A DNA stretch of 64,000 nt from Bifidobacterium breve. Its GTDB lineage: Bacteria; Actinomycetota; Acidimicrobiia; Acidimicrobiales; Acidimicrobilacustridaceae. The translations under genes were made by a program, and so were the position numbers. The stretch covers positions 1 through 64,000 of the forward strand of contig CAMCTY010000005.1 in the NCBI GenBank assembly GCA_945878725.1, read 5' to 3'. Under the pieces are notes generated by a model, which worked only from the letters and a program-made list of their open reading frames with translations, made no database searches and had not been told where the DNA came from. Shown here in pieces: positions 1 to 64,000 of the stretch (the stretch's first letter is position 1; every line of letters begins with the position of its first letter).

Positions 1-1149
1 CAGGTCGTTGACGAAGAGCGCGGGTCGCTCGAAGGCAGCGAAGTGTCCTCCTCGTTCCTGTTCGCTCCAGTACACGAGGTTGTACTTCTTCTCGCCCCAT
101 GCTCGCGGAGTCTGAAGCAGCTCGAGCGGGTACACGGCATGGCCCGTCGGAACATCGACGCGACCAGCCCAACCTTGCGCGGCGCCATTGCCGGCGCGAG
201 CGGACTCGGCATACAGCCGCGCCGCCGAACCGACCGTGTTCGTGACCCAGTAGACCATCAGGTTGTCGAGCAGACGATCCCATCCGTAGGTCGCTTCGAT
301 GCTGGGAGTTCCTGACGAATCGGCGTCAAGATCGCTCCAGGCATTGAACTTCTCGAGGATCCACGCGGCGAGGCCAGTCGGCGAATCAGTGAGGCCATAG
401 GCGAGTGTTTGCGGGCGCGTGCCCTGAATGGCCATGTAACCGGTGCCGTCCGCGATACGAGCGCCGGCTGCCGCCAAACGCACGTTGTCGGCCTCGGTAA
501 CGCCAGCCATGGGATCGGGATCATCCGCACCCGGGAACGCGAACAGCATGTTCACGTGGATGCCGAGCAGGCGATCGCCATAGGCCTCACCCATTCGACG
601 CGTCACGATCGCACCCCAGTCGCCGCCCTGCGCGATGTACTTGTCGTAACCGAGTTGTTCCATCAGTTCCGCGATGGCATCCGCAATGCGGTTGACGTGG
701 AACTCGGGCTGGCGCGTCGGACCGGAGAACCCGTAGCCCGGCATCGACGGAATCACGACATGGAACGCGTCTTCCGCGTTGCCGCCATGGGCAACGGGAT
801 CAGTGAGCGGGCCAATGACGTCAAGAAACTCGACGAACGAGCCGGGCCAACCGTGGGTAAGAACCATCGGGGTCGCGTCGGGCTCCGCCGAGCGCACGTG
901 AATGAAATGCACCTGTTCGCCGGCGGCCTCGGTGATGAAGTGCGGCCAGACATTCATTGCCGCTTCGCGCGCTCGCCAGTCGTAGCTATTACGCCAGTAG
1001 GCCACTGCCGCTTTGACCTCGGAGACCGGGATGCCAAGGGACCACGGTTCACCAGGCGCCTGATCAGGCCAGCGGGCGTTGTCGAGTCGATGGTTCAGAT
1101 CATCGAGGACGGAATCGGGAATCGAGATGGTGAATGGTTGAGGAGCCAT
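1..1149 (-). CDS. Epoxide hydrolase (EHN + alpha/beta hydrolase), 3' end cut by window edge
   Basis: The frame is open from an ATG at 1149 to the left edge, giving 383 codons. Residues about 1-110 look like the EHN lid domain of microsomal-type epoxide hydrolases. The alpha/beta-hydrolase core follows, with the oxyanion motif HGWPGSFVEF, the nucleophile motif GGDWG (catalytic Asp) and a catalytic His in ERGGHFAAFERP next to the edge. Since that His motif normally lies near the C-terminus, only a few residues should be missing. The family opens epoxides to diols via an Asp-ester intermediate in the cytosol. It precedes no gene in the window on its own strand; the SDR and amidohydrolase upstream share its direction, suggesting one catabolic transcript. 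The substrate cannot be told from sequence. Confidence 0.88.
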   Translation of the reverse strand, partial: MAPQPFTISIPDSVLDDLNHRLDNARWPDQAPGEPWSLGIPVSEVKAAVAYWRNSYDWRAREAAMNVWPHFITEAAGEQVHFIHVRSAEPDATPMVLTHGWPGSFVEFLDVIGPLTDPVAHGGNAEDAFHVVIPSMPGYGFSGPTRQPEFHVNRIADAIAELMEQLGYDKYIAQGGDWGAIVTRRMGEAYGDRLLGIHVNMLFAFPGADDPDPMAGVTEADNVRLAAAGARIADGTGYMAIQGTRPQTLAYGLTDSPTGLAAWILEKFNAWSDLDADSSGTPSIEATYGWDRLLDNLMVYWVTNTVGSAARLYAESARAGNGAAQGWAGRVDVPTGHAVYPLELLQTPRAWGEKKYNLVYWSEQERGGHFAAFERPALFVNDL

Positions 1150-1180
1150 ACCCAGAAACTAGATGGAAACAGCGGCCGCG

Positions 1181-1900
1181 TTAGCGGGCCATGGTTCCGG
1201 CGGTGATCCCGCCATCGACATAGATGACCTGACCGGTCACATAGCGAGAATCGTTTCCGCACAGGAACGAAACGACGTCGGCAATATCGTCCGGCGCACC
1301 CACGCGTCGCATGGGGACACCATTCGCGCGCTCTGCGGCTCGGTCGCCTTCGTAGTTGACCGACGTCCCTTCGCTCACGATGAGGCCCGGGCCGATCGCG
1401 TTGGCCCGGATGTTGTCGGCGCCGAGTTCGAGCGCCATCGTGCGGGTGAGCGATTCGACTCCGGATTTTGTCGCGGGATAGATACCGAGTCCGGGTGAAT
1501 GCGTCCAAGCCGCACCGGATGACATGTTGACGATGCTGCCCGTTCCGGCTTCTTTCATCTTCGGTACGAAAGCCTGCGTGCACCAAACGATGCCCATGAT
1601 GTTGACGTCGAACACGGCCTGCGCATCCTCCGGTGTCATCGTGAGGATCGAGTCGAAACGCCAGATTCCGGCGTTGTTGACCAACGCGTGACATTCGGGG
1701 ATTTGCGCGGCGACGCTCATGACCGAATCGCGGTCGGTGACATCGCACTCGAATGCTTTGCCGCCAACGGCAGCGGCGGTTTCCTGCGCATTCGCAAGAT
1801 CGAGATCGAGGCACATGACGTCGAAACCATCGCGGGCGAGACGTTCGGCGTCGGCGCGACCCAAACCGCGACCCGCACCGGTGATCACTACGGTCGCCAT
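1181..1900 (-). CDS. SDR family NAD(P)-dependent oxidoreductase
   Basis: A classical short-chain dehydrogenase of 239 residues. It has the Rossmann motif TGAGRGLG at the N-terminus, VNNAGIW around residue 85, catalytic Tyr-Lys in YPATKSG, and the usual C-terminal YVDGG. I chose the ATG at 1900 because its A is the last base of the upstream gene's TGA stop, a translational coupling, and because it puts the Rossmann strand at residue 2. A longer frame reaching 1960 would add an Arg-rich, unconserved leader. It sits between the amidohydrolase (coupled) and the epoxide hydrolase (31 bp downstream), so it probably oxidises or reduces an intermediate of the same pathway. The substrate is unknown. 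Confidence 0.88.
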   Translation of the reverse strand: MATVVITGAGRGLGRADAERLARDGFDVMCLDLDLANAQETAAAVGGKAFECDVTDRDSVMSVAAQIPECHALVNNAGIWRFDSILTMTPEDAQAVFDVNIMGIVWCTQAFVPKMKEAGTGSIVNMSSGAAWTHSPGLGIYPATKSGVESLTRTMALELGADNIRANAIGPGLIVSEGTSVNYEGDRAAERANGVPMRRVGAPDDIADVVSFLCGNDSRYVTGQVIYVDGGITAGTMAR

Positions 1901-2769
1901 CAGACTGCCCCGTCGAGCTTGAACACGCGGATCGCGTTTTCGCGGAGGAACTTCGGCCACACGTCGTCTTTGAGTTGCACATTTCGCATGTCGGTGAAGA
2001 TCCGTTCGAGAGTCAGACCGGCAGGGTAATAACCGGCGTACATGATCTTGTCAGCACCGCGACTGTTCGCGTACTTAATAATCGCCTCGGGGTAGTACTT
2101 CGGAGCGAATGCGCTCGGCATGTAATAGAGCCCTGGCCACTTGAGCATGAGCTTGACGGCCAGTTCTTCCCACGGTTCGGCACCATGACGCATGACGATT
2201 CGCAACTCAGGGAAGTCGTAACAAACCTGGTCGAAGTGCATGACGTTCTGACATTCGGCGGGAAAGCGCGGCCCGGGGATGCCAGCGTTAGCGATGATCG
2301 GAATGTCGAGATCAATACACGTTTGGTAGATCGGGTAGTAACGGCGATCACTCACCGGCACCTGCGGAATGCAGCCAGCCGGGAATGTCGTGACCGCTTT
2401 GATCCCGTGATCGGCGTGCGCTTCGCGGATGCGACGAACCGTCGTGGTGATTTCATTGGGATCGACTTCAAGGCTGAGGAACACGCGTCCCGGATAGCGC
2501 TTCTGCGCTTCGATCGATGTGGGTGAGAGTCCGAACAGGCCGCCCGCTACGCCCCACTTGTTCATTTCGCCGAATCCGACCTCGATGGGATCGGCATCAG
2601 CCTCGGCCTCAGCCGGAACGTCTTTGAACATGTAGGCCGCAGGCATTTCGAGATCATCAGAACCGGCGTCTTTGATGCCTGGTTTCAGGTACTCGTAGAC
2701 CGCCTTCTTGTCCTTGAAGGGAAAGCCGATCATGAGATCGATCGCGCCGATGTTTTCGGGATATGCCAT
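1900..2769 (-). CDS. Amidohydrolase 2 family (TIM-barrel metal-dependent hydrolase/decarboxylase)
   Basis: The 289-residue protein begins MAYPENIGAIDLMIGFPF and continues with amidohydrolase-2 features: VTTFPAGCIPQVPVSD, NAGIPGPRFPAECQN, and a late MRHGAEPWEELAVKLMLKW. This superfamily includes decarboxylases and hydrolases of aromatic ring-cleavage products with a metal in a TIM barrel. The N-terminal HxH metal motif of ACMSD-like members is not obvious (DLMIGF is at that place), so activity or metal use may differ. A GGAAGG sequence lies upstream of the ATG. The stop overlaps the SDR start by one base. This looks like the first gene of a three-gene minus-strand unit with the SDR and the epoxide hydrolase. 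Confidence 0.8.
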   Translation of the reverse strand: MAYPENIGAIDLMIGFPFKDKKAVYEYLKPGIKDAGSDDLEMPAAYMFKDVPAEAEADADPIEVGFGEMNKWGVAGGLFGLSPTSIEAQKRYPGRVFLSLEVDPNEITTTVRRIREAHADHGIKAVTTFPAGCIPQVPVSDRRYYPIYQTCIDLDIPIIANAGIPGPRFPAECQNVMHFDQVCYDFPELRIVMRHGAEPWEELAVKLMLKWPGLYYMPSAFAPKYYPEAIIKYANSRGADKIMYAGYYPAGLTLERIFTDMRNVQLKDDVWPKFLRENAIRVFKLDGAV

Positions 2770-2937
2770 AAATCGAACCTTCCGCGTTCTCCGACGGGCA
2801 CGTCACCCGTGTCGGCATCGTAGAACCGATGATGGTTCGGCGTACACGGACGCGAACTCTTCGACATTTGCAACAACTTCGGATTCGTCACCGAACAACG
2901 GGGCCGCGTTCGCGCGGGCCGGTAGGGTTTGAAGCGC

Positions 2938-3867
2938 ATGGCAGAACGACGCAACCGCGACGCAACCGCCACCTCGGCGTTCGGGGTGTCGAAGCGGGAG
3001 AACCACGACTCCACGTCGTTCTATGAGAGGTTCCCGGCGCCCACGCTTCTCACCGATTCGACCGTCGTCGAATGCCCCGTGAAGAACACCATTTTCGCCG
3101 GTGATTCGCGCGATCTTTCGGCCGTTCCCGACAATTCCGTGGCGCTTGTCGTGACATCACCGCCGTATTTCGCGGGCAAGGCCTACGAAGCCGAGCTCGG
3201 CGAGGGTCATGTGCCCGCCTCGTATGTCGACTATCTCGTCATGCTCCGCGATGTGTTTGCCGAGTGCTGGCGCGTGCTCGAGCCGGGTGGTCGCATTGCC
3301 ATCAACGTCGCGAATCTCGGCCGCAAGCCGTATCGCTCGCTCGCCGGCGATGTCACCACGATCCTGCAGGACGATCTCGGTTTCCTCCTGCGCGGCGAAA
3401 TCGTGTGGATCAAGGCGGACGGCGCATCGGGTAATTGCGCGTGGGGTTCGTACGCCTCGGCGGCCAATCCGGTCCTGCGCGATCTGACCGAGCGGATCGT
3501 CATCGCCAGCAAGGGTCGTTTCGATCGAGCCCTCAAGCGGTCGCAGCGCGAGGAGAAGGGTCTCCCGTTCGAGAATTCGATCACGCCGGAAGACTTCATG
3601 GCCTGGACACTCGACACGTGGAAGATCGCCCCGGAGTCGGCCAAGCGGGTCGGCCATCCGGCTCCGTATCCGGCCGAATTGCCTCGTCGGGCCATCGAAC
3701 TGTTCACCTATGTGGGAGACACCGTGCTGGACCCATTCATGGGAGCCGGCCAGACCGCCATCGCCGCCATGCGCACGGGCCGCAACTACGTGGGCTTCGA
3801 CATCGACCCCGACTATGTGGCACTTGCCGAAAAGCGGATCGCGGCGGAATCTGCCGATCCGGCCTAA
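2938..3867 (+). CDS. Solitary DNA methyltransferase (beta-class, probably N4-cytosine)
   Basis: The 309-residue protein carries the catalytic motif TSPPYF near residue 65 and the SAM-binding motif DPFMGAGQTAIAAMRTGRNY at about residue 265, ending with VGFDIDPDYV. The order motif IV before motif I defines the beta class. TSPPY, rather than DPPY, favours N4-methylcytosine over N6-methyladenine. A TTG at 2929 is an alternative start adding three residues. No restriction endonuclease or specificity subunit lies nearby, so it is probably an orphan methylase that marks DNA for regulation or repair rather than defence. It ends 83 bp upstream of mftA on the same strand, but a promoter-like sequence in the gap suggests separate transcription. 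Confidence 0.85.
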   Translation: MAERRNRDATATSAFGVSKRENHDSTSFYERFPAPTLLTDSTVVECPVKNTIFAGDSRDLSAVPDNSVALVVTSPPYFAGKAYEAELGEGHVPASYVDYLVMLRDVFAECWRVLEPGGRIAINVANLGRKPYRSLAGDVTTILQDDLGFLLRGEIVWIKADGASGNCAWGSYASAANPVLRDLTERIVIASKGRFDRALKRSQREEKGLPFENSITPEDFMAWTLDTWKIAPESAKRVGHPAPYPAELPRRAIELFTYVGDTVLDPFMGAGQTAIAAMRTGRNYVGFDIDPDYVALAEKRIAAESADPA

Positions 3868-3890
3868 CGATCAGGCCCCAACCGGATTAC

Positions 3891-3921
3891 TTGGGATTCC
3901 GACGGGTGGCGCCGGTACACT
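3891..3921 (+). promoter_or_regulatory. Candidate mftA promoter
   Basis: TTGGGA at 3891-3896 and TACACT at 3916-3921 resemble -35 and -10 hexamers with a 19 bp spacer, 29 bp upstream of the mftA start and after the methyltransferase stop. This is pattern matching only; the spacer is 2 bp longer than ideal. Confidence 0.28.
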
Positions 3922-3950
3922 CCAGACACGCTTTCCCATTGGAGGGGACC

Positions 3951-4073
3951 ATGGAACAGACACTCGAAATCACCGAAACCGACGCTGCCGTCATCACCGA
4001 CGCCGTCGAACTCGTCGAAGAGGAGCTCCTTGTTGAGGAGATCTCCATCGACGGCATGTGCGGCGTCTACTAG
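3951..4073 (+). CDS. mftA: Mycofactocin precursor peptide MftA
   Basis: A 40-residue acidic peptide ending in IDGMCGVY, the invariant C-terminus of mycofactocin precursors. The last two residues, Val-Tyr, become the redox core: MftC decarboxylates the Tyr and joins it to the Val, MftE cuts off the resulting dipeptide, MftD oxidises it, and MftF adds sugars. The N-terminal part (ITETDAAVITDAVELVEEEL) is the leader recognised by MftB. The start is the ATG preceded by GGAGGGG at 3941-3947. The gene is far too short for default gene callers, but its identity is secured by the C-terminus and by mftB and mftC immediately downstream on the same strand. Confidence 0.97.
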   Translation: MEQTLEITETDAAVITDAVELVEEELLVEEISIDGMCGVY

Positions 4074-4124
4074 ATCCCGCCTGATCCGGTCGGGGCCCGC
4101 GTTGGCGCTTCGTCCGTTTCGACC

Positions 4125-4472
4125 ATGACTGCGACCCTCGCCCCCTTTGATGCCGATCGCCACTGGCGACTCCATGAGCGCGTTGCGCTGCGCCCCGAGC
4201 CGTTCGGCGCGCTGGCGTATCACTACGGCAACCGGCGACTCACCTTCCTGCGCTCGCCCGATCTCGTGACACTTGTCGAGCTCATCGGCGATCAACCCGA
4301 TGCGCTCAGCGCGTTCGTTGCCGCCGGCATTGATCCAGCCCGCTGGCCGTCATTCGAAAAGGCGCTCACCTCGCTCGTGGCCGGCGAATTCCTCGTCGGT
4401 GACGATCACGTGACCGAAGTCGAAAACTCCTCCCCGTCCGTCCCCGAATCCGAAACGTCGAGCCGACCATGA
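4125..4472 (+). CDS. mftB: Mycofactocin biosynthesis chaperone MftB (RRE, PqqD-like)
   Basis: A 115-residue protein starting MTATLAPFDADRHWRLHERV, with the pattern RPEPFGALAYHYGNRRLTFL and RSPDLVTLVELI typical of MftB. It is a PqqD-like RiPP recognition element that binds the MftA leader and delivers the peptide to the radical SAM enzyme MftC. The C-terminal 20 or so residues are Ser/Glu/Pro rich and look disordered. Its stop overlaps the mftC start by 4 bp (ATGA), implying translational coupling and fixed stoichiometry. It begins 51 bp after mftA. Confidence 0.95.
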   Translation: MTATLAPFDADRHWRLHERVALRPEPFGALAYHYGNRRLTFLRSPDLVTLVELIGDQPDALSAFVAAGIDPARWPSFEKALTSLVAGEFLVGDDHVTEVENSSPSVPESETSSRP

Positions 4473-5602
4473 CTGCACTGACCGAACAGTTGGCCGAAGG
4501 CCTCAACTCCCCCATCTGCCTCACCTGGGAATGGACCTACGCCTGCGATCTGCAGTGCGTGCACTGCCTTTCATCCTCGGGTCGCCGTGATCCCGACGAA
4601 CTTTCGACCGAACAGATGAAGGACGTCGTCGACCAGCTTGCCGAGATGCAGGTGTTCTACGTGAACATCGGTGGCGGCGAGCCGATGCTGCGCCCCGACT
4701 TCTTCGAGATCGTCGAATACTGCGTCGAAAAGGGCGTCGGCGTGAAGTTCTCGACCAACGGTGGTCGCATCAACGCCGAAACCGCAAAGCGTCTGGCATC
4801 GATGAATTACGTCGACATTCAGATCTCGCTCGACGGTGTCGACGAAGTCACCAACGATGCTGTTCGCGGTGAAGGCACCTACGCCCGAGTCCGCACCGCC
4901 ATGAACCACTTGCGCGATGCCGACTTCGGTCAGTTCAAGCTTTCTGTCGTCATGACCCGCGAGAACGTTGAGCAGGTTGACGCGTACGAGGCGCTCGCCA
5001 ACGAATACGGCGCCGAGTTGCGACTCACCCGCTTCCGTCCGTCCGGCCGCGGCATCGAGACCTGGCACGATCTGCACCCGACGCAGGCACAGCAGGTTGA
5101 GCTCTACCACTGGCTTCTGGCCCGTCCGCAGGTACTCACCGGCGATTCGTTCTTCCATCTCTCCGCTCTTGGTGAAGCCCTTCCCGGGCTCAACCTCTGT
5201 GGTGCCGGCCGTGTCGTGTGCCTCATTGATCCCGTCGGCGACGTGTTCGCCTGCCCGTTCGTTCTGCACGATGAGTTCAAGGCTGGTTCGATCCACGGCG
5301 AAGGCGGATTCCGTGCCGTGTGGCAAACGTCTGACCTCTTCACCTCATTGCGCGAACCCTCAAACCCCGGTGCGTGCGGTTCCTGCGGCAGTTTCGATGC
5401 GTGCGGTGGTGGCTGCATGGCGACCAAGTTCTTCACTGGCCTGCCGCTCGACGCTCCCGATCCGGAGTGCGTGTTTGGTCATGGCGAAACAGCGCTCGCC
5501 GAACTCGAAGCCAATGGCGGCGCCGTCCGCCCCGGCGTCAGCAAGGATCACTCGAAGCCGATCGGCTTCGGCAAAAAGCGCATCCCGGTTTCAATCCTCT
5601 GA
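4469..5602 (+). CDS. mftC: Mycofactocin radical SAM maturase MftC
   Basis: The 377-residue protein has the radical SAM cluster motif CDLQCVHC near residue 26, the GGGEPMLR stretch that contacts SAM, and a C-terminal SPASM domain with Cys-rich GACGSCGSFDACGGGC and a later Cys at PDPECVFGHG. MftC oxidatively decarboxylates the C-terminal Tyr of MftA and then forms a carbon-carbon bond to the Val. Length and motif spacing agree with the family. It is coupled to mftB by an ATGA overlap. The next gene, mftD, is convergent with only about 20 bp between the stops, so the operon mftA-B-C ends here. Confidence 0.97.
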   Translation: MTALTEQLAEGLNSPICLTWEWTYACDLQCVHCLSSSGRRDPDELSTEQMKDVVDQLAEMQVFYVNIGGGEPMLRPDFFEIVEYCVEKGVGVKFSTNGGRINAETAKRLASMNYVDIQISLDGVDEVTNDAVRGEGTYARVRTAMNHLRDADFGQFKLSVVMTRENVEQVDAYEALANEYGAELRLTRFRPSGRGIETWHDLHPTQAQQVELYHWLLARPQVLTGDSFFHLSALGEALPGLNLCGAGRVVCLIDPVGDVFACPFVLHDEFKAGSIHGEGGFRAVWQTSDLFTSLREPSNPGACGSCGSFDACGGGCMATKFFTGLPLDAPDPECVFGHGETALAELEANGGAVRPGVSKDHSKPIGFGKKRIPVSIL

Positions 5603-5623
5603 CGCGACCAGCGTCGAGGCTGG

Positions 5624-6799
5624 TTACTTGTCGCCGAGGGTGACGAAGAAGTCGCGCGGTGCGATCACATCGTCGGGCGTGAGTTCGCTGATGTGCGACT
5701 TGCCCAGACCAAGCAGGCACGAGTCGATGCCGCCGTGCAGGATGTCGAGCACGTTCTCGACGCCAGCCTGTCCATTGGCAGCAAGGCCCCACAGATAAGC
5801 GCGGCCGATCATCACGGCTTTTGCGCCCATAGCAACGGCCTTCACGACATCGCTGCCGCGGCGGATGCCGCCATCGAGGACGACGTCAATGTCATTGCCG
5901 ACTGCGGCAACGATTGCTGGAAGCACACGAATCGGTGACGGCGTTCCGTCGAGATTGTTGCCGCCGTGGTTCGACACGGAAAGGCCCGTGGCGCCCAGGT
6001 CGCGAACGCGCTTGGCATCGTCGACACGACACACGCCCTTGACCACAAATGGTCCGTCCCATTGCGAGCGCAACCATGCGATGTCTTCCCAACTGGGAGG
6101 CGGCATCTGCATCCACTCGTAGTACGCACCAAAGAACGCTGGCGGCTTCTGGCCGGGATGGGCCATGTTCGGCGCACTGAGATCGGGGAGCTTGCCGGTC
6201 TTGAGATAAGCGATCAGCCACTTGGGCTTTGAAAGCGCCTGCGGGGACAGCTTGATCATCGTCTTGAGATCGAGCTTCTCCGGGATCCAGGGGCTGCCCC
6301 AGTCGCGACCGTTCGAGAACGTCCAGTCGAGCGTGAGGATGATGCCTTTCGCGCCGGCGGCCTTGGCGCGCTCGAGGCGCTGCACCATGACATCGCGACC
6401 GCCGGACCAGTACATCTGGAACAACAACTGCGAGTTCACCGCAGCAACGTCTTCCATCGACTTGCTGCCGAACGAACTGAGACCCATCGGGATGCCGCGA
6501 TTGGCGGCGGCACGCCCGACAGCAACTTCACCATCGGGATGCACGGCCTGCACGCCAGTCGGCGAAATGATGACGGGCATTGAGATGTCGAGACCAAACA
6601 CCGTGGTGTTCATCGAACGTTCGGCCTGAAGGCCGGCCACGTGAGGGGCGAGTCCGAGCTGATCGAACGACGTGAGATTGCCGTTGAGCGACAGACCCTT
6701 CTCGGCGCCGCCGATGATCGCCCCGTAGACCGACTTGGGAAGACGCTTCTCGGCCCGGCGTTGAGCCACGGCTACCGTCTCGAACCATTTGTTTGCCAT
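5624..6799 (-). CDS. mftD: Pre-mycofactocin synthase MftD (FMN-dependent alpha-hydroxyacid dehydrogenase family)
   Basis: A 391-residue TIM-barrel flavoprotein of the lactate/glycolate oxidase family. It has the catalytic block SNHGGNNLDG; the NNLDG variant, where ordinary hydroxyacid oxidases have RQLD, is typical of MftD. It also has the FMN-phosphate motif LDGGIRRGSDVVKAVAMGAK followed by VMIGRAYLWGLAANGQ. MftD oxidatively deaminates the AHDP intermediate to pre-mycofactocin, the first redox-active form. In many genomes mftD follows mftC on the same strand; here it is inverted and convergent with mftC, so it has its own promoter. Confidence 0.94.
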   Translation of the reverse strand: MANKWFETVAVAQRRAEKRLPKSVYGAIIGGAEKGLSLNGNLTSFDQLGLAPHVAGLQAERSMNTTVFGLDISMPVIISPTGVQAVHPDGEVAVGRAAANRGIPMGLSSFGSKSMEDVAAVNSQLLFQMYWSGGRDVMVQRLERAKAAGAKGIILTLDWTFSNGRDWGSPWIPEKLDLKTMIKLSPQALSKPKWLIAYLKTGKLPDLSAPNMAHPGQKPPAFFGAYYEWMQMPPPSWEDIAWLRSQWDGPFVVKGVCRVDDAKRVRDLGATGLSVSNHGGNNLDGTPSPIRVLPAIVAAVGNDIDVVLDGGIRRGSDVVKAVAMGAKAVMIGRAYLWGLAANGQAGVENVLDILHGGIDSCLLGLGKSHISELTPDDVIAPRDFFVTLGDK

Positions 6800-6926
6800 A
6801 CGAAACTTCCCTCCAGAGATCGGGTGAACCCTAGTGGGGGCAGGCCTGTTGCTCCGAAGTCAGGGGAGGAAGGCTGGCCGGCGGCGGCGATGTCAGTGGT
6901 TGCTCCGCAGTCCTGCCGGGGAATCG

Positions 6927-7892
6927 TTACCAGTGATGATGGCCGTCAGCGGGATCGACTGGCGGAGTGACGCCGAACCGGTCCCGGACTTCGTTCAGGG
7001 GAAGGGCGGCGAGTTCGAAATGGTCAACCAGTGAGAAGTCGGCGGAACACCGGGCGCCGCGCGCCAGTTCCTGTCCAAAAAGTTCGGCGGCTCGCCCGTC
7101 GGCCAATGTTCCCGACTCGGACGTCAGCTTTCCTGCGTTTCCAATCCCCACCTCGTGAACGATCAGCGATGCCAACAGCGCGGACCTGTTGACCTCGTTG
7201 TCGTTCATCGCCATCTGGAACGCACTGAGGGCCAGTTCGCCCGGTCCGGTCGGTTCGATGCCGGCGATTACATGGGTCATGTCGTGGGCGACGAAGAAAT
7301 GGTTCATCCATGACGCCTCTGTGCCCGGCGTCAGAAATCGATGGCGTTGGTAGAACTCGATGTAGCTCCAGCCCAGAGTGCCCTTCGGAAGTTCGTGCAG
7401 TTGATCAAGCTTCGCGGCGAGTTCTGGCTCGGCAGCATCCGCCGGTACCGTTCTGCCTCGTAGCGAAGGCTCGGCTCGCTCGGCCAGGTTGGACCGCAGG
7501 AAACGCTGGAAATCGTCAGCTGCGATTTTCGTGCCGTTGTCTACGAGGTCTCGGAGTATCTGCCGTTCGGGTCCTTCGACTCCGAGAGCGCCGAGGTACG
7601 CCTCGACAGAACCGACTTGAGCCGCCGACATCGGGTGACGACAGGCCTCGAGCGCAACAAGTAATTCGTGGAAGCACCTGCGGGCGGCGGCGCTCTCCAG
7701 TAATTCTGCGGTTTGCGCGGGGTCGAGGGTCGCCATGTTCGAGAGGTCGAGATCGTCCCGATTCCAGAGATGCGCAGTGATCGATCGCAATACCGTCAGT
7801 TGTTCCTGTGTCGGCCCATCGTCGACGTCACAGGCGCCGAGAAGTCCGGCAACGGTCACGTCGACCAGATCGGGATCAAGCGAAATCGGCAT
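6927..7892 (-). CDS. TerB-like / Coq4-like two-domain protein
   Basis: A 321-residue protein. Residues about 8-135 are helical and resemble TerB-type domains (VDVTVAGLLGACDVDDG, FHELLVALEACRHPM, VEAYLGALGVEGPER). The second half resembles Coq4: LPKGTLGWSYIEFYQRHRFL, then FVAHDMTHVIAGI, the HDxxHxxxG metal motif, then GELALSAFQMAMNDNE with the downstream acidic residue. Coq4 supports ubiquinone synthesis in mitochondria and some bacteria, but actinomycetes use menaquinone, so another substrate is expected. ATG at 7892 is chosen over a TTG one codon earlier. It is alone on its strand between mftD and a divergent DUF1214 gene. Domain calls are from motif recognition only. Confidence 0.7.
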   Translation of the reverse strand: MPISLDPDLVDVTVAGLLGACDVDDGPTQEQLTVLRSITAHLWNRDDLDLSNMATLDPAQTAELLESAAARRCFHELLVALEACRHPMSAAQVGSVEAYLGALGVEGPERQILRDLVDNGTKIAADDFQRFLRSNLAERAEPSLRGRTVPADAAEPELAAKLDQLHELPKGTLGWSYIEFYQRHRFLTPGTEASWMNHFFVAHDMTHVIAGIEPTGPGELALSAFQMAMNDNEVNRSALLASLIVHEVGIGNAGKLTSESGTLADGRAAELFGQELARGARCSADFSLVDHFELAALPLNEVRDRFGVTPPVDPADGHHHW

Positions 7893-7939
7893 CAATCAAT
7901 TCCGTTCACGCGCAGGTTGACGAGCATCGTCCGAAGGAG

Positions 7940-7968
7940 CCGACACTACCGAGCAAAGGTCGTACGAT
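7940..7968 (+). promoter_or_regulatory. Candidate promoter of the DUF1214 gene
   Basis: CCGACA at 7940-7945 and TACGAT at 7963-7968 are separated by 17 bp and lie about 25 bp upstream of the ATG at 7993, which is itself preceded by AGGGGGA at 7983-7989. It is a weak match to the housekeeping consensus, supported mainly by spacing and position. Confidence 0.28.
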
Positions 7969-7992
7969 GGGGTTCTGCTTCCAGGGGGATTC

Positions 7993-9114
7993 ATGACCAT
8001 CGACACATCTGCCGCCGCGTTCGCCGATCTTGCGACGCTTCTCGCCGACATCAATTCCGACGCCGATCACCCGCGTTGGAACTTCATGAACGATCTCGAT
8101 CGCGCGTCGTATCGGGAGTTCGCCATGCACTCAATGCAGCACGCGCTGCAGTTCTGGCTTGAGGCTGATCCGGCTCGGCCCCGCTTCCACCGCTGGTTCA
8201 TGCCGAACAAGAAACTGCTCGGCGACAATCCCGACACCGTCTATTACGGCACGGTCATCGACCCCACGAAGTCATACCGGATTCGAGGCAATATCGCCGA
8301 CGCCTGCTACACGTCGTTCACGGTTGAGGTCGGAACGGCCGGCGGCACGATGTCGCAGAAACTCGGGCACACCCTCAACGACGATCAGTTCGATGTCGAT
8401 GCGGCCGGAAACTTCGAACTGATCGCGTCCGCTGACGGAGACGGCCCGAACTGGTTGCGACTTGACCCCGAGGCCGGTTCCATCACCACGCGCCATTATT
8501 TCGAGTGGAAGCGATGTGCAGCGCTGGATCCGAACCTGCATGTTCCGTTGTCAATCGAACCGCTCGATGATCCCGGCCCGCCATCTGTGCCTGATGACGC
8601 CGCCGTGGCCGCAAACATCCGTCGGGTCATCACCTTCCTGCGCTCGGTGACTGTCGACTGGGGCCACACCCCCATGCCGCCCGGAGCGATTCCGTGGGTT
8701 TCGGCCGTGCCGAACACATTCACGAATCCCCCGGCCCATGACGGGAACCTCGCCATCGGTTACGCCGCGACCGACAACATCTACCGCAGCGCGCGTTGGG
8801 CGCTCGAGCCTGACGAGGCCCTTGAGATCCGGGGCGTTTGGCCCCGCTGCCGATTCGCCAACATCGTGCTGTTCAACAACCACATGCAGACACTTCCCTA
8901 CGACCGCCGGCAGGTTTCACTCAATCGCGTCCAGACCGAGGTCGAGGCCGACGGTTCGTTCCGGATGGTTCTCGCCCATAGCGATCCCGGCGTACCCAAC
9001 TGGCTCGATACGCGTGGACTGCATCACGGCACGATGTTCTGGAGGTTCCTGATCCCAACTGAGGCGCTTGCGCAGCTGGAAACTCGGGTTGTGAAGTTCT
9101 CTGATCTTTCCTGA
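7993..9114 (+). CDS. DUF1214 domain-containing protein (paralogue 1)
   Basis: A 373-residue protein without signal peptide. Recognisable DUF1214-type segments are LLGDNPDTVYYGTVIDP, IRGNIADACYTSFTVEVG, and near the end NRVQTEVEADGSFRMVLAHS followed by GVPNWLDTRG. A second copy of similar length lies at 9713-10831. DUF1214/DUF1254 proteins have no established biochemical role, though they often sit near hydrolases and redox enzymes in actinomycetes. The ATG has a strong AGGGGGA ribosome-binding site. A MOSC gene follows after 43 bp on the same strand. I do not assign a function; position inside the mycofactocin region suggests a role with its client enzymes. Confidence 0.8.
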   Translation: MTIDTSAAAFADLATLLADINSDADHPRWNFMNDLDRASYREFAMHSMQHALQFWLEADPARPRFHRWFMPNKKLLGDNPDTVYYGTVIDPTKSYRIRGNIADACYTSFTVEVGTAGGTMSQKLGHTLNDDQFDVDAAGNFELIASADGDGPNWLRLDPEAGSITTRHYFEWKRCAALDPNLHVPLSIEPLDDPGPPSVPDDAAVAANIRRVITFLRSVTVDWGHTPMPPGAIPWVSAVPNTFTNPPAHDGNLAIGYAATDNIYRSARWALEPDEALEIRGVWPRCRFANIVLFNNHMQTLPYDRRQVSLNRVQTEVEADGSFRMVLAHSDPGVPNWLDTRGLHHGTMFWRFLIPTEALAQLETRVVKFSDLS

Positions 9115-9157
9115 GATTTACTGAAAGTTCTGGGCCGGTATCGGTCAAACTGCTTCC

Positions 9158-9712
9158 ATGACTCACGTGCTCGAAGGAACCGTCACCAGCCTGCATAGCG
9201 ATGGCGGACACAACTTCTCAAAGCCAGCAATTCACGAGGCCGTCTTCCTTGCCGGGGTTGGAATTGAGGGCGATGCTCACTCTGGCCCAACCACACAACA
9301 TCTGAGCCGACAGAAAAAAGACCCGACTCGTCCGAATCTCCGTCAGGTACATCTTGTGGCCAGCGAAATTCACGCAGGCTTGCGGGCTGACGGCTTTGAC
9401 GTCCCGTTTGGTTCTTTCGGAGAGAATCTCACGACAAGCGGAATCGAACTCGGTGAACTACCCGTTGGTTCGACGTTGCGCCTAGGCGATGACGTCATCG
9501 TCGCGCTCACTGGTTTTCGCGATCCGTGCGCCCAGATCGACAATTTCCAAGAAGGATTGCGCGCCGCGGTTTCGTTCAAGCCCGAGGTTGGGCCTCAACT
9601 GTTTCGCAATGGTGTGATGTCGATAGTCATACGCGGTGGAACCGTACGGGTCGGCGACTCCATCAAGGTTGCGCTGCCGGCCGAACCGCACCAGCCAATG
9701 CAAAAGGTCTGA
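9158..9712 (+). CDS. MOSC domain-containing protein
   Basis: The 184-residue protein starts MTHVLEGTVTSLHSDG and contains GIEGDAHSGPTTQHLSR, FGSFGENLTTSGIEL, LRLGDDVIVALTGFRDPCAQ (conserved Cys) and MSIVIRGGTVRVGDSI. These are the standard blocks of stand-alone MOSC beta-barrel proteins of the YiiM/molybdenum-cofactor sulfurase C-terminal type. They bind or transfer sulfur or reduce N-hydroxylated compounds with molybdenum cofactor. No molybdenum-cofactor genes lie in the window. It follows the first DUF1214 gene and its stop abuts the stop of the second, convergent DUF1214 gene with no spacer. Confidence 0.88.
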   Translation: MTHVLEGTVTSLHSDGGHNFSKPAIHEAVFLAGVGIEGDAHSGPTTQHLSRQKKDPTRPNLRQVHLVASEIHAGLRADGFDVPFGSFGENLTTSGIELGELPVGSTLRLGDDVIVALTGFRDPCAQIDNFQEGLRAAVSFKPEVGPQLFRNGVMSIVIRGGTVRVGDSIKVALPAEPHQPMQKV

Positions 9713-10831
9713 TCAGACGAGATCGGGTGTGAGGTCTGCGAACTTCACGACCTCACACGTCGGCTTCTCGATGTCACCTTCTGGCAAGAAGAATCGGAAG
9801 AACATCGTTCCGAGATTTCGGCCTTCGGTATCGATCCAGTTGGCGTGACCGGGATCGGAATGAGCCAGCACGAGTGTGAAGCTTCCGTCTGCGTTCAACG
9901 TGGTGTTGGCACGGTTGCGACTGACCTGTCGGTTCACATAGTCGTACATCTGTGACCAGCGGTTCCAGAGGCACAGGTTGGCAAAGACGCACTCGGGCCA
10001 GCGACCGCGGATCACAAGCGCTTCGTCGTCACCAATCAAGTACGGCGCCATCGAATAAGCCGCATCAAAGGCAGCGAAAGCCATGTTGCCGGGAACAATC
10101 GGTTGCGGAAGTTCGTTCGGAACGCGAGAGACAAACGGAATCGGCGTGTCTTCCGTGGGTGCAATCGATGCAACGGTCTTCTGGCTTACGTGATTGATCA
10201 CGCGCTGCAGAGCGGCAGAGACTCGTTCGTCATTCCAGCGCTCCGGAGCCGGAAGGCTTTGCACCGCTTCGATACTGATCGGGACATGAAGGGTCTGCGA
10301 TGCCGACGCCGACCACGGGAACTCGAAGTAATGACGGGTGGTGATGCGGCCGCCATCTTCGGGAATCGCCAGCCAGTTTCGATCATCCGCTTTGCCGCCG
10401 AGACGAATCTTGTAGTTGCCGTCGGCGTCGACATCGATGTCGCTATCGCGCAGAACGCCAGACGTGTGAGTTGCGTAGCCACCCTCGGCCGCACCGGCCT
10501 CCATCGTGAACGAGGTGTATACGGCTCCGGCAAAGTTCCCGCGCACGACGTATTCGCGGCCCGGAGCGATTGGCGTCTCGAAGTACACGGCGTCGGAGTT
10601 GTCGCCAGTGAAACTGCGCGTGGGTGACACGATCCGGTTGAAAACCGGGCGATCGGGGTCGAATTCCTGATGCGAGTAGAGCGCACTCTGCAAAATGTGC
10701 GACAGGTTGCGGAATCCCTCGGCGACATCGTCATCAGTCATGACCGGGCCGGGCACCACCCAATTGTCGGCTGCGTCCTGCAGAACGGCCAACAATTCAT
10801 TGAATTTCGCGCGTGATTGCAACTCACTCAT
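9713..10831 (-). CDS. DUF1214 domain-containing protein (paralogue 2)
   Basis: A 372-residue protein aligned by eye along its length with the gene at 7993: FTGDNSDAVYFETPIAPG, VRGNFAGAVYTSFTMEAG, ALVIRGRWPECVFANLCLWN, and ADGSFTLVLAHSDPGHANWI. The pair therefore came from one duplication or from two members of the same family. I chose the ATG at 10831, which has GGGGGAAACC just upstream and gives nearly the same length as the paralogue; an in-frame extension to 10888 is unconserved. It is transcribed towards the MOSC gene and divergently from the SnoaL-like gene at 10944. Function is unknown. Confidence 0.8.
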   Translation of the reverse strand: MSELQSRAKFNELLAVLQDAADNWVVPGPVMTDDDVAEGFRNLSHILQSALYSHQEFDPDRPVFNRIVSPTRSFTGDNSDAVYFETPIAPGREYVVRGNFAGAVYTSFTMEAGAAEGGYATHTSGVLRDSDIDVDADGNYKIRLGGKADDRNWLAIPEDGGRITTRHYFEFPWSASASQTLHVPISIEAVQSLPAPERWNDERVSAALQRVINHVSQKTVASIAPTEDTPIPFVSRVPNELPQPIVPGNMAFAAFDAAYSMAPYLIGDDEALVIRGRWPECVFANLCLWNRWSQMYDYVNRQVSRNRANTTLNADGSFTLVLAHSDPGHANWIDTEGRNLGTMFFRFFLPEGDIEKPTCEVVKFADLTPDLV

Positions 10832-10943
10832 GGTTTCCCCCTGGATCATGGAATGCTGCATCCTCGCAAATCTGAGCCGGTGATGCACGCCGCATCCGAT
10901 CGGGATGCCGGGCTACCGTCACACCAGACACCCAGGGGGGACC

Positions 10944-11444
10944 ATGACCAGCAACGACGCGCGCCTTTCCGAGGCACTCGATTACCTCGACATCCGCCGC
11001 ATCCAGAACCGCTACGCCGACATTGTCACCCGTCGAGCGTGGGCCGAGCTTCACGAGATCATGCGTCCGACCTGTCGCCTGGAACTGAACCTCGGCGACA
11101 GCACGATGTCGTTCGACGGGCCCGGGGCCATCGGCGACTTCATCGGCGATCAACTCACGCAGTTCTCATTCTTCGAGTTCGTGATCCTCAATACCGTCAT
11201 CGACGTAAACGTTGAGACCGGCGTGGCCGGAGCCCGCATGTACATGCAGGAGCTTCGTCAGAACGTTTCTGATGGTCGGCGCACGAACGCCTACGGCGTG
11301 TATCACGACCGATTCGAGCGCCATGACGGCACATGGTGGATCGCTACCCGCAAGTACGGATCATTCTCACGCACTGCCATCGATGGACCCGAGAACGAAC
11401 AGGTCGTGTTTCCGCTGCCGGAATTCGACCTCCGCTCGCTCTAA
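10944..11444 (+). CDS. SnoaL-like / NTF2-like domain protein
   Basis: A 166-residue protein starting MTSNDARLSEALDYLDIRRI, then QNRYADIVTRRAWAELHEIM, the opening of many SnoaL_4-type alpha+beta cone proteins. Later segments AIGDFIGDQLTQFSFFEFVI and YGVYHDRFERHDGTWWIATR fit the strand-rich end of the fold. Such proteins act as isomerases, dehydratases or hydrolases on small hydrophobic substrates. The ATG at 10944 is preceded by AGGGGGG at optimal spacing; an upstream in-frame start at 10905 lacks this. It is a monocistronic plus-strand gene facing the unknown protein at 11462. The substrate is unknown. Confidence 0.78.
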   Translation: MTSNDARLSEALDYLDIRRIQNRYADIVTRRAWAELHEIMRPTCRLELNLGDSTMSFDGPGAIGDFIGDQLTQFSFFEFVILNTVIDVNVETGVAGARMYMQELRQNVSDGRRTNAYGVYHDRFERHDGTWWIATRKYGSFSRTAIDGPENEQVVFPLPEFDLRSL

Positions 11445-11461
11445 GGCGACTAGCGCGGAAG

Positions 11462-11887
11462 TTAGACGCTTAGATCGATCTCGTTGCCCTGGGCATCGCG
11501 GGCCTCGACGCGGCGCACGCCGGTCGGCGCGCCGCCCAAGCCAAGAGCCGACAGGATCTCGAACGCGCTGTCAGTGGCATTCGTCCCCGGCGGTTGACGC
11601 AAAGTCGCTCCTTCGCGGTCTTCGTCCAGCTGCCAGCCCCGACCGTCGAGCGCCGTCGCCACGTTGCGCAGTCTCGACGCGCTCAGATCGTTGAACCTCA
11701 CAACCAAAACGCTGCTGCCCCCGACCTTGGCGTTGATCACCAGCCGGTGCCAACCCTCAGGAGCTGACACCGACGCTGATCCATCCGTTTCGTTGATCAG
11801 AACGTGAGCACGGAGGCTCACGATTGCGTCGGTGAGGATGCCGACCGCGTCGAAATCGTCACAATCGAGTTCCAGGGGTTCGGCCAT
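11462..11887 (-). CDS. Hypothetical protein
   Basis: I do not recognise a family. The 141-residue product begins MAEPLELDCDDFDAVGILTD and alternates predicted strands and helices (HRLVINAKVGGSSVLVVRFN, LRNVATALDGRGWQLDED). There is no signal peptide, membrane segment or metal motif. Codon choice is like its neighbours and the ATG at 11887 is followed by an unbroken frame, so I consider it real. It is divergent from the mycofactocin-type SDR operon, with about 100 bp between the starts, and could therefore share its promoter region. Confidence 0.6.
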   Translation of the reverse strand: MAEPLELDCDDFDAVGILTDAIVSLRAHVLINETDGSASVSAPEGWHRLVINAKVGGSSVLVVRFNDLSASRLRNVATALDGRGWQLDEDREGATLRQPPGTNATDSAFEILSALGLGGAPTGVRRVEARDAQGNEIDLSV

Positions 11888-11988
11888 TCCCAAGCCTCGC
11901 ACGAGTCGGGGGCATGGCCGTAGGATTCGCTCTGTCGCTTCTCTGTCGGCACATCACACAGGGCGCCGCCATGGGGGAACCTCGGATC

Positions 11989-12810
11989 ATGGAATCACAA
12001 ACGGAACGTGACGCACCGGTCGCCATCGTCACCGGAGCGGCCCGCGGGATAGGTGCAGCCACCGCAGTTCGTCTTGCACGGCGCGGGTACACCGTTGCGT
12101 TGATCGATATTCCGGCCGAGTCGCCGGGTCGCATCGCCCCTGTTCCCGGCCCTTACGTCGCCGCCAGCAGCTCCGATCTTGATCTTGCTGCTGCTGCGTG
12201 CGGTGGGCGTGGTCACGCCTGGGCCGCCGATGTCCGAGACGACATTGCCCTTTCTGCCGTCGTCACGTCAGTGCTCGAACGCTTCGGACGCATCGATACG
12301 GTCATCGCAGCAGCCGGCGCAGTCGCGGGTGGCGTACCGCTCTGGGAAACAACCAACGACGTGTGGCGCTCCATGATCGAGATCAATCTCACTGGGGTGT
12401 TCAACATCGCACGAGCCACGATTCCAGCGATGCTGGCCTCGCCCGAACCTCGCAATGGCCGCTTCATCGCCGTCGCATCCGCCGCGGCCCATCACGGACT
12501 TCCCCAGCTCGGCGCCTACTCCGCAGCAAAACACGGTGTGGCCGGACTGGTCAAAGCACTCGCGGCCGAGCTCGGTTCCAGTGGCATTAGCGCCAACGCC
12601 GTCGCCCCCGGTTCGACCGACACCGCGATGCTGCAAGGCAGCGCGGCGATCTACGGCCTTTCCGATCCGGGAGCCTTCGCCGATCAGGCCCGCATCGGAC
12701 GTCTCATCGATCCCGACGAAATTGCGGCCACGATCGAGTGGCTGTGCACCGATGCCCCGGCGGCACTCACCGGAAGCGTCATCGACGTCGACGGCGGATT
12801 CCGACCATGA
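11989..12810 (+). CDS. Mycofactocin-coupled SDR oxidoreductase
   Basis: A 273-residue SDR with VTGAARGIGAATAVRLARRG, the active site AYSAAKHG and VIDVDGG. Between the second Rossmann strand and ADVRDD there is an insertion (PVPGPYVAASSSDLDLAAAA) like that of mycofactocin-associated SDRs, which bury a non-exchangeable NAD that only mycofactocin can re-oxidise. IAAAGAVAGG replaces the common NNAG motif, also as in that subgroup. The start is uncertain: ATG at 11989 is used, with GGGGGA 10 bp upstream; ATG 11971 is possible. It overlaps moxR by 4 bp and heads an operon that ends with mftE-mftF, so it is probably a dehydrogenase using the cofactor. Confidence 0.85.
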   Translation: MESQTERDAPVAIVTGAARGIGAATAVRLARRGYTVALIDIPAESPGRIAPVPGPYVAASSSDLDLAAAACGGRGHAWAADVRDDIALSAVVTSVLERFGRIDTVIAAAGAVAGGVPLWETTNDVWRSMIEINLTGVFNIARATIPAMLASPEPRNGRFIAVASAAAHHGLPQLGAYSAAKHGVAGLVKALAAELGSSGISANAVAPGSTDTAMLQGSAAIYGLSDPGAFADQARIGRLIDPDEIAATIEWLCTDAPAALTGSVIDVDGGFRP

Positions 12811-13751
12811 CCGGGTTCACCCGCAACGCTGTCGACGCGATCGGCTCGCGGGTCGTGGGCCGGCGCGGTGAGATCGAGGTTGTCGTCGCCGCACTCGGTG
12901 CCGATCGCCATGTTCTTCTTGAGGGACCTCCCGGTACCGGAAAATCCTCGCTGCTGCGGGCACTGGCTGGAGCCGCCGACACGGCCCTCGTCTTTGTCGA
13001 GGGCAACGCCGAACTCACACCAGCACGACTTGTCGGTACTTTCGACCCCTCCCGGGTACTCGTCGACGGCTACTCACCCGATGTGTTTCTCGATGGACCG
13101 CTGATCGAAGCGCTGCGCACGGGAGCGCTGCTCTACATCGAAGAGATCAACCGCGTTCCCGAAGAAACGCTCAACGTCATCATCACGGCAATGAGTGAAC
13201 GCGAACTCCACGTGCCGCGCCTCGGCCGTGTCGAGGCGGCAGCGGGATTCAGAGTCGTCGCCGCGATGAATCCGTTCGACGCGATCGGGACCGCCCGCAT
13301 TTCGTCGGCGGTCTACGACCGGGTCTGCCGGGTTTCGATGGGCTACCAAAGCGAAGCCGACGAATTTGAGATCGTGGCCCGCGAGGCCGGGGAAACTGGC
13401 GCAGGACCACTCGGCCGACGCGCGGTGCGCGTCGTGCGTGCGAGCCGCGAGCATCCCGATCTCCGTATCGGATCATCAGTTCGCGGTGCAATCGACATCT
13501 CGCTCCTCGCCGCACAGCTCGCCGCGATCCGTTTCGCGTCCCCGCTCGACGAGGCGGTCGGACTCGATGCTGCACTCGCCGCGCTTTCGGGCCGCATTCG
13601 GCTTCGCGAAGGCGGGTCCCGCTCACCCGAGGACATCGTGCGCGAGTTGTGGGCGGCTCATCCGCTCGAGTCCGCCGAGCCCGAGGGCGACGATCCGGCC
13701 AATGCCGACATGGCACCGCCGAGTTCGAGTGCCAGTCCGGGAAAAGCCTGA
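12807..13751 (+). CDS. MoxR-family AAA+ ATPase
   Basis: A 314-residue ATPase with Walker A LEGPPGTGKSS, Walker B LLYIEEINRVPEE, sensor 1 VAAMNPFDAIG and a sensor-2 region containing SSVRGAIDISLL. These are MoxR/CbbQ-type features. The C-terminal 30 residues are a Pro/Ser/Glu-rich tail. The start ATG overlaps the SDR stop (ATGA). MoxR proteins work with VWA-domain partners to insert metals or remodel and activate enzymes, as in NorQ-NorD and CbbQ-CbbO. The VWA gene follows directly. Being enclosed between a mycofactocin SDR and mftE, it probably acts on a mycofactocin pathway enzyme or its client dehydrogenase; that is inference. Confidence 0.9.
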   Translation: MTGFTRNAVDAIGSRVVGRRGEIEVVVAALGADRHVLLEGPPGTGKSSLLRALAGAADTALVFVEGNAELTPARLVGTFDPSRVLVDGYSPDVFLDGPLIEALRTGALLYIEEINRVPEETLNVIITAMSERELHVPRLGRVEAAAGFRVVAAMNPFDAIGTARISSAVYDRVCRVSMGYQSEADEFEIVAREAGETGAGPLGRRAVRVVRASREHPDLRIGSSVRGAIDISLLAAQLAAIRFASPLDEAVGLDAALAALSGRIRLREGGSRSPEDIVRELWAAHPLESAEPEGDDPANADMAPPSSSASPGKA

Positions 13752-14725
13752 GCCCTCAGCCCGGCACCGGTGGGGGCAGCGCCGAATCGGACGATGAGCG
13801 CACGCTCGAGGGTCAGGAAGCTCAGGATGCGCTCACCGAGGCATCGCGTCGCACATCGTCAAGGCAATCGCTCGCGCGAAATCCCGGGTTCGAGCAGATC
13901 TCTCCTGATGTCGGACAACTCGACGAAGCGGCGTTCGACGATGCTCTGCGCGACAACCCCGATGACGCGCTCGCGCTTCTCGCCGAACTGAGCGGGGCAA
14001 CCGACGAACGACTGCGGGCACTGGCCCGGCAACTTGCCGGTCGCGTCATGGTTGATGTCGTGCGCAGCGGTTCGACGCGTCGCCCTGGGATAGGCCGACT
14101 CCGTCATCGTCGTGCAGATCTCTCCACTGGCGAACTCGACATCGATCGCGGCCTCGAAGCCATCGCGTCTGCTCGCGCACGGGGAGACGCTCCCGCCCTT
14201 GATGAACTCATGGCTCGCGAGTGGTCGAAGCCGGAGTTAGCCCTGTGCCTCGTCGTCGATCGCAGCGGTTCGATGGGTGGCGATCGATTGGCGACCGCCG
14301 CCGTTGCCGCCGCCGCGTGTCTTTGGAGGGCCCCCATCGACACAAGCGTGATCGCGTTCAGCGATGACGCCTTTGTTCTCGCCGGTCAGGGTTCAGGGCG
14401 CGCTCCCGAAGGAGTCGTCACCGACCTCCTCCGCCTGCGTGGCCATGGCACCACTGACCTCGCCCTCGGCCTGCGAACAGCGGCAGCCCAACTCGAACGA
14501 TCGCGGGCATCGCGCAAAGTCACCATTCTCCTGTCCGACGCCCGGCCCACGGCCGGTTCCGATCCCGCCGAGATCGCTCGAAGTCTCGATGAGCTCGTCA
14601 TCGTCGCTCCCGCCGATGACGATTCCGAAGCGATTGCCTTCGCAGCGGCGACCGGGGCCCGATGCGTCGGCGTCGCCGGGCCGTCTGCCATTCCCGAGGC
14701 CATCGGAAACGCGCTGTTCGGCTAG
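13748..14725 (+). CDS. VWA domain protein, partner of MoxR
   Basis: The C-terminal half is a von Willebrand A domain with a complete MIDAS site: DRSGSMGG, the Thr in GHGTTDLALG and the Asp in LLSDARPT. The N-terminal half is helical, containing EAAFDDALRDNPDDALALLA and RALARQLAGRVMVDVV. The start is problematic. No ATG, GTG or TTG exists in frame between 13649 (GTG) and the conserved region; the GTG would overlap moxR by over 100 bp and add an Arg-rich leader typical of a shadow frame. A CTG at 13748 overlaps the moxR stop as CTGA and gives 325 residues, so I used it. The conserved region itself is certain; the start is not. Confidence 0.82.
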   Translation: MSPQPGTGGGSAESDDERTLEGQEAQDALTEASRRTSSRQSLARNPGFEQISPDVGQLDEAAFDDALRDNPDDALALLAELSGATDERLRALARQLAGRVMVDVVRSGSTRRPGIGRLRHRRADLSTGELDIDRGLEAIASARARGDAPALDELMAREWSKPELALCLVVDRSGSMGGDRLATAAVAAAACLWRAPIDTSVIAFSDDAFVLAGQGSGRAPEGVVTDLLRLRGHGTTDLALGLRTAAAQLERSRASRKVTILLSDARPTAGSDPAEIARSLDELVIVAPADDDSEAIAFAAATGARCVGVAGPSAIPEAIGNALFG

Positions 14726-14761
14726 TCCCCAGTGACACCCAATCGGTGGGATCATGACGAC

Positions 14762-15445
14762 ATGGGCCTGGGGCAGTTGCGAGATCGAACGTGGACGGAG
14801 ATGGCATCAGATCGCCGCCCGTTCTTGCTCATTCCTGTCGGGAGTTGTGAGCAGCACGGACCCCATCTTCCGCTTGACACCGATACCCGAATCGCCGAGG
14901 CCATCGCCGAACGCGTTGCCGACGGAACTCCGGACGTGGTCGTCGGACCGTCGGTCAACTTCGGGGCATCGGGTGAACACGCCGGTTTCGCCGGAACTCT
15001 TTCGATTGGTTCGGCAGTTCTTCACGACCTTCTCGTCGAACTTGGGCGTTCGGCCGATCAGTTCCGAGCAGTCGTGTTCGTCAATGGCCACGGCGGCAAC
15101 ATCGATGCCGTCCGCTCGTCAGTCGCGTTGCTTCATGGCGAAGGCCGCAACGTCAGCGCGTGGTCTCCTTCGATTCCCGATGGTGATGCACACGCTGGTT
15201 TCACCGAGACGTCCCTTCTTCTCGCCATTGATCCCGAGTGCGTGCGCGTCGATCGACTCGGGGCCGGAACCATCGCACCCCTGCGCGATCTTCTCCCCGA
15301 CCTGCGGGCCGGCGGAGTCCAGTCGGTCTCAACGAACGGGATTCTCGGAGACCCACGCGAAGCAAATGCGGTCGCCGGAATGACACTGTTCGATTCTCTT
15401 GTCACGCAACTTCTCGCGTTCCTCTCGGAAAATGGTGAATGGTGA
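14762..15445 (+). CDS. mftE: Mycofactocin peptidase MftE (creatininase family)
   Basis: A 227-residue creatininase-fold metalloprotease. Metal ligands and neighbours are visible in PVGSCEQHGPHLPLDTDTRI, in FVNGHGGNIDAV and in the later DAHAGFTETSLLL. MftE cuts MftA after MftC action and releases the modified Val-Tyr dipeptide. The ATG at 14762 puts LRDRTWTEM at the usual N-terminal place and has GGTGGG upstream; a GTG at 14732 would add ten residues. It follows the VWA gene by 36 bp and overlaps mftF by 7 bp, so mftE and mftF are translationally coupled. Confidence 0.94.
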   Translation: MGLGQLRDRTWTEMASDRRPFLLIPVGSCEQHGPHLPLDTDTRIAEAIAERVADGTPDVVVGPSVNFGASGEHAGFAGTLSIGSAVLHDLLVELGRSADQFRAVVFVNGHGGNIDAVRSSVALLHGEGRNVSAWSPSIPDGDAHAGFTETSLLLAIDPECVRVDRLGAGTIAPLRDLLPDLRAGGVQSVSTNGILGDPREANAVAGMTLFDSLVTQLLAFLSENGEW

Positions 15446-16911
15446 GTTCCACTTCGCTTGCAGGTCTGACCGTCGGCGCTGATCCCTCGCTGCGGCGCCA
15501 GGACGACGGCCGCGTGCTGATCGGTGGTTCACCGCTGTCGGTCATGCGTCTGTCGGCCGCCGGTGCCTCTCTTGTGACACGACTCCTCGCCGGCGAACCC
15601 GCACCCGCCGGTACTAGTGCAAGTCATTTGCTGCGCAGGCTCTTGGAAACCGGAATGGTCCATCCCGTCCCTAACGCAACACCGTTCACGCTCACCGACG
15701 TCACGGTTGTGATTCCGGTCCATGGCACCCTGCATAGCGAATTGCTTGACGCGATCAGGGGCGTCGCCGCCATCATCGTGGTCGACGATGCGAGCCCTCA
15801 ACCGATCCGCGTACCAGCGCACAACATTCACGACGTATCGACGACCGTCATCCACGTTGGCATCCAGCAGGGTCCAGCAGCCGCCCGCACTATCGGTGCC
15901 GGCCGCGTGGCGACCTCAATCACTGCATTCCTCGACGCCGATTGCGTTCCATCCGACGATTGGCTCGAACCTCTCCTTGGTCATTTCGCGGATCCATCTG
16001 TTGCGGTGGTCGCGCCTCGCATCGTTCCCACCGATCCCATCAACGATCAACCGACCCGACTCGCGCGCTACGAACACATCCGTTCCGCACTTGATCTCGG
16101 TTCCCGACCGGCGCGCGTTCGGGCCCGGTCACGCGTTTCTTTCGTGCCATCCGCCGCACTCGTTGTTCGCAGCGACATCGTTCGCACCCATCACGGCTTC
16201 GATCATTCAATGACCGTCGGCGAGGACGTCGACTTCGTCTGGAGAGTCGACGAATCGGGCCATACCGTCCGCTACGAACCGGCGGCCACAGTGGCCCATC
16301 GGCACCGGACAACGTTCCGGGCCTGGGCTAGGCGCCGATTCGATTACGGAACATCGGCTGGCCCGCTCGCCCGACGCCATCCCGGAGCACTCACGCCCCT
16401 CGAAACCTCCGGGTGGAGCATCGCCGTCTGGGCGCTCCTCGCCACCGGCCACCTCGTCGGCGCCGGAGCGATCTTTGCCGGAACGGCCGCGCTGTTGGCC
16501 CGAAAACTCGAGTCGATCGACAAGCCGGTTCCGGCCGCCCTTCGCCTCGCCGCTGCCGGGCACCTCGGCGCCGGGCGCCTGTTGGCCCAGTCGATTGTCC
16601 GACCCTGGTGGCCGGTCACGTTGCTCGCCGCTGTATTCGTGCCGTCCCGCAAGTTCCGGGCTGTTCTGCTCGGGGCAGCCCTCGCGCCGGCAGTCATCGA
16701 CTGGATTCGCGAACGACCGCCACTTGATCCCGTCTCGTATGTTGCGTTTCGCGTCGCCGATGATGTCGCCTACAGCACCGGCGTCTGGGTCGGTGCTGCA
16801 CGAGCGCGAACGATCGAGCCTCTTGTTCCCGACTTCACGAGTTGGCCAAAGCCGAGTCGCTATTCGGTGCTGCGATCATTCAGCCGCGGCGAGTCACTCC
16901 CGCCGATCTGA
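15439..16911 (+). CDS. mftF: Mycofactocin glycosyltransferase MftF
   Basis: A 490-residue family-2 glycosyltransferase. An N-terminal PqqD-like region (residues about 15-75, LIGGSPLSVMRLSAAGASLV) precedes the GT-A domain, which has VVIPVHGT, IIVVDDASPQP, the DxD motif in FLDADCVPSDDWLE and EDVDFVWRV. The C-terminal 150 residues contain hydrophobic helices (WSIAVWALLATGHLVGAGAI and further on) likely to associate with the membrane. MftF adds beta-1,4-glucose units to pre-mycofactocin. An alternative GTG one codon downstream forms a GTGA overlap with mftE. Its stop is separated by one base from that of the convergent FKBP gene. Confidence 0.94.
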   Translation: MVSSTSLAGLTVGADPSLRRQDDGRVLIGGSPLSVMRLSAAGASLVTRLLAGEPAPAGTSASHLLRRLLETGMVHPVPNATPFTLTDVTVVIPVHGTLHSELLDAIRGVAAIIVVDDASPQPIRVPAHNIHDVSTTVIHVGIQQGPAAARTIGAGRVATSITAFLDADCVPSDDWLEPLLGHFADPSVAVVAPRIVPTDPINDQPTRLARYEHIRSALDLGSRPARVRARSRVSFVPSAALVVRSDIVRTHHGFDHSMTVGEDVDFVWRVDESGHTVRYEPAATVAHRHRTTFRAWARRRFDYGTSAGPLARRHPGALTPLETSGWSIAVWALLATGHLVGAGAIFAGTAALLARKLESIDKPVPAALRLAAAGHLGAGRLLAQSIVRPWWPVTLLAAVFVPSRKFRAVLLGAALAPAVIDWIRERPPLDPVSYVAFRVADDVAYSTGVWVGAARARTIEPLVPDFTSWPKPSRYSVLRSFSRGESLPPI

Positions 16912-16912
16912 T

Positions 16913-17287
16913 TCAGCCGACGTTGAGAAGATCGACGACGAACACAAGTGTTTCGCCGCCTTTGATCACGCCACCGGCACCAGCAGCGCCGTAGCCCTTG
17001 TGCGGCGGGATGGTGATGCTGCGACGACCACCGACGCGCATTCCGGCCACGCCTTCGTCCCAACCGGAGATGACCTGGCCGGCACCCAGACGAAAGCCGA
17101 AGGTGTCGTTGCGATCCCATGACGCGTCGAACTGCTTGCCATCGCTCCAGGCCACACCGACGTAATGGACGGTGACGGTGGTGCCGGCAACCGCTTCGGT
17201 GCCTTCGCCGATTTCGAGGTCTTCGAGTACGAGCTCCGCGGGGGGTTCGCCAGCAGGGATCGTGATGGAGGGTTTGGTGTCAGCCAT
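16913..17287 (-). CDS. FKBP-type peptidyl-prolyl cis-trans isomerase
   Basis: A 124-residue single-domain FKBP without signal peptide, hence cytosolic. The fold is shown by VTVHYVGVAWSDGKQFDASW, FRLGAGQVISGWDEGVAGM, GGRRSITIPPHKGYGA and ETLVFVVDLLNV; the aromatic and Asp residues lining the active site are present. It begins MADTKPSITIPAGEPPAELV. It is convergent with mftF and upstream, on the same strand, lies prmA; the two could be co-transcribed since the gap is 57 bp. Confidence 0.93.
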   Translation of the reverse strand: MADTKPSITIPAGEPPAELVLEDLEIGEGTEAVAGTTVTVHYVGVAWSDGKQFDASWDRNDTFGFRLGAGQVISGWDEGVAGMRVGGRRSITIPPHKGYGAAGAGGVIKGGETLVFVVDLLNVG

Positions 17288-17344
17288 CGGCAGAACCTAG
17301 TTCGTTCTTCGCCGGTCTCGGGCCATCGCCGCGCGGTTTTTCGT

Positions 17345-18208
17345 CTAGCCGCGTCGCAACAACAGCGCGCGCCAATCGTCCTCCGCCGCGGTCGCGGCGA
17401 GAACGAATCCGCGTTCGAGAAATTCATTCATGACGTCGTCGACCTGCTCATCAAGCACGCCACTCAAAATCAGCACGCCATCGTCTCGGACTGCATCGGT
17501 GATTGCCGGCGCCAGTGCGCGAAGCGTCGCGGCACCGATATTGGCGACGATGACATCGTGCACCCGCGACTCAAGGACGCCGTCAGCGTTGACCGATGCG
17601 TCAATCAGGGCCGCGACATCGTTGCGCTCGGCGTTTGAACGAGTGGCTTCGATCGCGGCGGGGTCGATGTCGATGGCGACGACGGTGACAGCTCCGAGTC
17701 GAGCGGCGGCGACCGCGAGAACGCCGCTTCCACACCCGATATCGGCCACCGAAGAACCCGGCGTCACCAGCGATTCGAGTTCGGCGAGACACATGCGAGT
17801 GGTGGGGTGCGATCCGCTGCCAAAGGTGTGGCCTGGATCGACACGAAGGACGAGATCCTCCGGGCCGGCCCACTCAGGATCATCCAGCCACGAAGGAACC
17901 ACAACCGTGCGGGCGCCAGCACGCCACGGTCTGGCGAACTCCCGCCACGCGTCGAGACCCTCGTCACCGGCGACCGAACGGACGCGCACCGGCCATCGGT
18001 CGCCGAGTTCAGCGAGCACCGGATCGACGCGATCGGTCGGAACGCCGCCACGGAGTTCGATCCGACCCGGTTCGGCTCCGGCGCGTTCCTCAACGCCGTC
18101 GACACCACCCGACCAAAGAGCACCGGATGCTTCGTCAACATCCTCGGGTGACACGTCGACGATCACGGTCGTCCAATGACCGCTTGCGTCGGCGCTGCTG
18201 GTATCCAC
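17345..18208 (-). CDS. prmA: Ribosomal protein L11 methyltransferase PrmA
   Basis: A 287-residue class I methyltransferase with the PrmA signature LRVDPGHTFGSGSHPTTRMC, SAM motif VADIGCGSGVLAVAAA, acidic loop VVAIDIDPAAIEATRSNAER and the NxxA-type motif VIVANIGAATLRAL. The N-terminal alpha+beta domain that binds L11 spans about residues 10-95. PrmA trimethylates lysines and the N-terminus of L11. The GTG at 18208 gives the usual family length; the open frame extends to 18307 with a low-complexity leader. A DUF3039 gene lies 59 bp upstream. Confidence 0.9.
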   Translation of the reverse strand: MDTSSADASGHWTTVIVDVSPEDVDEASGALWSGGVDGVEERAGAEPGRIELRGGVPTDRVDPVLAELGDRWPVRVRSVAGDEGLDAWREFARPWRAGARTVVVPSWLDDPEWAGPEDLVLRVDPGHTFGSGSHPTTRMCLAELESLVTPGSSVADIGCGSGVLAVAAARLGAVTVVAIDIDPAAIEATRSNAERNDVAALIDASVNADGVLESRVHDVIVANIGAATLRALAPAITDAVRDDGVLILSGVLDEQVDDVMNEFLERGFVLAATAAEDDWRALLLRRG

Positions 18209-18267
18209 GGACGCGGACCGTAGGTCTCCGCCACCGGGTTTGGCGAGCCGAGACCCGCTAAACAGCG

Positions 18268-18564
18268 TCAGTCGGAGCCGGATCCGGCCGTCAGCGCTTG
18301 GCGACAAGCCTCACAGACCGGGTACTGATAGGGATCGCGAGTCGGAATGAACCGCTCTCCGCACAGCGCAGTGATTTCTTCGCCGAGGACGTAGCCGCGC
18401 ATCTGATCGCTCTTGCGAATGATGTGGGCGACCTTGCCGTGCTCCATGTCCGGATCCGAAGGCCGGGTGTCCTGACGCTCGACGGTTTCGGTCGATGACA
18501 GGCGAGCGGTCGAACGAGCGGTCCCATCGTGGATCCGTTGGGTGTCGGCGAAGACGGTGTTCAT
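18268..18564 (-). CDS. DUF3039 domain-containing protein
   Basis: A 98-residue protein; the conserved part is AHIIRKSDQMRGYVLGEEIT, then ALCGERFIPTRDPYQYPVCE and ACRQAL. Three Cys residues (ALCG, PVCEAC) are arranged like a small zinc-binding knuckle, typical of DUF3039, a family restricted to actinobacteria. The ATG at 18564 begins MNTVFADTQRIHDGT; a longer frame to 18627 is unconserved. No function is established. It is upstream of prmA on the same strand. Confidence 0.85.
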   Translation of the reverse strand: MNTVFADTQRIHDGTARSTARLSSTETVERQDTRPSDPDMEHGKVAHIIRKSDQMRGYVLGEEITALCGERFIPTRDPYQYPVCEACRQALTAGSGSD

Positions 18565-18643
18565 CACGGGTGAAGCGTACCGCTGCGGTTCCCGATACTC
18601 CGTACGCCCTTCGGACCTATCGCCCACAGGTCCCGATCACGAC

Positions 18644-19885
18644 TCAGCCCGGGTTCGACCAGTGCCACGGTTCGCTGGGGAGATTCGTGAACCCAAACCG
18701 TCCGGCATTCGCGGCGAGCCAACCGAAGGCCGGATTGCTGCGGCTGCTGATGAACGAACCGTTGGACTGAAAGTCGACAGCTAAGCCCTGTTCGTGCATT
18801 GAATAACCCGGGCGGGCTGTCGGCGGTGAGCACGAATCGGCCGGCATCTGCCAGATCGCGTACTCCGATGTCCCACAGTTCTGACGGCGCAACTGGATCT
18901 GCGCGTTGATATCGCGGTAGCCGTAGCCACCAAGTCGGAATCCCGCCGACGATGCGGCCGCAAGAAGCCCGCGGAGCGAATCGGCGATACGAGAATTCAC
19001 GGTGATTCCGCCGACAGTGGTGAGAGGTGGCCGCGAGACCGAGCCGCCCGGCGTCGTAACCGGAGGAGTCGTGCCCCCCGACGAACCGCCGGGAGTCACT
19101 GGAACACCCGAAACAGATTCGGCTAGCGCCGCGGCCTCGGCGGCAATCTGTGCCCCGAACGACGCGTCGAGTCGCGACAGGTACATAGCTTCAGACAGCC
19201 GCTCGTCGAGTCGCTGACGGACCTGGCTAGCGAACGTCGCCTGTTGATTCTTCGCGGCGGAAAGCGCAGTCAGGGCCTGTTCAGCCTCCGCCACATGAGC
19301 TTCGGCTTCAGCTTTCGCGTTCTCGGCCCGCTTGCGCTGTTCCTCAAGGCGCTGCTTGGTCGTGCGCAACTGGTCAATCACGTCGGCATCGGTGCCGGAC
19401 TGCATCTCGATCAGGGCTCGGCGGGTTTCGTCTTCCTGGGCCGAAACGGCCTCGAAGCGTCGAAGTATCTCTTCGCCGGGAGGATCGAGATACGCGGCAA
19501 CCGCATACCTCGCGAGTTTCGCTCGAATGGCGATGAGTTCCTTGTTGGTGGCCTCGGCGGCAATCTCGGCCTCACGCGCCTCTGCGCTGCTGGCTTCGGC
19601 CCGACGCCGAGCATCAGACACCACCGCTTCCTGGCCGCGGACATTCTCCTCCAGCGCCGCCAGCGCTTTCGAAATCTCAGCCTGAGTTCCTTCGAGAGCA
19701 TTGACCTGCGACGCGACCTGTGCCTGCGAGGCCCGAACCGCGGCGCGCTGTGTGCGGGCATCGGTCGCGGCGGCCCCGACCGGGCCGAGTCCGAGTCCGA
19801 GCACTGCCGTCGCCAAACCCATGATCACGGCCGCGACAAGTGACGTGGTGCCAGTGGTTCGTGCTCGACAGGGAATACGGCTCAT
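18644..19885 (-). CDS. Exported coiled-coil M15 (VanY-type) D,D-carboxypeptidase
   Basis: A 413-residue protein. Residues 1-40 form a signal peptide (TTSLVAAVIMGLATAVLGLG, then PVGAAATDA). Residues about 45-245 are a long coiled coil rich in Ala, Glu, Gln and Arg. A Gly/Thr/Pro linker (GGSSGGTTPPVTTPGG) leads to the VanY domain at about 290-413, with zinc ligands in YSMHEQGLAVDF and the catalytic EPWHW. It should trim peptidoglycan stem peptides outside the membrane; the coiled coil resembles EnvC/PcsB-like tethers to division machinery. It stands alone on the minus strand. Confidence 0.9.
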   Translation of the reverse strand: MSRIPCRARTTGTTSLVAAVIMGLATAVLGLGLGPVGAAATDARTQRAAVRASQAQVASQVNALEGTQAEISKALAALEENVRGQEAVVSDARRRAEASSAEAREAEIAAEATNKELIAIRAKLARYAVAAYLDPPGEEILRRFEAVSAQEDETRRALIEMQSGTDADVIDQLRTTKQRLEEQRKRAENAKAEAEAHVAEAEQALTALSAAKNQQATFASQVRQRLDERLSEAMYLSRLDASFGAQIAAEAAALAESVSGVPVTPGGSSGGTTPPVTTPGGSVSRPPLTTVGGITVNSRIADSLRGLLAAASSAGFRLGGYGYRDINAQIQLRRQNCGTSEYAIWQMPADSCSPPTARPGYSMHEQGLAVDFQSNGSFISSRSNPAFGWLAANAGRFGFTNLPSEPWHWSNPG

Positions 19886-19955
19886 GGATCCTCAGACACA
19901 TCGGTCAGAGGAAGGCCCCGGATTCCGCCCGTACGCAACTATGACCCTACCGCAC

Positions 19956-19972
19956 GACCCCCGAAAGGGGTC
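19956..19972 (-). terminator. Small hairpin downstream of the tautomerase gene
   Basis: GACCCC at 19956-19961 and GGGGTC at 19967-19972 form a 6 bp stem with a 5-base loop, 10 bases past the stop of the minus-strand tautomerase gene. There is no clear T-run, so termination activity is uncertain. Confidence 0.3.
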
Positions 19973-19982
19973 AACACTCGGT

Positions 19983-20186
19983 TCAGGATGCCGGAGGCGC
20001 CATTTTCTCCGGCTGCCAGATGCCCTCGGCCATGTAATCGGAAGCCGGGAATTCGTGGAGCCAGACCCGGATCGACGGCAGCGAGGCCCCGATCGACGTG
20101 TGGACGGCGTCGGTCACGGCGGCCATGAGGGCCTTCTTCTGTTCCGGGGTGCGGCCCTCGAGCAGGTTGATCTGGATCAGCGGCAT
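19983..20186 (-). CDS. 4-oxalocrotonate tautomerase family protein
   Basis: A 67-residue protein starting MPLIQINLLEGRTPEQKKAL, with the catalytic Pro-1 exposed after Met removal, followed by MAAVTDAVHTSIGA and SIRVWLHEFPASDYMAEGI. Length and strand-helix-strand pattern match 4-OT-type tautomerases, which ketonise dienols or dehalogenate small acids and work as hexamers. Neighbours give no pathway. The gene is flanked by unrelated genes, and the substrate is unknown. Confidence 0.9.
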   Translation of the reverse strand: MPLIQINLLEGRTPEQKKALMAAVTDAVHTSIGASLPSIRVWLHEFPASDYMAEGIWQPEKMAPPAS

Positions 20187-20342
20187 ATGGTCTCCGATAG
20201 CAAGGAGTGCCGCCGACGGCGAGCACCCGGTTTCGAAACGGCCCGATGCCGCAGGGCGAGGATAGTTCCGGCACCCCGCAGCGCCGGGTGCGGTCCGAAG
20301 TCGGAATCGCCGGACACCAGCCCCCGCCTAGGGTTCTCGGCA

Positions 20343-20939
20343 ATGGCAAAGAAACCGGGCAAGAAAAACACTCCAACACCCCGGCGAACCCCCGCCCCCG
20401 AACGAGTTCGGACGCGGCGATTCCGCTCACTCATTTTCATCTGGGTCTTCATCGCCGTGTTCGTCGTCGGCCCCGTCTTCCTCGGCAATTACCTCTTCGT
20501 GATACCGGCTATCGGCTTCATCGTCGCCGGGGTCGCCACCATGCGACTGGCCCGGTCACCCGATGGCCCCGATGCCGAAACCCTCAAACCCGATGCTCTT
20601 GCGGGTGGAACGAAAGATGCCCCGGTCGAGGTGCGGGCAACGTGGTCGGTCGGAACACAGGGACAACTACGCAATCAGGAACGCGGCGTCATCAGGGTTG
20701 CTGATCGCAGGATCAGTTTCATCGCCGACGACGGCGAGTCTCGGTTCGATGCGGCGATCAACAAGACCGTGCTCGCGTCGAAACCCGGATTCTGGCGGCC
20801 TCAACTCGATCTCGAGCTGGGCGGGTCGACGCACAGCCTGCGTTTCTTCCCACTCTGGGACCTCGGGGCAACCACCGTCGGGCCAATCGTGGCCCAGGAG
20901 TGGTACGACCAGCTCTCCGAACTTGGCGCCAAGGCCTGA
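20343..20939 (+). CDS. Hypothetical membrane protein (pair member 1)
   Basis: A 198-residue protein with a very basic N-terminus (MAKKPGKKNTPTPRRTPAPE), two hydrophobic helices at about residues 30-48 and 52-70 (FIWVFIAVFVVGPVFLGNYL and next), and a soluble C-terminal domain of strands ending PIVAQEWYDQLSELGAKA. The domain (LRNQERGVIRVADRRISFIA, SLRFFPLWDLGATTVG) resembles PH-like membrane-associated folds. I do not know the family. The next gene encodes a protein of the same architecture and similar C-terminus 2 bp downstream. The ATG at 20343 was chosen because everything upstream in that frame overlaps the tautomerase. Confidence 0.72.
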   Translation: MAKKPGKKNTPTPRRTPAPERVRTRRFRSLIFIWVFIAVFVVGPVFLGNYLFVIPAIGFIVAGVATMRLARSPDGPDAETLKPDALAGGTKDAPVEVRATWSVGTQGQLRNQERGVIRVADRRISFIADDGESRFDAAINKTVLASKPGFWRPQLDLELGGSTHSLRFFPLWDLGATTVGPIVAQEWYDQLSELGAKA

Positions 20940-20941
20940 CG

Positions 20942-21574
20942 ATGCCGCAACACGAACCGGACTCCAACCGCACCCGCGTGCGGGCCAGAGCCCGTCGCAA
21001 TCTTGTACTTCTCGTGTGGTGGGCTATCACGATTCTCGGACTGTTCGCGTTGTCGATCGGTGGCCCCTGGATCCTCGTCATTCCGGTCGGTGTGATCGGA
21101 ATCCTCGTGGCCAGCAACACGATCGCCGTCGTGCGTCAGACCGGCCCCGAGCACAACGCGCTCGAACCGGGCCGACTTGAACGGGCCGATCGGGAAAACG
21201 ATCCGGTCGCCGTCGCCGCCTCTCGCTCACCCCGACGAGGCGCGAAGGAGAAGGCGCGGCGACAGGGAACTCTCGCCTACAGCCGCGGACGGCTCACCTT
21301 TGTGGTCCACGGCCAACAGGGACGGACTACTCGCGCCAGCTCCGTTGACCAGGCCGGCGATCAGTTGATCCTCGATATTGCTCCCGCCGAACTCGCTCTC
21401 GGTATGCGCCCGACGTGGCTGCGGCCAACTCTCGAGTTCACCGCCAACAACACGCATCACTTCATTGAGTTCTCCCTTCCGAGCGACTTGGGTTCCGGAG
21501 CGGTCGGATCAGTCGTGGCCGCGGCCTGGTTCGACCAACTTGTCGAGCGGGGAGCGGCGAGCTCGCACCGATAG
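20942..21574 (+). CDS. Hypothetical membrane protein (pair member 2)
   Basis: A 210-residue protein with the same layout as its upstream neighbour: basic N-terminus (NRTRVRARARRN), two hydrophobic helices (LVLLVWWAITILGLFALSIG and ILVIPVGVIGILVASN) and a strand-rich domain with LAYSRGRLTFVVHGQQGRTT and an ending AAAWFDQLVERGAASSHR, comparable to QEWYDQLSELGAKA in the partner. The start lies 2 bp after the upstream stop, so the two are made together. Family and function unknown; they could form a hetero-oligomer at the inner face of the membrane. Confidence 0.72.
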   Translation: MPQHEPDSNRTRVRARARRNLVLLVWWAITILGLFALSIGGPWILVIPVGVIGILVASNTIAVVRQTGPEHNALEPGRLERADRENDPVAVAASRSPRRGAKEKARRQGTLAYSRGRLTFVVHGQQGRTTRASSVDQAGDQLILDIAPAELALGMRPTWLRPTLEFTANNTHHFIEFSLPSDLGSGAVGSVVAAAWFDQLVERGAASSHR

Positions 21575-21623
21575 CTCAAACCCATAGCCCGGCTGGAGTC
21601 TCCTCGCGTGTAACCATTGACCC

Positions 21624-22406
21624 GTGTCTCTCCCCCCCGCTGATCCGTCATTGCTCAATGCCGCCGTCGAGATGACCCGCGACGCGGGAAAGCTCACGCT
21701 CCAATGGTTCGATCGTCATGATTTGGCCATCGATCACAAAGGTGATGGCACGCCCGTCACCGAAGCCGATCGGGCTGCCGAGCGACTCATCCGTGAGCGC
21801 ATCGCCGCGATCGCTCCCGACGACACCATCTTGGGTGAAGAAGAAGAAGATCACCCCGGATCGAGTAGTCGCACGTGGATCATCGATCCGATCGACGGAA
21901 CAAAAGCGTTTACGCGCGGCGTACCGCTCTATTCGAATCTTCTCGCCATCGTCGACGAGCACGGTCCGCTCGTTGGCGTGATCGGACTGCCCGCTCTTGA
22001 CATCGTCGTGTACGCCGGCCGCGGCCTCGGGTGTTTTCGCAACGGTGAACGCGTGCACGTCAGCACTCGTTCCGAACCTTCCGAATGCGTTCTGAGCACA
22101 AGCGGATTCACTAACTGGCCCGAGTCATCGCTACTCGGCGTTAAGCGGGCCGGGTTTCAGATGCGTACGTGGGGTGACGGTTACGGCTACGCGATGGTTG
22201 CGTGCGGAACGCTCGATGCAATGGTCGATCCCGACGTTTCTCTCTGGGACATCGCGCCGATGCCCGTAATTCTCAGCGAGGCCGGCGGTCGTTTCACCGG
22301 GACCGACGGTTCCGATGCCGATCTGATTCCCGGAGCGAAAGCGTCTGGTGTTGCATCAAACGGAATCATCCACGATGCCGTTCTGCGTGCATTGACCGCC
22401 GACTGA
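21624..22406 (+). CDS. hisN: Inositol monophosphatase family protein, probable histidinol-phosphatase HisN
   Basis: A 260-residue phosphatase with the two IMPase signatures: GTPVTEADRAAERLI with the metal-binding Glu-Ala-Asp and WIIDPIDGTKAFTRGVPLYS, plus LWDIAPMPVILSEAGG near the C-terminus. The TKAFTRGVP continuation, as opposed to TNFVHGFP in true inositol phosphatases, is typical of HisN, which removes phosphate from L-histidinol phosphate. The start is GTG at 21624. No other his gene lies nearby, so substrate assignment rests on that motif only. Confidence 0.82.
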   Translation: MSLPPADPSLLNAAVEMTRDAGKLTLQWFDRHDLAIDHKGDGTPVTEADRAAERLIRERIAAIAPDDTILGEEEEDHPGSSSRTWIIDPIDGTKAFTRGVPLYSNLLAIVDEHGPLVGVIGLPALDIVVYAGRGLGCFRNGERVHVSTRSEPSECVLSTSGFTNWPESSLLGVKRAGFQMRTWGDGYGYAMVACGTLDAMVDPDVSLWDIAPMPVILSEAGGRFTGTDGSDADLIPGAKASGVASNGIIHDAVLRALTAD

Positions 22407-22428
22407 AATCAGTCGGCCTCAACCTCAC

Positions 22429-23304
22429 TCAGGATTCGTCATCGTCATGGCACACGGTGTGATCGTGTCCATGCGCGTGGTGATGCGGATCGTCAATCAA
22501 CACCGCGCCGCCTTCGAGGCGCAGGAGTCGACCGCCATAGGCACTCGCAAGATGGTCCGTCGTCAGAACTTCCGCCGGCGTTCCAGCGGCGACGACTCGG
22601 CCGGCGAGCAGCAGCACGTGATCGGTTTCGGCCGCTTCAGAAAGATCATGGGTTGTCATCACCACGGTGCGGCCCGCAGCGCGTTCTTCAGCCACGACAT
22701 CGAGGATCCGCTGTCGACTGACTAGGTCGAGCCCGGTGACCGGTTCGTCGAGAAGTAGGAGTTCTGCTTTTTGCGCGAGACCTTGCGCAATGAACACTCG
22801 TTGCCGCTGTCCGCCCGACAACTCGCCAAGATGGCGCGACACAAGCGGCCCGATCTCAAGTCGATCGATTGCTTCATCCACAATTGCGCGATCAGAGGAT
22901 CGCAATCGACCGAGGATTCCGCGATCGGCGAAGCGGCCCATGGTCACCACTTCGCGAACCGTCACCGGCAACTGATCGTTGACCTTCGCCGATTGCAACA
23001 CGTACGCAACTTTGCGTCTTGCTTTGATCGGGTCGTGACCCAGAACACTCAACGATCCGGACTGCACCGGCAACAAGCCGACGATCGCGTTGAGCAAACT
23101 CGATTTTCCGGCGCCGTTAGGACCAACCAGTGAGGTCACCGCCCCAGCAGGAAGGCAGAATGCGGAATCGGCAAGAACTGAATGCCGACCGTACGCGAGA
23201 TTGATGCCGATTCCCTCAACAGCACACGCCACCGACTGCCCTACTGCCGCATCGGGCGAAGAGACAGGGAATACGCTTCCTGTCTGCTGGTTCGTTTCGG
23301 TCAC
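22429..23304 (-). CDS. Metal (Zn/Mn-type) ABC transporter ATP-binding protein with His-rich tail
   Basis: A 291-residue ABC ATPase with Walker A GPNGAGKSS, signature LSGGQRQRVF, Walker B LLLLDEPVTGLD and switch His in MTTHDLSEAAETD. The C-terminus DDPHHHAHGHDHTVCHDDDE is a metal-binding tail found in zinc and manganese uptake ATPases of the ZnuC class. Neither a permease nor a binding protein gene is adjacent. It is divergent from the copper operon, 119 bp apart, so a shared metal-responsive region is conceivable. Metal identity is inferred from the tail and family resemblance only. Confidence 0.85.
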   Translation of the reverse strand: MTETNQQTGSVFPVSSPDAAVGQSVACAVEGIGINLAYGRHSVLADSAFCLPAGAVTSLVGPNGAGKSSLLNAIVGLLPVQSGSLSVLGHDPIKARRKVAYVLQSAKVNDQLPVTVREVVTMGRFADRGILGRLRSSDRAIVDEAIDRLEIGPLVSRHLGELSGGQRQRVFIAQGLAQKAELLLLDEPVTGLDLVSRQRILDVVAEERAAGRTVVMTTHDLSEAAETDHVLLLAGRVVAAGTPAEVLTTDHLASAYGGRLLRLEGGAVLIDDPHHHAHGHDHTVCHDDDES

Positions 23305-23423
23305 CTACACAGTCTTGCCGACGAACCTCCGACAGACGAACGACATCGAGCGGGAACCAGAACGGTTCCGGTAACGACCAAGAAGACCGTGAGCCCCGTG
23401 GTCCCCCAAACAGGTTTTCCTTC

Positions 23424-25088
23424 GTGACAAAACGTCGGTTCCTCCGACTGCCCCTTGCCATCGCCGCCTTTGTTCTCGTGCTCCACACGGGGACCAGCAT
23501 CGCGTCGGCCCATGCGAATCTCGTTGCGAGCAGCCCAGCCGACGGTTCGTCGATGGCCACGGCACCGATCGACGTGAACGCCACGTTCAGTGAATCAATC
23601 TCGGTAGATCTCGGCGGGTTGAGTGTCCGCGACAGCGACGGCAACCGCGTCGACGAGGGAACCAGCCAGGTCGATGCCAACGGCCGCACCGTTGCCACCA
23701 AGCTCCGACCGGACCTGCCCAACGGGACCTACGTCGCCACGTATCGAGTTCTGTCGGCCGACGGACACCCAGTGAATGGTTCGTTCTTGTTCGGGATCGG
23801 CACCGACGTGATCGATGGTGCGCTCGGCGGGGGCGGCACGTCCTCCGACCGTGCGTGGGAAGTCGCCGGCGCCATTGCGCGTTTCCTCATGTATCTCGGC
23901 GCACTGCTCGCCGCCGGCCTTGCGTTCTTTCTGGCCTTTCTTCACGATCAACTGCCCGACCGATGGAAGCTCGTTCCGATCGTTCGCGTTGCCACCGTCG
24001 TCGGCTTGCTCGGATCGATGGGAGTCATCGTTGTGCAGGCCGCGCTGCTCACCGGTCGCGGTCTTGGATCGGTGGCCGAGTCCGGGGTTTTGCGAAGTGT
24101 TGTCGGCGAACGACTCGGTTGGTCAATCGTCGTGCTCTTGCTCGGTCTCGCCGCTGTTTACCTTTCGACGAACACGAGTCGGTTGGTTGTGGCCCAGAGC
24201 CTTGCCCTCTACGGCGGTTTGGCCGTCACCGTTTCCTTTTCGTTATGGGGTCACGCGGTAGAGGCCCCGTCGACCTGGCTGGCCGTGGGAGCAGACGTGG
24301 TCCACACCACCGCTGCCGCGCTCTGGTTCGGCGGTCTCGTCGGCATGGCCATCGTTCTGCAGCGACGGTCTCCTCAACCCGTGGCGTCGACTGCGCGCAT
24401 ACTCAGCCGCTTTTCTGCGATGGCGGCCGTCACGGTTGTGGTTCTCATCGCCGCCGGCCTCGCCATGACCTGGATCGAAACCGGTGGATCGCTCTCCGGC
24501 CTGACCGGAACGACTTACGGGCGGCTTGTTCTTACCAAGATGTTCATCACCCTCGGGGTCGTAGCGATCGCTGCGTTCAACAGGTACCGCCTCGTGCCAT
24601 CACTAACCACATCAGACGCTGAGAGCGAAGCAGCCCCTGTGTTGTGGGCCCGACTCACCCGAACCGTGCGCATCGAAGCGCTTGCGTTGGTTGCTGTTCT
24701 TGCGTTCACTGCCGTACTGGTGAATGTCACTCCGGCTCGGACCGAACAGGCGGTGGCGCCAAAGACAGTTTCACTCTCACAGTCAGTCGCCGATGGTTCG
24801 GTGACACTGGCGGTTTCACCCGCGTTGGCCGGAGTCAACACGATGGTCATCCAGTACACCGGTGCTGACGGTCAGCCCGAGGATGTTGCCAACACCCTCA
24901 CCATTGAGTTCTCCCTTCCTTCCGCCCAACTCGGTCCGATCACCCGTCAAGTGATCAAAACCGGGCTCGGCCGTTTCGTCCTCGAGGGACCCGAATTTTC
25001 ACTTCGGGGTACCTGGGACGTAACACTGAAGGTACGCACCGGAGATTTCACCCAAGAACAGTCGCGTTTCCAGGTACCCATCCGCTGA
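23424..25088 (+). CDS. CopC-CopD fusion copper protein (YcnJ-like)
   Basis: A 554-residue protein with a signal peptide (residues 1-28, ending SIASA), then a CopC domain starting at a mature His (HANLVASSPADGSS) and containing DGHPVNGSFLFG, the second Cu(II) His. From residue about 150 it has eight or so membrane helices of CopD type (VAGAIARFLMYLGALLAAGL and on), with WGHAVEAP and VVHTTAAALWFGG carrying conserved His. An extracytoplasmic C-terminal domain of about 110 residues follows. The fusion corresponds to B. subtilis YcnJ, a copper importer. The YcnI gene follows, as in Bacillus. Confidence 0.9.
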   Translation: MTKRRFLRLPLAIAAFVLVLHTGTSIASAHANLVASSPADGSSMATAPIDVNATFSESISVDLGGLSVRDSDGNRVDEGTSQVDANGRTVATKLRPDLPNGTYVATYRVLSADGHPVNGSFLFGIGTDVIDGALGGGGTSSDRAWEVAGAIARFLMYLGALLAAGLAFFLAFLHDQLPDRWKLVPIVRVATVVGLLGSMGVIVVQAALLTGRGLGSVAESGVLRSVVGERLGWSIVVLLLGLAAVYLSTNTSRLVVAQSLALYGGLAVTVSFSLWGHAVEAPSTWLAVGADVVHTTAAALWFGGLVGMAIVLQRRSPQPVASTARILSRFSAMAAVTVVVLIAAGLAMTWIETGGSLSGLTGTTYGRLVLTKMFITLGVVAIAAFNRYRLVPSLTTSDAESEAAPVLWARLTRTVRIEALALVAVLAFTAVLVNVTPARTEQAVAPKTVSLSQSVADGSVTLAVSPALAGVNTMVIQYTGADGQPEDVANTLTIEFSLPSAQLGPITRQVIKTGLGRFVLEGPEFSLRGTWDVTLKVRTGDFTQEQSRFQVPIR

Positions 25089-25117
25089 TGGTTCGCTCCA
25101 ACGATTTAGGAGATCTC

Positions 25118-25804
25118 ATGCCCATGTCACTTCGTCGAATTCTGCTTTCGGTCGGCGTCGGCGCCGCCGCTCTCGTCGCACTCGGTGCGCCAGCATCGGC
25201 CCACACCGAAGGCGTGGCCAAAGCGACGTCGGCCGGACGGACGGAGGTCTCGCTAACGATCGAAAACGAATGCGCCGGAGGCACGACCAATCTGCGCGTC
25301 CAACTTCCTGCTGGGTCGACCAGTGTTTCGGCCGAGAGTCCCGGCAATTGGATCGGAACCGTTAGCTCAACAGAGGTTTCCTGGACCGGCGGTGTGTTCA
25401 CCGGGTCGACCAGCGAGTCGTTCACTATCACCCTCGTTCTCGCCCAGCCGGCCGGCAACATGGTCGCCTTCCCGACGCTGCAGGGATGCGCTGACGGCTC
25501 AACGCTTGCCTGGATCGAACCCAACAAAGCCGATGGTTCGGAGCCCGAATTTCCCGCACCACAAGTCAAGATCCCTGTGAATTCGACGACCGCACCCACG
25601 ACCGCTGTTGGAAGTGCGCCGACCACTGCAGGTTCCGGTCCGACAACCACCGCCCGCATGGCGATCGAAGAGACCCCGATCACCCAAGAAGGAACTCCCG
25701 CGAACTCCGGCGGACTCGTCATCGGTGCAATCTGCATCGGTGCGATCGTGATCGGATTCACGCTCCTTTACGTGCGCAATCGCAAACCCCGGACCGGAAA
25801 CTGA
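25118..25804 (+). CDS. YcnI family (DUF1775) copper-binding protein
   Basis: A 228-residue secreted and membrane-anchored protein. The signal peptide is ILLSVGVGAAALVALGAPAS; cleavage before His gives AHTEGVAKAT, the N-terminal His that coordinates Cu(II) in YcnI. The DUF1775 domain includes VSLTIENECAGGTTNLRVQL and WIGTVSSTEVSWTGG (conserved Trp). A Thr-rich stretch precedes a C-terminal membrane helix (LVIGAICIGAIVIGFTLLYV) and basic tail. The ATG at 25118 has AGGAG at 25108-25112; an earlier ATG at 25088 overlapping the upstream stop would lengthen the signal region. It forms an operon with the CopCD gene. Confidence 0.87.
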   Translation: MPMSLRRILLSVGVGAAALVALGAPASAHTEGVAKATSAGRTEVSLTIENECAGGTTNLRVQLPAGSTSVSAESPGNWIGTVSSTEVSWTGGVFTGSTSESFTITLVLAQPAGNMVAFPTLQGCADGSTLAWIEPNKADGSEPEFPAPQVKIPVNSTTAPTTAVGSAPTTAGSGPTTTARMAIEETPITQEGTPANSGGLVIGAICIGAIVIGFTLLYVRNRKPRTGN

Positions 25805-25832
25805 AGGGCCGACTTCCGGTGGTCGAGCCCGG

Positions 25833-26684
25833 TCAGGCCGACGACGCCATTGGCGGATCGGGTCGATCCAAGCGCTGATCCCAGCGTCGCGCCTCGCGGA
25901 TTGCCTGCGAGTAACCGTCGCGTCGTTTGACCGCTCTCGATCGCACTGGTTCATCGATGGAGGCGCCGTATTGCTCGGCGATGCCGCGCCGCATCTGCAG
26001 AATCGCCTCGGTTCGAACTTGGCTGATCCGCGACTCGGTGACTCCCATCGCTCCTGCCAGTTCGGCCGATGTAGCGCCGCCAAAAAAGAATCCCTCGATC
26101 ACCTGACGATGTCGATCATCGAGAAGTGAAATCGCGTCATGGAGATAACCGATCAATTCGCGTTCTTCGAGTTCATGTGAGGCGTCAGCAGCATCACCGT
26201 CAGCGAGGAACTCGGCTGGGGATACGCCATCGCTAAATCCTTCGGTCAACAGTCGATCGAATGCGACGAGGTTCGACCTCGCGATGTTCGTCCGCACCAC
26301 GCGAAGTTTCGCTGGAGTGATTCCGAGTGCGCCGGCCAACTCGAAGTCCGTCGGGCGTCTACCGAGCCAACTCGCAAGGGACTGTTCAGAAGTCTCGACT
26401 CGCCGGGCGATCGCGCGGACCGATCGCGGCGCCCAGTCGCTTGATCGCAACGAATCCAGAATGGCGCCGTGGATCCTTCGTGCCGCAAACCGCTCGAAGG
26501 GCACTCCGCGGTCGGCGTTCCACCGCTTCGCCGCTTCAACGAGACCTAGTTCGCCGGCCTGAACGAGTTCGGACCTGTCCACGTGCCGGGGCAGCGTCCC
26601 TGCGATCCGGGCAGCTATCTGCCGAACGAGTGGCAAGCCACCGCCGTCAAGGGTCGCCAAGATCCCGGTTCCCTGTCGATCCAT
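25833..26684 (-). CDS. Sigma-28-type RNA polymerase sigma factor (FliA/WhiG family)
   Basis: A 283-residue sigma-70 family protein. Region 2 includes ELVQAGELGLVEAAKRWNAD and the hallmark FERFAARRIHGAILDSLRSS followed by DWAPRSVR, characteristic of FliA, SigD and WhiG. Region 3 (GRRPTDFELAGALGITPAKL) and region 4 (LLDDRHRQVIEGFFFGG, TSAELAGAMGVTESRISQVR) follow. The C-terminal 40 residues are extra and basic. The ATG at 26684 has GGGGGA upstream. There are no flagellar genes in the window, so it may govern motility or differentiation genes elsewhere. It is convergent with ycnI. Confidence 0.9.
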   Translation of the reverse strand: MDRQGTGILATLDGGGLPLVRQIAARIAGTLPRHVDRSELVQAGELGLVEAAKRWNADRGVPFERFAARRIHGAILDSLRSSDWAPRSVRAIARRVETSEQSLASWLGRRPTDFELAGALGITPAKLRVVRTNIARSNLVAFDRLLTEGFSDGVSPAEFLADGDAADASHELEERELIGYLHDAISLLDDRHRQVIEGFFFGGATSAELAGAMGVTESRISQVRTEAILQMRRGIAEQYGASIDEPVRSRAVKRRDGYSQAIREARRWDQRLDRPDPPMASSA

Positions 26685-26834
26685 TTCCCCGTCCCCCACA
26701 CTGTTTCCAGCGCACTGGAGCAGTCCTCGCTGCCCACTCTCGCTGGCCCCACTGTTGACCGGTCGGCCACCAGTCGGGTCACTCTAGAAGTGGGTTCTGC
26801 CAAATGTCCGTGCAGCCCAACAAGAAAATTGGGA

Positions 26835-27845
26835 TCAGGCCGATTGACCCACGGGGGGATCAGACTCGCCTTCGAAGATCGCCGCCTTGATGCCGCGCCT
26901 TGCCAGTTCCTGCAGGAATGGCAGAGCCTCAACGAGTTCCGCCAATCCACCAGCGCCAGTTCGGCGCAGTTGGTCGGTGATGATCCATCGAGCAGCAACG
27001 GCGGCAACAGCGCCAGCGGCAACCGCTGGTCGATCCATGGCGCCGAGTACGACCGTGTCGCGTGTTCCGTTGCGTTCTCCGCGGAGTTCCACGCGCACTG
27101 CGCCCGGACCGCCTTCAGGATGGGTGGGCCACAACATCGGGAGCCGCGCCGTCAATCGGTCGCGCCGAGTTGCCGCGACACGAGAAGTCACCCGAAGAAT
27201 TCCGTCGAACGCGGGAACAAGGACGAGCGCGTCGGGCAGTGCCGCCCGATAGCAATCCTGCGCACCGATTGGTTCCGGGAACCAGCAGAGTTCGCGACCG
27301 GATCCACCGGGTCGGTTCTCCCACTCCCCGTTGCGCCAGTCGACCGCACCGCGCCCAACGGCCTGGTGATGCTGACGGGCACAGGCGGGGCCACCGGTTC
27401 CGGCTTTCGCCACGTGAATCTCTTCGACGCGGTCAAATAGGCGAGCGCCGTGGGAAGCCAGAAGACACGTGAGGCCTGGCGCAAAACCGGCGCCGATGAT
27501 GAGGTTCACCTTCCGGTCACGGGCGGCGGAATCCAGAGCAAGTAGTCCGCGGACATCCTCGAGATGGTCGCCGGTCGAGACGACGCTTACACCGGCCCGT
27601 ATGAATCGCGCCGCCTGATCAACATGGGTTCGGGCCGGGCCGGCAAGAACGGCAACGTCGACATCAAGCGGACTGTCGAGGGACCCGGTGTCGATCGAGG
27701 CCTTCTCTCCAAGGCTCTGGGCGACCAACTCGGCGCGCGCCCGGTTCTCGTCGCGCAAGACAACCGAATCCGAATCGGTCGATACCAATTGCCGGGCGAG
27801 CCTTGCCCCAACTGCGCCGACACCGATGATTCCGATGCGGGCCAT
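26835..27845 (-). CDS. Saccharopine dehydrogenase-like NAD-binding protein
   Basis: The 336-residue protein starts MARIGIIGVGAVGARLARQL, a Rossmann GxGxxG, followed by VDVAVLAGPARTHVDQAARF, GVSVVSTGDHLEDVRGLLAL and LIIGAGFAPGLTCLLASHGA. This is the pattern of saccharopine dehydrogenase/homospermidine-synthase-like carboxylate oxidoreductases of unknown substrate. The middle part AVGRGAVDWRNGEWENRPGG and LCWFPEPIGAQDCYRA fits the second domain of that superfamily. The ATG at 27845 is one base after the stop of a tiny upstream ORF. Function cannot be specified further. Confidence 0.8.
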   Translation of the reverse strand: MARIGIIGVGAVGARLARQLVSTDSDSVVLRDENRARAELVAQSLGEKASIDTGSLDSPLDVDVAVLAGPARTHVDQAARFIRAGVSVVSTGDHLEDVRGLLALDSAARDRKVNLIIGAGFAPGLTCLLASHGARLFDRVEEIHVAKAGTGGPACARQHHQAVGRGAVDWRNGEWENRPGGSGRELCWFPEPIGAQDCYRAALPDALVLVPAFDGILRVTSRVAATRRDRLTARLPMLWPTHPEGGPGAVRVELRGERNGTRDTVVLGAMDRPAVAAGAVAAVAARWIITDQLRRTGAGGLAELVEALPFLQELARRGIKAAIFEGESDPPVGQSA

Positions 27846-27846
27846 G

Positions 27847-27978
27847 TCAGTCGAGTCCGGGTCCGGCGAGTTCGCGCCATCCACCCGACCGCGATGGCGT
27901 TCCTCCGGAGCCCCGGAGACGCACGGCGGCGGCCACAAGGGCCGCCATTCCGATTGCGACGAATGCCCGTCGGATCAT
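27847..27978 (-). CDS. Possible small membrane protein between tRNA-Ile and the dehydrogenase
   Basis: A 43-residue ORF: MIRRAFVAIGMAALVAAAVR, then LRGSGGTPSRSGGWRELAGP and GLD. It has a basic start, one hydrophobic helix and a polar tail with GGWREL. A GTG two codons upstream (27984) is an alternative start, just two bases after the tRNA end. The TGA stop is one base from the ATG of the dehydrogenase, which suggests translational coupling. Without homology search it remains a candidate. Confidence 0.42.
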   Translation of the reverse strand: MIRRAFVAIGMAALVAAAVRLRGSGGTPSRSGGWRELAGPGLD

Positions 27979-27985
27979 CTTCACG

Positions 27986-28502
<517 letters not shown>

Positions 28503-28598
28503 GCTTCGGAGTGTAGGCACCGTCTCGCCGTCTCGCCGTTTGGCTGCCACCCGTCTCGCCGAAACCACGCCCCTCAAGCGCCGAGGTCGGTTTGAGCT

Positions 28599-28925
28599 TC
28601 ACCATTCCCGCCGGGCACGGGCGCTGGCCTTACTGCCGCCGATTTCGACGGTGACCTCGACCTCGGTCCCGCGGCTGCGGAACTCGATCACAGTCGCCTG
28701 GTTCTCCTCGGCAATGTCCCGTGCCGCCTGTTCGCCGTTGCGCGCTCCCGCAAGGGCGGCGGCATCGGCGATGCCCGACGCCCGGGCCCGATCACCGATC
28801 TGCGCGCCGAGCCCGACGAGCAACACGCCGGTGATGACAACCATGGCCACGACTCCGGCGAGCAGCGGCATGACCTGACCTGAATCGCGCTGACCCGACT
28901 CATGAAGGGGACGTACACGACCCAT
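28599..28925 (-). CDS. TadE/TadG-like pilus-assembly-type membrane protein
   Basis: A 108-residue protein with ESGQRDSGQVMPLLAGVVAM and VVITGVLLVGLGAQ (one N-terminal membrane helix) followed by RARASGIADAAALAGA. This is the Flp/TadG N-terminal pattern found in actinobacterial proteins encoded near helicases and secretion ATPases. The rest is a short domain of strands (ATVIEFRSRGTEVEVTVEIG). The ATG at 28925 has AAGGAACC just upstream. No other tad gene is near. It lies between gyrA and DUF3566 on the same strand, an unusual place. Confidence 0.78.
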   Translation of the reverse strand: MGRVRPLHESGQRDSGQVMPLLAGVVAMVVITGVLLVGLGAQIGDRARASGIADAAALAGARNGEQAARDIAEENQATVIEFRSRGTEVEVTVEIGGSKASARARREW

Positions 28926-29008
28926 CTTCGGTTCCTTCCACTCGCGGCCGAGGGCCGATCTGTGGCGAACCTCAGTCCGCAAAGGTGAAACCGGGGGAAG
29001 GGCCCTGC

Positions 29009-31498
29009 TTACTCTTCTTCTGTGCCGAGGACCGGCGCCACGGAAGCGACGGTCTGATCGTCGGCGAGATTCATGATGCGCACGCCGGTGGCATCGCGGC
29101 CCTGCGACGAGATTTCGCGGACGGCCATGCGGATCACGGTTCCACCGCTGTTGATCACGAAGATGTCGTCATCAATGCCGACCATGAAGGCGGCAACAAC
29201 AACGCCCTTTTTCTCTGTGATTTTGATGCCGCGGACACCCTGGCCGCCACGACCCTGTCGATTGAACTTGTCGAGTTGGGTTCGCTTTCCGTAGCCGCCA
29301 TCGGTGACTAACAGAATTGCCGCGTCGTCGCGGGCGACGTCACAGGACACAACGGCGTCGTCGGCCTTCATCTTCATGCCGCGTACGCCCGCAGCAGCGC
29401 GACCCATGGCCCGAACCTCGTCCTCGGCGAAACGAATCGTCTGCCCGGCCTTGGTGACCATGAGGATGTCATCGCCGCCGTTGGTGGGAATGACGCGGAC
29501 CAGTTCGTCGCCTTCTTTGAGGTTGATGGCGATGATGCCCGCCCGCAAGGAGGAGTCGTACTCGGTGAACTTCGTCTTCTTCACGTGACCATTGCGGGTC
29601 GCAAAGAACAGGAAACGATTGGTCTCGTAATCCCGGGTGTCGATGATCGCCCGAATCTGCTCGTTCGGCTGCAGAGGCAGAAGATTCACGATGGCGGTGC
29701 CGCGCGCGGTGCGGTCCTTCATCGGAATCTCGTGAGCCTTCAGTCGATAGACGCGCCCTCTGGTCGAGAAGAAGAGCAGGTACGCGTGCGCCGTCGTGTG
29801 AATGATGTGGTTGACGTAGTCCTCTTCCTTGATGCGCGCACCGGCAACGCCGCGGCCGCCGCGGGCCTGGACCCGGAACTCGTCCGACGCGACCGTCTTG
29901 ATGTAGCCCTTGGCCGACATCGTGACCACGAGATCTTCGTCGTCGATGAGGTCCTCAATGTCGAGATCGCCGACGTCGTAGGTGATCTGGCTGCGACGCG
30001 GCTGGGCGAACGACTTCTTAACTTCGCCCATTTCAGAACTGATTAGTTCGCGCTTCTTGCCATCATCCGCGAGGATCGATTCAAGCTCGCCGATGGTCTC
30101 ACGAAGCTTCGCCATTTCTTCTTCGAGTTGCGACCGGCCGAGGCGCGTAAGGCGCGAGAGCTGCATGTCGAGAATGTGCTCTGCCTGTTCCGACGAGAAC
30201 TCGAACGGCGCGGCCATGAGCGCCTCGCGGGCGGCGGACTTATCGGCACTGGCGCGAATCGCCGCGATGATTTCGTCGATGAGGTCGAGGGCTTTGAGAA
30301 GACCTTCAACAATGTGGGCACGTCGGAGCGCCTCGTCGAGTCGGTACTGCGAACGACGCGTGATGACTTCGATCTGATGGTCGATATAGGCAACGAGTGC
30401 GTCCCGAAGATTGAGCGTACGCGGAATGCCGTCGACGAGGGCAACGGCGTTCACCGAGAAGTTGCTCTGCAATGGCGTGCGCTTATAGAGGTTGTTGAGG
30501 ATGACGAGCGCCGGCGCGTCGCGTTTGAGGCGCAATACCAACCGCATTTTGCCCTTCGCTGATTCATCGTTGAGTTCAGCGATGCCTTCGAGCTCGCGGT
30601 TATCGACGAGTTCCTTCACCTTCACGATGAACTGGTTCGGGCTGACCTGGTACGGCAGCTCGGTGATGATGATGTAATCCGAGCGCTGACCTTCTTCGAT
30701 CTCCGCTTTGCCGCGAAGTTTGATTGAGCCGCGACCGGTCCGGTACGCATCGATGATTCCCTGGCGGCCCATGATGAGTGCGCCAGTCGGAAAGTCAGGA
30801 CCCTTTACGAACTCCATGAGATCGTCGGGTGTGGCATCCGGATTACGCAGGAGATGATCGGTTGCGTCGATGACTTCGGCCAAATTGTGCGGCGGAATGT
30901 TGGTGGCCATGCCGACGGCAATGCCCTGCGAACCGTTTACCAACAGGTTGGGGAAACGGCTGGGGAGAACTACTGGTTCCTGGAATTCGCCGGAGTAGTT
31001 ATCGATGAAATTGACGGTGTTCTCGTCGATGTCGGCGAGCATGTCGAGTGCCATCGGGGCCAAACGACATTCGGTGTATCGAGCAGCAGCCGGCGGCTCA
31101 TCAAGCGAACCGAAGTTGCCCTTCGGATGAACAAGTGGATGGCGAAGGCTGAAGGACTGGCCCATGCGCACAAGAGCGTCGTAGATCGCGGAGTCGCCAT
31201 GCGGGTGGTACTTGCCCATGACTTCACCGGTCACACGCGCGCACTTCATTGTCGGACGATCAGGAAGAGCACGAAGGTCGTACATGCCCCACAAGATGCG
31301 TCGATGCACGGGCTTGAGCCCATCGCGCGCATCGGGAAGGGCGCGAGAAACGATGACCGACATCGCGTAGTCGAGGAAGGATCGCTCCATCTCCTCTTGG
31401 ATCTCGATCGGCTCAATACCACCGACCCGGACGTTTGCCGTTTCGCCCATAGTTTCGTTTGTTTCTTCGCCGTCGTCTGGCGGTGTCGCGTCACTCAT
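29009..31498 (-). CDS. gyrA: DNA gyrase subunit A
   Basis: An 829-residue type II topoisomerase subunit. The breakage-reunion domain contains [20 protein letters not shown] and the catalytic Tyr in ARYTECRL; Ser and Asp at the quinolone-determining positions suggest a wild-type susceptible site. The C-terminal beta-pinwheel has six GyrA-type blades, with the GyrA box in [13 protein letters not shown]. With GyrB it introduces negative supercoils using ATP. It lies 35 bp downstream of gyrB in the same operon. Its highly acidic N-terminus ([16 protein letters not shown]) is longer than in E. coli. Confidence 0.98.
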
Positions 31499-31533
31499 CG
31501 TGTGTCCTGGTTCCTAACGTTCGGCTGCCTCCT

Positions 31534-33471
31534 CTAGATGTCGAGGAAGCGCACGTCCTTGGCATTCGTCTGGATGAAGTGCTTGCGGGATTCAACGTCG
31601 TCTCCCATGAGCACCGAAAAGACCTCGTCGGCGATTGCAACCTGCTCGACCGCGATCTGCAGCAATGTGCGGCGATCGGCGTCCATGGTCGTTTCGCCCA
31701 GTTCGTCGAAATCCATTTCGCCAAGACCTTTGAGGCGCTGGAATTCCTTCTTGTGATTCGGATGACTTTCGAGGAACACGTTCTTTGCGGCGTCGTCTTT
31801 GAGATAGGTCTTCTCTTTACCGACAACCGTCGAATACAACGGTGGTTGCGCGATGTACACGTGCTCACCCTTGACGAGATCTGGCATGTACCGGAAGAAG
31901 AACGTGAGCAGAAGCGTACGGATGTGTGAGCCGTCGACGTCGGCGTCGCACATCAGAATCACCTTGTTGTATCGGATTTTTGTGACGTCGAACTCCTCGC
32001 CGACGCCGGCTCCGATTGCCGAGATGAGGGTCTGAACTTCGGTGTTCTTGAGCATCCGATCGAGGCGGGCGCGCTCGACGTTGAGGATCTTTCCGCGGAT
32101 CGGGAGGATCGCCTGAGTGCGTGGATCGCGGGCCGCGACTGCAGAGCCACCAGCGGAATCGCCCTCGACGATGAACAGTTCGCACTCGTCGGGATTGCGA
32201 CTCGAACAGTCCTTGAGTTTCTCCGGCATGCCCGCGCCTTCAAGAGCGGACTTACGTCGTGTCGCGTCGCGAGCACTGCGGGCGGCGAGACGAGCGCGAC
32301 ACGCGAGCAGAGCCTTCGAGACGATCTTGCGACCTTCGGTTGGATTCTCTTCGAACCATTCCGCCAAGCGCTCGTTCGTCGCTTTTTCCACGAGTGAACG
32401 GATGCTGACGTTTCCGAGTTTGCCCTTTGTTTGGCCCTCAAATTGAGGTTCGCGGAGGCGCACGGAGATGATTGCGGTGAGGCCTTCGCGAATGTCTTCG
32501 CCCTGAAGGTTCTCTTCCTTTTCTTTCAGCAAGCCCTTGGCCCGGGCGTATTTGTTGACCACGTTGGTGATCGACTTTTTGAATCCTTCTTCGTGCATGC
32601 CACCTTCGATGGTGGCAATGCCGTTGGCGAAACTGTGCATTCCGTCAGCGTTGAAACCGGTGTTCCACTGGAACGCGATTTCGACTTCTTGGTCCTCTTC
32701 GATTTGCTCGATGTAACCGACCTTCTTGAACAACGGCTCCTTCGAGGCGTTCAGATGGCTCACGAAGTCGATGATGCCGCCGGCGTACTTGAACACGATC
32801 GGATCGGAATTCGACGCGTCAGGCCGTTTGTCCTGGAAGCGAATCTCGAGGCCTTTGTTGAGGAAGGCCATCATCTGGAAGCGCTCGAGGAGGGTTTGAG
32901 CGCGGAAGGTGATCTCGTCGAAAATCGTTGGATCAGGCCAGAAACGAACGGTGGTTCCCGTCCGGTTGTTTGGGGCCTTGCTCCGGATCTCGAGCTTGGT
33001 CTTGAGCTTTCCGCCGTTTTCGAAATCCATGTAATGACGATCGCCATTGCGATCGATCTCGACCTCAACGCGCTGCGAAAGCGCGTTCACGACCGAGATA
33101 CCCACGCCGTGGAGACCACCGGAGACCTTGTAGCCCGCACCGCCAAATTTGCCGCCGGCGTGCAGGACCGTGAGCACGACTTCGGCTGCAGTCATGCCCT
33201 TCATTTTCGGATCGTTATGGCGATCAACGGGGATGCCGCGGCCGTCATCGACGACTTCGCAACTCCCGTCGGGCATCAGCGTGACTGCGATGTGGGTGGC
33301 ATGCCCGGCCATCGCTTCGTCGACGGAGTTGTCGACGACTTCGTACACAAGATGGTGCAGGCCCGCCGGGCCCGTGGAACCGATGTACATACCTGGTCGC
33401 TTCCGGACTGCTTCAAGTCCTTCAAGGACCTGAATGTCTTTAGCGCCGTACTCTTCGGTGGTCTTTGCCAC
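31534..33471 (-). CDS. gyrB: DNA gyrase subunit B
   Basis: A 645-residue subunit with the GHKL ATPase domain (VRKRPGMYIGSTGPAGLHHL, VDDGRGIPVDRH, GGLHGVGISVVNALS), transducer and TOPRIM domain (EGDSAGGSA, DADVDGSHI) and the C-terminal GyrA-interaction end (LKGLGEMDFDELGETTMD). I used GTG at 33471, giving MAKTTEEYGAKDIQVLEGLE, with AGGGG upstream; an ATG at 33561 would add 30 unconserved residues. Upstream is 270 bp of non-coding DNA that should contain the gyrB-gyrA promoter. Confidence 0.97.
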   Translation of the reverse strand: MAKTTEEYGAKDIQVLEGLEAVRKRPGMYIGSTGPAGLHHLVYEVVDNSVDEAMAGHATHIAVTLMPDGSCEVVDDGRGIPVDRHNDPKMKGMTAAEVVLTVLHAGGKFGGAGYKVSGGLHGVGISVVNALSQRVEVEIDRNGDRHYMDFENGGKLKTKLEIRSKAPNNRTGTTVRFWPDPTIFDEITFRAQTLLERFQMMAFLNKGLEIRFQDKRPDASNSDPIVFKYAGGIIDFVSHLNASKEPLFKKVGYIEQIEEDQEVEIAFQWNTGFNADGMHSFANGIATIEGGMHEEGFKKSITNVVNKYARAKGLLKEKEENLQGEDIREGLTAIISVRLREPQFEGQTKGKLGNVSIRSLVEKATNERLAEWFEENPTEGRKIVSKALLACRARLAARSARDATRRKSALEGAGMPEKLKDCSSRNPDECELFIVEGDSAGGSAVAARDPRTQAILPIRGKILNVERARLDRMLKNTEVQTLISAIGAGVGEEFDVTKIRYNKVILMCDADVDGSHIRTLLLTFFFRYMPDLVKGEHVYIAQPPLYSTVVGKEKTYLKDDAAKNVFLESHPNHKKEFQRLKGLGEMDFDELGETTMDADRRTLLQIAVEQVAIADEVFSVLMGDDVESRKHFIQTNAKDVRFLDI

Positions 33472-33741
33472 GTCGCGGGCTTCCCCTCTCCGATGAATGG
33501 CTGACAGCGGAGATGCGTCGGCCTGACGAGGTGCGTTGCGCACGACGTATGACCGCGACACGAATCCGCCGCCGATTTTACCGGTTTGGATTCAATGACT
33601 GATCGCACGTTGTGGCAGCCACGCGGCCTGCATCACAAGGAGTTCATCCTACCAGCGAAAATGTGAATTTCGGGGATTGTTGGTGGGTGATTTGGCGCAA
33701 TTTGAACGATGGTCGAACGATGGTCGTAGGACCCGGTTGGA
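33472..33741. other. Non-coding region upstream of gyrB
   Basis: About 270 bp between the gyrB start and the dciA stop, without a convincing ORF. It holds an AT-richer stretch near 33570-33600 and a perfect 11 bp tandem duplication (GAACGATGGTC at 33704-33714 and 33715-33725). The gyrB promoter is expected here on the minus strand; I could not identify hexamers with confidence. Confidence 0.5.
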
Positions 33742-34092
33742 TCAACCGTTCAGGTTGTTGCGAGCTCGTTCCGGACGCACGCGAACTTCGATGACGGTGA
33801 CGGTGTCCGCGCCTAACTCAGCCTGTAAACGCTCAAGAAGTGTCGCTTCGAGAAAACGCAATTGCGTGGCCCATGCAGGGTCGGAAACTGCGACGACCAA
33901 GGTTCCGTCCCGCAGCGCGACCGGTCGACAGTTCGCGCTTACGTTCTCGCCGACCAACTCCGGCCACCGGCGAAACAGGCCCGAGGTGACCGATGCCGAT
34001 GGTGCACCGAGATGCCGCACAAGGCGATCGAGGCTCTCGTTCATCCGGGCCGGTTCGACGGATTTGTCTCCCGGTAAGGGCTCCCAAGGCAT
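33742..34092 (-). CDS. dciA: DciA-type (DUF721) replicative helicase loader/operator
   Basis: A 116-residue basic protein. The DUF721 domain starts ARMNESLDRLVRHLGAPSAS, continues with LFRRWPELVGENVSANCRPV and ends LRFLEATLLERLQAELG and VTVIEVRVRPE. DciA proteins load or assist DnaB where no DnaC/DnaI exists, consistent with no such loader in this window. ATG at 34092 (MPWEPLPGDKS) is chosen; ATG 34122 is possible. It occupies the position between recF and gyrB held by its homologue in mycobacteria. Confidence 0.88.
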   Translation of the reverse strand: MPWEPLPGDKSVEPARMNESLDRLVRHLGAPSASVTSGLFRRWPELVGENVSANCRPVALRDGTLVVAVSDPAWATQLRFLEATLLERLQAELGADTVTVIEVRVRPERARNNLNG

Positions 34093-34149
34093 GGGTCCGA
34101 GTGTACGGAGGCCGGGTGACATCGGTGGCTCTGGTGCCAGGTCTGACCC

Positions 34150-35229
34150 CTAGACGGCCTGAATCGCTCCGTGCTCGACCCGCAGGACCAGTTCCGGGGA
34201 TGCACCCGGCGGAAGGCCGGCCGCACTCGACAGAATCGTTTGACCGGGGGGGAGGTGTTCGAGCAAGGCAACACTGCGATCCGGGTCGAGTTCGGAGAAC
34301 ACATCGTCGAGGAGCAGGATCGGTGCCGATCCTGTGGCCTCTGTGACGACGCGATGGGCCGAAAGGCGTAGGGCTAGGGAAACGGACCGCTGTTCGCCCT
34401 GAGAGGCGTGTGTGCGGGCTGGGAGCCCATTGAGGGTCAACCTGAGATCGTCCCGGTGGGGTCCAACGAGGGAGACCCCCCTGCGAATCTCGTCTCGGCG
34501 GGCTTCGAGGAGTGCCTCGGCCAATCCGAACTTGCGCCACGGGGCGTCGTACGAGGCGTCCACCGTCGCCGGTGCTCCGGCTACCTGGTTGTAGGCCTCA
34601 GTGAGAGCCGGCGACAGTTCGGCGATCAGATTGCTGCGCGCCGCGGCCAGCGCCTCCCCGGCTTCAACCAGTTTGGAATCCCAGACGGCGAGTGTGGTTT
34701 CGATCTCGGTCGTCACTCGCCCGCCGGCCTGGCGTAGGAGCGCGTTGCGTTGTTTAAGTACCCGTTCCAAATCTGTTCGTAACGCGTCGAACGCCGGGCG
34801 CCGCGACACGAGCGTGTCGTCAAGATAGCGACGTCGCTCCGCGGGCCCGCCTTTAACCAACTCAAGATCGTCAGGTGCAAACACCGAGACACGCAGCGCG
34901 CCCAGGAGATCGCGCGAACGCGTGAGGCGTTGTTTGTTGACCTGAACTCGTCCGCGTCCGGTTGTGGTGATCTCCGCTTCGATCAGGAGACTGCGACCCT
35001 CGCGTTCACCTTCGGCTCTGACAATCGCCATCGACGCGCCGTCACGGACTAGCGCGTCATTCGGTGCGCCACGAAACGACGAAAGTGTCGCGAGATATCC
35101 GACGGCCTCCATCACGTTGGTCTTCCCTTGCCCGTTCGCTCCGAGTAGAGCGGTTAATCCGGGAGCAAAGGTCAGTTCAGCGGATGGGTAGGACCTGAAG
35201 TCTGTAAGCCAAAGTTGACGCAGTTGCAC
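34150..35229 (-). CDS. recF: DNA replication/repair protein RecF
   Basis: A 359-residue SMC-like ATPase with Walker A LLGANGQGKTNVMEAVGYLA, N-terminal LWLTDFRSYPSAELTFAPGL, signature region THASQGEQRSVSLALRLSAH and Walker B ILLLDDVFSELDPDR. RecF binds gapped DNA and helps load RecA through RecO-RecR. The start is a GTG, 9 bp after the dnaN stop. The length is normal. Confidence 0.97.
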   Translation of the reverse strand: MQLRQLWLTDFRSYPSAELTFAPGLTALLGANGQGKTNVMEAVGYLATLSSFRGAPNDALVRDGASMAIVRAEGEREGRSLLIEAEITTTGRGRVQVNKQRLTRSRDLLGALRVSVFAPDDLELVKGGPAERRRYLDDTLVSRRPAFDALRTDLERVLKQRNALLRQAGGRVTTEIETTLAVWDSKLVEAGEALAAARSNLIAELSPALTEAYNQVAGAPATVDASYDAPWRKFGLAEALLEARRDEIRRGVSLVGPHRDDLRLTLNGLPARTHASQGEQRSVSLALRLSAHRVVTEATGSAPILLLDDVFSELDPDRSVALLEHLPPGQTILSSAAGLPPGASPELVLRVEHGAIQAV

Positions 35230-35238
35230 GAGCGGGAA

Positions 35239-36330
35239 TCACACCCGGATCGGCATAAGCAGATACAGGAAGTCAGGCGTTTCACTGCTGCGGAGCAACG
35301 CTGGTTTCAGTGCGTCGATGGTTTCAAGCGTGATTTCGTCGCCAGGAGTGACTTCGATACCAGCCATTAGAAACTCTGGGTTGAATGCGACAGTGAGTTC
35401 ATCACCTTCGTGACGACCGTCGATTTCTTCGGTCGCCGTTCCGATATCGGGACTCATCGCGACAAGATCAACCGCGTCGGCTTTGAGAACCAAACGCACC
35501 GGTGTTGATTCCTTCGCGAGCAAACGAACTCGTTTAAGCGCATCGAGAAGTTGTTCCCTACCAACGACGAGTCGGTTCGGATGCGCACTCGGGATAAGCC
35601 CGCGGTAATTCGGGAAGTCACCGTCGATGAGTTGGCTTGTCAGTCGCACATCGCCAACTTCGAACGCGACATCGCGCTCACCGAGGCGAAGCGTCACAGT
35701 TTCGGCCGCTCCGAGAAGACGCGAAAGTTCCTTGAGTGCGGTTGAGGGAACGAGAACTTGTTGACCTTCGGCCAGAACGGAGATCCCTGGAAGGTCGCGA
35801 ACGGCGAGGCGGTACGAGTCGGTAGCAACGAGACGAAGGCCGTCACCTTCGGCAGCCATGAGGACGCCAGTGAGGATCTGCCGGGACTCGTCGTTGCTTG
35901 CGGCTGAAACAACTTGCCGAAGGGCTTCGGCGAACTCTGCGGCATTGAGGCTCACTGAACTGTTCGCTGGTTCGGGCAACTGCGGATACTCGTGCGCGGG
36001 AATTGTTCGCACGGCGAACTTTGATCGACCGGATCCGATGCGAGCCTCATCGTCGTCGATCTCAAACGTCACGGCACCAGGCGGAAGGGCGCGAACGATG
36101 TCAGCAAGGAGCTTGGCTGGAACAACGGCAACGCCATCGCGTTCACCACTAACGGCGGTCCGCACAGAAATCGTGAGCGATAGATCGCTACCGGTTACCT
36201 GAAGTTGATCGCCGGTCAGTTCGAGGCGAAGGCCGTTCAACGAAGGTCGAGAGCTTCCGCGGTTGGTCACCCCTCGAGAGGCGTTTGAAAGGGCTTCGAC
36301 CAATGGATCACGTTCGCAACGGAACTTCAC
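35239..36330 (-). CDS. dnaN: DNA polymerase III sliding clamp (beta subunit)
   Basis: A 363-residue clamp made of three related domains. It begins MKFRCERDPLVEALSNASRG and ends ETPDFLYLLMPIRV, the standard C-terminus. Domain 2 starts at about residue 125 and domain 3 at about 245. The start is GTG at 36330, directly next to the AT-rich part of the origin. It heads the recF-dciA-gyrB-gyrA series on this strand. Confidence 0.97.
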   Translation of the reverse strand: MKFRCERDPLVEALSNASRGVTNRGSSRPSLNGLRLELTGDQLQVTGSDLSLTISVRTAVSGERDGVAVVPAKLLADIVRALPPGAVTFEIDDDEARIGSGRSKFAVRTIPAHEYPQLPEPANSSVSLNAAEFAEALRQVVSAASNDESRQILTGVLMAAEGDGLRLVATDSYRLAVRDLPGISVLAEGQQVLVPSTALKELSRLLGAAETVTLRLGERDVAFEVGDVRLTSQLIDGDFPNYRGLIPSAHPNRLVVGREQLLDALKRVRLLAKESTPVRLVLKADAVDLVAMSPDIGTATEEIDGRHEGDELTVAFNPEFLMAGIEVTPGDEITLETIDALKPALLRSSETPDFLYLLMPIRV

Positions 36331-36339
36331 GCTGGCTCG

Positions 36340-36580
36340 CTTTCTGTTTCTATAAAAAGAACGTAGTTCTGGTAGTAGTGGTAGTAGGTGCTGTGGATTG
36401 TGGATATCTAGGTATTTCCCCAGCGTAAACCGAGTTTTGTTGTCCTCGCGTTATCCACAGATATTCACAGGTTGACATGAGCTCCTCAACGACCGGTGGA
36501 TGACCTGCGCGCTGACCCCATGTCGTCCACCGCTTCGCGCGCCCTCGTCCACGGGGTTGTCCACCGCGCGGGTGTTCGCA
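36340..36580. other. Chromosomal replication origin oriC
   Basis: The dnaN-dnaA intergenic region (36331-36614). Reading the minus strand from right to left: an exact DnaA box TTATCCACA at 36451-36459 with an 8/9 match ATATTCACA at 36461-36469; two further boxes, TGTGGATAT at 36399-36407 and TGTGGATTG at 36392-36400; a DnaA-trio-like array at 36364-36389 (on the minus strand CTACTACCACTACTACC and on); then an AT-rich segment at 36345-36362 next to dnaN. More GC-rich boxes of the TTGTCCACC type lie at 36557-36565 and in part at 36514 and 36545. Box cluster, trio and AT-rich tract in this order are what the bacterial unwinding system needs. Confidence 0.88.
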
Positions 36581-36614
36581 AGCGAGCACTGTGATCGAAC
36601 GGACGCGCGCTGGT

Positions 36615-38009
36615 TCAACCATTACGAATCCGTTGGGTGAGCTCGGTGACCTGATCGTAAATCTGACGGCGTTCCTTCATGAGGCCACCGATCTTCTCGA
36701 CGGCGTGAATGACGGTCGTGTGATCGCGGCCGCCAAATTCACGGGCGATGGCTGGGTAGCTCAAATCGGTGAGCTCGCGCATGACGTACATGCCGACCTG
36801 GCGGGCGGTGACGAGCGGGCGGCGACGACTTTGTCCCCGGATCTCATCGACAGGAAAAGCGAACATCTCCGACGTCTGATCGAGGATCAGTTGGGGCGTG
36901 ATGGGTCGAGGCTGCGTGTCAGAAAGGATGTCGGAGAGGACGTGCTCGGCGAGTTCGACCGAGAGGGCTTGTCCGGTGAGGCTGGCGAACGCACAGACCC
37001 GGATCAATGCACCCTCAAGTTCGCGGATGTTGTTGGTGATGTGGGTCGCGATGAACTCGAGCACTTCATAGGACGGGGCAATCGGCTCTCGCTCGGACTT
37101 CTTGCGGAGAATGGCGAGACGGGTTTCAAGTTCGGGAGGGTTGATCTCCGTTGTGAGGCCCATCTTGAATCGGCTGCGGAGCCGGTCTTCGAGTGTCGAG
37201 ATGGCATCGGGGGGCCTGTCGGAGGAAAGAACGATCTGGGCGTTGCCCTGGTAGAGCGATTCGAAGGTATGGAATAACTCCTCCTGGAGGCCTTCCTTAC
37301 CTTCAATGAATTGGATGTCGTCGAGGAGAAGGACGTCGATCTCTCGATACCGCTTCTTGAACTCCGCAAGGGTGGATTGGCGGATGGCGTCGACGTACTG
37401 GTTCAGGAATTGCTCAGTGGAGACGTATCGGACCTGGAAGGTCGGATAGTTCTCTCGGACGTAGTTGGAGATGGCCTGAAGGAGATGGGTCTTACCCAGA
37501 CCGGCATCGCCATAAATGAAGAGAGGGTTGTAGGACTTCGCCGGTGTTTCCGCGACGCTGAGGGCGGCAGCATGGGCGAAACGGTTCGAGGTGCCAGTGA
37601 CGAAAGCGTCGAAGGTGTACCGGGGGTTGACCGGAAGACCGAGCGCCGGTTGTTCCACCGCAGGAGTAGTGGTCGTGGCTGAGGCCGAATGGCGGCCGGA
37701 TCCGCTGGCGAGATCGTCCGGTTCGGAGGACTCGTGGGCTCCGGATGGGGCTTCGGCGGTCTGAACATCGATGCGCAGCGAGATGCCTGTGGAACCAATA
37801 TCAGTCAATGCACTGGTCACGAGGGTGAGATAGCGACCCTCAATACGCTCCTTGACCACGGAGCTGGGAACGGCCACGTGGAGATGGGTCTCGTCGAGGC
37901 GCAGCGGGGTGACGTCGCAGAACGTGGTGAGCCAGACGGCCTCAGAAACCTGCTCGCGAAGAGACGCCGCACATGTTGTCCACAGCTGATCGGCGCTCTC
38001 TAACTGCAC
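36615..38009 (-). CDS. dnaA: Chromosomal replication initiator DnaA
   Basis: A 464-residue AAA+ initiator. Domain I begins MQLESADQLWTTCAASLREQ; domain II is a Ser/Thr/Pro linker (about residues 90-125); domain III has Walker A FIYGDAGLGKTHLLQ, Walker B VLLLDDIQFIEGKEG and sensor motifs; domain IV has the DNA-binding SYPAIAREFGGRDHTTVIHA. I chose GTG at 38009, which has GGGGGA four bases upstream and gives a normal N-terminus; an ATG at 38066 or 38189 would put DnaA boxes inside the coding region. A DnaA box TTGTCCACA also lies within the gene at 37976-37984. Confidence 0.96.
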   Translation of the reverse strand: MQLESADQLWTTCAASLREQVSEAVWLTTFCDVTPLRLDETHLHVAVPSSVVKERIEGRYLTLVTSALTDIGSTGISLRIDVQTAEAPSGAHESSEPDDLASGSGRHSASATTTTPAVEQPALGLPVNPRYTFDAFVTGTSNRFAHAAALSVAETPAKSYNPLFIYGDAGLGKTHLLQAISNYVRENYPTFQVRYVSTEQFLNQYVDAIRQSTLAEFKKRYREIDVLLLDDIQFIEGKEGLQEELFHTFESLYQGNAQIVLSSDRPPDAISTLEDRLRSRFKMGLTTEINPPELETRLAILRKKSEREPIAPSYEVLEFIATHITNNIRELEGALIRVCAFASLTGQALSVELAEHVLSDILSDTQPRPITPQLILDQTSEMFAFPVDEIRGQSRRRPLVTARQVGMYVMRELTDLSYPAIAREFGGRDHTTVIHAVEKIGGLMKERRQIYDQVTELTQRIRNG

Positions 38010-38338
38010 AAAGTCCCCCGTTGAAGGGTTTAGGTCCACAAGTCCGTCCACAAGTGTGGAAAACATCGTTACATTTCGCAACCCGGAGAACCCGGGTGAT
38101 TTTCCGACTGGGCTGAACCGGTCGAACCCGCGAAATCCGGAGTTTGGAGACGGGTTTGGGACCGTAGCACGGGGGTGATGTTGCCGCATCCCCGACGCGC
38201 CCTCTAGCGTGTCGCTCTCACCGGTGTTGGGCTCCCCGCTTCATTGCGGAACGAGGAGTCCGTCCGTTCACCGGTATTCCTGTCGAAAAGCATCGATTTG
38301 AAGGCCGAAACGAGGCCTGATGATCGAGGAGGCATCCC
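38010..38338. promoter_or_regulatory. Divergent dnaA/rpmH regulatory region with DnaA boxes
   Basis: This 329 bp gap separates dnaA (minus) and rpmH (plus). DnaA-box-like sequences lie close to the dnaA start: GTCCACAA at 38034-38041 and 38046-38053, and TGTGGAAAA at 38055-38063, suggesting autoregulation. Further towards rpmH are two direct repeats of TCACCGGT(G/A)TT at 38218-38228 and 38268-38278. The rpmH ribosome-binding site GAGGAGG lies at 38326-38332. Confidence 0.6.
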
Positions 38339-38473
38339 GTGAAGCGCACATTCCAACCCAATAACCGACGTCGAGCCAAGAAGCACGGTTTCCGTGCCCG
38401 GATGGCCACCCGAGCCGGCCGCAACATCCTTCGAGCCCGTCGGCTCAAGGGCCGCGCTCGAATCTCGGCCTGA
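38339..38473 (+). CDS. rpmH: Ribosomal protein bL34
   Basis: A 44-residue, very basic protein read from GTG at 38339: [20 protein letters not shown], then [20 protein letters not shown] and ISA. These are the invariant bL34 blocks. GAGGAGG lies 6 bases upstream. It is too short for default ORF lists. Its stop overlaps the probable CTG start of rnpA. Confidence 0.97.
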
Positions 38474-38823
38474 TCTGGCGAATTCGTGACCGCCGCTCGT
38501 TCGCAGAGCTACGCCGTCACGGTCTTCGGGCCCGTCACGGGTGTGTGTCGGTGACATTTGCGGCCTCGCTCGATGCGCCGGTCGGTGAACCGCCGCGCCT
38601 CGCTTTCGCCATACCCCGCAAGGTCGGATCGGCGGTTGTCCGCAACACCATCCGCCGTCGTGTTCGGGGCCATCTGATTGAACGTCAGCGCAGCGAGGGG
38701 TTTTCCCTGGCGCCTGGCGCCTACCTGCTGGCCTTCCGCCCCGATGCCGCTGACGAGTCACGCGAAAGCCTTCTGGCCTCAGTCGATCGTTGTCTTGACC
38801 GGGTTTCAGGGAGCGGTCGATGA
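38470..38823 (+). CDS. rnpA: Ribonuclease P protein component
   Basis: The conserved protein reads [20 protein letters not shown], then [34 protein letters not shown] and RVRGHL, the RnpA fold with the RNR-type motif. The N-terminal segment up to residue 25 is upstream of the first conventional start (GTG 38545), which would delete it. The only position for a start that overlaps the rpmH stop is CTG at 38470 (CTGA), giving 117 residues, a normal length, and an N-terminus M-I-W-R-I-R-D-R. I therefore infer non-canonical CTG initiation. RnpA helps the RNase P RNA mature tRNA 5' ends. Confidence 0.9.
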
Positions 38824-39080
38824 CCGCCACCTGCGCCCACGAACACCACCTTTCGGTGCCGGCCCGTGTTCTGGGGAAGGCAATCCGGGGCTATCAGTCG
38901 TTGTTTGCCGGCAAGGTGTCTCCGTGCCGCTACGTTCCAAGTTGTTCGTCGTACGCCCTCGAAGCCCTCGAGGGTCATGGATTTGTTCGAGGTTCCTGGT
39001 TGTCGGTTCGACGACTTGGCCGTTGCCATCCTTGGGGTGGACACGGCTTGGACCCTGTTCCTGAGCGGAAGGCCGCGTAG
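38820..39080 (+). CDS. yidD: Membrane protein insertion efficiency factor YidD
   Basis: An 86-residue protein with the YidD core [20 protein letters not shown] and [18 protein letters not shown], then [18 protein letters not shown]. The three Cys and the amphipathic N-terminal helix are typical. It starts at an ATG overlapping the rnpA stop (ATGA) and ends 2 bp before yidC, so rnpA-yidD-yidC is one translational string. YidD acts at the cytosolic membrane face to aid YidC-dependent insertion. Confidence 0.95.
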
Positions 39081-39082
39081 TC

Positions 39083-40225
39083 ATGGAAGCGTTTTTCAAG
39101 GCGTTTGCGTCGATATTGGCGCTTTTCTACGACATCTCCGGCAACTACGCCGTAGCCATCATCATGCTCACGCTGGTCGTGATGCTTATCGTCACGCCCC
39201 TGACCCTCAAGGGCACCCGCTCGATGATGGTGATGCAGCAACTCCAACCGGAGATGCGCAAGATCCAGACCCGGTACAAGGACGATCGCCAAAAACTCAA
39301 CGAGGAACTTCTCAAGTTCTACAAAGAGAACAAGATCAACCCAATGGGCGGATGTCTGCCCCTTTTGGTCCAGATGCCCGTGTTCCTTGTGCTCTATCAG
39401 GTGCTTCAAGGCCTGACTCGCCGGGCCAACAGCCTCGGCGGCGACGTGGGTTGGGCAAGCGGCCAGTTCAACTTAGGCACGCTCACGACGGCCCCCACAT
39501 TCGAACGTGTGTTCGATCCCAAGTGGATCCAACCCTCAACCAAGATGTACCAAGACCTTTCGACCTCGTATCAGATGAAAGCCTTCGGGTTGGATCTGTC
39601 CGAGAGTGCCAGTCAGGCCATGAAAGAGGGAATTGGGCACGCCCTGCCGTTCTTTGCGCTCATCGCAATCGTTGCCGTCACTGGATTCGTCCAGCAACGT
39701 CAGATGCAGGGTCGCAACCCGAACGCCCAGGTCAACGCTCAGCAGCAGATGATCATGAAGGTCATGCCGTTCTTCCTGCCGGTGATCTCGTTTGGTCTTC
39801 CGTCAGGCCTCGTTCTGTACTTCGCGGTATCCAACCTTTACCGCATTGGTCAGCAGGCGTTCATCTCGCGGAGCATCTATGGCGTGACCGGCCCGGACGG
39901 AACCAGTTCTTGGAAGCACCTGTTTGGGTTCGGACTCGCACCGAAGGCTTCAGCCAAATCGAAATCGTCCAAAGCGATTCCGGCAAAATCTCGGCCCGCC
40001 CCTAAGGGTGCGGCAAAGAGCAAGGCAACCGCCAGTGCGGGCGCCGTCAAGGGTGGCCGCACGGCGCCCGCCAAAACTAGTTCTCGAGGGAACAAGGGCT
40101 CGAAGGCACCGGCGTCACCGTCGACGCCTCCTCGACCGGCGCAGCCAGCCAAGCCCGTATCAGGAAGCGGAGCGACTGACGCTCCCCCGCCGATGCAACC
40201 TCGGGCGCGTAAAAAGAAGGGTTAG
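39083..40225 (+). CDS. yidC: Membrane protein insertase YidC/Oxa1
   Basis: A 380-residue insertase. After a short N-terminal helix (residues 1-35), it has VAIIMLTLVVMLIVTPLTLK, the cytosolic coiled hairpin with QLQPEMRKIQTRYKDDRQKL and KENKINPMGGCLPLLVQMPV, then helices around 195-215 and 230-260 (MKVMPFFLPVISFGLPSGLV). The last 100 residues are a Lys/Ala/Ser/Pro-rich basic tail ending in RARKKKG, likely to contact ribosomes. The YidC hydrophilic groove Arg is in the first core helix (GTRSMM). Part of the conserved rpmH-rnpA-yidD-yidC-jag cluster. Confidence 0.96.
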   Translation: MEAFFKAFASILALFYDISGNYAVAIIMLTLVVMLIVTPLTLKGTRSMMVMQQLQPEMRKIQTRYKDDRQKLNEELLKFYKENKINPMGGCLPLLVQMPVFLVLYQVLQGLTRRANSLGGDVGWASGQFNLGTLTTAPTFERVFDPKWIQPSTKMYQDLSTSYQMKAFGLDLSESASQAMKEGIGHALPFFALIAIVAVTGFVQQRQMQGRNPNAQVNAQQQMIMKVMPFFLPVISFGLPSGLVLYFAVSNLYRIGQQAFISRSIYGVTGPDGTSSWKHLFGFGLAPKASAKSKSSKAIPAKSRPAPKGAAKSKATASAGAVKGGRTAPAKTSSRGNKGSKAPASPSTPPRPAQPAKPVSGSGATDAPPPMQPRARKKKG

Positions 40226-40229
40226 CCCC

Positions 40230-41132
40230 GTGGAGTGGGTAGAAATCACCAGCAAGACCGTCGAAGAAGCCAAAGAGGCTGCTCTCGACCAGTTGGGCGT
40301 CGATACCGATGACGCCGAATTTGAAATCCTCGAGGAGCCGTCACGCGGCTTGTTCGGAAAGACACGCGGCCAGGCTCGGGTTCGAGCCCGGATTCGTCCG
40401 ACTCGGCCCCGTCCGAAAGTGGAACGACGTGATCGCCGCAAGCGCACCGGAACGAAAGAGGGCGGCAAGGGCCGTAGTGGCTCCGCGTCATCATCTCCGA
40501 CCGACGAATCGGACGATTCGGGCGCCGATGTATCCACCAAGCCAGCACCGGCCAAGAAGCAGGGCGAGCGCAAGCGGGCCGCCGCTCCCAAGGCCAAGAA
40601 TGCCGAAACCGGCACCAACGAGAAGAAGTCCGATACCCAGGGAGCAGAACCAATGACTGATACCGATGTCGACATCGTCGCCCACACGGCGATCGTGTCC
40701 GAATTCCTCACCGGCCTTGTCGAAGCATTCGGCGTATCCGGCCAGGTTGAGTCCGAATCGATCGACGAGGACACGGTCGAAATCCGTATCGATGGTCAGG
40801 ACCTCGGCATTCTTGTCGGACCGAAGGGAAACACCCTCGCCGCAATTCAGGAACTGTCCCGAACGGTCGTGCACCGCAAGGTTCCGGGTCAGGCCGCCGG
40901 TCGTATCCGTCTCGACGTCGCCGGCTATCGCCAGCGTCGCCGTGAGGCCCTTGAGCGGTTCACGCAAAATGTGGCCGAAGACGTTCGTAGCGCAGGCGTA
41001 CAGAAGGCTCTTGAGCCGATGAATGCTGCCGATCGCAAGGTCGTCCACGACACGGTGAACGAAATGGATGGCGTCTCCACGCTGTCCGAGGGCGACGAGC
41101 CCCGCCGACGAGTTGTGATCATTCCGGCCTGA
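40230..41132 (+). CDS. jag: KhpB/Jag RNA-binding protein (Jag-N, KH, R3H)
   Basis: A 300-residue protein starting at GTG 40230 (MEWVEITSKTVEEAKEAALD), the Jag-N domain, with EEPSRGLFGKTRGQARVRAR. Residues about 65-145 are a Lys/Arg/Ser/Glu-rich low-complexity linker. A KH domain (VEIRIDGQDLGILVGPKGNT) and an R3H domain (LDVAGYRQRRREALERFTQN, AADRKVVHDTV) complete it. KhpB binds sRNAs and mRNAs with KhpA and affects cell elongation. It starts 4 bp after yidC. The frame stays open far upstream inside yidC, but that part is a shadow. Confidence 0.95.
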   Translation: MEWVEITSKTVEEAKEAALDQLGVDTDDAEFEILEEPSRGLFGKTRGQARVRARIRPTRPRPKVERRDRRKRTGTKEGGKGRSGSASSSPTDESDDSGADVSTKPAPAKKQGERKRAAAPKAKNAETGTNEKKSDTQGAEPMTDTDVDIVAHTAIVSEFLTGLVEAFGVSGQVESESIDEDTVEIRIDGQDLGILVGPKGNTLAAIQELSRTVVHRKVPGQAAGRIRLDVAGYRQRRREALERFTQNVAEDVRSAGVQKALEPMNAADRKVVHDTVNEMDGVSTLSEGDEPRRRVVIIPA

Positions 41133-41157
41133 TCTGGCCGGTTCTTGTGTAGGTTCA

Positions 41158-41183
41158 ATGGCCCCGCTACTAAGCGGGGCCAT
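41158..41183 (+). terminator. Rho-independent terminator after jag
   Basis: ATGGCCCCGCT at 41158-41168 and AGCGGGGCCAT at 41173-41183 form an 11 bp GC-rich stem with loop ACTA, followed by TGTTGTTT. It lies 25 bp after the jag stop and before rsmG. Confidence 0.85.
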
Positions 41184-41217
41184 TGTTGTTTCCGGGCTCA
41201 CTCGGAGGGAGGCGTTC

Positions 41218-41829
41218 ATGGATTCGTCGACAGGTTTACAAATGGCCCTGAACCGGGCTCGCCGCCTCGGAGTACTCGGTCCTGGTCCCATCGAGGATCA
41301 CATTTCGCACGCCGCCGGCTTCCTTGCGGCGCTCGAAGCAGTGCCCGTGGGTTCTGTCATTGTCGATCTTGGGTCCGGGGGCGGAATACCTGGTCTTGTG
41401 ATCGCCGACGCCCGGCCGGATCTCCGCGTTGTTCTTCTCGACGCCCTTGAGCGTCGGGTTGCACTCCTCGAGGAAGCCGTCCAGGCGTTGGGCTGGGATG
41501 ACCGGGTCATCGTCCTGCACGCTCGCGCCGAGAACGTGGGTCGTGATCCGGCCTGGCGGGGCACGGTCGACGCGGTTACGGCCAGGCTGTTTGGCCCGCC
41601 GGCGACCGTCGCTGAATGCGCGGCACCCTTGCTGCGTGTCGGCGGTGTTCTCATCGTGAGCGAACCCCCCGAGCAAACCGATCGCTGGCCTATTGAGGGC
41701 TTGGCGGAGTTTGGCCTTGAACCGGCCGATCAGTCCCCCGCCGGCATGCAGGTGCTGCGACAAAGTGAGCTGTGCCCGGAGAAGTATCCGAGGCGAGTGG
41801 GAATTCCGGCCAAACGCCCTCACTTCTGA
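41218..41829 (+). CDS. rsmG: 16S rRNA (guanine-527-N7)-methyltransferase RsmG
   Basis: A 203-residue SAM methyltransferase with VIVDLGSGGGIPGLVIADA, VVLLDALERRVALLEEAVQA, HARAENVGRD and DAVTARLFGPPATVAECAAP. The usual R-F motif of RsmG is represented by TARLFGPP. The ATG at 41218 has CGGAGGGA at 41203-41210; an in-frame ATG at 41158 lies in the terminator stem and is rejected. It shows the normal position between jag and parA. Loss of this enzyme gives low-level streptomycin resistance in other species. Confidence 0.93.
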   Translation: MDSSTGLQMALNRARRLGVLGPGPIEDHISHAAGFLAALEAVPVGSVIVDLGSGGGIPGLVIADARPDLRVVLLDALERRVALLEEAVQALGWDDRVIVLHARAENVGRDPAWRGTVDAVTARLFGPPATVAECAAPLLRVGGVLIVSEPPEQTDRWPIEGLAEFGLEPADQSPAGMQVLRQSELCPEKYPRRVGIPAKRPHF

Positions 41830-41859
41830 TCGATTTCCGGTGGCGGATTCGAACCCGGA

Positions 41860-41875
41860 TGTTTCACGTGAAACA
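41860..41875. promoter_or_regulatory. parS centromere site 1
   Basis: TGTTTCACGTGAAACA, a perfect 16 bp palindrome identical to the bacterial parS consensus, just after rsmG and 168 bp upstream of parA. Confidence 0.97.
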
Positions 41876-41907
41876 TTCGGAGCACGCATTTCCGCGGGAA
41901 TTCTTTG

Positions 41908-41923
41908 TGTTTCACGTGAAACA
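41908..41923. promoter_or_regulatory. parS centromere site 2
   Basis: A second exact copy of the 16 bp parS palindrome, 48 bp from the first centre to centre. Together they form a ParB loading site about 5.4 kb from oriC. Confidence 0.97.
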
Positions 41924-42042
41924 CCCCAAACGATCCTTGACCCCAGTGGCGAAGGGGGGCAGGATGGCAAACACTCGCCAGAGAGCCCATTGGGTCCTTG
42001 TGGCGCTCCGCGGTTCGCCCGCCTGAGTTCGAGTTGGGATGC

Positions 42043-42942
42043 ATGACACCTGAAGATGCAGTATCTGAGTCTGATTCCGCTGTTTCAGCGGTAAAACTTC
42101 CGGCCAATCTGATGGAAGTGGGGGCAGTCGTCGAAGGCGGCAAGCCGATTTCCTCCGGCCGGGAGCTTCCGCGAGTCATTGCCGTCGCCAACCAGAAGGG
42201 CGGCGTGGGAAAAACCACCACTGCCGTGAACCTCAGCGCCTGCCTGGCCGAACTGGGCTACCGGACGTTGGTTATCGATCTGGATCCGCAGGGCAACGCC
42301 TCGACGGGCCTCGGCATTGATCCCCGGGCGCTCGATGTATCGATGTACGACGTGCTGCTGCAGGATCTCCCTCTCGAGGACTGCGTCGAGGGAACCGCGG
42401 TCAAGAATCTCTTCATCGCTCCCGCCAGCCTTGATCTGGCCGGGGCCGAGATCGAACTCGTCCCGGCATTCAGTCGTGAACTGAAACTCCGCACGGCCAT
42501 CAACTCCGTCAAGGACGATTACGACTTCGTCCTGATCGACTGCCCACCGTCTCTCGGGCTCCTCACGGTCAATGCTCTGGCCGCCGCCACCGAAGTCTTA
42601 GTTCCTATCCAGTGTGAGTACTACGCCCTCGAAGGACTGGGGCAGTTGATCCGCAACGTGGACCTGGTCCAGCGGAGCCTGAACCCAGCGCTCGAGGTGA
42701 GTGCCATCGTGCTCGTCATGTACGACGCCCGCACCAAGCTCGCCGATCAGGTGGCAATGAATGTCCGCGAGCACTTCGGCGAGAAGGTTTGTCGCCAGGT
42801 CGTGCCCCGGACCGTACGATTGTCGGAGGCTCCGTCATTCGGACAGCCGATCATTATTTTCGATCCGAGCAGCCGAGGCGCCATCGCCTATCGGCAATTG
42901 GCCAAGGAGGTAAGTGGTGGGACGCCGCAGCGGGTTGGGTAA
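42043..42942 (+). CDS. parA: Chromosome partition ATPase ParA (Soj)
   Basis: A 299-residue deviant Walker ATPase: VIAVANQKGGVGKTTTAVNL (Walker A with signature Lys), VIDLDPQGNASTGLG (A'), VLIDCPPSLGLLT (B). Residues 1-45 are an acidic, variable extension. The ATG at 42043 gives a normal actinobacterial length; a start further upstream would enter the parS region. ParA dimers on the nucleoid pull ParB-parS complexes. Its end overlaps the parB start by 26 bp. Confidence 0.96.
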   Translation: MTPEDAVSESDSAVSAVKLPANLMEVGAVVEGGKPISSGRELPRVIAVANQKGGVGKTTTAVNLSACLAELGYRTLVIDLDPQGNASTGLGIDPRALDVSMYDVLLQDLPLEDCVEGTAVKNLFIAPASLDLAGAEIELVPAFSRELKLRTAINSVKDDYDFVLIDCPPSLGLLTVNALAAATEVLVPIQCEYYALEGLGQLIRNVDLVQRSLNPALEVSAIVLVMYDARTKLADQVAMNVREHFGEKVCRQVVPRTVRLSEAPSFGQPIIIFDPSSRGAIAYRQLAKEVSGGTPQRVG

Positions 42943-43816
42943 AGGCTTGGGATCATTGATCCCGACCACGGAACGATTGCAGGACAGCGAGGCGCAACTT
43001 CGCGAACTCCCGATCTCGGAGATCATCGCGAATACCTATCAGCCGCGGAGCTACTTCGATGAAGAGGCGCTGACCAGCCTCACCAGTTCGATTCAGGCGG
43101 TCGGCGTGCTTCAGCCGATTCTTGTCCGCGAGGTGGGCCCTCAGCAGTACGAACTGATTGCGGGGGAGCGGCGCTGGCGAGCGGCGCGTCGCGCTGGTCT
43201 TCAGACCATTCCGGCGATTGTTCGCCCCACCGAGAATGTCTCGTCCCTTGAGCAGGCACTTGTCGAGAACCTTCATCGCGAGGACCTCGGCGTTCTCGAA
43301 GAGGCCAGTGCCTATCAGCAGCTAGTTGAGGAATTTGGCCACACCCAGGACGAGGTGGCCAAGCGGGTCGGAAAGAGCCGCTCGGCGGTATCCAACACCA
43401 TGCGGCTGCTGCAACTGTCTCCGGGTATCCAGAAGATGCTCAACGATGGTCAGTTGTCGGCGGGCCACGCCCGAGCCTTGCTGGGAACCCCGGATCGGGC
43501 GTTCCAGGAGGCGTTGGCCAAGGACGCGGTCAAGGAGAGTCTCACGGTCCGCGATGTTGAGGAACGGGTTCGACTCCATGACGGCGACGAGTCCCGGACG
43601 GAGTTCCCGGAGACCGGAAAGCCGGGCTCCAGGGTTCCGACGATGCGCCCGGCCGCTCTGCTCGAACTCGAGAACCGACTTTCGGAGCAGTTCGATACGA
43701 AGGTTCAGGTCACGATGGGAGCGAAGCGAGGGCGGATCGCGATCGACTTCGCGACCCTCGAAGATCTCGAACGCATCTATCGAGTTATCGTCGATGGACC
43801 GGAGTCCAGCGACTAA
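42917..43816 (+). CDS. parB: Chromosome partition protein ParB (Spo0J, CTPase)
   Basis: A 299-residue protein beginning MGRRSGLGKGLGSLIPTTER, the ParA-stimulating N-terminal motif. The CTP-binding domain has LPISEIIANTYQPRSYFDEE and the GERRWRAARRAGL box; the HTH is TQDEVAKRVGKSRSAVSNTM; a C-terminal dimer domain ends the protein. I prefer GTG at 42917, six bases after AAGGAGG at 42904-42910, to GTG at 42914. It spreads from the two parS sites just upstream. Confidence 0.96.
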   Translation: MGRRSGLGKGLGSLIPTTERLQDSEAQLRELPISEIIANTYQPRSYFDEEALTSLTSSIQAVGVLQPILVREVGPQQYELIAGERRWRAARRAGLQTIPAIVRPTENVSSLEQALVENLHREDLGVLEEASAYQQLVEEFGHTQDEVAKRVGKSRSAVSNTMRLLQLSPGIQKMLNDGQLSAGHARALLGTPDRAFQEALAKDAVKESLTVRDVEERVRLHDGDESRTEFPETGKPGSRVPTMRPAALLELENRLSEQFDTKVQVTMGAKRGRIAIDFATLEDLERIYRVIVDGPESSD

Positions 43817-43965
43817 TTCGGGTCTCGACTATGGACCGAAACTGTTGGTTGAGGTAGCCCACAGCCTGTGGAGAAACCTGTGGTCAACCTAACGGGGCGC
43901 GGCAAGTCACCGTTTCGCCGCCAACTCTCTACCTGTCTCCGGGTGAGGTGTGCCCGGTCCGCTGC

Positions 43966-44298
43966 TCAGCCCTGAAGGAAAGGGCGAAGATCGTCGAGGA
44001 GCTGGCCTTTGCCTTTGGCTCCGACGATTCGGGCCGACTCTTGACCGTCTTTAAAGACGATCATGGTCGGGATGCTCATGACGCCGTAACGGCGAGCAAT
44101 GTCGGGGTTGTCATCGACATTGAGCTTGGCGACCTTGAGGACGCCAACCTGTTCGCCAGCGATCTCTTCGAGGATCGGAGCGATCATCTTGCAGGGACCA
44201 CACCATTCGGCCCAGAAATCAACCACGACCGGTTCGGTAGACGAACCAATCTGCTCGTCGAATGTGGCGTCGGACAGTGTGGCGATGTTTTCAGACAT
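43966..44298 (-). CDS. trxA: Thioredoxin
   Basis: A 110-residue thioredoxin with the active site WAEWCGPCKMIAPILEEIAG, the cis-Pro in SIPTMIVFKDG and the fold-typical NVDDNPDIARRYGV. It has no signal peptide and is cytosolic. The gene is downstream of trxB (158 bp) on the same strand, so they may share regulation, and it is convergent with parB. Confidence 0.97.
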   Translation of the reverse strand: MSENIATLSDATFDEQIGSSTEPVVVDFWAEWCGPCKMIAPILEEIAGEQVGVLKVAKLNVDDNPDIARRYGVMSIPTMIVFKDGQESARIVGAKGKGQLLDDLRPFLQG

Positions 44299-44384
44299 GA
44301 TCCCTCATTCAGGGCCGGTGGATACCCTCACGATAGCGGGGACAACGGGCAGGGAGACGCAACTACGAAAAGCGAAAGAGCGAA

Positions 44385-44418
44385 CCCATCGAGATGCATG
44401 ATTATTCATTTCGATGGG
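44385..44418 (-). terminator. Hairpin between trxB and trxA
   Basis: CCCATCGAGATG at 44385-44396 and CATTTCGATGGG at 44407-44418 form a 12 bp stem with one non-Watson-Crick pair and a 10-base loop, 38 bp beyond the trxB stop. Only a loose T-rich stretch follows on the minus strand, so it may be an attenuator, a processing site or a weak terminator. Confidence 0.4.
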
Positions 44419-44456
44419 TACGGGTGCACGGGGCGATCAGAGATCACAACGATGGT

Positions 44457-45428
44457 TTAGTGACTTCCCTGGCTTTCCAGCCAGCGTTCGGCGTCGATAG
44501 CGGCCATACAACCGGAACCGGCGGCTGTAATTGCCTGTCGGTACACATGGTCCTGGACATCGCCACAAGCGAAAACGCCTTCGACGTTGGTGTGAGAACC
44601 GGCGTGGGTGAGCAGATAGCCGTTGTCCTCGAGGTCGAGTTGGCCGACGAAGAGATCGGTATTCGGGCGATGTCCGATGGCGACGAAGACGCCGGTGACG
44701 GCGAGTTCTCGCTCGGCACCGGTGGCCGTGTCGACGAGTGTCATGCCAGAGACGGTCTGTTCGCCGTGAATGGCCGAGACGCCGGAGTTCCACTCGAACC
44801 GGATCTTTTCGTTGGCGAAGGCCCGATCCTGCATGATCTTGGAGGCCCGCAGTTCGTCGCGGCGATGAACGATGGTGACGGTCTTCGCGAACTTGGTGAG
44901 GAACAACGCCTCTTCGAGAGCGGAATCGCCACCACCGACGACCGCGATGTCGTGGTCGCGGAAGAAGAATCCGTCACACGTGGCACAGGTTGAGAGCCCG
45001 TGACCCAGGAGACGGGCTTCTTCGGGAAGTCCCAGCATGAGCGACTGGGCACCAGTCGAAACGATGACGGATTTTGCCCGATGGGTGGGCTCGGGGGCAG
45101 TCGGATCGCCGATCCACACGCCAAACGGCGAACTCGAGAGGTCCACCCGGCTGACCTTGTTGGTGAGCACCTCGGTCCCGAAGCGAAGGGCCTGCTCACG
45201 AAAGCGACCCATGAGTTCGGGACCCATGATGCCGTCGGGCCAACCGGGGAAGTTCTCGACCTCAGTCGTGAGCATCAACTGGCCGCCCGGTTGATCGCTG
45301 GTCGAGGACAGTTCGCCTTCGATGAGCAAGGGTTCGAGATTGGCACGGGCGGTGTAAATGGCGGCGGTGAGGCCGGCAGGACCCGATCCAATGATGATTA
45401 CGTTTCGGACGTCGGACGATTCAGACAT
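44457..45428 (-). CDS. trxB: Thioredoxin reductase
   Basis: A 323-residue flavoprotein. It has the FAD-binding [20 protein letters not shown], the redox-active [13 protein letters not shown] with CATC, the NADPH-binding [20 protein letters not shown] and C-terminal [20 protein letters not shown]. It reduces TrxA with NADPH. The ATG at 45428 starts [16 protein letters not shown]; a frame extending to 45653 is an unrelated overlap of the upstream gene. It is 43 bp downstream of the holin-like gene. Confidence 0.97.
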
Positions 45429-45471
45429 GAGGACTCCGGGGGGAACGATGATGAGTGGTGCGGAAAATGGA

Positions 45472-45852
45472 TTAGCGCTTCGGAGAATTCCGAGCCGGCG
45501 GAAGGCTTTGATTGCGCCGACGGAAAACAACGGCTCCGACGGCCACGAAAACGATTCCGAGGATGAGGTAGGGGAGCCAGACGCTCGAAGGAAGGATCCG
45601 GTCGAGAAGCCGGACGGTCCCGATGATGGCGAGAACGGCGGCGACGGAGCCAATGGTTCCTATGAAAACGCCGAAAACAAGGGCTCGAGCAGCGACGATG
45701 AGCGGGCCGGTGGTTCGATCCCGCACGGTCTCCACGACTGTGACGATCGTGTCGGCGGCCTGCGATGGCCAGTCACCCGAACTGCGTTTCGAACTGGGTC
45801 TGGACGGGGGAGTCACGCTCGCTTGTGTGTCATCGGGCCCGAACGTCTCCAT
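45472..45852 (-). CDS. Small membrane protein, phage-holin-like family
   Basis: A 126-residue protein with an N-terminal cytosolic region ([20 protein letters not shown]), then [20 protein letters not shown] as an amphipathic stretch, and two membrane helices ([20 protein letters not shown] and [20 protein letters not shown]) with a short basic tail. This looks like the actinobacterial holin-X/phage-holin-like small proteins of unknown role. It lies between the kinase and trxB, all on the minus strand. There is no prophage context. Confidence 0.7.
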
Positions 45853-45883
45853 GGGTGGAAACCCTACCTGTCGACACGACGCC

Positions 45884-46993
45884 TTATCCCGATTGATTCG
45901 AAGTCTGGGTGATGGCGTGTGCCGATTCCGACGAGAACAACGTCTCCCCGAGTTCGGTCCCGGCGACAAGGAGTGCGAGCAACAGTAGAACGAGAACGAT
46001 CACGACGAACAGCACCAATCCGTATCGGCCTCGGCGACGAACGCGCCGACGAACGGTGGGTGCCGCGGCCGGTTCCGGATCGAACAGGTGGCCGAAAAGG
46101 TCGTCACGATCGACGGCAATTGTGGAATCGGCAGAACTTGTTGACGTGATCGAACCATCGAGAGCGGCAGCCAGAAGGGCGGCGCGGAAATCATCTGCGC
46201 TTTGGAACCGGACCGCCGCGACGCGTTCGAGTGATCGAACGATGGCGCGGTCGAGGTCGACGGGAACACCGTCGACGATTGTCGATGGTTGGGGGGCGTC
46301 GCGGTGCAATCGGGCGAGAGCGAGCGCCGCGGGATTGTCGGCGAGGAAGGGCGGTTGGCCGCAAAGTGCCTCGTAGAGCACGGCACCGAGCGCATAAATG
46401 TCGGCTCGACCGTCGATGGGGCCGCCCTCAACTTGCTCGGGCGCAAGGTACTTAACCGTGCCAAGTAACTGCGATGTGCGGGTCGAATCGACATCGCCGA
46501 GGACCTTGGCGATGCCGAAATCGGTCACCAGGACCCGTCCGTCATCGGATAGGAGGATGTTGGCCGGTTTGATGTCGCGGTGGATGATTCCTGCCCGATG
46601 TGCGCATGAAAGGGCGGACGCCACCTCGGCGCCGATGTGAACGACTTCGACCGGTTCGAGGCGCCCGCGTTCGTCGAGATAGTCGCGCAGAGTTCGACCC
46701 CGAACGAGTTCCATGACGAGCGCTTCGACGCCATCGTCATGGCAGGTGTCGAAGATGGCGACGATCGAGGGATGGGCGAGGCGGGCCGAGGCCACCGCTT
46801 CGGCGTGGAAGCGGGATCGCATCGCGGGATCGTCGGCGATATGGGAGTGGAGGATCTTCACTGCAACTTGGCGGCCGAGAACCTCGTCGGTCGCCGACCA
46901 AACCTCGGCCATTCCGCCGCTGGCGATGTGGGTGTCGAGTCGATAGCGACCAGCCAGCACCCTCGTTTCACGAGGGGGTTGAGACGCGTTCAC
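45884..46993 (-). CDS. Membrane-anchored Ser/Thr protein kinase
   Basis: A 369-residue Hanks-type kinase. It has the Gly loop RLDTHIASGGMAEVW, the Lys in QVAVKIL, catalytic HRDIKPANILL, DFGIAKVL and APEQVEGGPIDGRADIYALG. The kinase domain covers about residues 15-275; a linker is followed by a basic patch (RRRVRRRGRYG) and one membrane helix (LVLFVVIVLVLLLLALLVAG). Only about 25 residues remain outside, with no PASTA repeats. GTG at 46993 is inferred as the start. It is 19 bp downstream of degV. Substrates may be local envelope proteins. Confidence 0.92.
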   Translation of the reverse strand: MNASQPPRETRVLAGRYRLDTHIASGGMAEVWSATDEVLGRQVAVKILHSHIADDPAMRSRFHAEAVASARLAHPSIVAIFDTCHDDGVEALVMELVRGRTLRDYLDERGRLEPVEVVHIGAEVASALSCAHRAGIIHRDIKPANILLSDDGRVLVTDFGIAKVLGDVDSTRTSQLLGTVKYLAPEQVEGGPIDGRADIYALGAVLYEALCGQPPFLADNPAALALARLHRDAPQPSTIVDGVPVDLDRAIVRSLERVAAVRFQSADDFRAALLAAALDGSITSTSSADSTIAVDRDDLFGHLFDPEPAAAPTVRRRVRRRGRYGLVLFVVIVLVLLLLALLVAGTELGETLFSSESAHAITQTSNQSG

Positions 46994-47012
46994 CGCTGTC
47001 GTCGTCGACGCG

Positions 47013-47855
47013 TCATTGCGAACGCAGGTAACACATGCCGATGACGCCGGGGCCCCCGTGGGTCCCGATGACGGCACCGATCTTGCCGACTCGGATCGAG
47101 GAACGCGGATAGCGAGATTCGATCAAGGTCAGGAACTCGTCGATGTCATCGGCCTCGCCGTGGAGGATCGACAGTTTCTCGACGCTTTCCTCTGCGAAGA
47201 GTTGATCCCGCATCCATTCGAGTGAGCGCTTTCGGGTGCGTTGCTTACCCGCTTCTTCGACCGATCCATCGACAATCCGGATGATGGGTTTCACGGAAAG
47301 CATGGACCCGAGCAGGGCTTTCGCGCTGCCGATCCGCCCGCCCTTCTTGAGATTGTCGAGCGTATTCAGGCCCCCGTAGATCTCGGACCGGGGAATCATC
47401 GCCTCGACGAGTTGCTGGATTTCGTCGGCCGATCCGCCCGCCTTAGCCGCGCCTGCGGCGTCAAGCACCATGGTGCCGAGCCCTCCGGTGAGCGAGAGGC
47501 TGTCGATAACCCGGACATCGAATTCGTCCTTCATGGACGCGGCGGCGTTTCGAGCGGACTGGACGGTCGCCGACAACTCGCCGGAAAGATTGATGCAGAC
47601 AACGGCGGTTGCACCGGCGTCCTTCGCAGCGCGGAACTCTTGCTCGAATCGACCGGGTGACGGCGCCGCTGTTTCGGGGAGGAGCCCGGTGCTAGCCATC
47701 TTTTCGTAGAAGGCCTCGACGCTGAGCTCCTCGCGGTCGATGAACTCCTCGGATCCGAATCGGATGCTCAGCGGCACTACGCCGATGCCCCATGCGGTTG
47801 TGTCGGCCTCTGAAAGATCGCACGAACTGTCCGTGACGATATGGACTCCGGTCAT
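47013..47855 (-). CDS. DegV family fatty-acid-binding protein
   Basis: A 280-residue protein with VHIVTDSSCDLSEADTTAWG, VVPLSIRFGSEEFIDREELS and the AAPSPGRFEQEF loop. These are DegV/FakB traits; FakB proteins present fatty acids to the kinase FakA for phosphorylation and membrane lipid use. The typical C-terminal IGAVIGTHGGPGVIGMCYL is present. FakA is not in the window. The ATG at 47855 has GGGGGATCA upstream. It is followed by the Ser/Thr kinase. Confidence 0.93.
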   Translation of the reverse strand: MTGVHIVTDSSCDLSEADTTAWGIGVVPLSIRFGSEEFIDREELSVEAFYEKMASTGLLPETAAPSPGRFEQEFRAAKDAGATAVVCINLSGELSATVQSARNAAASMKDEFDVRVIDSLSLTGGLGTMVLDAAGAAKAGGSADEIQQLVEAMIPRSEIYGGLNTLDNLKKGGRIGSAKALLGSMLSVKPIIRIVDGSVEEAGKQRTRKRSLEWMRDQLFAEESVEKLSILHGEADDIDEFLTLIESRYPRSSIRVGKIGAVIGTHGGPGVIGMCYLRSQ

Positions 47856-47890
47856 TGATCCCCCGCGTGTTGAGTGTGACGTGGAGCGTA

Positions 47891-49963
47891 CTAACCGGTC
47901 GGGGTGTTCTCGGGGAACTCTGCGGTGGCCGGCATCAGGTTTTCGGGTCGACGCGATGTTCGGAAGTGTCTGATCCACCACAGGAGAAGGAACAATCCGG
48001 CGCCAAGCGAGATGACGAGTCCAAGGCCGGAGACAGAGGTGGAACGCACGGTGAAGCGCGTTGTCGCGATTGGGATGGCATTGTCCACGCTCCGGATCGT
48101 GACGTCGAGCGGAAAGGCTCCTGACGCTTTTGTCGTTACGGCGACATCGATTCGAGTAGTCGTGGCCGGCTCGAGTTCCTGTTCGATAACAGTTCCATCA
48201 GGGAAATCGAGTTTTGGACTGTTGAACACGATGCGAACACGGGCACGGACAGTCAGGCGGTTTTCAATCGTGAGGGGGATGAGCCCGGAACTTGAGGTGA
48301 ATGTCACCACCTGCTCGGCAGGGACGACGATCTGCGAGGTGATGAGTGACGCCTGGGTCGACGCGTGGGCGAGCATCCCTCCCTGCTCATCTCCGTTGAG
48401 CGTTGCGCTTCCGGACGAAAAGATGGTGGCCGCGATCGGGTCGACCAGTTCGGGTGAATCGGGGATCATCGAACGAACGCCATTGAGCAGTTGGTTAGCT
48501 GCGAGCAATTGGTCTGGGTACCGACCAAGGGAATTGGGTTGATCCGATTCGAAGGTGCGCACGAGCGTGGTCCTGCGCCCGTTTGTCGTTCCGAGGGCGG
48601 CGTCGGTTGCGAGAAACAGGTCGCTGGCAGTGACGGGCGAGATCATGGGAGCGCCGGGTGCCCCGCTTGCTGCTCCACTCGAATCGGCCAGTCCGGCCAG
48701 AAAAGCGTTGAGCGCGGCGGGGTCAGAATTATCGGGAACGACGATCGCAATACCGCGGGCCGGTCCTTGTTGTTCGAGGTGCAGCATCGCTAGTTGGGCG
48801 AGAGCGATGTGGCCGGCCAGAACGGGGTTCGCGGTGCTGGTAAGCGTCGCGGCGATCTGGGAATCCGACGCGATTGCCTTAAGGAGATCACCGGAACCGG
48901 TCCGCACGTCGAAGCGTTGGGTGAGTGTTGCGTCGTTAGAACGATCGTTGAGCGGGTCGAGTCGATCGGACGGAACGAACACCGATTCGACGCCGTTTCC
49001 GCGGAGCACTCCGAGCGCATCGGGCGTAACGGATGGATCAAGAAACGCAATCCGTCCATCAGGAGCGGATCCCAGTAGCGCAGCCGTGGTGGCGGCACCG
49101 CCGGCAAGTTGTGCGCTGAAGCCCGGGACCATGTTTGCCGCGACCCATGATCCGGTGGGTATCGGCGCGAAGGCGGACCCGAGAAGTTGATGGCCAGGGA
49201 TAGGTACGCGCAGCGGAGCAAGGGGATCATCAGCGTTCGTTCGCGACGCCAGAAGTTGGAGTGTTTGGGGTGAAGGGAGGGTTGTAAGGCGAACAGTGGG
49301 GTATGCGCCGACGACGGCAATGCGGCGGGCCGCAGTTTTGGCCGCCGAGTCATCGACATACGGACTTCCGTCGAGTGCGATGGCGACGGGAGCTTCGAGA
49401 CGAACAACCGCGCCGACCGCAAGAGTCGGTGCGGAAGATGGTGTGGCCCCGAGCCTTACGAGATGCGTGACGAGGCGACCACGGTTCTCGCCGTTGGGCC
49501 CGGTGGCCCGAATGGCGACGGGGTACACGCCCGCCTCGAAAAGGACGAGACCGTTCGCAGGCGCAGGATAGGCACCTCGCAGTGGAACCGCGACGGTGAG
49601 CCGACCGGTTGATCCGGGGTCGAGTTCCGAGCGGTTGCGTTGTGGCGTGGAGAACAGCACGCCCCCGAGTTGGTTGCCGCGGGCGGTCTGAAGGAGTTGA
49701 TCCCGGGTCGAAACGGGGCTGTGAACGTTGAGCGAAAACGTCGTGTCTGGAGCGGCACTCGCAGCGGTGAACGAAACGGTGAACGTTCCGGCGGGGCCGA
49801 CCCAACTGGACTGCTCGACAATCGTGAATGTCTCTGCCGCTGATTGGGTCTGCGCGTCTCTTGTCTGAGCTGAACCGGACAGCGGGAAGATAAACGAACC
49901 CGCGGTCACCAGACAGAGCAGTGCCGCGAGAACAACGAACGGCCGCCGGAACCGGATGCTCAT
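47891..49963 (-). CDS. DUF6049 family exported protein
   Basis: A 690-residue protein with a signal peptide (residues 1-30, FVVLAALLCLVTAGSFIFPL), a long extracytoplasmic part of beta-rich domains and a large central alpha/beta region, and a C-terminal membrane helix (SVSGLGLVISLGAGLFLLLW) with a basic tail. The arrangement and location next to pcnA match DUF6049 proteins such as the mycobacterial one upstream of murJ. Its function is unknown but position implies envelope assembly. No murJ follows; DegV is next instead. Its start overlaps the GNAT stop (ATGA). Confidence 0.83.
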   Translation of the reverse strand: MSIRFRRPFVVLAALLCLVTAGSFIFPLSGSAQTRDAQTQSAAETFTIVEQSSWVGPAGTFTVSFTAASAAPDTTFSLNVHSPVSTRDQLLQTARGNQLGGVLFSTPQRNRSELDPGSTGRLTVAVPLRGAYPAPANGLVLFEAGVYPVAIRATGPNGENRGRLVTHLVRLGATPSSAPTLAVGAVVRLEAPVAIALDGSPYVDDSAAKTAARRIAVVGAYPTVRLTTLPSPQTLQLLASRTNADDPLAPLRVPIPGHQLLGSAFAPIPTGSWVAANMVPGFSAQLAGGAATTAALLGSAPDGRIAFLDPSVTPDALGVLRGNGVESVFVPSDRLDPLNDRSNDATLTQRFDVRTGSGDLLKAIASDSQIAATLTSTANPVLAGHIALAQLAMLHLEQQGPARGIAIVVPDNSDPAALNAFLAGLADSSGAASGAPGAPMISPVTASDLFLATDAALGTTNGRRTTLVRTFESDQPNSLGRYPDQLLAANQLLNGVRSMIPDSPELVDPIAATIFSSGSATLNGDEQGGMLAHASTQASLITSQIVVPAEQVVTFTSSSGLIPLTIENRLTVRARVRIVFNSPKLDFPDGTVIEQELEPATTTRIDVAVTTKASGAFPLDVTIRSVDNAIPIATTRFTVRSTSVSGLGLVISLGAGLFLLLWWIRHFRTSRRPENLMPATAEFPENTPTG

Positions 49964-50682
49964 GGCTCGACCCGCTGCTCGAAATCGAGACGGAGGACAG
50001 CGAGCCCCGATGGTTCAGGAATGAATCCGAGATGGCGGTAAAGGGCAAGGGCCCGGGTGTTGATCTCTTGGGTGTTCACGAGCACGGTGGAGCATTGTCG
50101 TCTGTGGCACCAGCCCAAGGCATCACCAATAAGCGCGGTGCCGATTCCCCGGCCGTGGACGGAGGGATCGACAGCGAGACGCTGTAGGTAACCAACCGTG
50201 CCGGCCCGGCCGGTGATGTGATAGCCGACGATCCGGTGACGGAGTGTCGCTACTCGGAAGCGGGAATGAGGAGTGGCGATTCGGGCGTCGAGAAGACTTA
50301 TCTGATCGAACTTCCAGAACGAATCGAAGGCTCGCCCATCAACGTCGAGAACATCGGGGATATCGGAGTTTCGGCCTCGACGAAGGTGAATCCCGTCGAC
50401 GCGCGTGCCCGGAATCTCGCGGTTCTGGTGACGGAGGAGATGGAGTCGCTCGTGTTCGACAAAGCCAACGTCAAGAAAAGGAGATTGTTCAGCCGGGGTC
50501 ATGGCTGGCGTGAGGACTGCGGCGAAACCGCCCGAGCGAATGCCTTCCAGGGCGCGTTGGAGCCCCCGGATTGTCGGTGTCTGACCGGGGGACGGACTCA
50601 GAAAGGCGATCGATGGATCACCCTTCCATGGCCGTACCCGCAGTCGATCAGCACCGTCGGTGATGGTGTTCGGTCGTCGCAT
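49960..50682 (-). CDS. GNAT family N-acetyltransferase
   Basis: A 240-residue protein whose C-terminal half is a GNAT domain: IHLRRGRNSDIPDVLDVDGR, VGYLQRLAVDPSVHGRGIGT with the acetyl-CoA loop HGRGIGTALIGD, and INTRALALYRHLGFIPEP. The N-terminal 95 residues appear to be a second, degenerate GNAT-like part. The substrate is unknown. It is divergent from the CCA-adding enzyme (50 bp gap) and coupled to the DUF6049 gene, taking the place that the MutT4 protein has in mycobacteria. Confidence 0.85.
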   Translation of the reverse strand: MRRPNTITDGADRLRVRPWKGDPSIAFLSPSPGQTPTIRGLQRALEGIRSGGFAAVLTPAMTPAEQSPFLDVGFVEHERLHLLRHQNREIPGTRVDGIHLRRGRNSDIPDVLDVDGRAFDSFWKFDQISLLDARIATPHSRFRVATLRHRIVGYHITGRAGTVGYLQRLAVDPSVHGRGIGTALIGDALGWCHRRQCSTVLVNTQEINTRALALYRHLGFIPEPSGLAVLRLDFEQRVEP

Positions 50683-50732
50683 GTTGATGGGAGGAGACTA
50701 CGACCACGCTGGCCCCGATAGCCTCCACGCCC

Positions 50733-52118
50733 GTGATACCTGATCGACTTTTGCCCGTGCTCGAGCGCACTGCGCCGCTCGCCGAACGGTTCACCGCGGC
50801 CGGGTATCGGCTGTACCTCGTGGGGGGCGTGGTCAGGGATCTGCTTTTGGATCGGGACATGAGTTCCGGACGTGACATCGACCTCACGACGGACGCCCTT
50901 CCCGCCGAGGTCAAGAAACTCGTGGCGGGCTGGGCCGACTCGGTGTGGTCGCAAGGGGAGCGGTTCGGAACCATCGGGTGCCAGACCGACGGATGGACAT
51001 TTGAGATCACCACCCATCGGGCCGATGCTTACGATCCGGATTCCCGCAAGCCCGATGTCGTCTTCTCGGATCAGATCGAAGCGGATCTCTCCCGACGCGA
51101 TTTCACCGTCAACGCAATGGCGCTCTCGTTGCCGGATCCGGTCCTGATCGATCCTTACAACGGAGCGGCCGATCTGGCCGCTGGTCGCTTGCGGACACCA
51201 CTGTCGCCGCAGGAATCGTTCTCCGATGATCCACTTCGGATGCTGCGTGCCGCGCGGTTCATCGCTGGGTACGGACTCGAACCGGATCCGGAACTGGTTG
51301 TCGCCGTGAAGGCGATGGCTGATCGTCTCAAGATCGTCTCGGCCGAGCGGATTCGAGACGAGTTCGACAAACTGATGGTCGTCGAGGATCCGTCGCCGGG
51401 CCTGTGGTTTCTCGCCGATACGGGGCTCATGGATCAGTTTCTTCCCGAGTTCTCGCGCATGCGTCTCGAGCAGGATCCGATCCATCGCCACAAAGACGTC
51501 TTGACGCACACGATCGCAGTCGTCGCGAAGACTCGCCCGGACCGACTCGTTCGTCTGAGCGCGCTCTATCACGACGTCGGCAAGCCGCGGACCCGAGCAA
51601 TCACTGACGGTGGTGTCTCGTTCCACCATCACGAAGTGGTCGGCGCCCGGATGACGCGTGAGCGGATGAAGGCACTGAAATATTCCACTGACGATGTCGA
51701 GCGCGTGAGTCGCTTGGTCTTTCTTCATCTCCGATTCCATACCTACAAGATGGGTTGGACGGATTCGGCGGTGCGGCGGTTCGTTCGCGATGCCGACGAT
51801 CTGCTTCCGGAGTTGATTGAACTCACTCGTTGCGACTGCACGACTCGCAACGAACGCAAAGCCCGTGAACTCTCACTCCGTATGGATGAACTCGAAGCAC
51901 GCGTTGCGGAGTTGCAAGCAAACGAGGAACTCAGGGCGATGCGTCCGGATCTCGATGGCAATCAAGTGATGACTCATCTCAACCTGGGTCCTGGACGCGA
52001 CGTAGGGAACGCTCTCGACTTCCTCCTCGAACTGAGGCTGGAAGAAGGTCAGTTGGGTGAAGAAGAGGCGACTCGTCGACTCGATGCCTGGTGGGCGGAG
52101 CGACAGGCGAAGGGCTAA
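50733..52118 (+). CDS. pcnA: CCA tRNA nucleotidyltransferase / poly(A) polymerase family
   Basis: A 461-residue class II nucleotidyltransferase: AAGYRLYLVGGVVRDLLLDR, the metal-binding DIDLTTDALP, then FTVNAMALSLPDPVLIDPYN, RMLRAARFIAGYGLEPD and an HD domain (LSALYHDVGKPRTRAITDGG). Such actinobacterial proteins add or repair the CCA end of tRNAs; the tRNA-Ile in this window indeed lacks an encoded CCA. The start is GTG at 50733. The stop overlaps that of the convergent methyltransferase. Confidence 0.95.
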   Translation: MIPDRLLPVLERTAPLAERFTAAGYRLYLVGGVVRDLLLDRDMSSGRDIDLTTDALPAEVKKLVAGWADSVWSQGERFGTIGCQTDGWTFEITTHRADAYDPDSRKPDVVFSDQIEADLSRRDFTVNAMALSLPDPVLIDPYNGAADLAAGRLRTPLSPQESFSDDPLRMLRAARFIAGYGLEPDPELVVAVKAMADRLKIVSAERIRDEFDKLMVVEDPSPGLWFLADTGLMDQFLPEFSRMRLEQDPIHRHKDVLTHTIAVVAKTRPDRLVRLSALYHDVGKPRTRAITDGGVSFHHHEVVGARMTRERMKALKYSTDDVERVSRLVFLHLRFHTYKMGWTDSAVRRFVRDADDLLPELIELTRCDCTTRNERKARELSLRMDELEARVAELQANEELRAMRPDLDGNQVMTHLNLGPGRDVGNALDFLLELRLEEGQLGEEEATRRLDAWWAERQAKG

Positions 52119-52843
52119 ACGCCTTCTTTTTTGCCCCGCATGATGAGTGTCGGCGGAACGGCGCGCATTGCTTCGGCCCAGAACGACGAAGGTTGCGCAC
52201 TCTTCTCGCCGATCGGTTCGAGCAGCGCGTCGACCCGGAAGTTGGCCCGTCCGAACGATGAAAACAGATCGGCGATCGAGCGCGGGTACACCGTCGCGTC
52301 TCCCGCTTTGCGCGGCGACCGGTCGGTGTAGGCGCGGTTGAAACGGACCGAACCCGGAACCGATTCGTCGAGGGCGACGTACGCGGGGTGTGGGAACGAG
52401 CACACGAAATGCGATCCGGTGTGAAGAACGCGGTTCACCTGACGTAGGACTCGATCGACGTCGTCGATCCGACTCATTTCGTACACCGAGAGGGCAACGT
52501 CGATCGTGTCGGCGCGCACGAAGGCCAGCTCCGCGAGATCGCCGTGATGAAGTTCGAGCTTCACCTCGTTGGCATCGGCAAGGACTCTGGTGGCCTCGAT
52601 GTTCTCGATGTTGGAATCGACGCAGATAACTCGTGCGCCTTGGAGCGCGAGGGCGACTGCCACATGACCGCGGGCGAGCCCGAGCACAAGGATGCGCCGT
52701 CCCTCGCCGGTACCAAGGAGACGGAACGTCGACTCGTTGGGGATGTCGGGTCCGTAGGTGACGACATCGAGAGGAAGTGGCATCGCGCCCGGAAAGGCGG
52801 CGGGAGATGGTCGATTGCTGTGCATTGATCCGAAGTCGCTCAC
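52115..52843 (-). CDS. Class I SAM-dependent methyltransferase
   Basis: A 242-residue protein. The SAM motif is RRILVLGLARGHVAVALALQ, the acidic loop RVICVDSNIENIEATRVLAD, then HHGDLAELAF and VALSVYEMSRIDDVDRVLRQ. It resembles small-molecule methyltransferases with a C-terminal cap (PRSIADLFSSFGRANFRVDA). GTG at 52843 has GGGGGAG upstream; ATG at 52825 is an alternative. It is convergent with pcnA. The substrate is unknown. Confidence 0.87.
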   Translation of the reverse strand: MSDFGSMHSNRPSPAAFPGAMPLPLDVVTYGPDIPNESTFRLLGTGEGRRILVLGLARGHVAVALALQGARVICVDSNIENIEATRVLADANEVKLELHHGDLAELAFVRADTIDVALSVYEMSRIDDVDRVLRQVNRVLHTGSHFVCSFPHPAYVALDESVPGSVRFNRAYTDRSPRKAGDATVYPRSIADLFSSFGRANFRVDALLEPIGEKSAQPSSFWAEAMRAVPPTLIMRGKKEGV

Positions 52844-52933
52844 GTTTCCAGTCTCCCCCGGTTGCAATCCCATCCGGTGGACCGATTCCGATTGCGGTTC
52901 TTTCTCCGGATGGTCTCGCTAGCCTCTCCGTCT

Positions 52934-53338
52934 GTGAGTTTCAGTCAGAGTTCGTTGCGTGGAGCGGGGTCAAGTGCCCCAGGCGAGATCGACTACCGGC
53001 TCGCGCGCCAACATCTCATTTCTGAGTATCGCAAAGGGCGTCTGGCGCAGCACGAAGTCTGCGATGCCCATCCCGAACTGATGCGGGCGGCCCGGGAGGT
53101 GGCCAAACCCACCACCGAGGCCTGTCCGATCTGCGACGCCGGAACTCTCGTCTTGGTCTCGTATGTGTTCGGCCCGCGGTTGCCGAGCCATGGTCGTTGC
53201 GTAACCTCGGCGAAGGAACTCAAAAGCTTTGCGAAGAGCAAAGACGAGTTCGCTTGTTATGTGGTCGAGGTTTGCCCTAGTTGCCGCTGGAACCATCTCG
53301 CCCGCACCTTTCTGTTGAATCCGGCCAATTCGGCCTGA
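52934..53338 (+). CDS. DUF5318 family zinc-ribbon-like protein
   Basis: A 134-residue protein with GEIDYRLARQHLISEYRKGR, LAQHEVCDAHPELMRAAREV, and two Cys pairs: ACPICDAGTLVLVSYVFG and VVEVCPSCRWNHLARTFLL. The family is confined to actinobacteria and, as here, is encoded just before a class A PBP. The start is uncertain: GTG 52934 was chosen, ATG 52910 is possible. Its partnership with ponA suggests a link to cell-wall growth. Confidence 0.82.
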   Translation: MSFSQSSLRGAGSSAPGEIDYRLARQHLISEYRKGRLAQHEVCDAHPELMRAAREVAKPTTEACPICDAGTLVLVSYVFGPRLPSHGRCVTSAKELKSFAKSKDEFACYVVEVCPSCRWNHLARTFLLNPANSA

Positions 53339-53354
53339 CTCTCACTCCCCCAAC

Positions 53355-55565
53355 ATGGCCCCCAACTCCTCCGGTAAAACCGGCTCCCGATCCCCGTTAG
53401 GGGCGAAGCGAGTGGCCCGCGCCTCAAAGCGAACGGGCCGGAAGGCCAATGGCGCACGAGCGTCGCTGTTGTGGCGGATGCGCCGACCCCTATTCGCCGC
53501 AGGTGTAGTCAGCGTGCTCGTGTTGACCGGCGTTGGCTACCTGTTCACCCAGGTTCCGCTGCCCGACAAGGATCCGCCCCAACTCCAGACCACGTTCATG
53601 TGTGCGTCCGATGTCCGCGCGGGTTGTACCGCCGAAAACTCCATCGCCCAACTCTCGGGAGGTGTTGATCGCATCACGGTCACCTATGAACAGATCCCCG
53701 CCGTCCTGATCGAGGCGGTGCTCTCGGCTGAGGACCGAACGTTCTACGACCATGGGGGCGTGGACCCGACCGGCATCGTGCGGGCACTGTGGGCAAACGT
53801 CCAGAACCAGGGTGTGTCGCAGGGCGGTTCGACGATCACTCAGCAGTACGTGAAGAACGTCTACCTCACGCAAGAGCGGACGCTTACTCGCAAGATCAAG
53901 GAAGCGGCTCTGGCCGTCAAGGTCGAACGGGAGCTTCCGAAGCAGGAGATCCTCACCCGTTACTTGAACACGATTTACTTGGGTCGCGGGGCCTATGGCG
54001 TCGAGGCGGCGTCACGCGCCTACTTCGGCAAGGACGTCGGCGAAATCACCTTGCCCGAGGCCGCCTATCTGGCTGGTCTTATCAGGGCCCCCGAAACCGC
54101 CGACGCGCAGTTGCCGGCCACGAGCACCAAGGCCGGTTCCAATCGCGCCACGGCCACCCAGCGCCGCAACTCGGTCTTGCGGGCAATGGTCGAGACCGGA
54201 GCGATTACGCAGGCTGCGTACGACGAGGCATCGGTCGCGGGATGGGACAACGTCCTTGTTCGTAGCGACCGGAAGAACTTCGGTGACGTATCCCATCCCG
54301 AGTGGGGCACCGAGTACTTCGTCGACTACGTGCGGCACTGGCTTACGACCAAGGGCGGTTTCACCGACGCACAGGTTTACGGCGGGGGCTTGCGTGTGTA
54401 CACGACCATCGACATGGAAGATCAGGGCGCGGCCGCCGAGGCCATCAAGTCGACACTGAACCAGCCGAATGATCCGGCATCAGCTCTCGTGTCGATCGAT
54501 GACGTAGGTGCGGTGCGCGCCATGATCGGCGGGCTCGACTTCAACGGCGATGGGAAATACTCGAAGGTGAATCTCGCGGTCGGCGCCGAGGGCGGCGGAG
54601 CAGGTCGACAGGCCGGGTCGGCATTCAAAGCGTTCACTCTGGCCGAGGCAATGAATCAGGGAATTCCGCTGAGCAGGAGTTATGAGTCGCCAGCCCGGAT
54701 TGTGATCCCGAAGGTCGACGCCGGCAAGGACTGGAGCGTGGGCAATTACGCCGACGCAGGACTCGGCAGTCTTGACATCACCGAGGCGACGATGCGTTCC
54801 TCCAACACCGCCTATGCGCAGATCATGATGGATGTCGGACCTCAGAACGTCGCGGCGCTTGCCCGGGAGATGGGGATCACCAGCGAACTCAATCCGGTGC
54901 CCGCGCTCACCTTGGGAACAAGCGAGGTTTCCGTCCTCGACATGGCGTCGGGTTATTCAACGCTCGCTGATAAGGGTGAGCACATCACTCCTTCGGTAGT
55001 CACGAAAGTGACTGACGCCAAGGGCAATGTCCTTTACGAGAACAAGATCACGCGCAAGCGGGTGCTCGACGAGAAGACCGTCCAGAAGGTCGACTGGGCG
55101 CTCAATCAGGTCGTCGAGGGCGGAACGGCCACCGGCGCGAAGTTCGGTCAGCCGGCGGCCGGCAAAACCGGGACCACCGAGAACTATCGCGATGCATGGT
55201 TTGCCGGGTTCACCTGCAAGCTTACGACGGTCGTTTGGGTCGGCTATCCCGACGGCAGCTTCATGAAATCAGTTCACGGCATGTCGGTAACTGGCGGATC
55301 GTTCCCCGCGACTATCTGGCGCAAGTACATGACGGAGGCCACGCAAGGGCTCACGTCGTGTCCGTTCGTACAACCCGAGTTCGAGGCCGATACCGACCCG
55401 AACGACACGGCAGTGACGTCGACGACCGTTGCCCCCTCGACTACGTCAACGACTAGGCCCCGACCTTCGACGACGACCACCGGACCGTCGACCACGACGA
55501 GCACCAGGCCTCCGAGGACCACCACAACGTCGACCACTTCCACGACCACTTCGATGGTGCCCTGA
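53355..55565 (+). CDS. Bifunctional penicillin-binding protein (class A PBP)
   Basis: A 736-residue protein. Residues 1-35 are basic and cytosolic; one membrane helix follows (FAAGVVSVLVLTGVGYLFTQ). The GT51 domain contains EAVLSAEDRTFYDHGGVDPT with catalytic Glu and QGGSTITQQYVKNVYLTQER. The transpeptidase domain has SxxK in QAGSAFKAFTLAE, SxN in MRSSNTAYAQ and KTGT in AAGKTGTTENYRDAW. The tail (from about residue 690) is nearly all Thr, Ser and Pro. It polymerises and cross-links peptidoglycan outside the membrane. It follows the DUF5318 gene by 16 bp. Confidence 0.96.
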   Translation: MAPNSSGKTGSRSPLGAKRVARASKRTGRKANGARASLLWRMRRPLFAAGVVSVLVLTGVGYLFTQVPLPDKDPPQLQTTFMCASDVRAGCTAENSIAQLSGGVDRITVTYEQIPAVLIEAVLSAEDRTFYDHGGVDPTGIVRALWANVQNQGVSQGGSTITQQYVKNVYLTQERTLTRKIKEAALAVKVERELPKQEILTRYLNTIYLGRGAYGVEAASRAYFGKDVGEITLPEAAYLAGLIRAPETADAQLPATSTKAGSNRATATQRRNSVLRAMVETGAITQAAYDEASVAGWDNVLVRSDRKNFGDVSHPEWGTEYFVDYVRHWLTTKGGFTDAQVYGGGLRVYTTIDMEDQGAAAEAIKSTLNQPNDPASALVSIDDVGAVRAMIGGLDFNGDGKYSKVNLAVGAEGGGAGRQAGSAFKAFTLAEAMNQGIPLSRSYESPARIVIPKVDAGKDWSVGNYADAGLGSLDITEATMRSSNTAYAQIMMDVGPQNVAALAREMGITSELNPVPALTLGTSEVSVLDMASGYSTLADKGEHITPSVVTKVTDAKGNVLYENKITRKRVLDEKTVQKVDWALNQVVEGGTATGAKFGQPAAGKTGTTENYRDAWFAGFTCKLTTVVWVGYPDGSFMKSVHGMSVTGGSFPATIWRKYMTEATQGLTSCPFVQPEFEADTDPNDTAVTSTTVAPSTTSTTRPRPSTTTTGPSTTTSTRPPRTTTTSTTSTTTSMVP

Positions 55566-55661
55566 GTCACGTCGGACGTCTTTGCTGCCACCCGCGGGTG
55601 GTACTAGCGTTTCAGTTGATCCGCCGGTAGCCGAGGGGCACTGGACGGTGAGGAGGCTTCG

Positions 55662-56525
55662 ATGAGCGCACGTTTGACTGTGCCTTCGGTGCAGGGCCGA
55701 AAGGTCCGCCGAGGGGATGTTCCGCTGGTTATGGTCACCGCCTACGACGCTCCTGGCGCACGTATGGCCGATGCTGCTGGCATCGACATGATCCTCGTTG
55801 GCGACTCCGTCGCGATGGTTGTTCTCGGCTACGACGACACGCTTCAAGTCACCGTTGACGACATGGTGCATCACACTGCGGCCGTGGCTCGCGCTAAGCC
55901 GTCGTCACTGATCGTGGCTGACATGCCTTGGATGAGTTATCACGTGTCGGTCGAGGAGACCGTGCACAATGCCGCTCGCTTGATCCGTGCCGGCGCACAG
56001 GCCGTGAAACTCGAGGGAGGCCGAAAGCGCCTCCCGATGATCGAGGCATTGATCGACGCCGAAATCCCGGTGATGGGCCACATCGGCCTCACCCCTCAGT
56101 CAGTTAATGCCATGGGCGGATTCAAGGTGCAGGGTCGCGAGCACGACGCGGCTATGGCTCTCGCTGACGACGCGAAGGCACTCGCTCACGCCGGATGTTT
56201 CTCGATCGTGATTGAGGGTGTCCCGGATGTCGTGGGACAACTGATCACCGATTCGATTGATGTGCCCACGGTGGGCATTGGCGCCGGTTCCGGCTGCGAC
56301 GGTCAGGTTCTCGTGTTCCACGACGTGCTCGGAATCGAAGATCGAGTCCTACCCAAGTTTGTTCGCCGCTACGCCGATCTCGGAGCTGACGGCGTTCGAG
56401 CACTAGGCGCATATGCCGATGATGTTCGCACCGGTCGGTTCCCGTCGGCTGCCGAGAGCTATCACGTGAAGACTCCGGCCACCGAGACGCTCGGCCTGTA
56501 CGGCAGTCCGACCACCCTGGGGTGA
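55662..56525 (+). CDS. panB: 3-methyl-2-oxobutanoate hydroxymethyltransferase PanB
   Basis: A 287-residue TIM barrel of the pantothenate (CoA precursor) pathway. Characteristic blocks are VMVTAYDAPGARMADAAGID, ILVGDSVAMVVLGYDDTLQV, IEALIDAEIPVMGHIGLTPQ, AHAGCFSIVIEGVPD and TVGIGAGSGCDGQVLVFHD. The metal-binding Asp residues and catalytic Glu (VIEGVP) are present. AGGAGG lies at 55651-55656 before the ATG. The next gene starts with a GTGA overlap. Confidence 0.96.
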   Translation: MSARLTVPSVQGRKVRRGDVPLVMVTAYDAPGARMADAAGIDMILVGDSVAMVVLGYDDTLQVTVDDMVHHTAAVARAKPSSLIVADMPWMSYHVSVEETVHNAARLIRAGAQAVKLEGGRKRLPMIEALIDAEIPVMGHIGLTPQSVNAMGGFKVQGREHDAAMALADDAKALAHAGCFSIVIEGVPDVVGQLITDSIDVPTVGIGAGSGCDGQVLVFHDVLGIEDRVLPKFVRRYADLGADGVRALGAYADDVRTGRFPSAAESYHVKTPATETLGLYGSPTTLG

Positions 56526-57085
56526 AGTCAAAGGCGTCGGCCCTCATTCTGGTTCTGGGCCTGCTCGTTGGACTTGCTGCGTGCGGTTCGTCGGATGGGT
56601 CGGCCACCGATGATCGGGTCGATGATTCAGGAGTCGACAAATCAGGATCAGTGCTGCCGGCGTCTGAACTGGTTGCTCCCGAGGGTTTCCGTGCTGTCAC
56701 GCTGATTGTCACCCGACCAGACGGGACGGTGATGTATCTGTGCGTGTGGCTGGCTGACTCCCAGGAATTGCGCAACAGAGGATTGATGAGGATCACCGAT
56801 CCCGATCTCGGGGGCAAGGCGGGCATGGTCTTCCGGTTCGATACCGATACGACCGCAGGGTTCTGGATGAAGGACACGTTGTTGCCCTTGTCGATCGCCT
56901 GGTTCGATGGCGATGGAGACTTCGTCTCGAGCACCTCGATGGAGCCGTGTCCCGCCGATTTGAAATCGTGCCCGAGTTATCCGCCCGCCGGCCCGTATCG
57001 ACTGGCGTTGGAAACGATGAAGGGGCGCCTGACCGAATTGGGGCTGGAACCGGGATCGCGGGTCGAACTCGGCGATTCCTGCTGA
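56522..57085 (+). CDS. DUF192 family lipoprotein
   Basis: A 187-residue protein with a lipoprotein signal (ALILVLGLLVGLAACGSSDG, lipobox LAAC) and a Ser/Asp-rich linker. The DUF192 domain includes LCVWLADSQELRNRGLMRIT, GMVFRFDTDTTAGFWMKDTL and LPLSIAWFDGDGDFVSS. DUF192 proteins are small beta-barrels of unknown role, common outside the cytoplasm. GTG at 56522 overlaps the panB stop. It contains additional Cys (EPCPADLKSCPSYP) which could form a disulfide. Confidence 0.9.
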   Translation: MKSKASALILVLGLLVGLAACGSSDGSATDDRVDDSGVDKSGSVLPASELVAPEGFRAVTLIVTRPDGTVMYLCVWLADSQELRNRGLMRITDPDLGGKAGMVFRFDTDTTAGFWMKDTLLPLSIAWFDGDGDFVSSTSMEPCPADLKSCPSYPPAGPYRLALETMKGRLTELGLEPGSRVELGDSC

Positions 57086-57156
57086 ATTGGGCCAAACCGC
57101 TCTTGGGGAAAACCACTCGGGTCCGGTAGGGTTCGCAGTTCCAATTTAGTAGCCCT

Positions 57157-57201
57157 GCCCCGTGCGTACGGGGCCCCGACATCCCAGGGGGATGTGGGTC
57201 C
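57157..57201 (+). ncRNA. Probable S6:S18 ribosomal-protein leader upstream of rpsF
   Basis: At 57171-57201 the transcript can fold as P1 GGGCC (57171-57175) with GGTCC (57197-57201), an internal loop bearing CCG (57176-57178) opposite G57196, and P2 ACATCCC (57179-57185) with GGGATGT (57189-57195). This is the architecture of the S6:S18 leader, where the bulged CCG is bound by the S6-S18 dimer to repress the operon. An alternative hairpin GCCCCGT/ACGGGGC (57157-57163 with 57168-57174) overlaps the 5' side of P1 and cannot coexist with it. rpsF starts 21 bases downstream. Confidence 0.62.
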
Positions 57202-57221
57202 AGAGGGAGGTCTGACTCGTT

Positions 57222-57563
57222 ATGCGAGTTTATGAACTCATGATCATTTTTGACGGCGATGTCGAAGACAACGCAGTCAACGAACATCTCGCGAATGTCG
57301 GTCGACTTGTTGAAGTCGGCGGCGGCAAGATCGCCAAGACTGAACGTTGGGGTCGTCGGCGTTTCGCTTACGAGATCAACCACAAGTGGGAAGGCATCTA
57401 CGTCGTTCTCGAAATCGTGACCGAAGGTCGCGATCTTCACGAGGTCGAGCGTGTGCTGCATCTCGCGGACGATGTTGTCCGCCACAAGACCATGCGTCTG
57501 CCGGACAAAGAAGCTGCGCGTCGTGGCCTCATCGGCGAGACGGTCCCGGCTCAGGCCGGGTAG
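57222..57563 (+). CDS. rpsF: Ribosomal protein bS6
   Basis: A 113-residue protein: MRVYELMIIFDGDVEDNAVN, then GGKIAKTERWGRRRFAYEIN, HKWEGIYVVLEI and a C-terminal VVRHKTMRLPDKEA. This is the entire S6 fold. It pairs with S18 (two genes downstream) on 16S rRNA. GGGAGG lies at 57204-57209. It begins the rpsF-ssb-rpsR-rplI operon. Confidence 0.97.
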   Translation: MRVYELMIIFDGDVEDNAVNEHLANVGRLVEVGGGKIAKTERWGRRRFAYEINHKWEGIYVVLEIVTEGRDLHEVERVLHLADDVVRHKTMRLPDKEAARRGLIGETVPAQAG

Positions 57564-57580
57564 CGCCCAAGGAGAATCCG

Positions 57581-58054
57581 ATGGCGAATGGAAACAACGT
57601 CACAGTCGTAGGCAACTGCACCCGGGATCCCGAACTGCGTTTCACCGCAGGCGGGCAAGCGGTGGCCTCGTTTGGCCTCGCAGTGAACCGACGCTGGCAG
57701 AACCGCCAGACCAATGAATGGGAAGAAGCAGTTTCGTTCTTCGATGTCACCTGTTGGGCTCAACTCGCGGAAAACGTGGCTGAGTCGATCACCAAGGGCA
57801 GCCGTCTCATTGTGAGTGGTCGTCTCGACCAACGTTCCTGGGAGACCCAGGACGGCGACAAGCGTTCGAAGATTGAAATCGTGGCCGACGAAGTCGGCCC
57901 GAGCCTGACCTATGCCACCGCGCAGGTCGTCCGCAACGAACGCCGTGAAGGCTTCGATGGCGGAAAGAGCAGCGGCGGCGGCGGAGGCGGCGGATCACGT
58001 CCCGCACCGTCCAACAATTCCCCAGCTGGTTATGACGACGAGGAGCCCTTCTGA
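57581..58054 (+). CDS. ssb: Single-stranded DNA-binding protein
   Basis: A 157-residue SSB. The OB fold is shown by [40 protein letters not shown] and [21 protein letters not shown] Gly-rich linker ([15 protein letters not shown]) leads to the acidic tip YDDEEPF that recruits replication and repair proteins. AAGGAG precedes the ATG at 57581. The final base of its stop TGA is the first base of the rpsR start. Confidence 0.97.
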
Positions 58055-58509
58055 TGGCCAAGGCAGCCCCCAAGCGCGGAAAGAACAAAGACGCCGCGCG
58101 CCGCAGCAAGAAAAAGATCAGCCTGCTGACGCAGGAGAAGGTTGATTACGTCGATTACAAAGACGTCAACATGCTCCGTCGTTTCATGTCCGATCGAGCC
58201 AAGATCCGTGGTCGCCGAGTGAGCGGTAACGATTCCCAGCAGCAAAAGGAAATCGCCCGCGCCATTAAGAACGCACGCGAAATGGCGATCCTTCCCTACA
58301 CGAACCGCGTCACCACTCAGCGTGGCGGCGGTCGTGACCGTGGAGACCGTGGAGAACGTGGTGATCGTGGCCTGCGCCTCGAGAACGCCGAGCTTCCGGA
58401 TCGCCCGACCGGAGAAGAGATCGAAATGACTGCAGTCGAACTCGAGTTCGCAGGCGATGAGCTTGTGGCGGTCGAGATCGAGACCGAGACCGTGGAGGTC
58501 GCAGAGTGA
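58054..58509 (+). CDS. rpsR: Ribosomal protein bS18 with C-terminal extension
   Basis: Residues 1-92 are an ordinary S18: [40 protein letters not shown] and [20 protein letters not shown]. The gene then continues for about 60 residues with [17 protein letters not shown] and an acidic segment ([29 protein letters not shown]), making 151 residues where the family usually has 75-90. The frame is continuous and ends in a GTGA overlap with rplI, so a sequencing error is unlikely. The extension may lie on the ribosome surface or affect the S6-S18 interaction. Confidence 0.95.
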
Positions 58510-58952
58510 AACTCCTACTTCGTTCCGACGTTGAGGGTGTGGGAAAGAAAGGGGACCTCGTTGAGGTCGCCGACGGTTTCGGCCGGAACTACCTGCTCCC
58601 CAAGGGCTTTGCCATCCTTGCCACCAAGGGTGTTGCCGCACAGGCCTCCTCGATGCGCCGATCACGCGACACGCGTGACGCCGTCGATCGTTCAGCCGCT
58701 GAAGAAATCGCTTCGAAGCTCGTTCCGGCGATCATTGCGATCTCGGCCCGAGCCAAGGGCGAAGGCGAATTGTTCGGTTCGGTGAGCATCACCGAGATCG
58801 TCGAAGCCGTGACCGCTCAGACGGGGATCGAACTCGATCGCCATCTGCTTGAGGTCGGCGAGCCGATCAAGACGACCGGAACGCACAGCGTTTCGGCTCG
58901 CCTTCATCCCGAGGTTCAGTTCCAGATCACGGTTGAAGTTTCAGCCGCCTGA
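58506..58952 (+). CDS. rplI: Ribosomal protein bL9
   Basis: A 148-residue protein with the L9 signature [20 protein letters not shown] and [18 protein letters not shown], a long connecting helix and the C-terminal domain [20 protein letters not shown] and [20 protein letters not shown]. It starts at GTG 58506 overlapping rpsR. A strong terminator follows. Confidence 0.97.
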
Positions 58953-58979
58953 TCGTTGTTCTTTCGGACAATCTGTTTC

Positions 58980-59010
58980 TTCGAGGGGCCGGTTCCGCCG
59001 GCCCCTCGAA
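58980..59010 (+). terminator. Rho-independent terminator of the rpsF-rplI operon
   Basis: A 13 bp perfect stem, TTCGAGGGGCCGG (58980-58992) with CCGGCCCCTCGAA (58998-59010), loop TTCCG, then GCGTTTTG. It lies 28 bp past the rplI stop. Confidence 0.9.
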
Positions 59011-59298
59011 GCGTTTTGCGGTGCTGGTGGGATGCTCAGCGGATGCGAAATGGGGCCGATCGGACGCGTTTGCCCAGCGTGCGGCCATACCGAGGCCTCA
59101 AGATGTCCACAGAGTTTGACCGGGTTCACTGTCACACCCCATACCTATGGTGATGCCATGCGGCGCAAGGGATCTTCCTCGCGAGTTCTTCCACAGCCCT
59201 GCGTAGTTATCCCCACACAATCCACAGGTGTATCCCCCGAAAAAGAGGGGTTGTTCCCCTACCGATCCCCAGCCCACATGGGGAAGGATTCATGAGCC
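59011..59298 (+). promoter_or_regulatory. dnaB upstream region with DnaA-box-like sequences
   Basis: This non-coding gap before dnaB has several DnaA-box-like sequences: ATGTCCACA around 59103-59111, TTCTTCCACA around 59187-59196, TTATCCCCA at 59207-59215 and ATCCACA around 59219-59226. A small hairpin (AGGGG/CCCCT, loop TTGTT) lies near 59246-59260, and GGAAGG precedes dnaB at 59282-59287. The boxes suggest DnaA-linked control of the replicative helicase; I see no convincing ORF. Confidence 0.4.
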
Positions 59299-60666
59299 AT
59301 GAGTTTCTCTGACGACGATTCCCGCAACTCCCGCCCGGCCAACGCCGGTCGGGTCCCGCCCCACAACCTCCAGGCTGAGGAGTCGCTCCTTGGCGCCATG
59401 TTGCTGTCCAAGGACGCAATCGCCGTGGCCTCCGAGATCCTCGATGCCGACAACTTCTACAAGCCCGCGCACGGACACATCTTCGAAGCGATCACGTCGT
59501 TGTCGGCCGCCGGCGAGCCTGCCGATCCGGTCACTGTCGCCGACGAACTGCGCCGGGCCGGCCTCCTCGATGCGATCGGCGGCCCCGCCACCCTCGTGAC
59601 GCTCCAGGCCTCAACCCCAGCCATCTCCAACGCCGGCCGTTATGCCGCAATCATCGAGGAGCATGCCCTCCTCCGTCGCCTCATCGGTGTCGCCGGTGAA
59701 ATCGCGGAGATGAGCTACGGGCTACCCGACGATGTCACCAAGACGGTTGATCACGCCGAGTCACTCGTGTTCGAGGTCGCACAGCGCCGGGTCACCGATT
59801 CGATGGCCCCGATCCATGATCTGCTGACCACCAATCTCGACCGACTCGAGATGCTCTACGACAAGGGCGATGCCATCACCGGCATGCCCACCGGATTCGC
59901 CGATCTCGATGATCTCCTCTCCGGACTCCAGCCCAATGCCCTCTATGTGGTCGGCGCCCGGCCGTCGATGGGCAAGACGGCGCTCGCTCTCGGCATCGCG
60001 TCCAATGCCGCCATCGAAGCCAACCGACCGGTTTTGGTGTTCTCGCTCGAAATGGGCCAACTGGAACTGACCCAACGCCTGCTGTGCTCCGAAGCCCGAG
60101 TCGATTCCCGCAAAGTCCGCAACGGCAATCTCAACGAGTCCGACTGGGGCAAGATCGCCCACGCCACCGGCCGTTTGGCCGAAGCACCGATCTGGATCGA
60201 CGACAATCCGAATCTCACGATCATGGAGATCCGATCGAAGGCCCGCCGATTGCGCAGCCGCCTCGGCGATCTCGGTCTCGTGGTGGTCGATTACCTCCAG
60301 CTCATGACGGGCCGATCCAATGCCGAGAACCGTCAGGTCGAGGTCTCCGAAATCTCCCGAGGGCTCAAGATCCTTGCCCGCGAACTCGAATGTCCGGTGA
60401 TTGCGCTGTCACAGCTTTCGCGTCAGCTCGAGATGCGCGCCGACAAGCGACCGATGCTCGCCGATCTACGCGAGTCGGGCTCGATCGAACAGGACGCCGA
60501 CGTCGTCATGTTCATCTACCGCGACGATGTCTACAACCCGGACTCACCTGATCGCGGAACGGCCGAGATCCTCATCAGTAAGCATCGAAACGGCCCCACC
60601 GGTGTGGTGCGTCTGGCGTTCCTCGATCACTACACAAAGTTCGCCAACATGGCGAAGGGCACCTAG
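59299..60666 (+). CDS. dnaB: Replicative DNA helicase DnaB
   Basis: A 455-residue hexameric helicase. The N-terminal domain starts PPHNLQAEESLLGAMLLSKD; the RecA-like domain has Walker A VVGARPSMGKTALALGIASN, EMGQLELTQRLLCSEARVDS, Walker B LGLVVVDYLQLMTGR, and the Arg finger region HRNGPTGVVRLAFLDHYTKF. No intein interrupts the P-loop, a frequent intein site in actinobacteria. ATG at 59299 is the only in-frame start before the conserved region. Confidence 0.98.
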   Translation: MSFSDDDSRNSRPANAGRVPPHNLQAEESLLGAMLLSKDAIAVASEILDADNFYKPAHGHIFEAITSLSAAGEPADPVTVADELRRAGLLDAIGGPATLVTLQASTPAISNAGRYAAIIEEHALLRRLIGVAGEIAEMSYGLPDDVTKTVDHAESLVFEVAQRRVTDSMAPIHDLLTTNLDRLEMLYDKGDAITGMPTGFADLDDLLSGLQPNALYVVGARPSMGKTALALGIASNAAIEANRPVLVFSLEMGQLELTQRLLCSEARVDSRKVRNGNLNESDWGKIAHATGRLAEAPIWIDDNPNLTIMEIRSKARRLRSRLGDLGLVVVDYLQLMTGRSNAENRQVEVSEISRGLKILARELECPVIALSQLSRQLEMRADKRPMLADLRESGSIEQDADVVMFIYRDDVYNPDSPDRGTAEILISKHRNGPTGVVRLAFLDHYTKFANMAKGT

Positions 60667-60693
60667 CGCTCGTTGCGATCGGGCGCGGCTCCC

Positions 60694-61161
60694 TCAGCAG
60701 CAGCCTTGTTCTTCGGTCTTGCGGCCGAGTGAAACCGGTTCTGCTTGCGCCGGCGCGCAGCACATGGCGTTGTCATCAGACGTCTCGTCGGACATCTGAT
60801 CGGAATCACCGGTCTTGACGTACCACTCCCATTTGAGCGCATCGGGATCAGTCACCCAGGTCTCGACCTTGGTGGCATAGCAGCAGATCGTGTCGTCGAT
60901 GCCGGTGGTGGTTAGTCCATCACCGGTCAACCGAGCCTCGGCTGCCTCGACCTCGGCCGCGTTGTCGGTTTCGACGCCGAGATGATTGATTGTTCCGCCC
61001 TCGGCTCCCTCAAACAGCACGAGCTTGAGCGGTGGATTGGCGATCGCGAAGTTGGCGTAACCCGGCTTGCGTTTGATCGGCTCCGTGGCGAAGAGCTTCG
61101 AATAGAACTCGACGGCTTCGTCGATGTTCGAAACATTGAGGGCAAGCTGCAAGCGGGACAT
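60694..61161 (-). CDS. CadI/ArsI family metalloenzyme (vicinal-oxygen-chelate fold)
   Basis: A 155-residue VOC-fold protein: MSRLQLALNVSNIDEAVEFY, then RKPGYANFAIANPPLKLVLF, INHLGVETDNAAEVEAAEAR, DTICCYATKVETWVTDPDAL and WEWYVKTG. The paired Cys of CCYA is the substrate thiol site in ArsI, which splits the C-As bond of methylarsenite; the His in NHLG and Glu in WEWY are metal ligands. The first ligand position carries Gln (LQLALNV), as in mycobacterial CadI. A Cys-rich tail (CCAPAQAEP, EEQGCC) could bind As or Cd. No arsR or efflux gene is adjacent. Confidence 0.88.
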   Translation of the reverse strand: MSRLQLALNVSNIDEAVEFYSKLFATEPIKRKPGYANFAIANPPLKLVLFEGAEGGTINHLGVETDNAAEVEAAEARLTGDGLTTTGIDDTICCYATKVETWVTDPDALKWEWYVKTGDSDQMSDETSDDNAMCCAPAQAEPVSLGRKTEEQGCC

Positions 61162-61248
61162 GGTTTCCTCCGGGAACTGACATCGACGACTATCGATGTC
61201 TTCACGATACTGCGGACGAGGGAGTGCGCGTGTCGGTAGGGTCTCGCC

Positions 61249-61680
61249 ATGGCTAGCGACTTTCAGATGAAGACGATGAACAAGGTCCACGGTTCGATGC
61301 TCAAGTTGAGCGGCGGTCGTCTCGGCTGGCACATGTACGGCATGCCGGTTGTCGAACTGACGACGATCGGCCGGAAGTCCGGTCAGCCCCGCACCTCGTT
61401 GCTCACGTCACCAGTTCAGAACGGCGACGCCTTTGTGATCGTGGCGTCGCGTGGCGGAGACGACATCAACCCGGCGTGGTTCCTCAATCTTCAAACGAAC
61501 CCCGAGGTCACGGTGAAGTCGGGGCGACGTCCGGCGACGACGATGCGCGCTCGGATCGCCGACGGCGCCGAACGCGACGAATTGTGGCATCGGATCATGG
61601 CCTACAAGCCCCATTACGGCGGCTACCAGAAGAAGACCTCGCGGGTGATCCCGCTGGTTGTGCTCGAACCTGTGAGCTGA
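61249..61680 (+). CDS. Deazaflavin (F420)-dependent nitroreductase family protein (DDN-like)
   Basis: A 143-residue split-barrel protein: MNKVHGSMLKLSGGRLGWHM, then VVELTTIGRKSGQPRTSLLT, VIVASRGGDDINPAWFLNLQ and YGGYQKKTSRVIPLVVLEP. The G-R-K-S-G-Q-P-R block and the N-P-x-W-x-x-N-L segment are hallmarks of the F420-binding DDN family. Such enzymes reduce quinones or activate nitro compounds. F420 genes are not in the window. It is divergent from the CadI-like gene. Confidence 0.92.
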   Translation: MASDFQMKTMNKVHGSMLKLSGGRLGWHMYGMPVVELTTIGRKSGQPRTSLLTSPVQNGDAFVIVASRGGDDINPAWFLNLQTNPEVTVKSGRRPATTMRARIADGAERDELWHRIMAYKPHYGGYQKKTSRVIPLVVLEPVS

Positions 61681-61933
61681 TTTAGGCGGCCAGACCGGGG
61701 ATAGTGAGATACCGGATCTCCATGGCCAGGAACGAACCCGAATGGCCATTATCTCAAGGGCCGCATGGCATCGGCCGGCTTCGTCTCCAGGTATCCGGCA
61801 TGGCTACCGGCGATTGCTACCGATCCGATCCCGATGGCCCAAATCGCGATGGGGGGTTTCGCTCTCTTCGCGGTTACGGTGAGGTTCAACATCCCGTCCA
61901 AATGGGACGAGATGATCAAGAAAAAGTAGAGAT

Positions 61934-62134
61934 ATGACTACAGGTACCGTGAAGTTTTTCAATGCCGAAAAGGGTTTCGGCTTCATCTCCCGTGATGGTG
62001 GCGACGACGTGTTCGTTCATTACTCCAACATCGCAGGCACTGGCTACAAGAGCCTTGACGAAGGCCAGAAGGTGGAGTTCGACGTCACCGCCGGTCAAAA
62101 AGGCGATCAGGCAGAAAACGTTCGCGTTATCTGA
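61934..62134 (+). CDS. Cold shock protein (CspA family)
   Basis: A 66-residue single cold shock domain with RNP1 KGFGFISRD and RNP2 VFVHYSNI, starting [20 protein letters not shown]. It binds single-stranded RNA and DNA. An upstream non-coding stretch of 253 bp (61681-61933) could contain a long 5' leader as in other csp genes; no clear box is visible. A terminator follows 28 bp downstream. Confidence 0.96.
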
Positions 62135-62162
62135 ATCCCTGACTTTCTGCAGTACGTGACAA

Positions 62163-62184
62163 TGCCGACCCGCAAGGGTCGGCA
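62163..62184 (+). terminator. Rho-independent terminator after the cold shock gene
   Basis: TGCCGACCC (62163-62171) and GGGTCGGCA (62176-62184) form a 9 bp stem with tetraloop GCAA, followed by GTGTTCGTTTTG. Confidence 0.88.
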
Positions 62185-62257
62185 GTGTTCGTTTTGTGGT
62201 TCGGTTCGTTTTGTGGCGCGTGTTTTGCCGAGCGATATCCACCGGCCGGAAAAATGG

Positions 62258-62286
62258 AACATCCCCGGCACGAGGCCGGGGATGTT
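62258..62286 (-). terminator. Rho-independent terminator of the nitrobindin-like gene
   Basis: AACATCCCCGGC (62258-62269) and GCCGGGGATGTT (62275-62286) form a perfect 12 bp stem with loop ACGAG. On the minus strand it is followed by CCATTTTTCC and lies 24 bp past the stop of the gene ending at 62310. Confidence 0.88.
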
Positions 62287-62309
62287 CGCAGAACTGCAGA
62301 CGACGAGGT

Positions 62310-62873
62310 TCAGCCGACCTTGCGGAGGGTGTTCCTGTCGGTGTGCTGGATCGTGAGGCCCTTGGCCTTGACCTCGTAGGTCGTGGTCTCTTCGTAGCTC
62401 CACTCGCCGTCACCAATGGTGAGGGTGCAGACGTACGAAGGGGTGGTGGCATTGGCCTCGAGGTGCTTGTTGGAAAGCACGCCGTAGTCGGTTGAACCGC
62501 GATCGGCACGGAGCTCAATGACCTTGGAGTCGGCAGTGGCGGAACCACCGGCGATCACGGTCTGGCCACGCGGCACCATGAAGGAGCGCATGAATTCGCC
62601 GTTGGCGGCATCCCAGAGCCAATAGCCGACCTCGGTGTGGAAGGGCTCGTCTTCGCCTTCCTTGTAAGCGGCCATGCGGTAGTCGAGGCCGAACATCTGC
62701 TGAACGCCATTGTCGACGGGGCCGAAGGGCTTGAGTTCGACCTTTTCGCGGTAAGGCGTCTCGATGATTTCGCCTTCGATGTGATGGTAGGAAACGTCGA
62801 CTCCCTGGTTGCCCTCCCATGTGCCCGCAAGGGCGGCAAGGGGACCAAGTTCGGCATCGCTAGGTACTGGCAT
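62310..62873 (-). CDS. Heme-binding beta-barrel (nitrobindin/THAP4-like, FABP family) protein
   Basis: A 187-residue all-beta protein. Conserved points are ALAGTWEGNQGVDVSYHHIE, where the GTWEG opening is typical, then YREKVELKPFGPVDN and a C-terminal LTIQHTDRNTLRKVG with a candidate proximal heme His. Nitrobindins bind ferric heme and isomerise peroxynitrite to nitrate. The protein is longer than the minimal 160-residue form. AGGAG lies upstream of the ATG. It stands alone between its terminator and the inositol phosphate synthase. Confidence 0.85.
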   Translation of the reverse strand: MPVPSDAELGPLAALAGTWEGNQGVDVSYHHIEGEIIETPYREKVELKPFGPVDNGVQQMFGLDYRMAAYKEGEDEPFHTEVGYWLWDAANGEFMRSFMVPRGQTVIAGGSATADSKVIELRADRGSTDYGVLSNKHLEANATTPSYVCTLTIGDGEWSYEETTTYEVKAKGLTIQHTDRNTLRKVG

Positions 62874-62931
62874 TGAAAGACTCCTATTTGAGACGGTTGA
62901 TTGCTCTCAATGATAGGGGAAAGAAAACGCT

Positions 62932-64000
62932 TTAGCCCGCCTCGGAGTGAGTGACGGCGTCTTCGCCCATCCATTCGCGCAGTGTGTTCTTGAGTTTGGT
63001 CTGCTGGATGAACAGATCATGCTCGGCGGGGATGGGCGTCGCTGCTTGGGGGGCCTTGAAATAGAAGCTCAGCCATTCCTGAACCCCGCTCTGACCGGCA
63101 CGCTTGGCGAGATCCATGAAGAGGGCGAGGTCGAGAACGATCGGCGCCGCAAGGATGGAATCGCGACACAGGAAGTTGACCTTGATCTGCATCGGGTACC
63201 CCATCCATCCGAAGATGTCGATGTTGTCCCAGCCCTCTTTGTTGTCACCACGCGGCGGGTAGTAGTTGATGCGCACGACGTGGTCGACATTGCCGTAGAG
63301 ATCGGGGTACACCTCGGGCTGGAGGATCGAGTCGATGACGCCGAGCTTCGAGACTTCCTTGGTCTTGAAGTTGTCCGGATCGTCGAGGACCTCGCCATCT
63401 CGGTTGCCGAGGATGTTGGTCGAATACCAACCACGCAGGCCGAGCATGCGGGCCTTCATGCCCGGAGCAAGGAGGGTCTTGAGCCAGGTCTGGCCGGTCT
63501 TGAAATCTTTGCCTGCGATCGGCACGCCCTCGCGAGCGGCAAGTTCGCGCATGCAGGGAAGATCGACGGAGAGGTTCGGGGCGCCGTTCGCGAAGGGAAC
63601 ACCGCTCATGAGGGCGGCGTAGGCGTAGATCTGGCTCGGCGAGATGTTGTCGTCGCCCGCCTTGAGGCCGGCTTCGAAGCTCTCGATGGTCATGTGAACC
63701 GCGCTGGCTTCTTGATAGGCCTCGGTCGAACCACACCACACCATGACGAGACGATCGCAGTCGTTGGCGATGCGGAAGTTCTCGATGTCGGCAATGAGCG
63801 CCTCGGCCTGCTCCCACTTATCGGTGGTGGTCTTCACGCGGGTTCCTTCAAGGCGCTTGACCCAACGCTGGTCAAACACCGCGTCCATGGCGACGATGCC
63901 CTCGAGTTCGGCCGAGATGGGGCCGAGGTCCTTCTCTTCCAGCACGCCAGCGGCGCGGGCGGCTTCGAGTGCGTTGGGGCTGATCGGATCCCAGCCGCCA
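62932..64000 (-). CDS. ino1: myo-inositol-1-phosphate synthase, 5' end cut by window edge
   Basis: The frame is open to the right edge (GWDPISPNALEAARAAGVLE at the edge), so the N-terminal NAD-binding part is missing. Visible MIPS blocks are TTDKWEQAEALIADIENFRI, MVWCGSTEAYQEA, GVPFANGAPNL, GKDFKTGQTWLKTLLAPGMK (catalytic Lys region), TNILGNRDGEVLDDPDNFKT and KEVSKLGVIDSIL. It converts glucose 6-phosphate to inositol 1-phosphate using NAD, the first step towards phosphatidylinositol and mycothiol in actinobacteria. The first available internal GTG (63945) is not the real start. Confidence 0.92.
   Translation of the reverse strand, partial: GGWDPISPNALEAARAAGVLEEKDLGPISAELEGIVAMDAVFDQRWVKRLEGTRVKTTTDKWEQAEALIADIENFRIANDCDRLVMVWCGSTEAYQEASAVHMTIESFEAGLKAGDDNISPSQIYAYAALMSGVPFANGAPNLSVDLPCMRELAAREGVPIAGKDFKTGQTWLKTLLAPGMKARMLGLRGWYSTNILGNRDGEVLDDPDNFKTKEVSKLGVIDSILQPEVYPDLYGNVDHVVRINYYPPRGDNKEGWDNIDIFGWMGYPMQIKVNFLCRDSILAAPIVLDLALFMDLAKRAGQSGVQEWLSFYFKAPQAATPIPAEHDLFIQQTKLKNTLREWMGEDAVTHSEAG

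Follow-up and report, generated by a model that had tools for sequence, protein, structure and literature searches.

A gene pair encoding a MoxR-type AAA+ ATPase and a VWA-domain protein is tied recurrently to the mycofactocin system, in many actinobacteria and not in the DNA analyzed here alone. The constant neighbour of the pair across lineages is a dehydrogenase, not mftE or mftF. The pair is probably a dedicated remodelling machine (an activase) for mycofactocin-dependent dehydrogenases that hold their NAD permanently.

The mycofactocin locus and its MoxR and VWA proteins

The window, the whole 64,000-nucleotide stretch that was analyzed, contains the pair within a run of five plus-strand genes, and the other mft genes lie approximately 5-8 kb upstream of this run. 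The features are as follows:

ending at 4073: mftA-like peptide, C-terminus IDGMCGVY
4125..4472: mftB, assigned from position alone
4469..5602, plus strand: mftC, radical SAM maturase of the mycofactocin pathway (TIGR03962, 575 bits)
5624..6799, minus strand: mftD, pre-mycofactocin synthase (TIGR03966, 654 bits)
11989..12810, plus strand: mycofactocin-coupled TIGR04504 SDR in the partner slot (NCBIfam, 329.5 bits, cut-off 250)
12807..13751, plus strand: moxR, MoxR-type AAA+ ATPase of a distinct subfamily (Pfam AAA_5/AAA_3)
13748..14725, plus strand: VWA-domain partner gene, CTG start (Pfam VWA_2, VWA_CoxE)
14732..15445, plus strand: mftE, mycofactocin precursor peptidase (TIGR03964, 271.7 bits, cut-off 172)
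15439..16911, plus strand: mftF, mycofactocin glycosyltransferase (TIGR03965, 467.6 bits, cut-off 280)

The five genes and the spacing given by the first-pass annotation were confirmed. Overlaps are 4 bp for SDR/moxR, 4 bp for moxR/VWA given the CTG start at 13748, zero for VWA/mftE, which are separated by a gap of 6 bp, and 7 bp for mftE/mftF. The CTG is found in frame, at -4 from the moxR stop, in all six loci compared (the window, L040, L041, L042, L043 and L108), and a GTG at -103 is present among these loci only in the window. The SDR gene has an alternative in-frame ATG at 11914. Only members of the window's family showed the order SDR-moxR-VWA-mftE-mftF (the window, G180, G155, G053, G127 and L108); mftE and mftF adjoin the pair here and are not constant neighbours elsewhere. 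The arrangement exceeds chance, because the survey of the order is bimodal and the adjacency recurs in many lineages.

The window MoxR, the single match to PF07726 in the window's own genome of 2.26 Mb, scores 89.7 bits against AAA_5 (cut-off 22) and 49.3 bits against AAA_3 (cut-off 27), which places it among the MoxR AAA+ proteins. An alignment of 24 MoxR orthologs keeps the P-loop GPPGTGK and the EE, MNP and SVRGAxD columns, which we take to be the AAA+ nucleotide-binding motifs. The VWA protein matches Pfam VWA_2 with 37 bits and VWA_CoxE with 36 bits (cut-off 26.4) and displays the MIDAS motif (DRSGS ... T ... D), as do MoxR-associated VWA proteins. Across 45 VWA rows, MIDAS residue D264 is invariant and T236 is kept at 90% or more; the invariance of DxSGS in this alignment is circular, the rows having been selected by that motif. 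The AlphaFold model of the window VWA protein has a pLDDT of 92.5, and its best five Foldseek matches are NorD chains. NorD chains are absent among the 50 VIA-align matches listed for the same protein, whose rows span mainly the common VWA fold; this absence is uninformative.

A VWA gene follows moxR in 132 of 141 cases, and the nine others are located at contig ends (7) or represent the leading copy of a moxR tandem (2). In 23 of the 141, from several lineages, a single reading frame encodes MoxR and VWA as a fusion. A model of one such fusion (L188) gives no basis for a MoxR-VWA interface, since the pLDDT is 84.2 but the pTM is 0.46, with a disordered linker at 282-315.

Distribution of the pair and its dehydrogenase partners

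A search of 198 genomes of the window's order revealed the MoxR ortholog in 55 at 273 bits or more, with the next match at 81 bits, a bimodal distribution. The pair forms a distinct subfamily. No member outside Actinomycetota was found among the matches listed, the genome searches having been run inside the phylum, and the wider comparison retained 80 of 164 relatives among the matches listed. Mycofactocin markers occur in 54 of the 55 ortholog genomes (in 4 of these 54 the mftF match is below cut-off). With sub-cut-off matches included, mftF is found in 52 of the 55, and mftC in two of the other three. A TIGR03989 ADH is present in 53 of the 55 versus 23 of the 143 other genomes of the order; the Fisher test of co-occurrence treats related genomes as independent. 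Conversely, 24 of the 76 mftF genomes of the order have no moxR ortholog, and the pair is therefore optional for the pathway. Among 115 mftC genomes from the family to which Rhodococcus L164 belongs, 93 are without an ortholog at E 1e-40. A Rhodococcus qingshengii plasmid encodes a mycofactocin-coupled SDR, MoxR and VWA, with an SDR/MoxR overlap of 4 bp; neither on this plasmid nor on a second Rhodococcus plasmid carrying the pair was a match to mftC found.

A dehydrogenase lies directly upstream of moxR at 112 of the 135 sites with readable upstream DNA, or at 112 of 132 once three out-of-family MoxRs are left out. Across 138 deduplicated sites (deduplication removed only 3), the upstream gene is an ADH at 85, a TIGR03971-like SDR at 14, another SDR at 11 and a second moxR behind an SDR at 2; no dehydrogenase is found at 23, and 3 end at a contig edge. 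The partners comprise TIGR03989-type zinc ADHs, TIGR03971 SDRs and TIGR04504 SDRs, labels that rest on tblastn similarity except for the profile-scanned examples. All 14 mycofactocin-type SDRs that were profile-scanned exceed the cut-offs (5 TIGR04504, 9 TIGR03971), and for the SDR partners in L130 and L133 no mycofactocin-coupled SDR model was among the matches listed. The ADH-moxR gap is 16-212 bp at 36 of the 56 sites of the order. At twenty readable sites with an in-family MoxR, the gene immediately upstream is not a dehydrogenase; in one of these, G042, an ADH is located 1.5 kb upstream.

Partner labels on the MoxR tree require 5 changes, against a shuffled mean of 23.9, and different dehydrogenase cassettes carry different branches of the tree. 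Separate ADH and SDR cassettes exist within one genome in G249, G421 and G504. The SDR in the window's family took over the slot of the ADH and is a derived state; the tree as a whole implies 3 to 4 switches to SDR, of which only 1 is forced when just the strongly supported branches are counted. The best candidate for a client in the window is the adjacent SDR, and because of this replacement the three unlinked TIGR03989 ADHs of the same genome may also be clients, served in trans.

The possibility of a single moxR-linked ADH clade was rejected: linked ADHs are scattered on the TIGR03989 tree (110 rows, with 26 of 129 places of the order left out), which has 15 label changes, at least 9 of them forced. 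ADHs from genomes without any moxR ortholog, 30 of the 110 rows, are likewise scattered. Such ADHs are common, and the machine is therefore not required by every enzyme of this type. A comparison of ADH columns between linked and unlinked enzymes was dropped; the best column differs by 0.64 (permutation limit 0.45), from which nothing is concluded because related rows confound the comparison.

Proposed function and alternatives

In mycofactocin-linked dehydrogenases, NAD sits in a closed site and electrons are passed to a bulky glycosylated peptide cofactor; for TIGR03971 SDRs, the NAD is described as non-exchangeable in excerpts of PMC5264612. The location of the pair beside these enzymes suggests dedicated machinery for opening or resetting buried-NAD dehydrogenases. 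By analogy with NorQD, whose mechanism is outlined in portions of PMC13036017, and with CbbQO, MoxR would assemble as a ring on which the VWA protein would dock, its MIDAS gripping the dehydrogenase, and ATP hydrolysis would pull the dehydrogenase open. The client list points to the buried NAD site, not a metal, as the most likely target, because one machine type serves both zinc MDR-fold ADHs and metal-free SDRs. The machine may load NAD, expel a trapped or damaged nucleotide, or admit the bulky mycofactocin. Among the options in the first-pass annotation, remodelling of the buried-NAD SDR is the one that fits best. We propose more tentatively that nicotinoproteins of two unrelated folds share an ATP-driven activase opening a sealed NAD pocket, which would make this the first MoxR-VWA pair to handle a nucleotide cofactor.

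An activase of this kind would constitute a new client class for MoxR-VWA chaperones, and could explain why such dehydrogenases show weak activity or none when produced recombinantly. A linked ATPase would make NAD entry and site blockage directly testable, and organisms without the pair, in which the same enzymes must cope alone, offer a built-in comparison.

The same adjacency data also fit a pair that does not work on the NAD site but brings the dehydrogenase together with MftG or the respiratory chain as electron acceptor, by assembly or docking, or sets the oligomeric state of the enzyme. RavA-ViaA, which is likewise of the MoxR-VWA type, is associated with fumarate reductase and with complex I, as stated in parts of PMC10585395 and PMC3893208. 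We regard this role as rather unlikely, since gene maps of the order have no constant membrane or respiratory neighbour, although the underlying ORF map is crude, with shadow frames mislabelled (cluster c3), and serves as a lead only.

Insertion of zinc into the TIGR03989 ADH, as NorQD inserts iron, with SDR neighbours being secondary, is more doubtful still. It is consistent with the ADH as commonest partner, with zinc-ligand-like motifs in 45 of 45 linked ADH rows (three of four patterns tested), and with NorQ and CobS among the nearest solved relatives. However, the same slot is held by 14 TIGR03971-like and 9 TIGR04504-like SDRs, and SDRs need no metal; moreover, three genomes have the separate cassettes described above, and unlinked ADHs retain the same zinc-ligand-like motifs.

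The first-pass annotation had also considered metal loading of MftE. As a main role this was discarded, since the pair does not track mftE, and service to mycofactocin biosynthesis in general is very improbable. In its favour, 18 of the 56 sites of the order have mftF no more than 3 kb from moxR, and the pairs of L129 and G124/G154 adjoin mft genes and lack an immediately upstream dehydrogenase. Against it, any mftB-F gene is found within 3 kb at only 57 of 135 sites, compared with 112 for the dehydrogenase (mftB-F counts are by tblastn; the mftD match in L153 is below the TIGR03966 cut-off). The absence of the ortholog from 24 of the 76 mftF genomes and the two plasmids also argue against it. 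The first-pass annotation held occurrence away from mft genes to weaken the association; such occurrence is real, with no mftB-F match within 5 kb at 43 of the 94 sites flanked on each side by over 5 kb of DNA, but 33 of these 43 keep the upstream dehydrogenase. Several ADH-containing units are distant from mftF, by 118 kb in G006 and 714 kb in G134, among others. Finally, operon hitch-hiking of ancient origin with no functional link, which could draw on related genomes being non-independent samples, is hardly credible, given that the unit is kept in deeply separated branches of the phylum amid changing flanking genes, that partner type follows the MoxR tree, and that separate cassettes and plasmid occurrence recur.

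Comparison with known systems

NorQ-NorD resembles the present pair in that a MoxR ATPase is encoded beside a VWA protein and the genes adjoin the client enzyme; NorQ matches the profile of the MoxR subfamily at 3.7e-20. The client of NorQ-NorD is a membrane haem-iron enzyme and its act is metal insertion (portions of PMC9976466 and PMC13036017), whereas the dehydrogenases adjacent to the present pair are soluble, and some of them contain no metal. CbbQ-CbbO, which clears inhibitors from a finished enzyme according to excerpts of PMC4660213, is akin to the proposed work of the activase, but its client is rubisco and sequence similarity is low (CbbQ, 4.9e-16 against the same profile). The best NCBIfam matches of the window MoxR, GvpN of gas vesicles (TIGR02640, 71.9 bits, cut-off 266.8) and MadB (NF047784, 53.4 bits, cut-off 475), are both below cut-off, and it is a member of neither family. 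CoxD-CoxE, with CO dehydrogenase as client, and RavA-ViaA, with fumarate reductase or complex I, are MoxR-VWA pairs of no evident orthology to the present one.

A description of the pair was not found in open-licence PMC papers, nor a MoxR or VWA component in excerpts of the mycofactocin literature, including PMC3023750 and PMC11778925; PMC8191103 and PMC7105596, the only matches that combine mycofactocin with MoxR or VWA, name them in unrelated table rows or legends. The mycofactocin system itself (mftA-F, TIGR03971/TIGR04504 SDRs and TIGR03989 ADHs) is also related, as its known redox enzymes are the proposed clients.

The five-gene locus

The window lies on contig C5 of a 2.26 Mb assembly of 93% completeness. 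The gene calls place the following on it:

11989 to 16911, plus strand: SDR, moxR, VWA, mftE and mftF

The gene overlaps stated by the first-pass annotation are borne out on re-reading of the sequence, and in 6/6 family loci compared the VWA gene keeps the CTG start that this annotation had put forward hesitantly. The SDR, MftE and MftF each score above the relevant NCBIfam cut-off. The MoxR protein matches AAA_5 and AAA_3 and passes none of the NCBIfam equivalogs (GvpN, 71.9 bits against a cut-off of 266.8; MadB, 53.4 against 475), and the VWA protein matches both VWA_2 and VWA_CoxE. The genes mftA, mftC and mftD are located 5-8 kb upstream of the five genes, with unrelated genes in between. 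The stretch from mftC/mftD to the SDR (6927-11902) encodes Coq4-like, two DUF1214-like, MOSC-domain and SnoaL-like proteins in an order partly kept in the relatives L041 and L042. A further SDR gene lies at 1181-1957 on the minus strand.

The gene directly upstream of moxR

The position directly upstream of moxR was surveyed at 141 sites, of which 138 remained after removal of duplicates and 135 were readable.

Occupant of the position directly upstream of moxR (138 sites)
NDMA-dependent zinc alcohol dehydrogenase of the TIGR03989 type (ADH): 85
TIGR03971-like SDR: 14
Other SDR: 11 (nine TIGR04504-like, two generic)
Second moxR behind an SDR: 2
No dehydrogenase: 23 (20 with none; one each mftE-, mftD- and mftC-like)
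Contig edge: 3

A dehydrogenase is found upstream at 112 of the 135 readable sites, or 112/132 when three out-of-family sites (G228, G239, G487) are left out. All 14 mycofactocin-type SDRs scanned against NCBIfam pass its cut-offs:

TIGR04504 (5): the window, L058, L065, L094, L043
TIGR03971 (9): L152, L164, L154, L155, L162, L190, L194, L196, L201

Of the 135 readable sites, 57 have an mftB-F match within 3 kb. Flanking DNA of more than 5 kb was fetched on each side at 94 sites, and 43 of them lack such a match within 5 kb; a dehydrogenase precedes moxR at 33 of these 43 and at 44 of the 51 that have one. Neither an mftB-F match within 5 kb nor a dehydrogenase directly upstream was found at G042, G057, L128, L132, L143, L160, L165, G239, G228 and G487.

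The two generic SDRs (L130:5123-5977 and L133:5186-5947) have no mycofactocin-coupled model among the 25 matches listed. In the deep-branching locus L153, the gene directly preceding moxR (4844-5983) encodes an FMN-dependent dehydrogenase that scores under the MftD cut-off and is possibly a further client type. Tandem moxR genes follow TIGR03971 SDRs in L190 and L194, and a single 916 aa open frame of a Pseudonocardia MAG (L166:6001-8748) encodes two MoxR domains and one VWA domain. Neighbours of mft genes in Acidimicrobiia include a mycofactocin OYE-type oxidoreductase (TIGR03996) and a FixC-like flavoprotein in L065 and a mycofactocin-associated EtfA (NF038209) in L077, which suggests an electron-transfer branch.

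Distribution and history of the pair

In the 198 genomes of the order, the MoxR query scores at least 273 bits at 56 sites in 55 genomes, and the next match down scores 81 bits. The gene mftF is present above cut-off in 67/198 genomes, with sub-cut-off mftF-like matches (195-252 bits) in nine more, and the TIGR03989 ADH occurs at 129 sites in 76 genomes. An ADH accompanies moxR in 53 of the 55 genomes and an mftF-like gene in 52 (48 over cut-off, four below). Because two of the three others (G047, G063) have mftC, 54/55 moxR genomes carry a mycofactocin marker; neither mftF nor mftC was found in G092. The ADH lies within 300 bp directly upstream of moxR on the same strand at 36/56 sites (spacing 16-212 bp), and the spacing is larger in G070 (305 bp) and G042 (1500 bp). 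The gene mftF lies within 3 kb of moxR at 18/56 sites. In six genomes, ADH-moxR units and mftF are 19 to 714 kb apart, and in thirteen the contig that carries the unit has no mftF.

Against a role for the pair with every such enzyme, it is missing from many genomes that carry the presumed clients or the pathway. No moxR accompanies the ADH in 23 of the 76 ADH genomes of the order or mftF in 24/76 mftF genomes, and 30 rows of the ADH tree come from genomes without moxR. In the family of Rhodococcus L164, an ortholog occurs in 22/151 genomes, all among the 115 bearing mftC, which leaves 93 mftC genomes without one at E 1e-40. The pair is therefore an accessory that perhaps serves particular enzymes or substrates, or acts under particular stresses.

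Beyond the order, 32/396 genomes of a phylum sample match MoxR at E 1e-30. On the tree, G228, G239 and G487 (43-47% identity) among these 32 branch outside the present family; they have no mftC in the genome and no dehydrogenase upstream of moxR. Named genomes provide at least 62 actinobacterial loci at 47-78% identity; among the matches listed, identity falls to 30% outside the actinobacteria, and the actinobacterial genera include Geodermatophilus, Modestobacter, Amycolatopsis, Pseudonocardia, Kribbia, Agromyces, Microbacterium, Rhodococcus and Kitasatospora. All five named genomes tested contain mftC. One genome (3,225,748 bp) has the order SDR, mftC, ADH, fused MoxR-VWA, mftD, mftE, mftF. 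Two records of a plasmid collection hold the subfamily, and both are absent from the 12 plasmid records with an mftC match. Rhodococcus qingshengii RQCS_2 carries, by third-party annotation, a mycofactocin-coupled SDR, a MoxR family ATPase and a vWA protein, with a 4 bp SDR/MoxR overlap and catabolic genes around; in the Rhodococcus ruber megaplasmid pmega_1 (L271; NZ_CP145320.1 113082-125948), mycofactocin-coupled SDR genes on the opposite strand flank MoxR and VWA, and three such SDR genes surround the pair. The haloarchaeal plasmids NC_013744.1 and NZ_CP054588.1 have annotated mftC genes (44-46% identity to the window's MftC).

In a quick phylogeny of 138 MoxRs labelled by partner (ADH, SDR or TIGR03971 SDR), the labels require five changes, where shuffled labels require 23.9 on average and 0/200 shuffles got down to five. 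The MoxRs linked to TIGR03971 SDRs fall into a single group (weak support, 73). The window-type SDR label changes four times, nested among ADH-linked MoxRs (the window family; G027; G091 with G047; L130 with L133); strongly supported branches by themselves force just one such change. The ADHs beside moxR are scattered over the ADH tree, where the window genome's ADH on contig C18 and four relatives are sister to a group holding 13 of them (support 92). Because of these patterns, an ancestral ADH-moxR-VWA unit was probably split in the window's family, with an SDR now in the ADH's place. The window genome's ADHs, on contigs C18, C2 and C32, could be served in trans by the pair. ADH and SDR cassettes stand side by side in G249, G421 and G504.

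Proposed role and relation to known pairs

The genes, their motifs and adjacency, the phylogenetic pattern and the fusions are observed directly. The clients span two folds, zinc ADHs and SDRs. The former contain a metal and the latter none. Common to both are use with mycofactocin and non-exchanging NAD, the latter shown for TIGR03971 SDRs (PMC5264612). We propose, because mycofactocin use and non-exchanging NAD rather than a metal would unite the two folds, that the pair may be an activase opening the NAD site of its client dehydrogenase: the pair would form a ring, grip the client, open it and affect its NAD.

In the open-licence PMC literature, mycofactocin and MoxR or VWA meet in two unrelated co-mentions (PMC8191103, PMC7105596). 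Searches there gave nothing further that joins mycofactocin to von Willebrand proteins or AAA family ATPases, or MoxR to NDMA-dependent enzymes or nicotinoproteins; three mycofactocin papers (PMC3023750, PMC11778925, PMC5264612) contain neither MoxR nor von Willebrand. Among the MoxR and VWA proteins scanned as examples, none passes an NCBIfam model. As far as these literature searches reach, this is a MoxR-VWA subfamily whose proposed client class is new. In NorQD and CbbQO, the client is pulled via the VWA protein, according to PMC13036017 and PMC9976466. The present proteins are of the same MoxR-VWA kind as the known pairs, but would differ from them in their proposed client class, the mycofactocin dehydrogenases.
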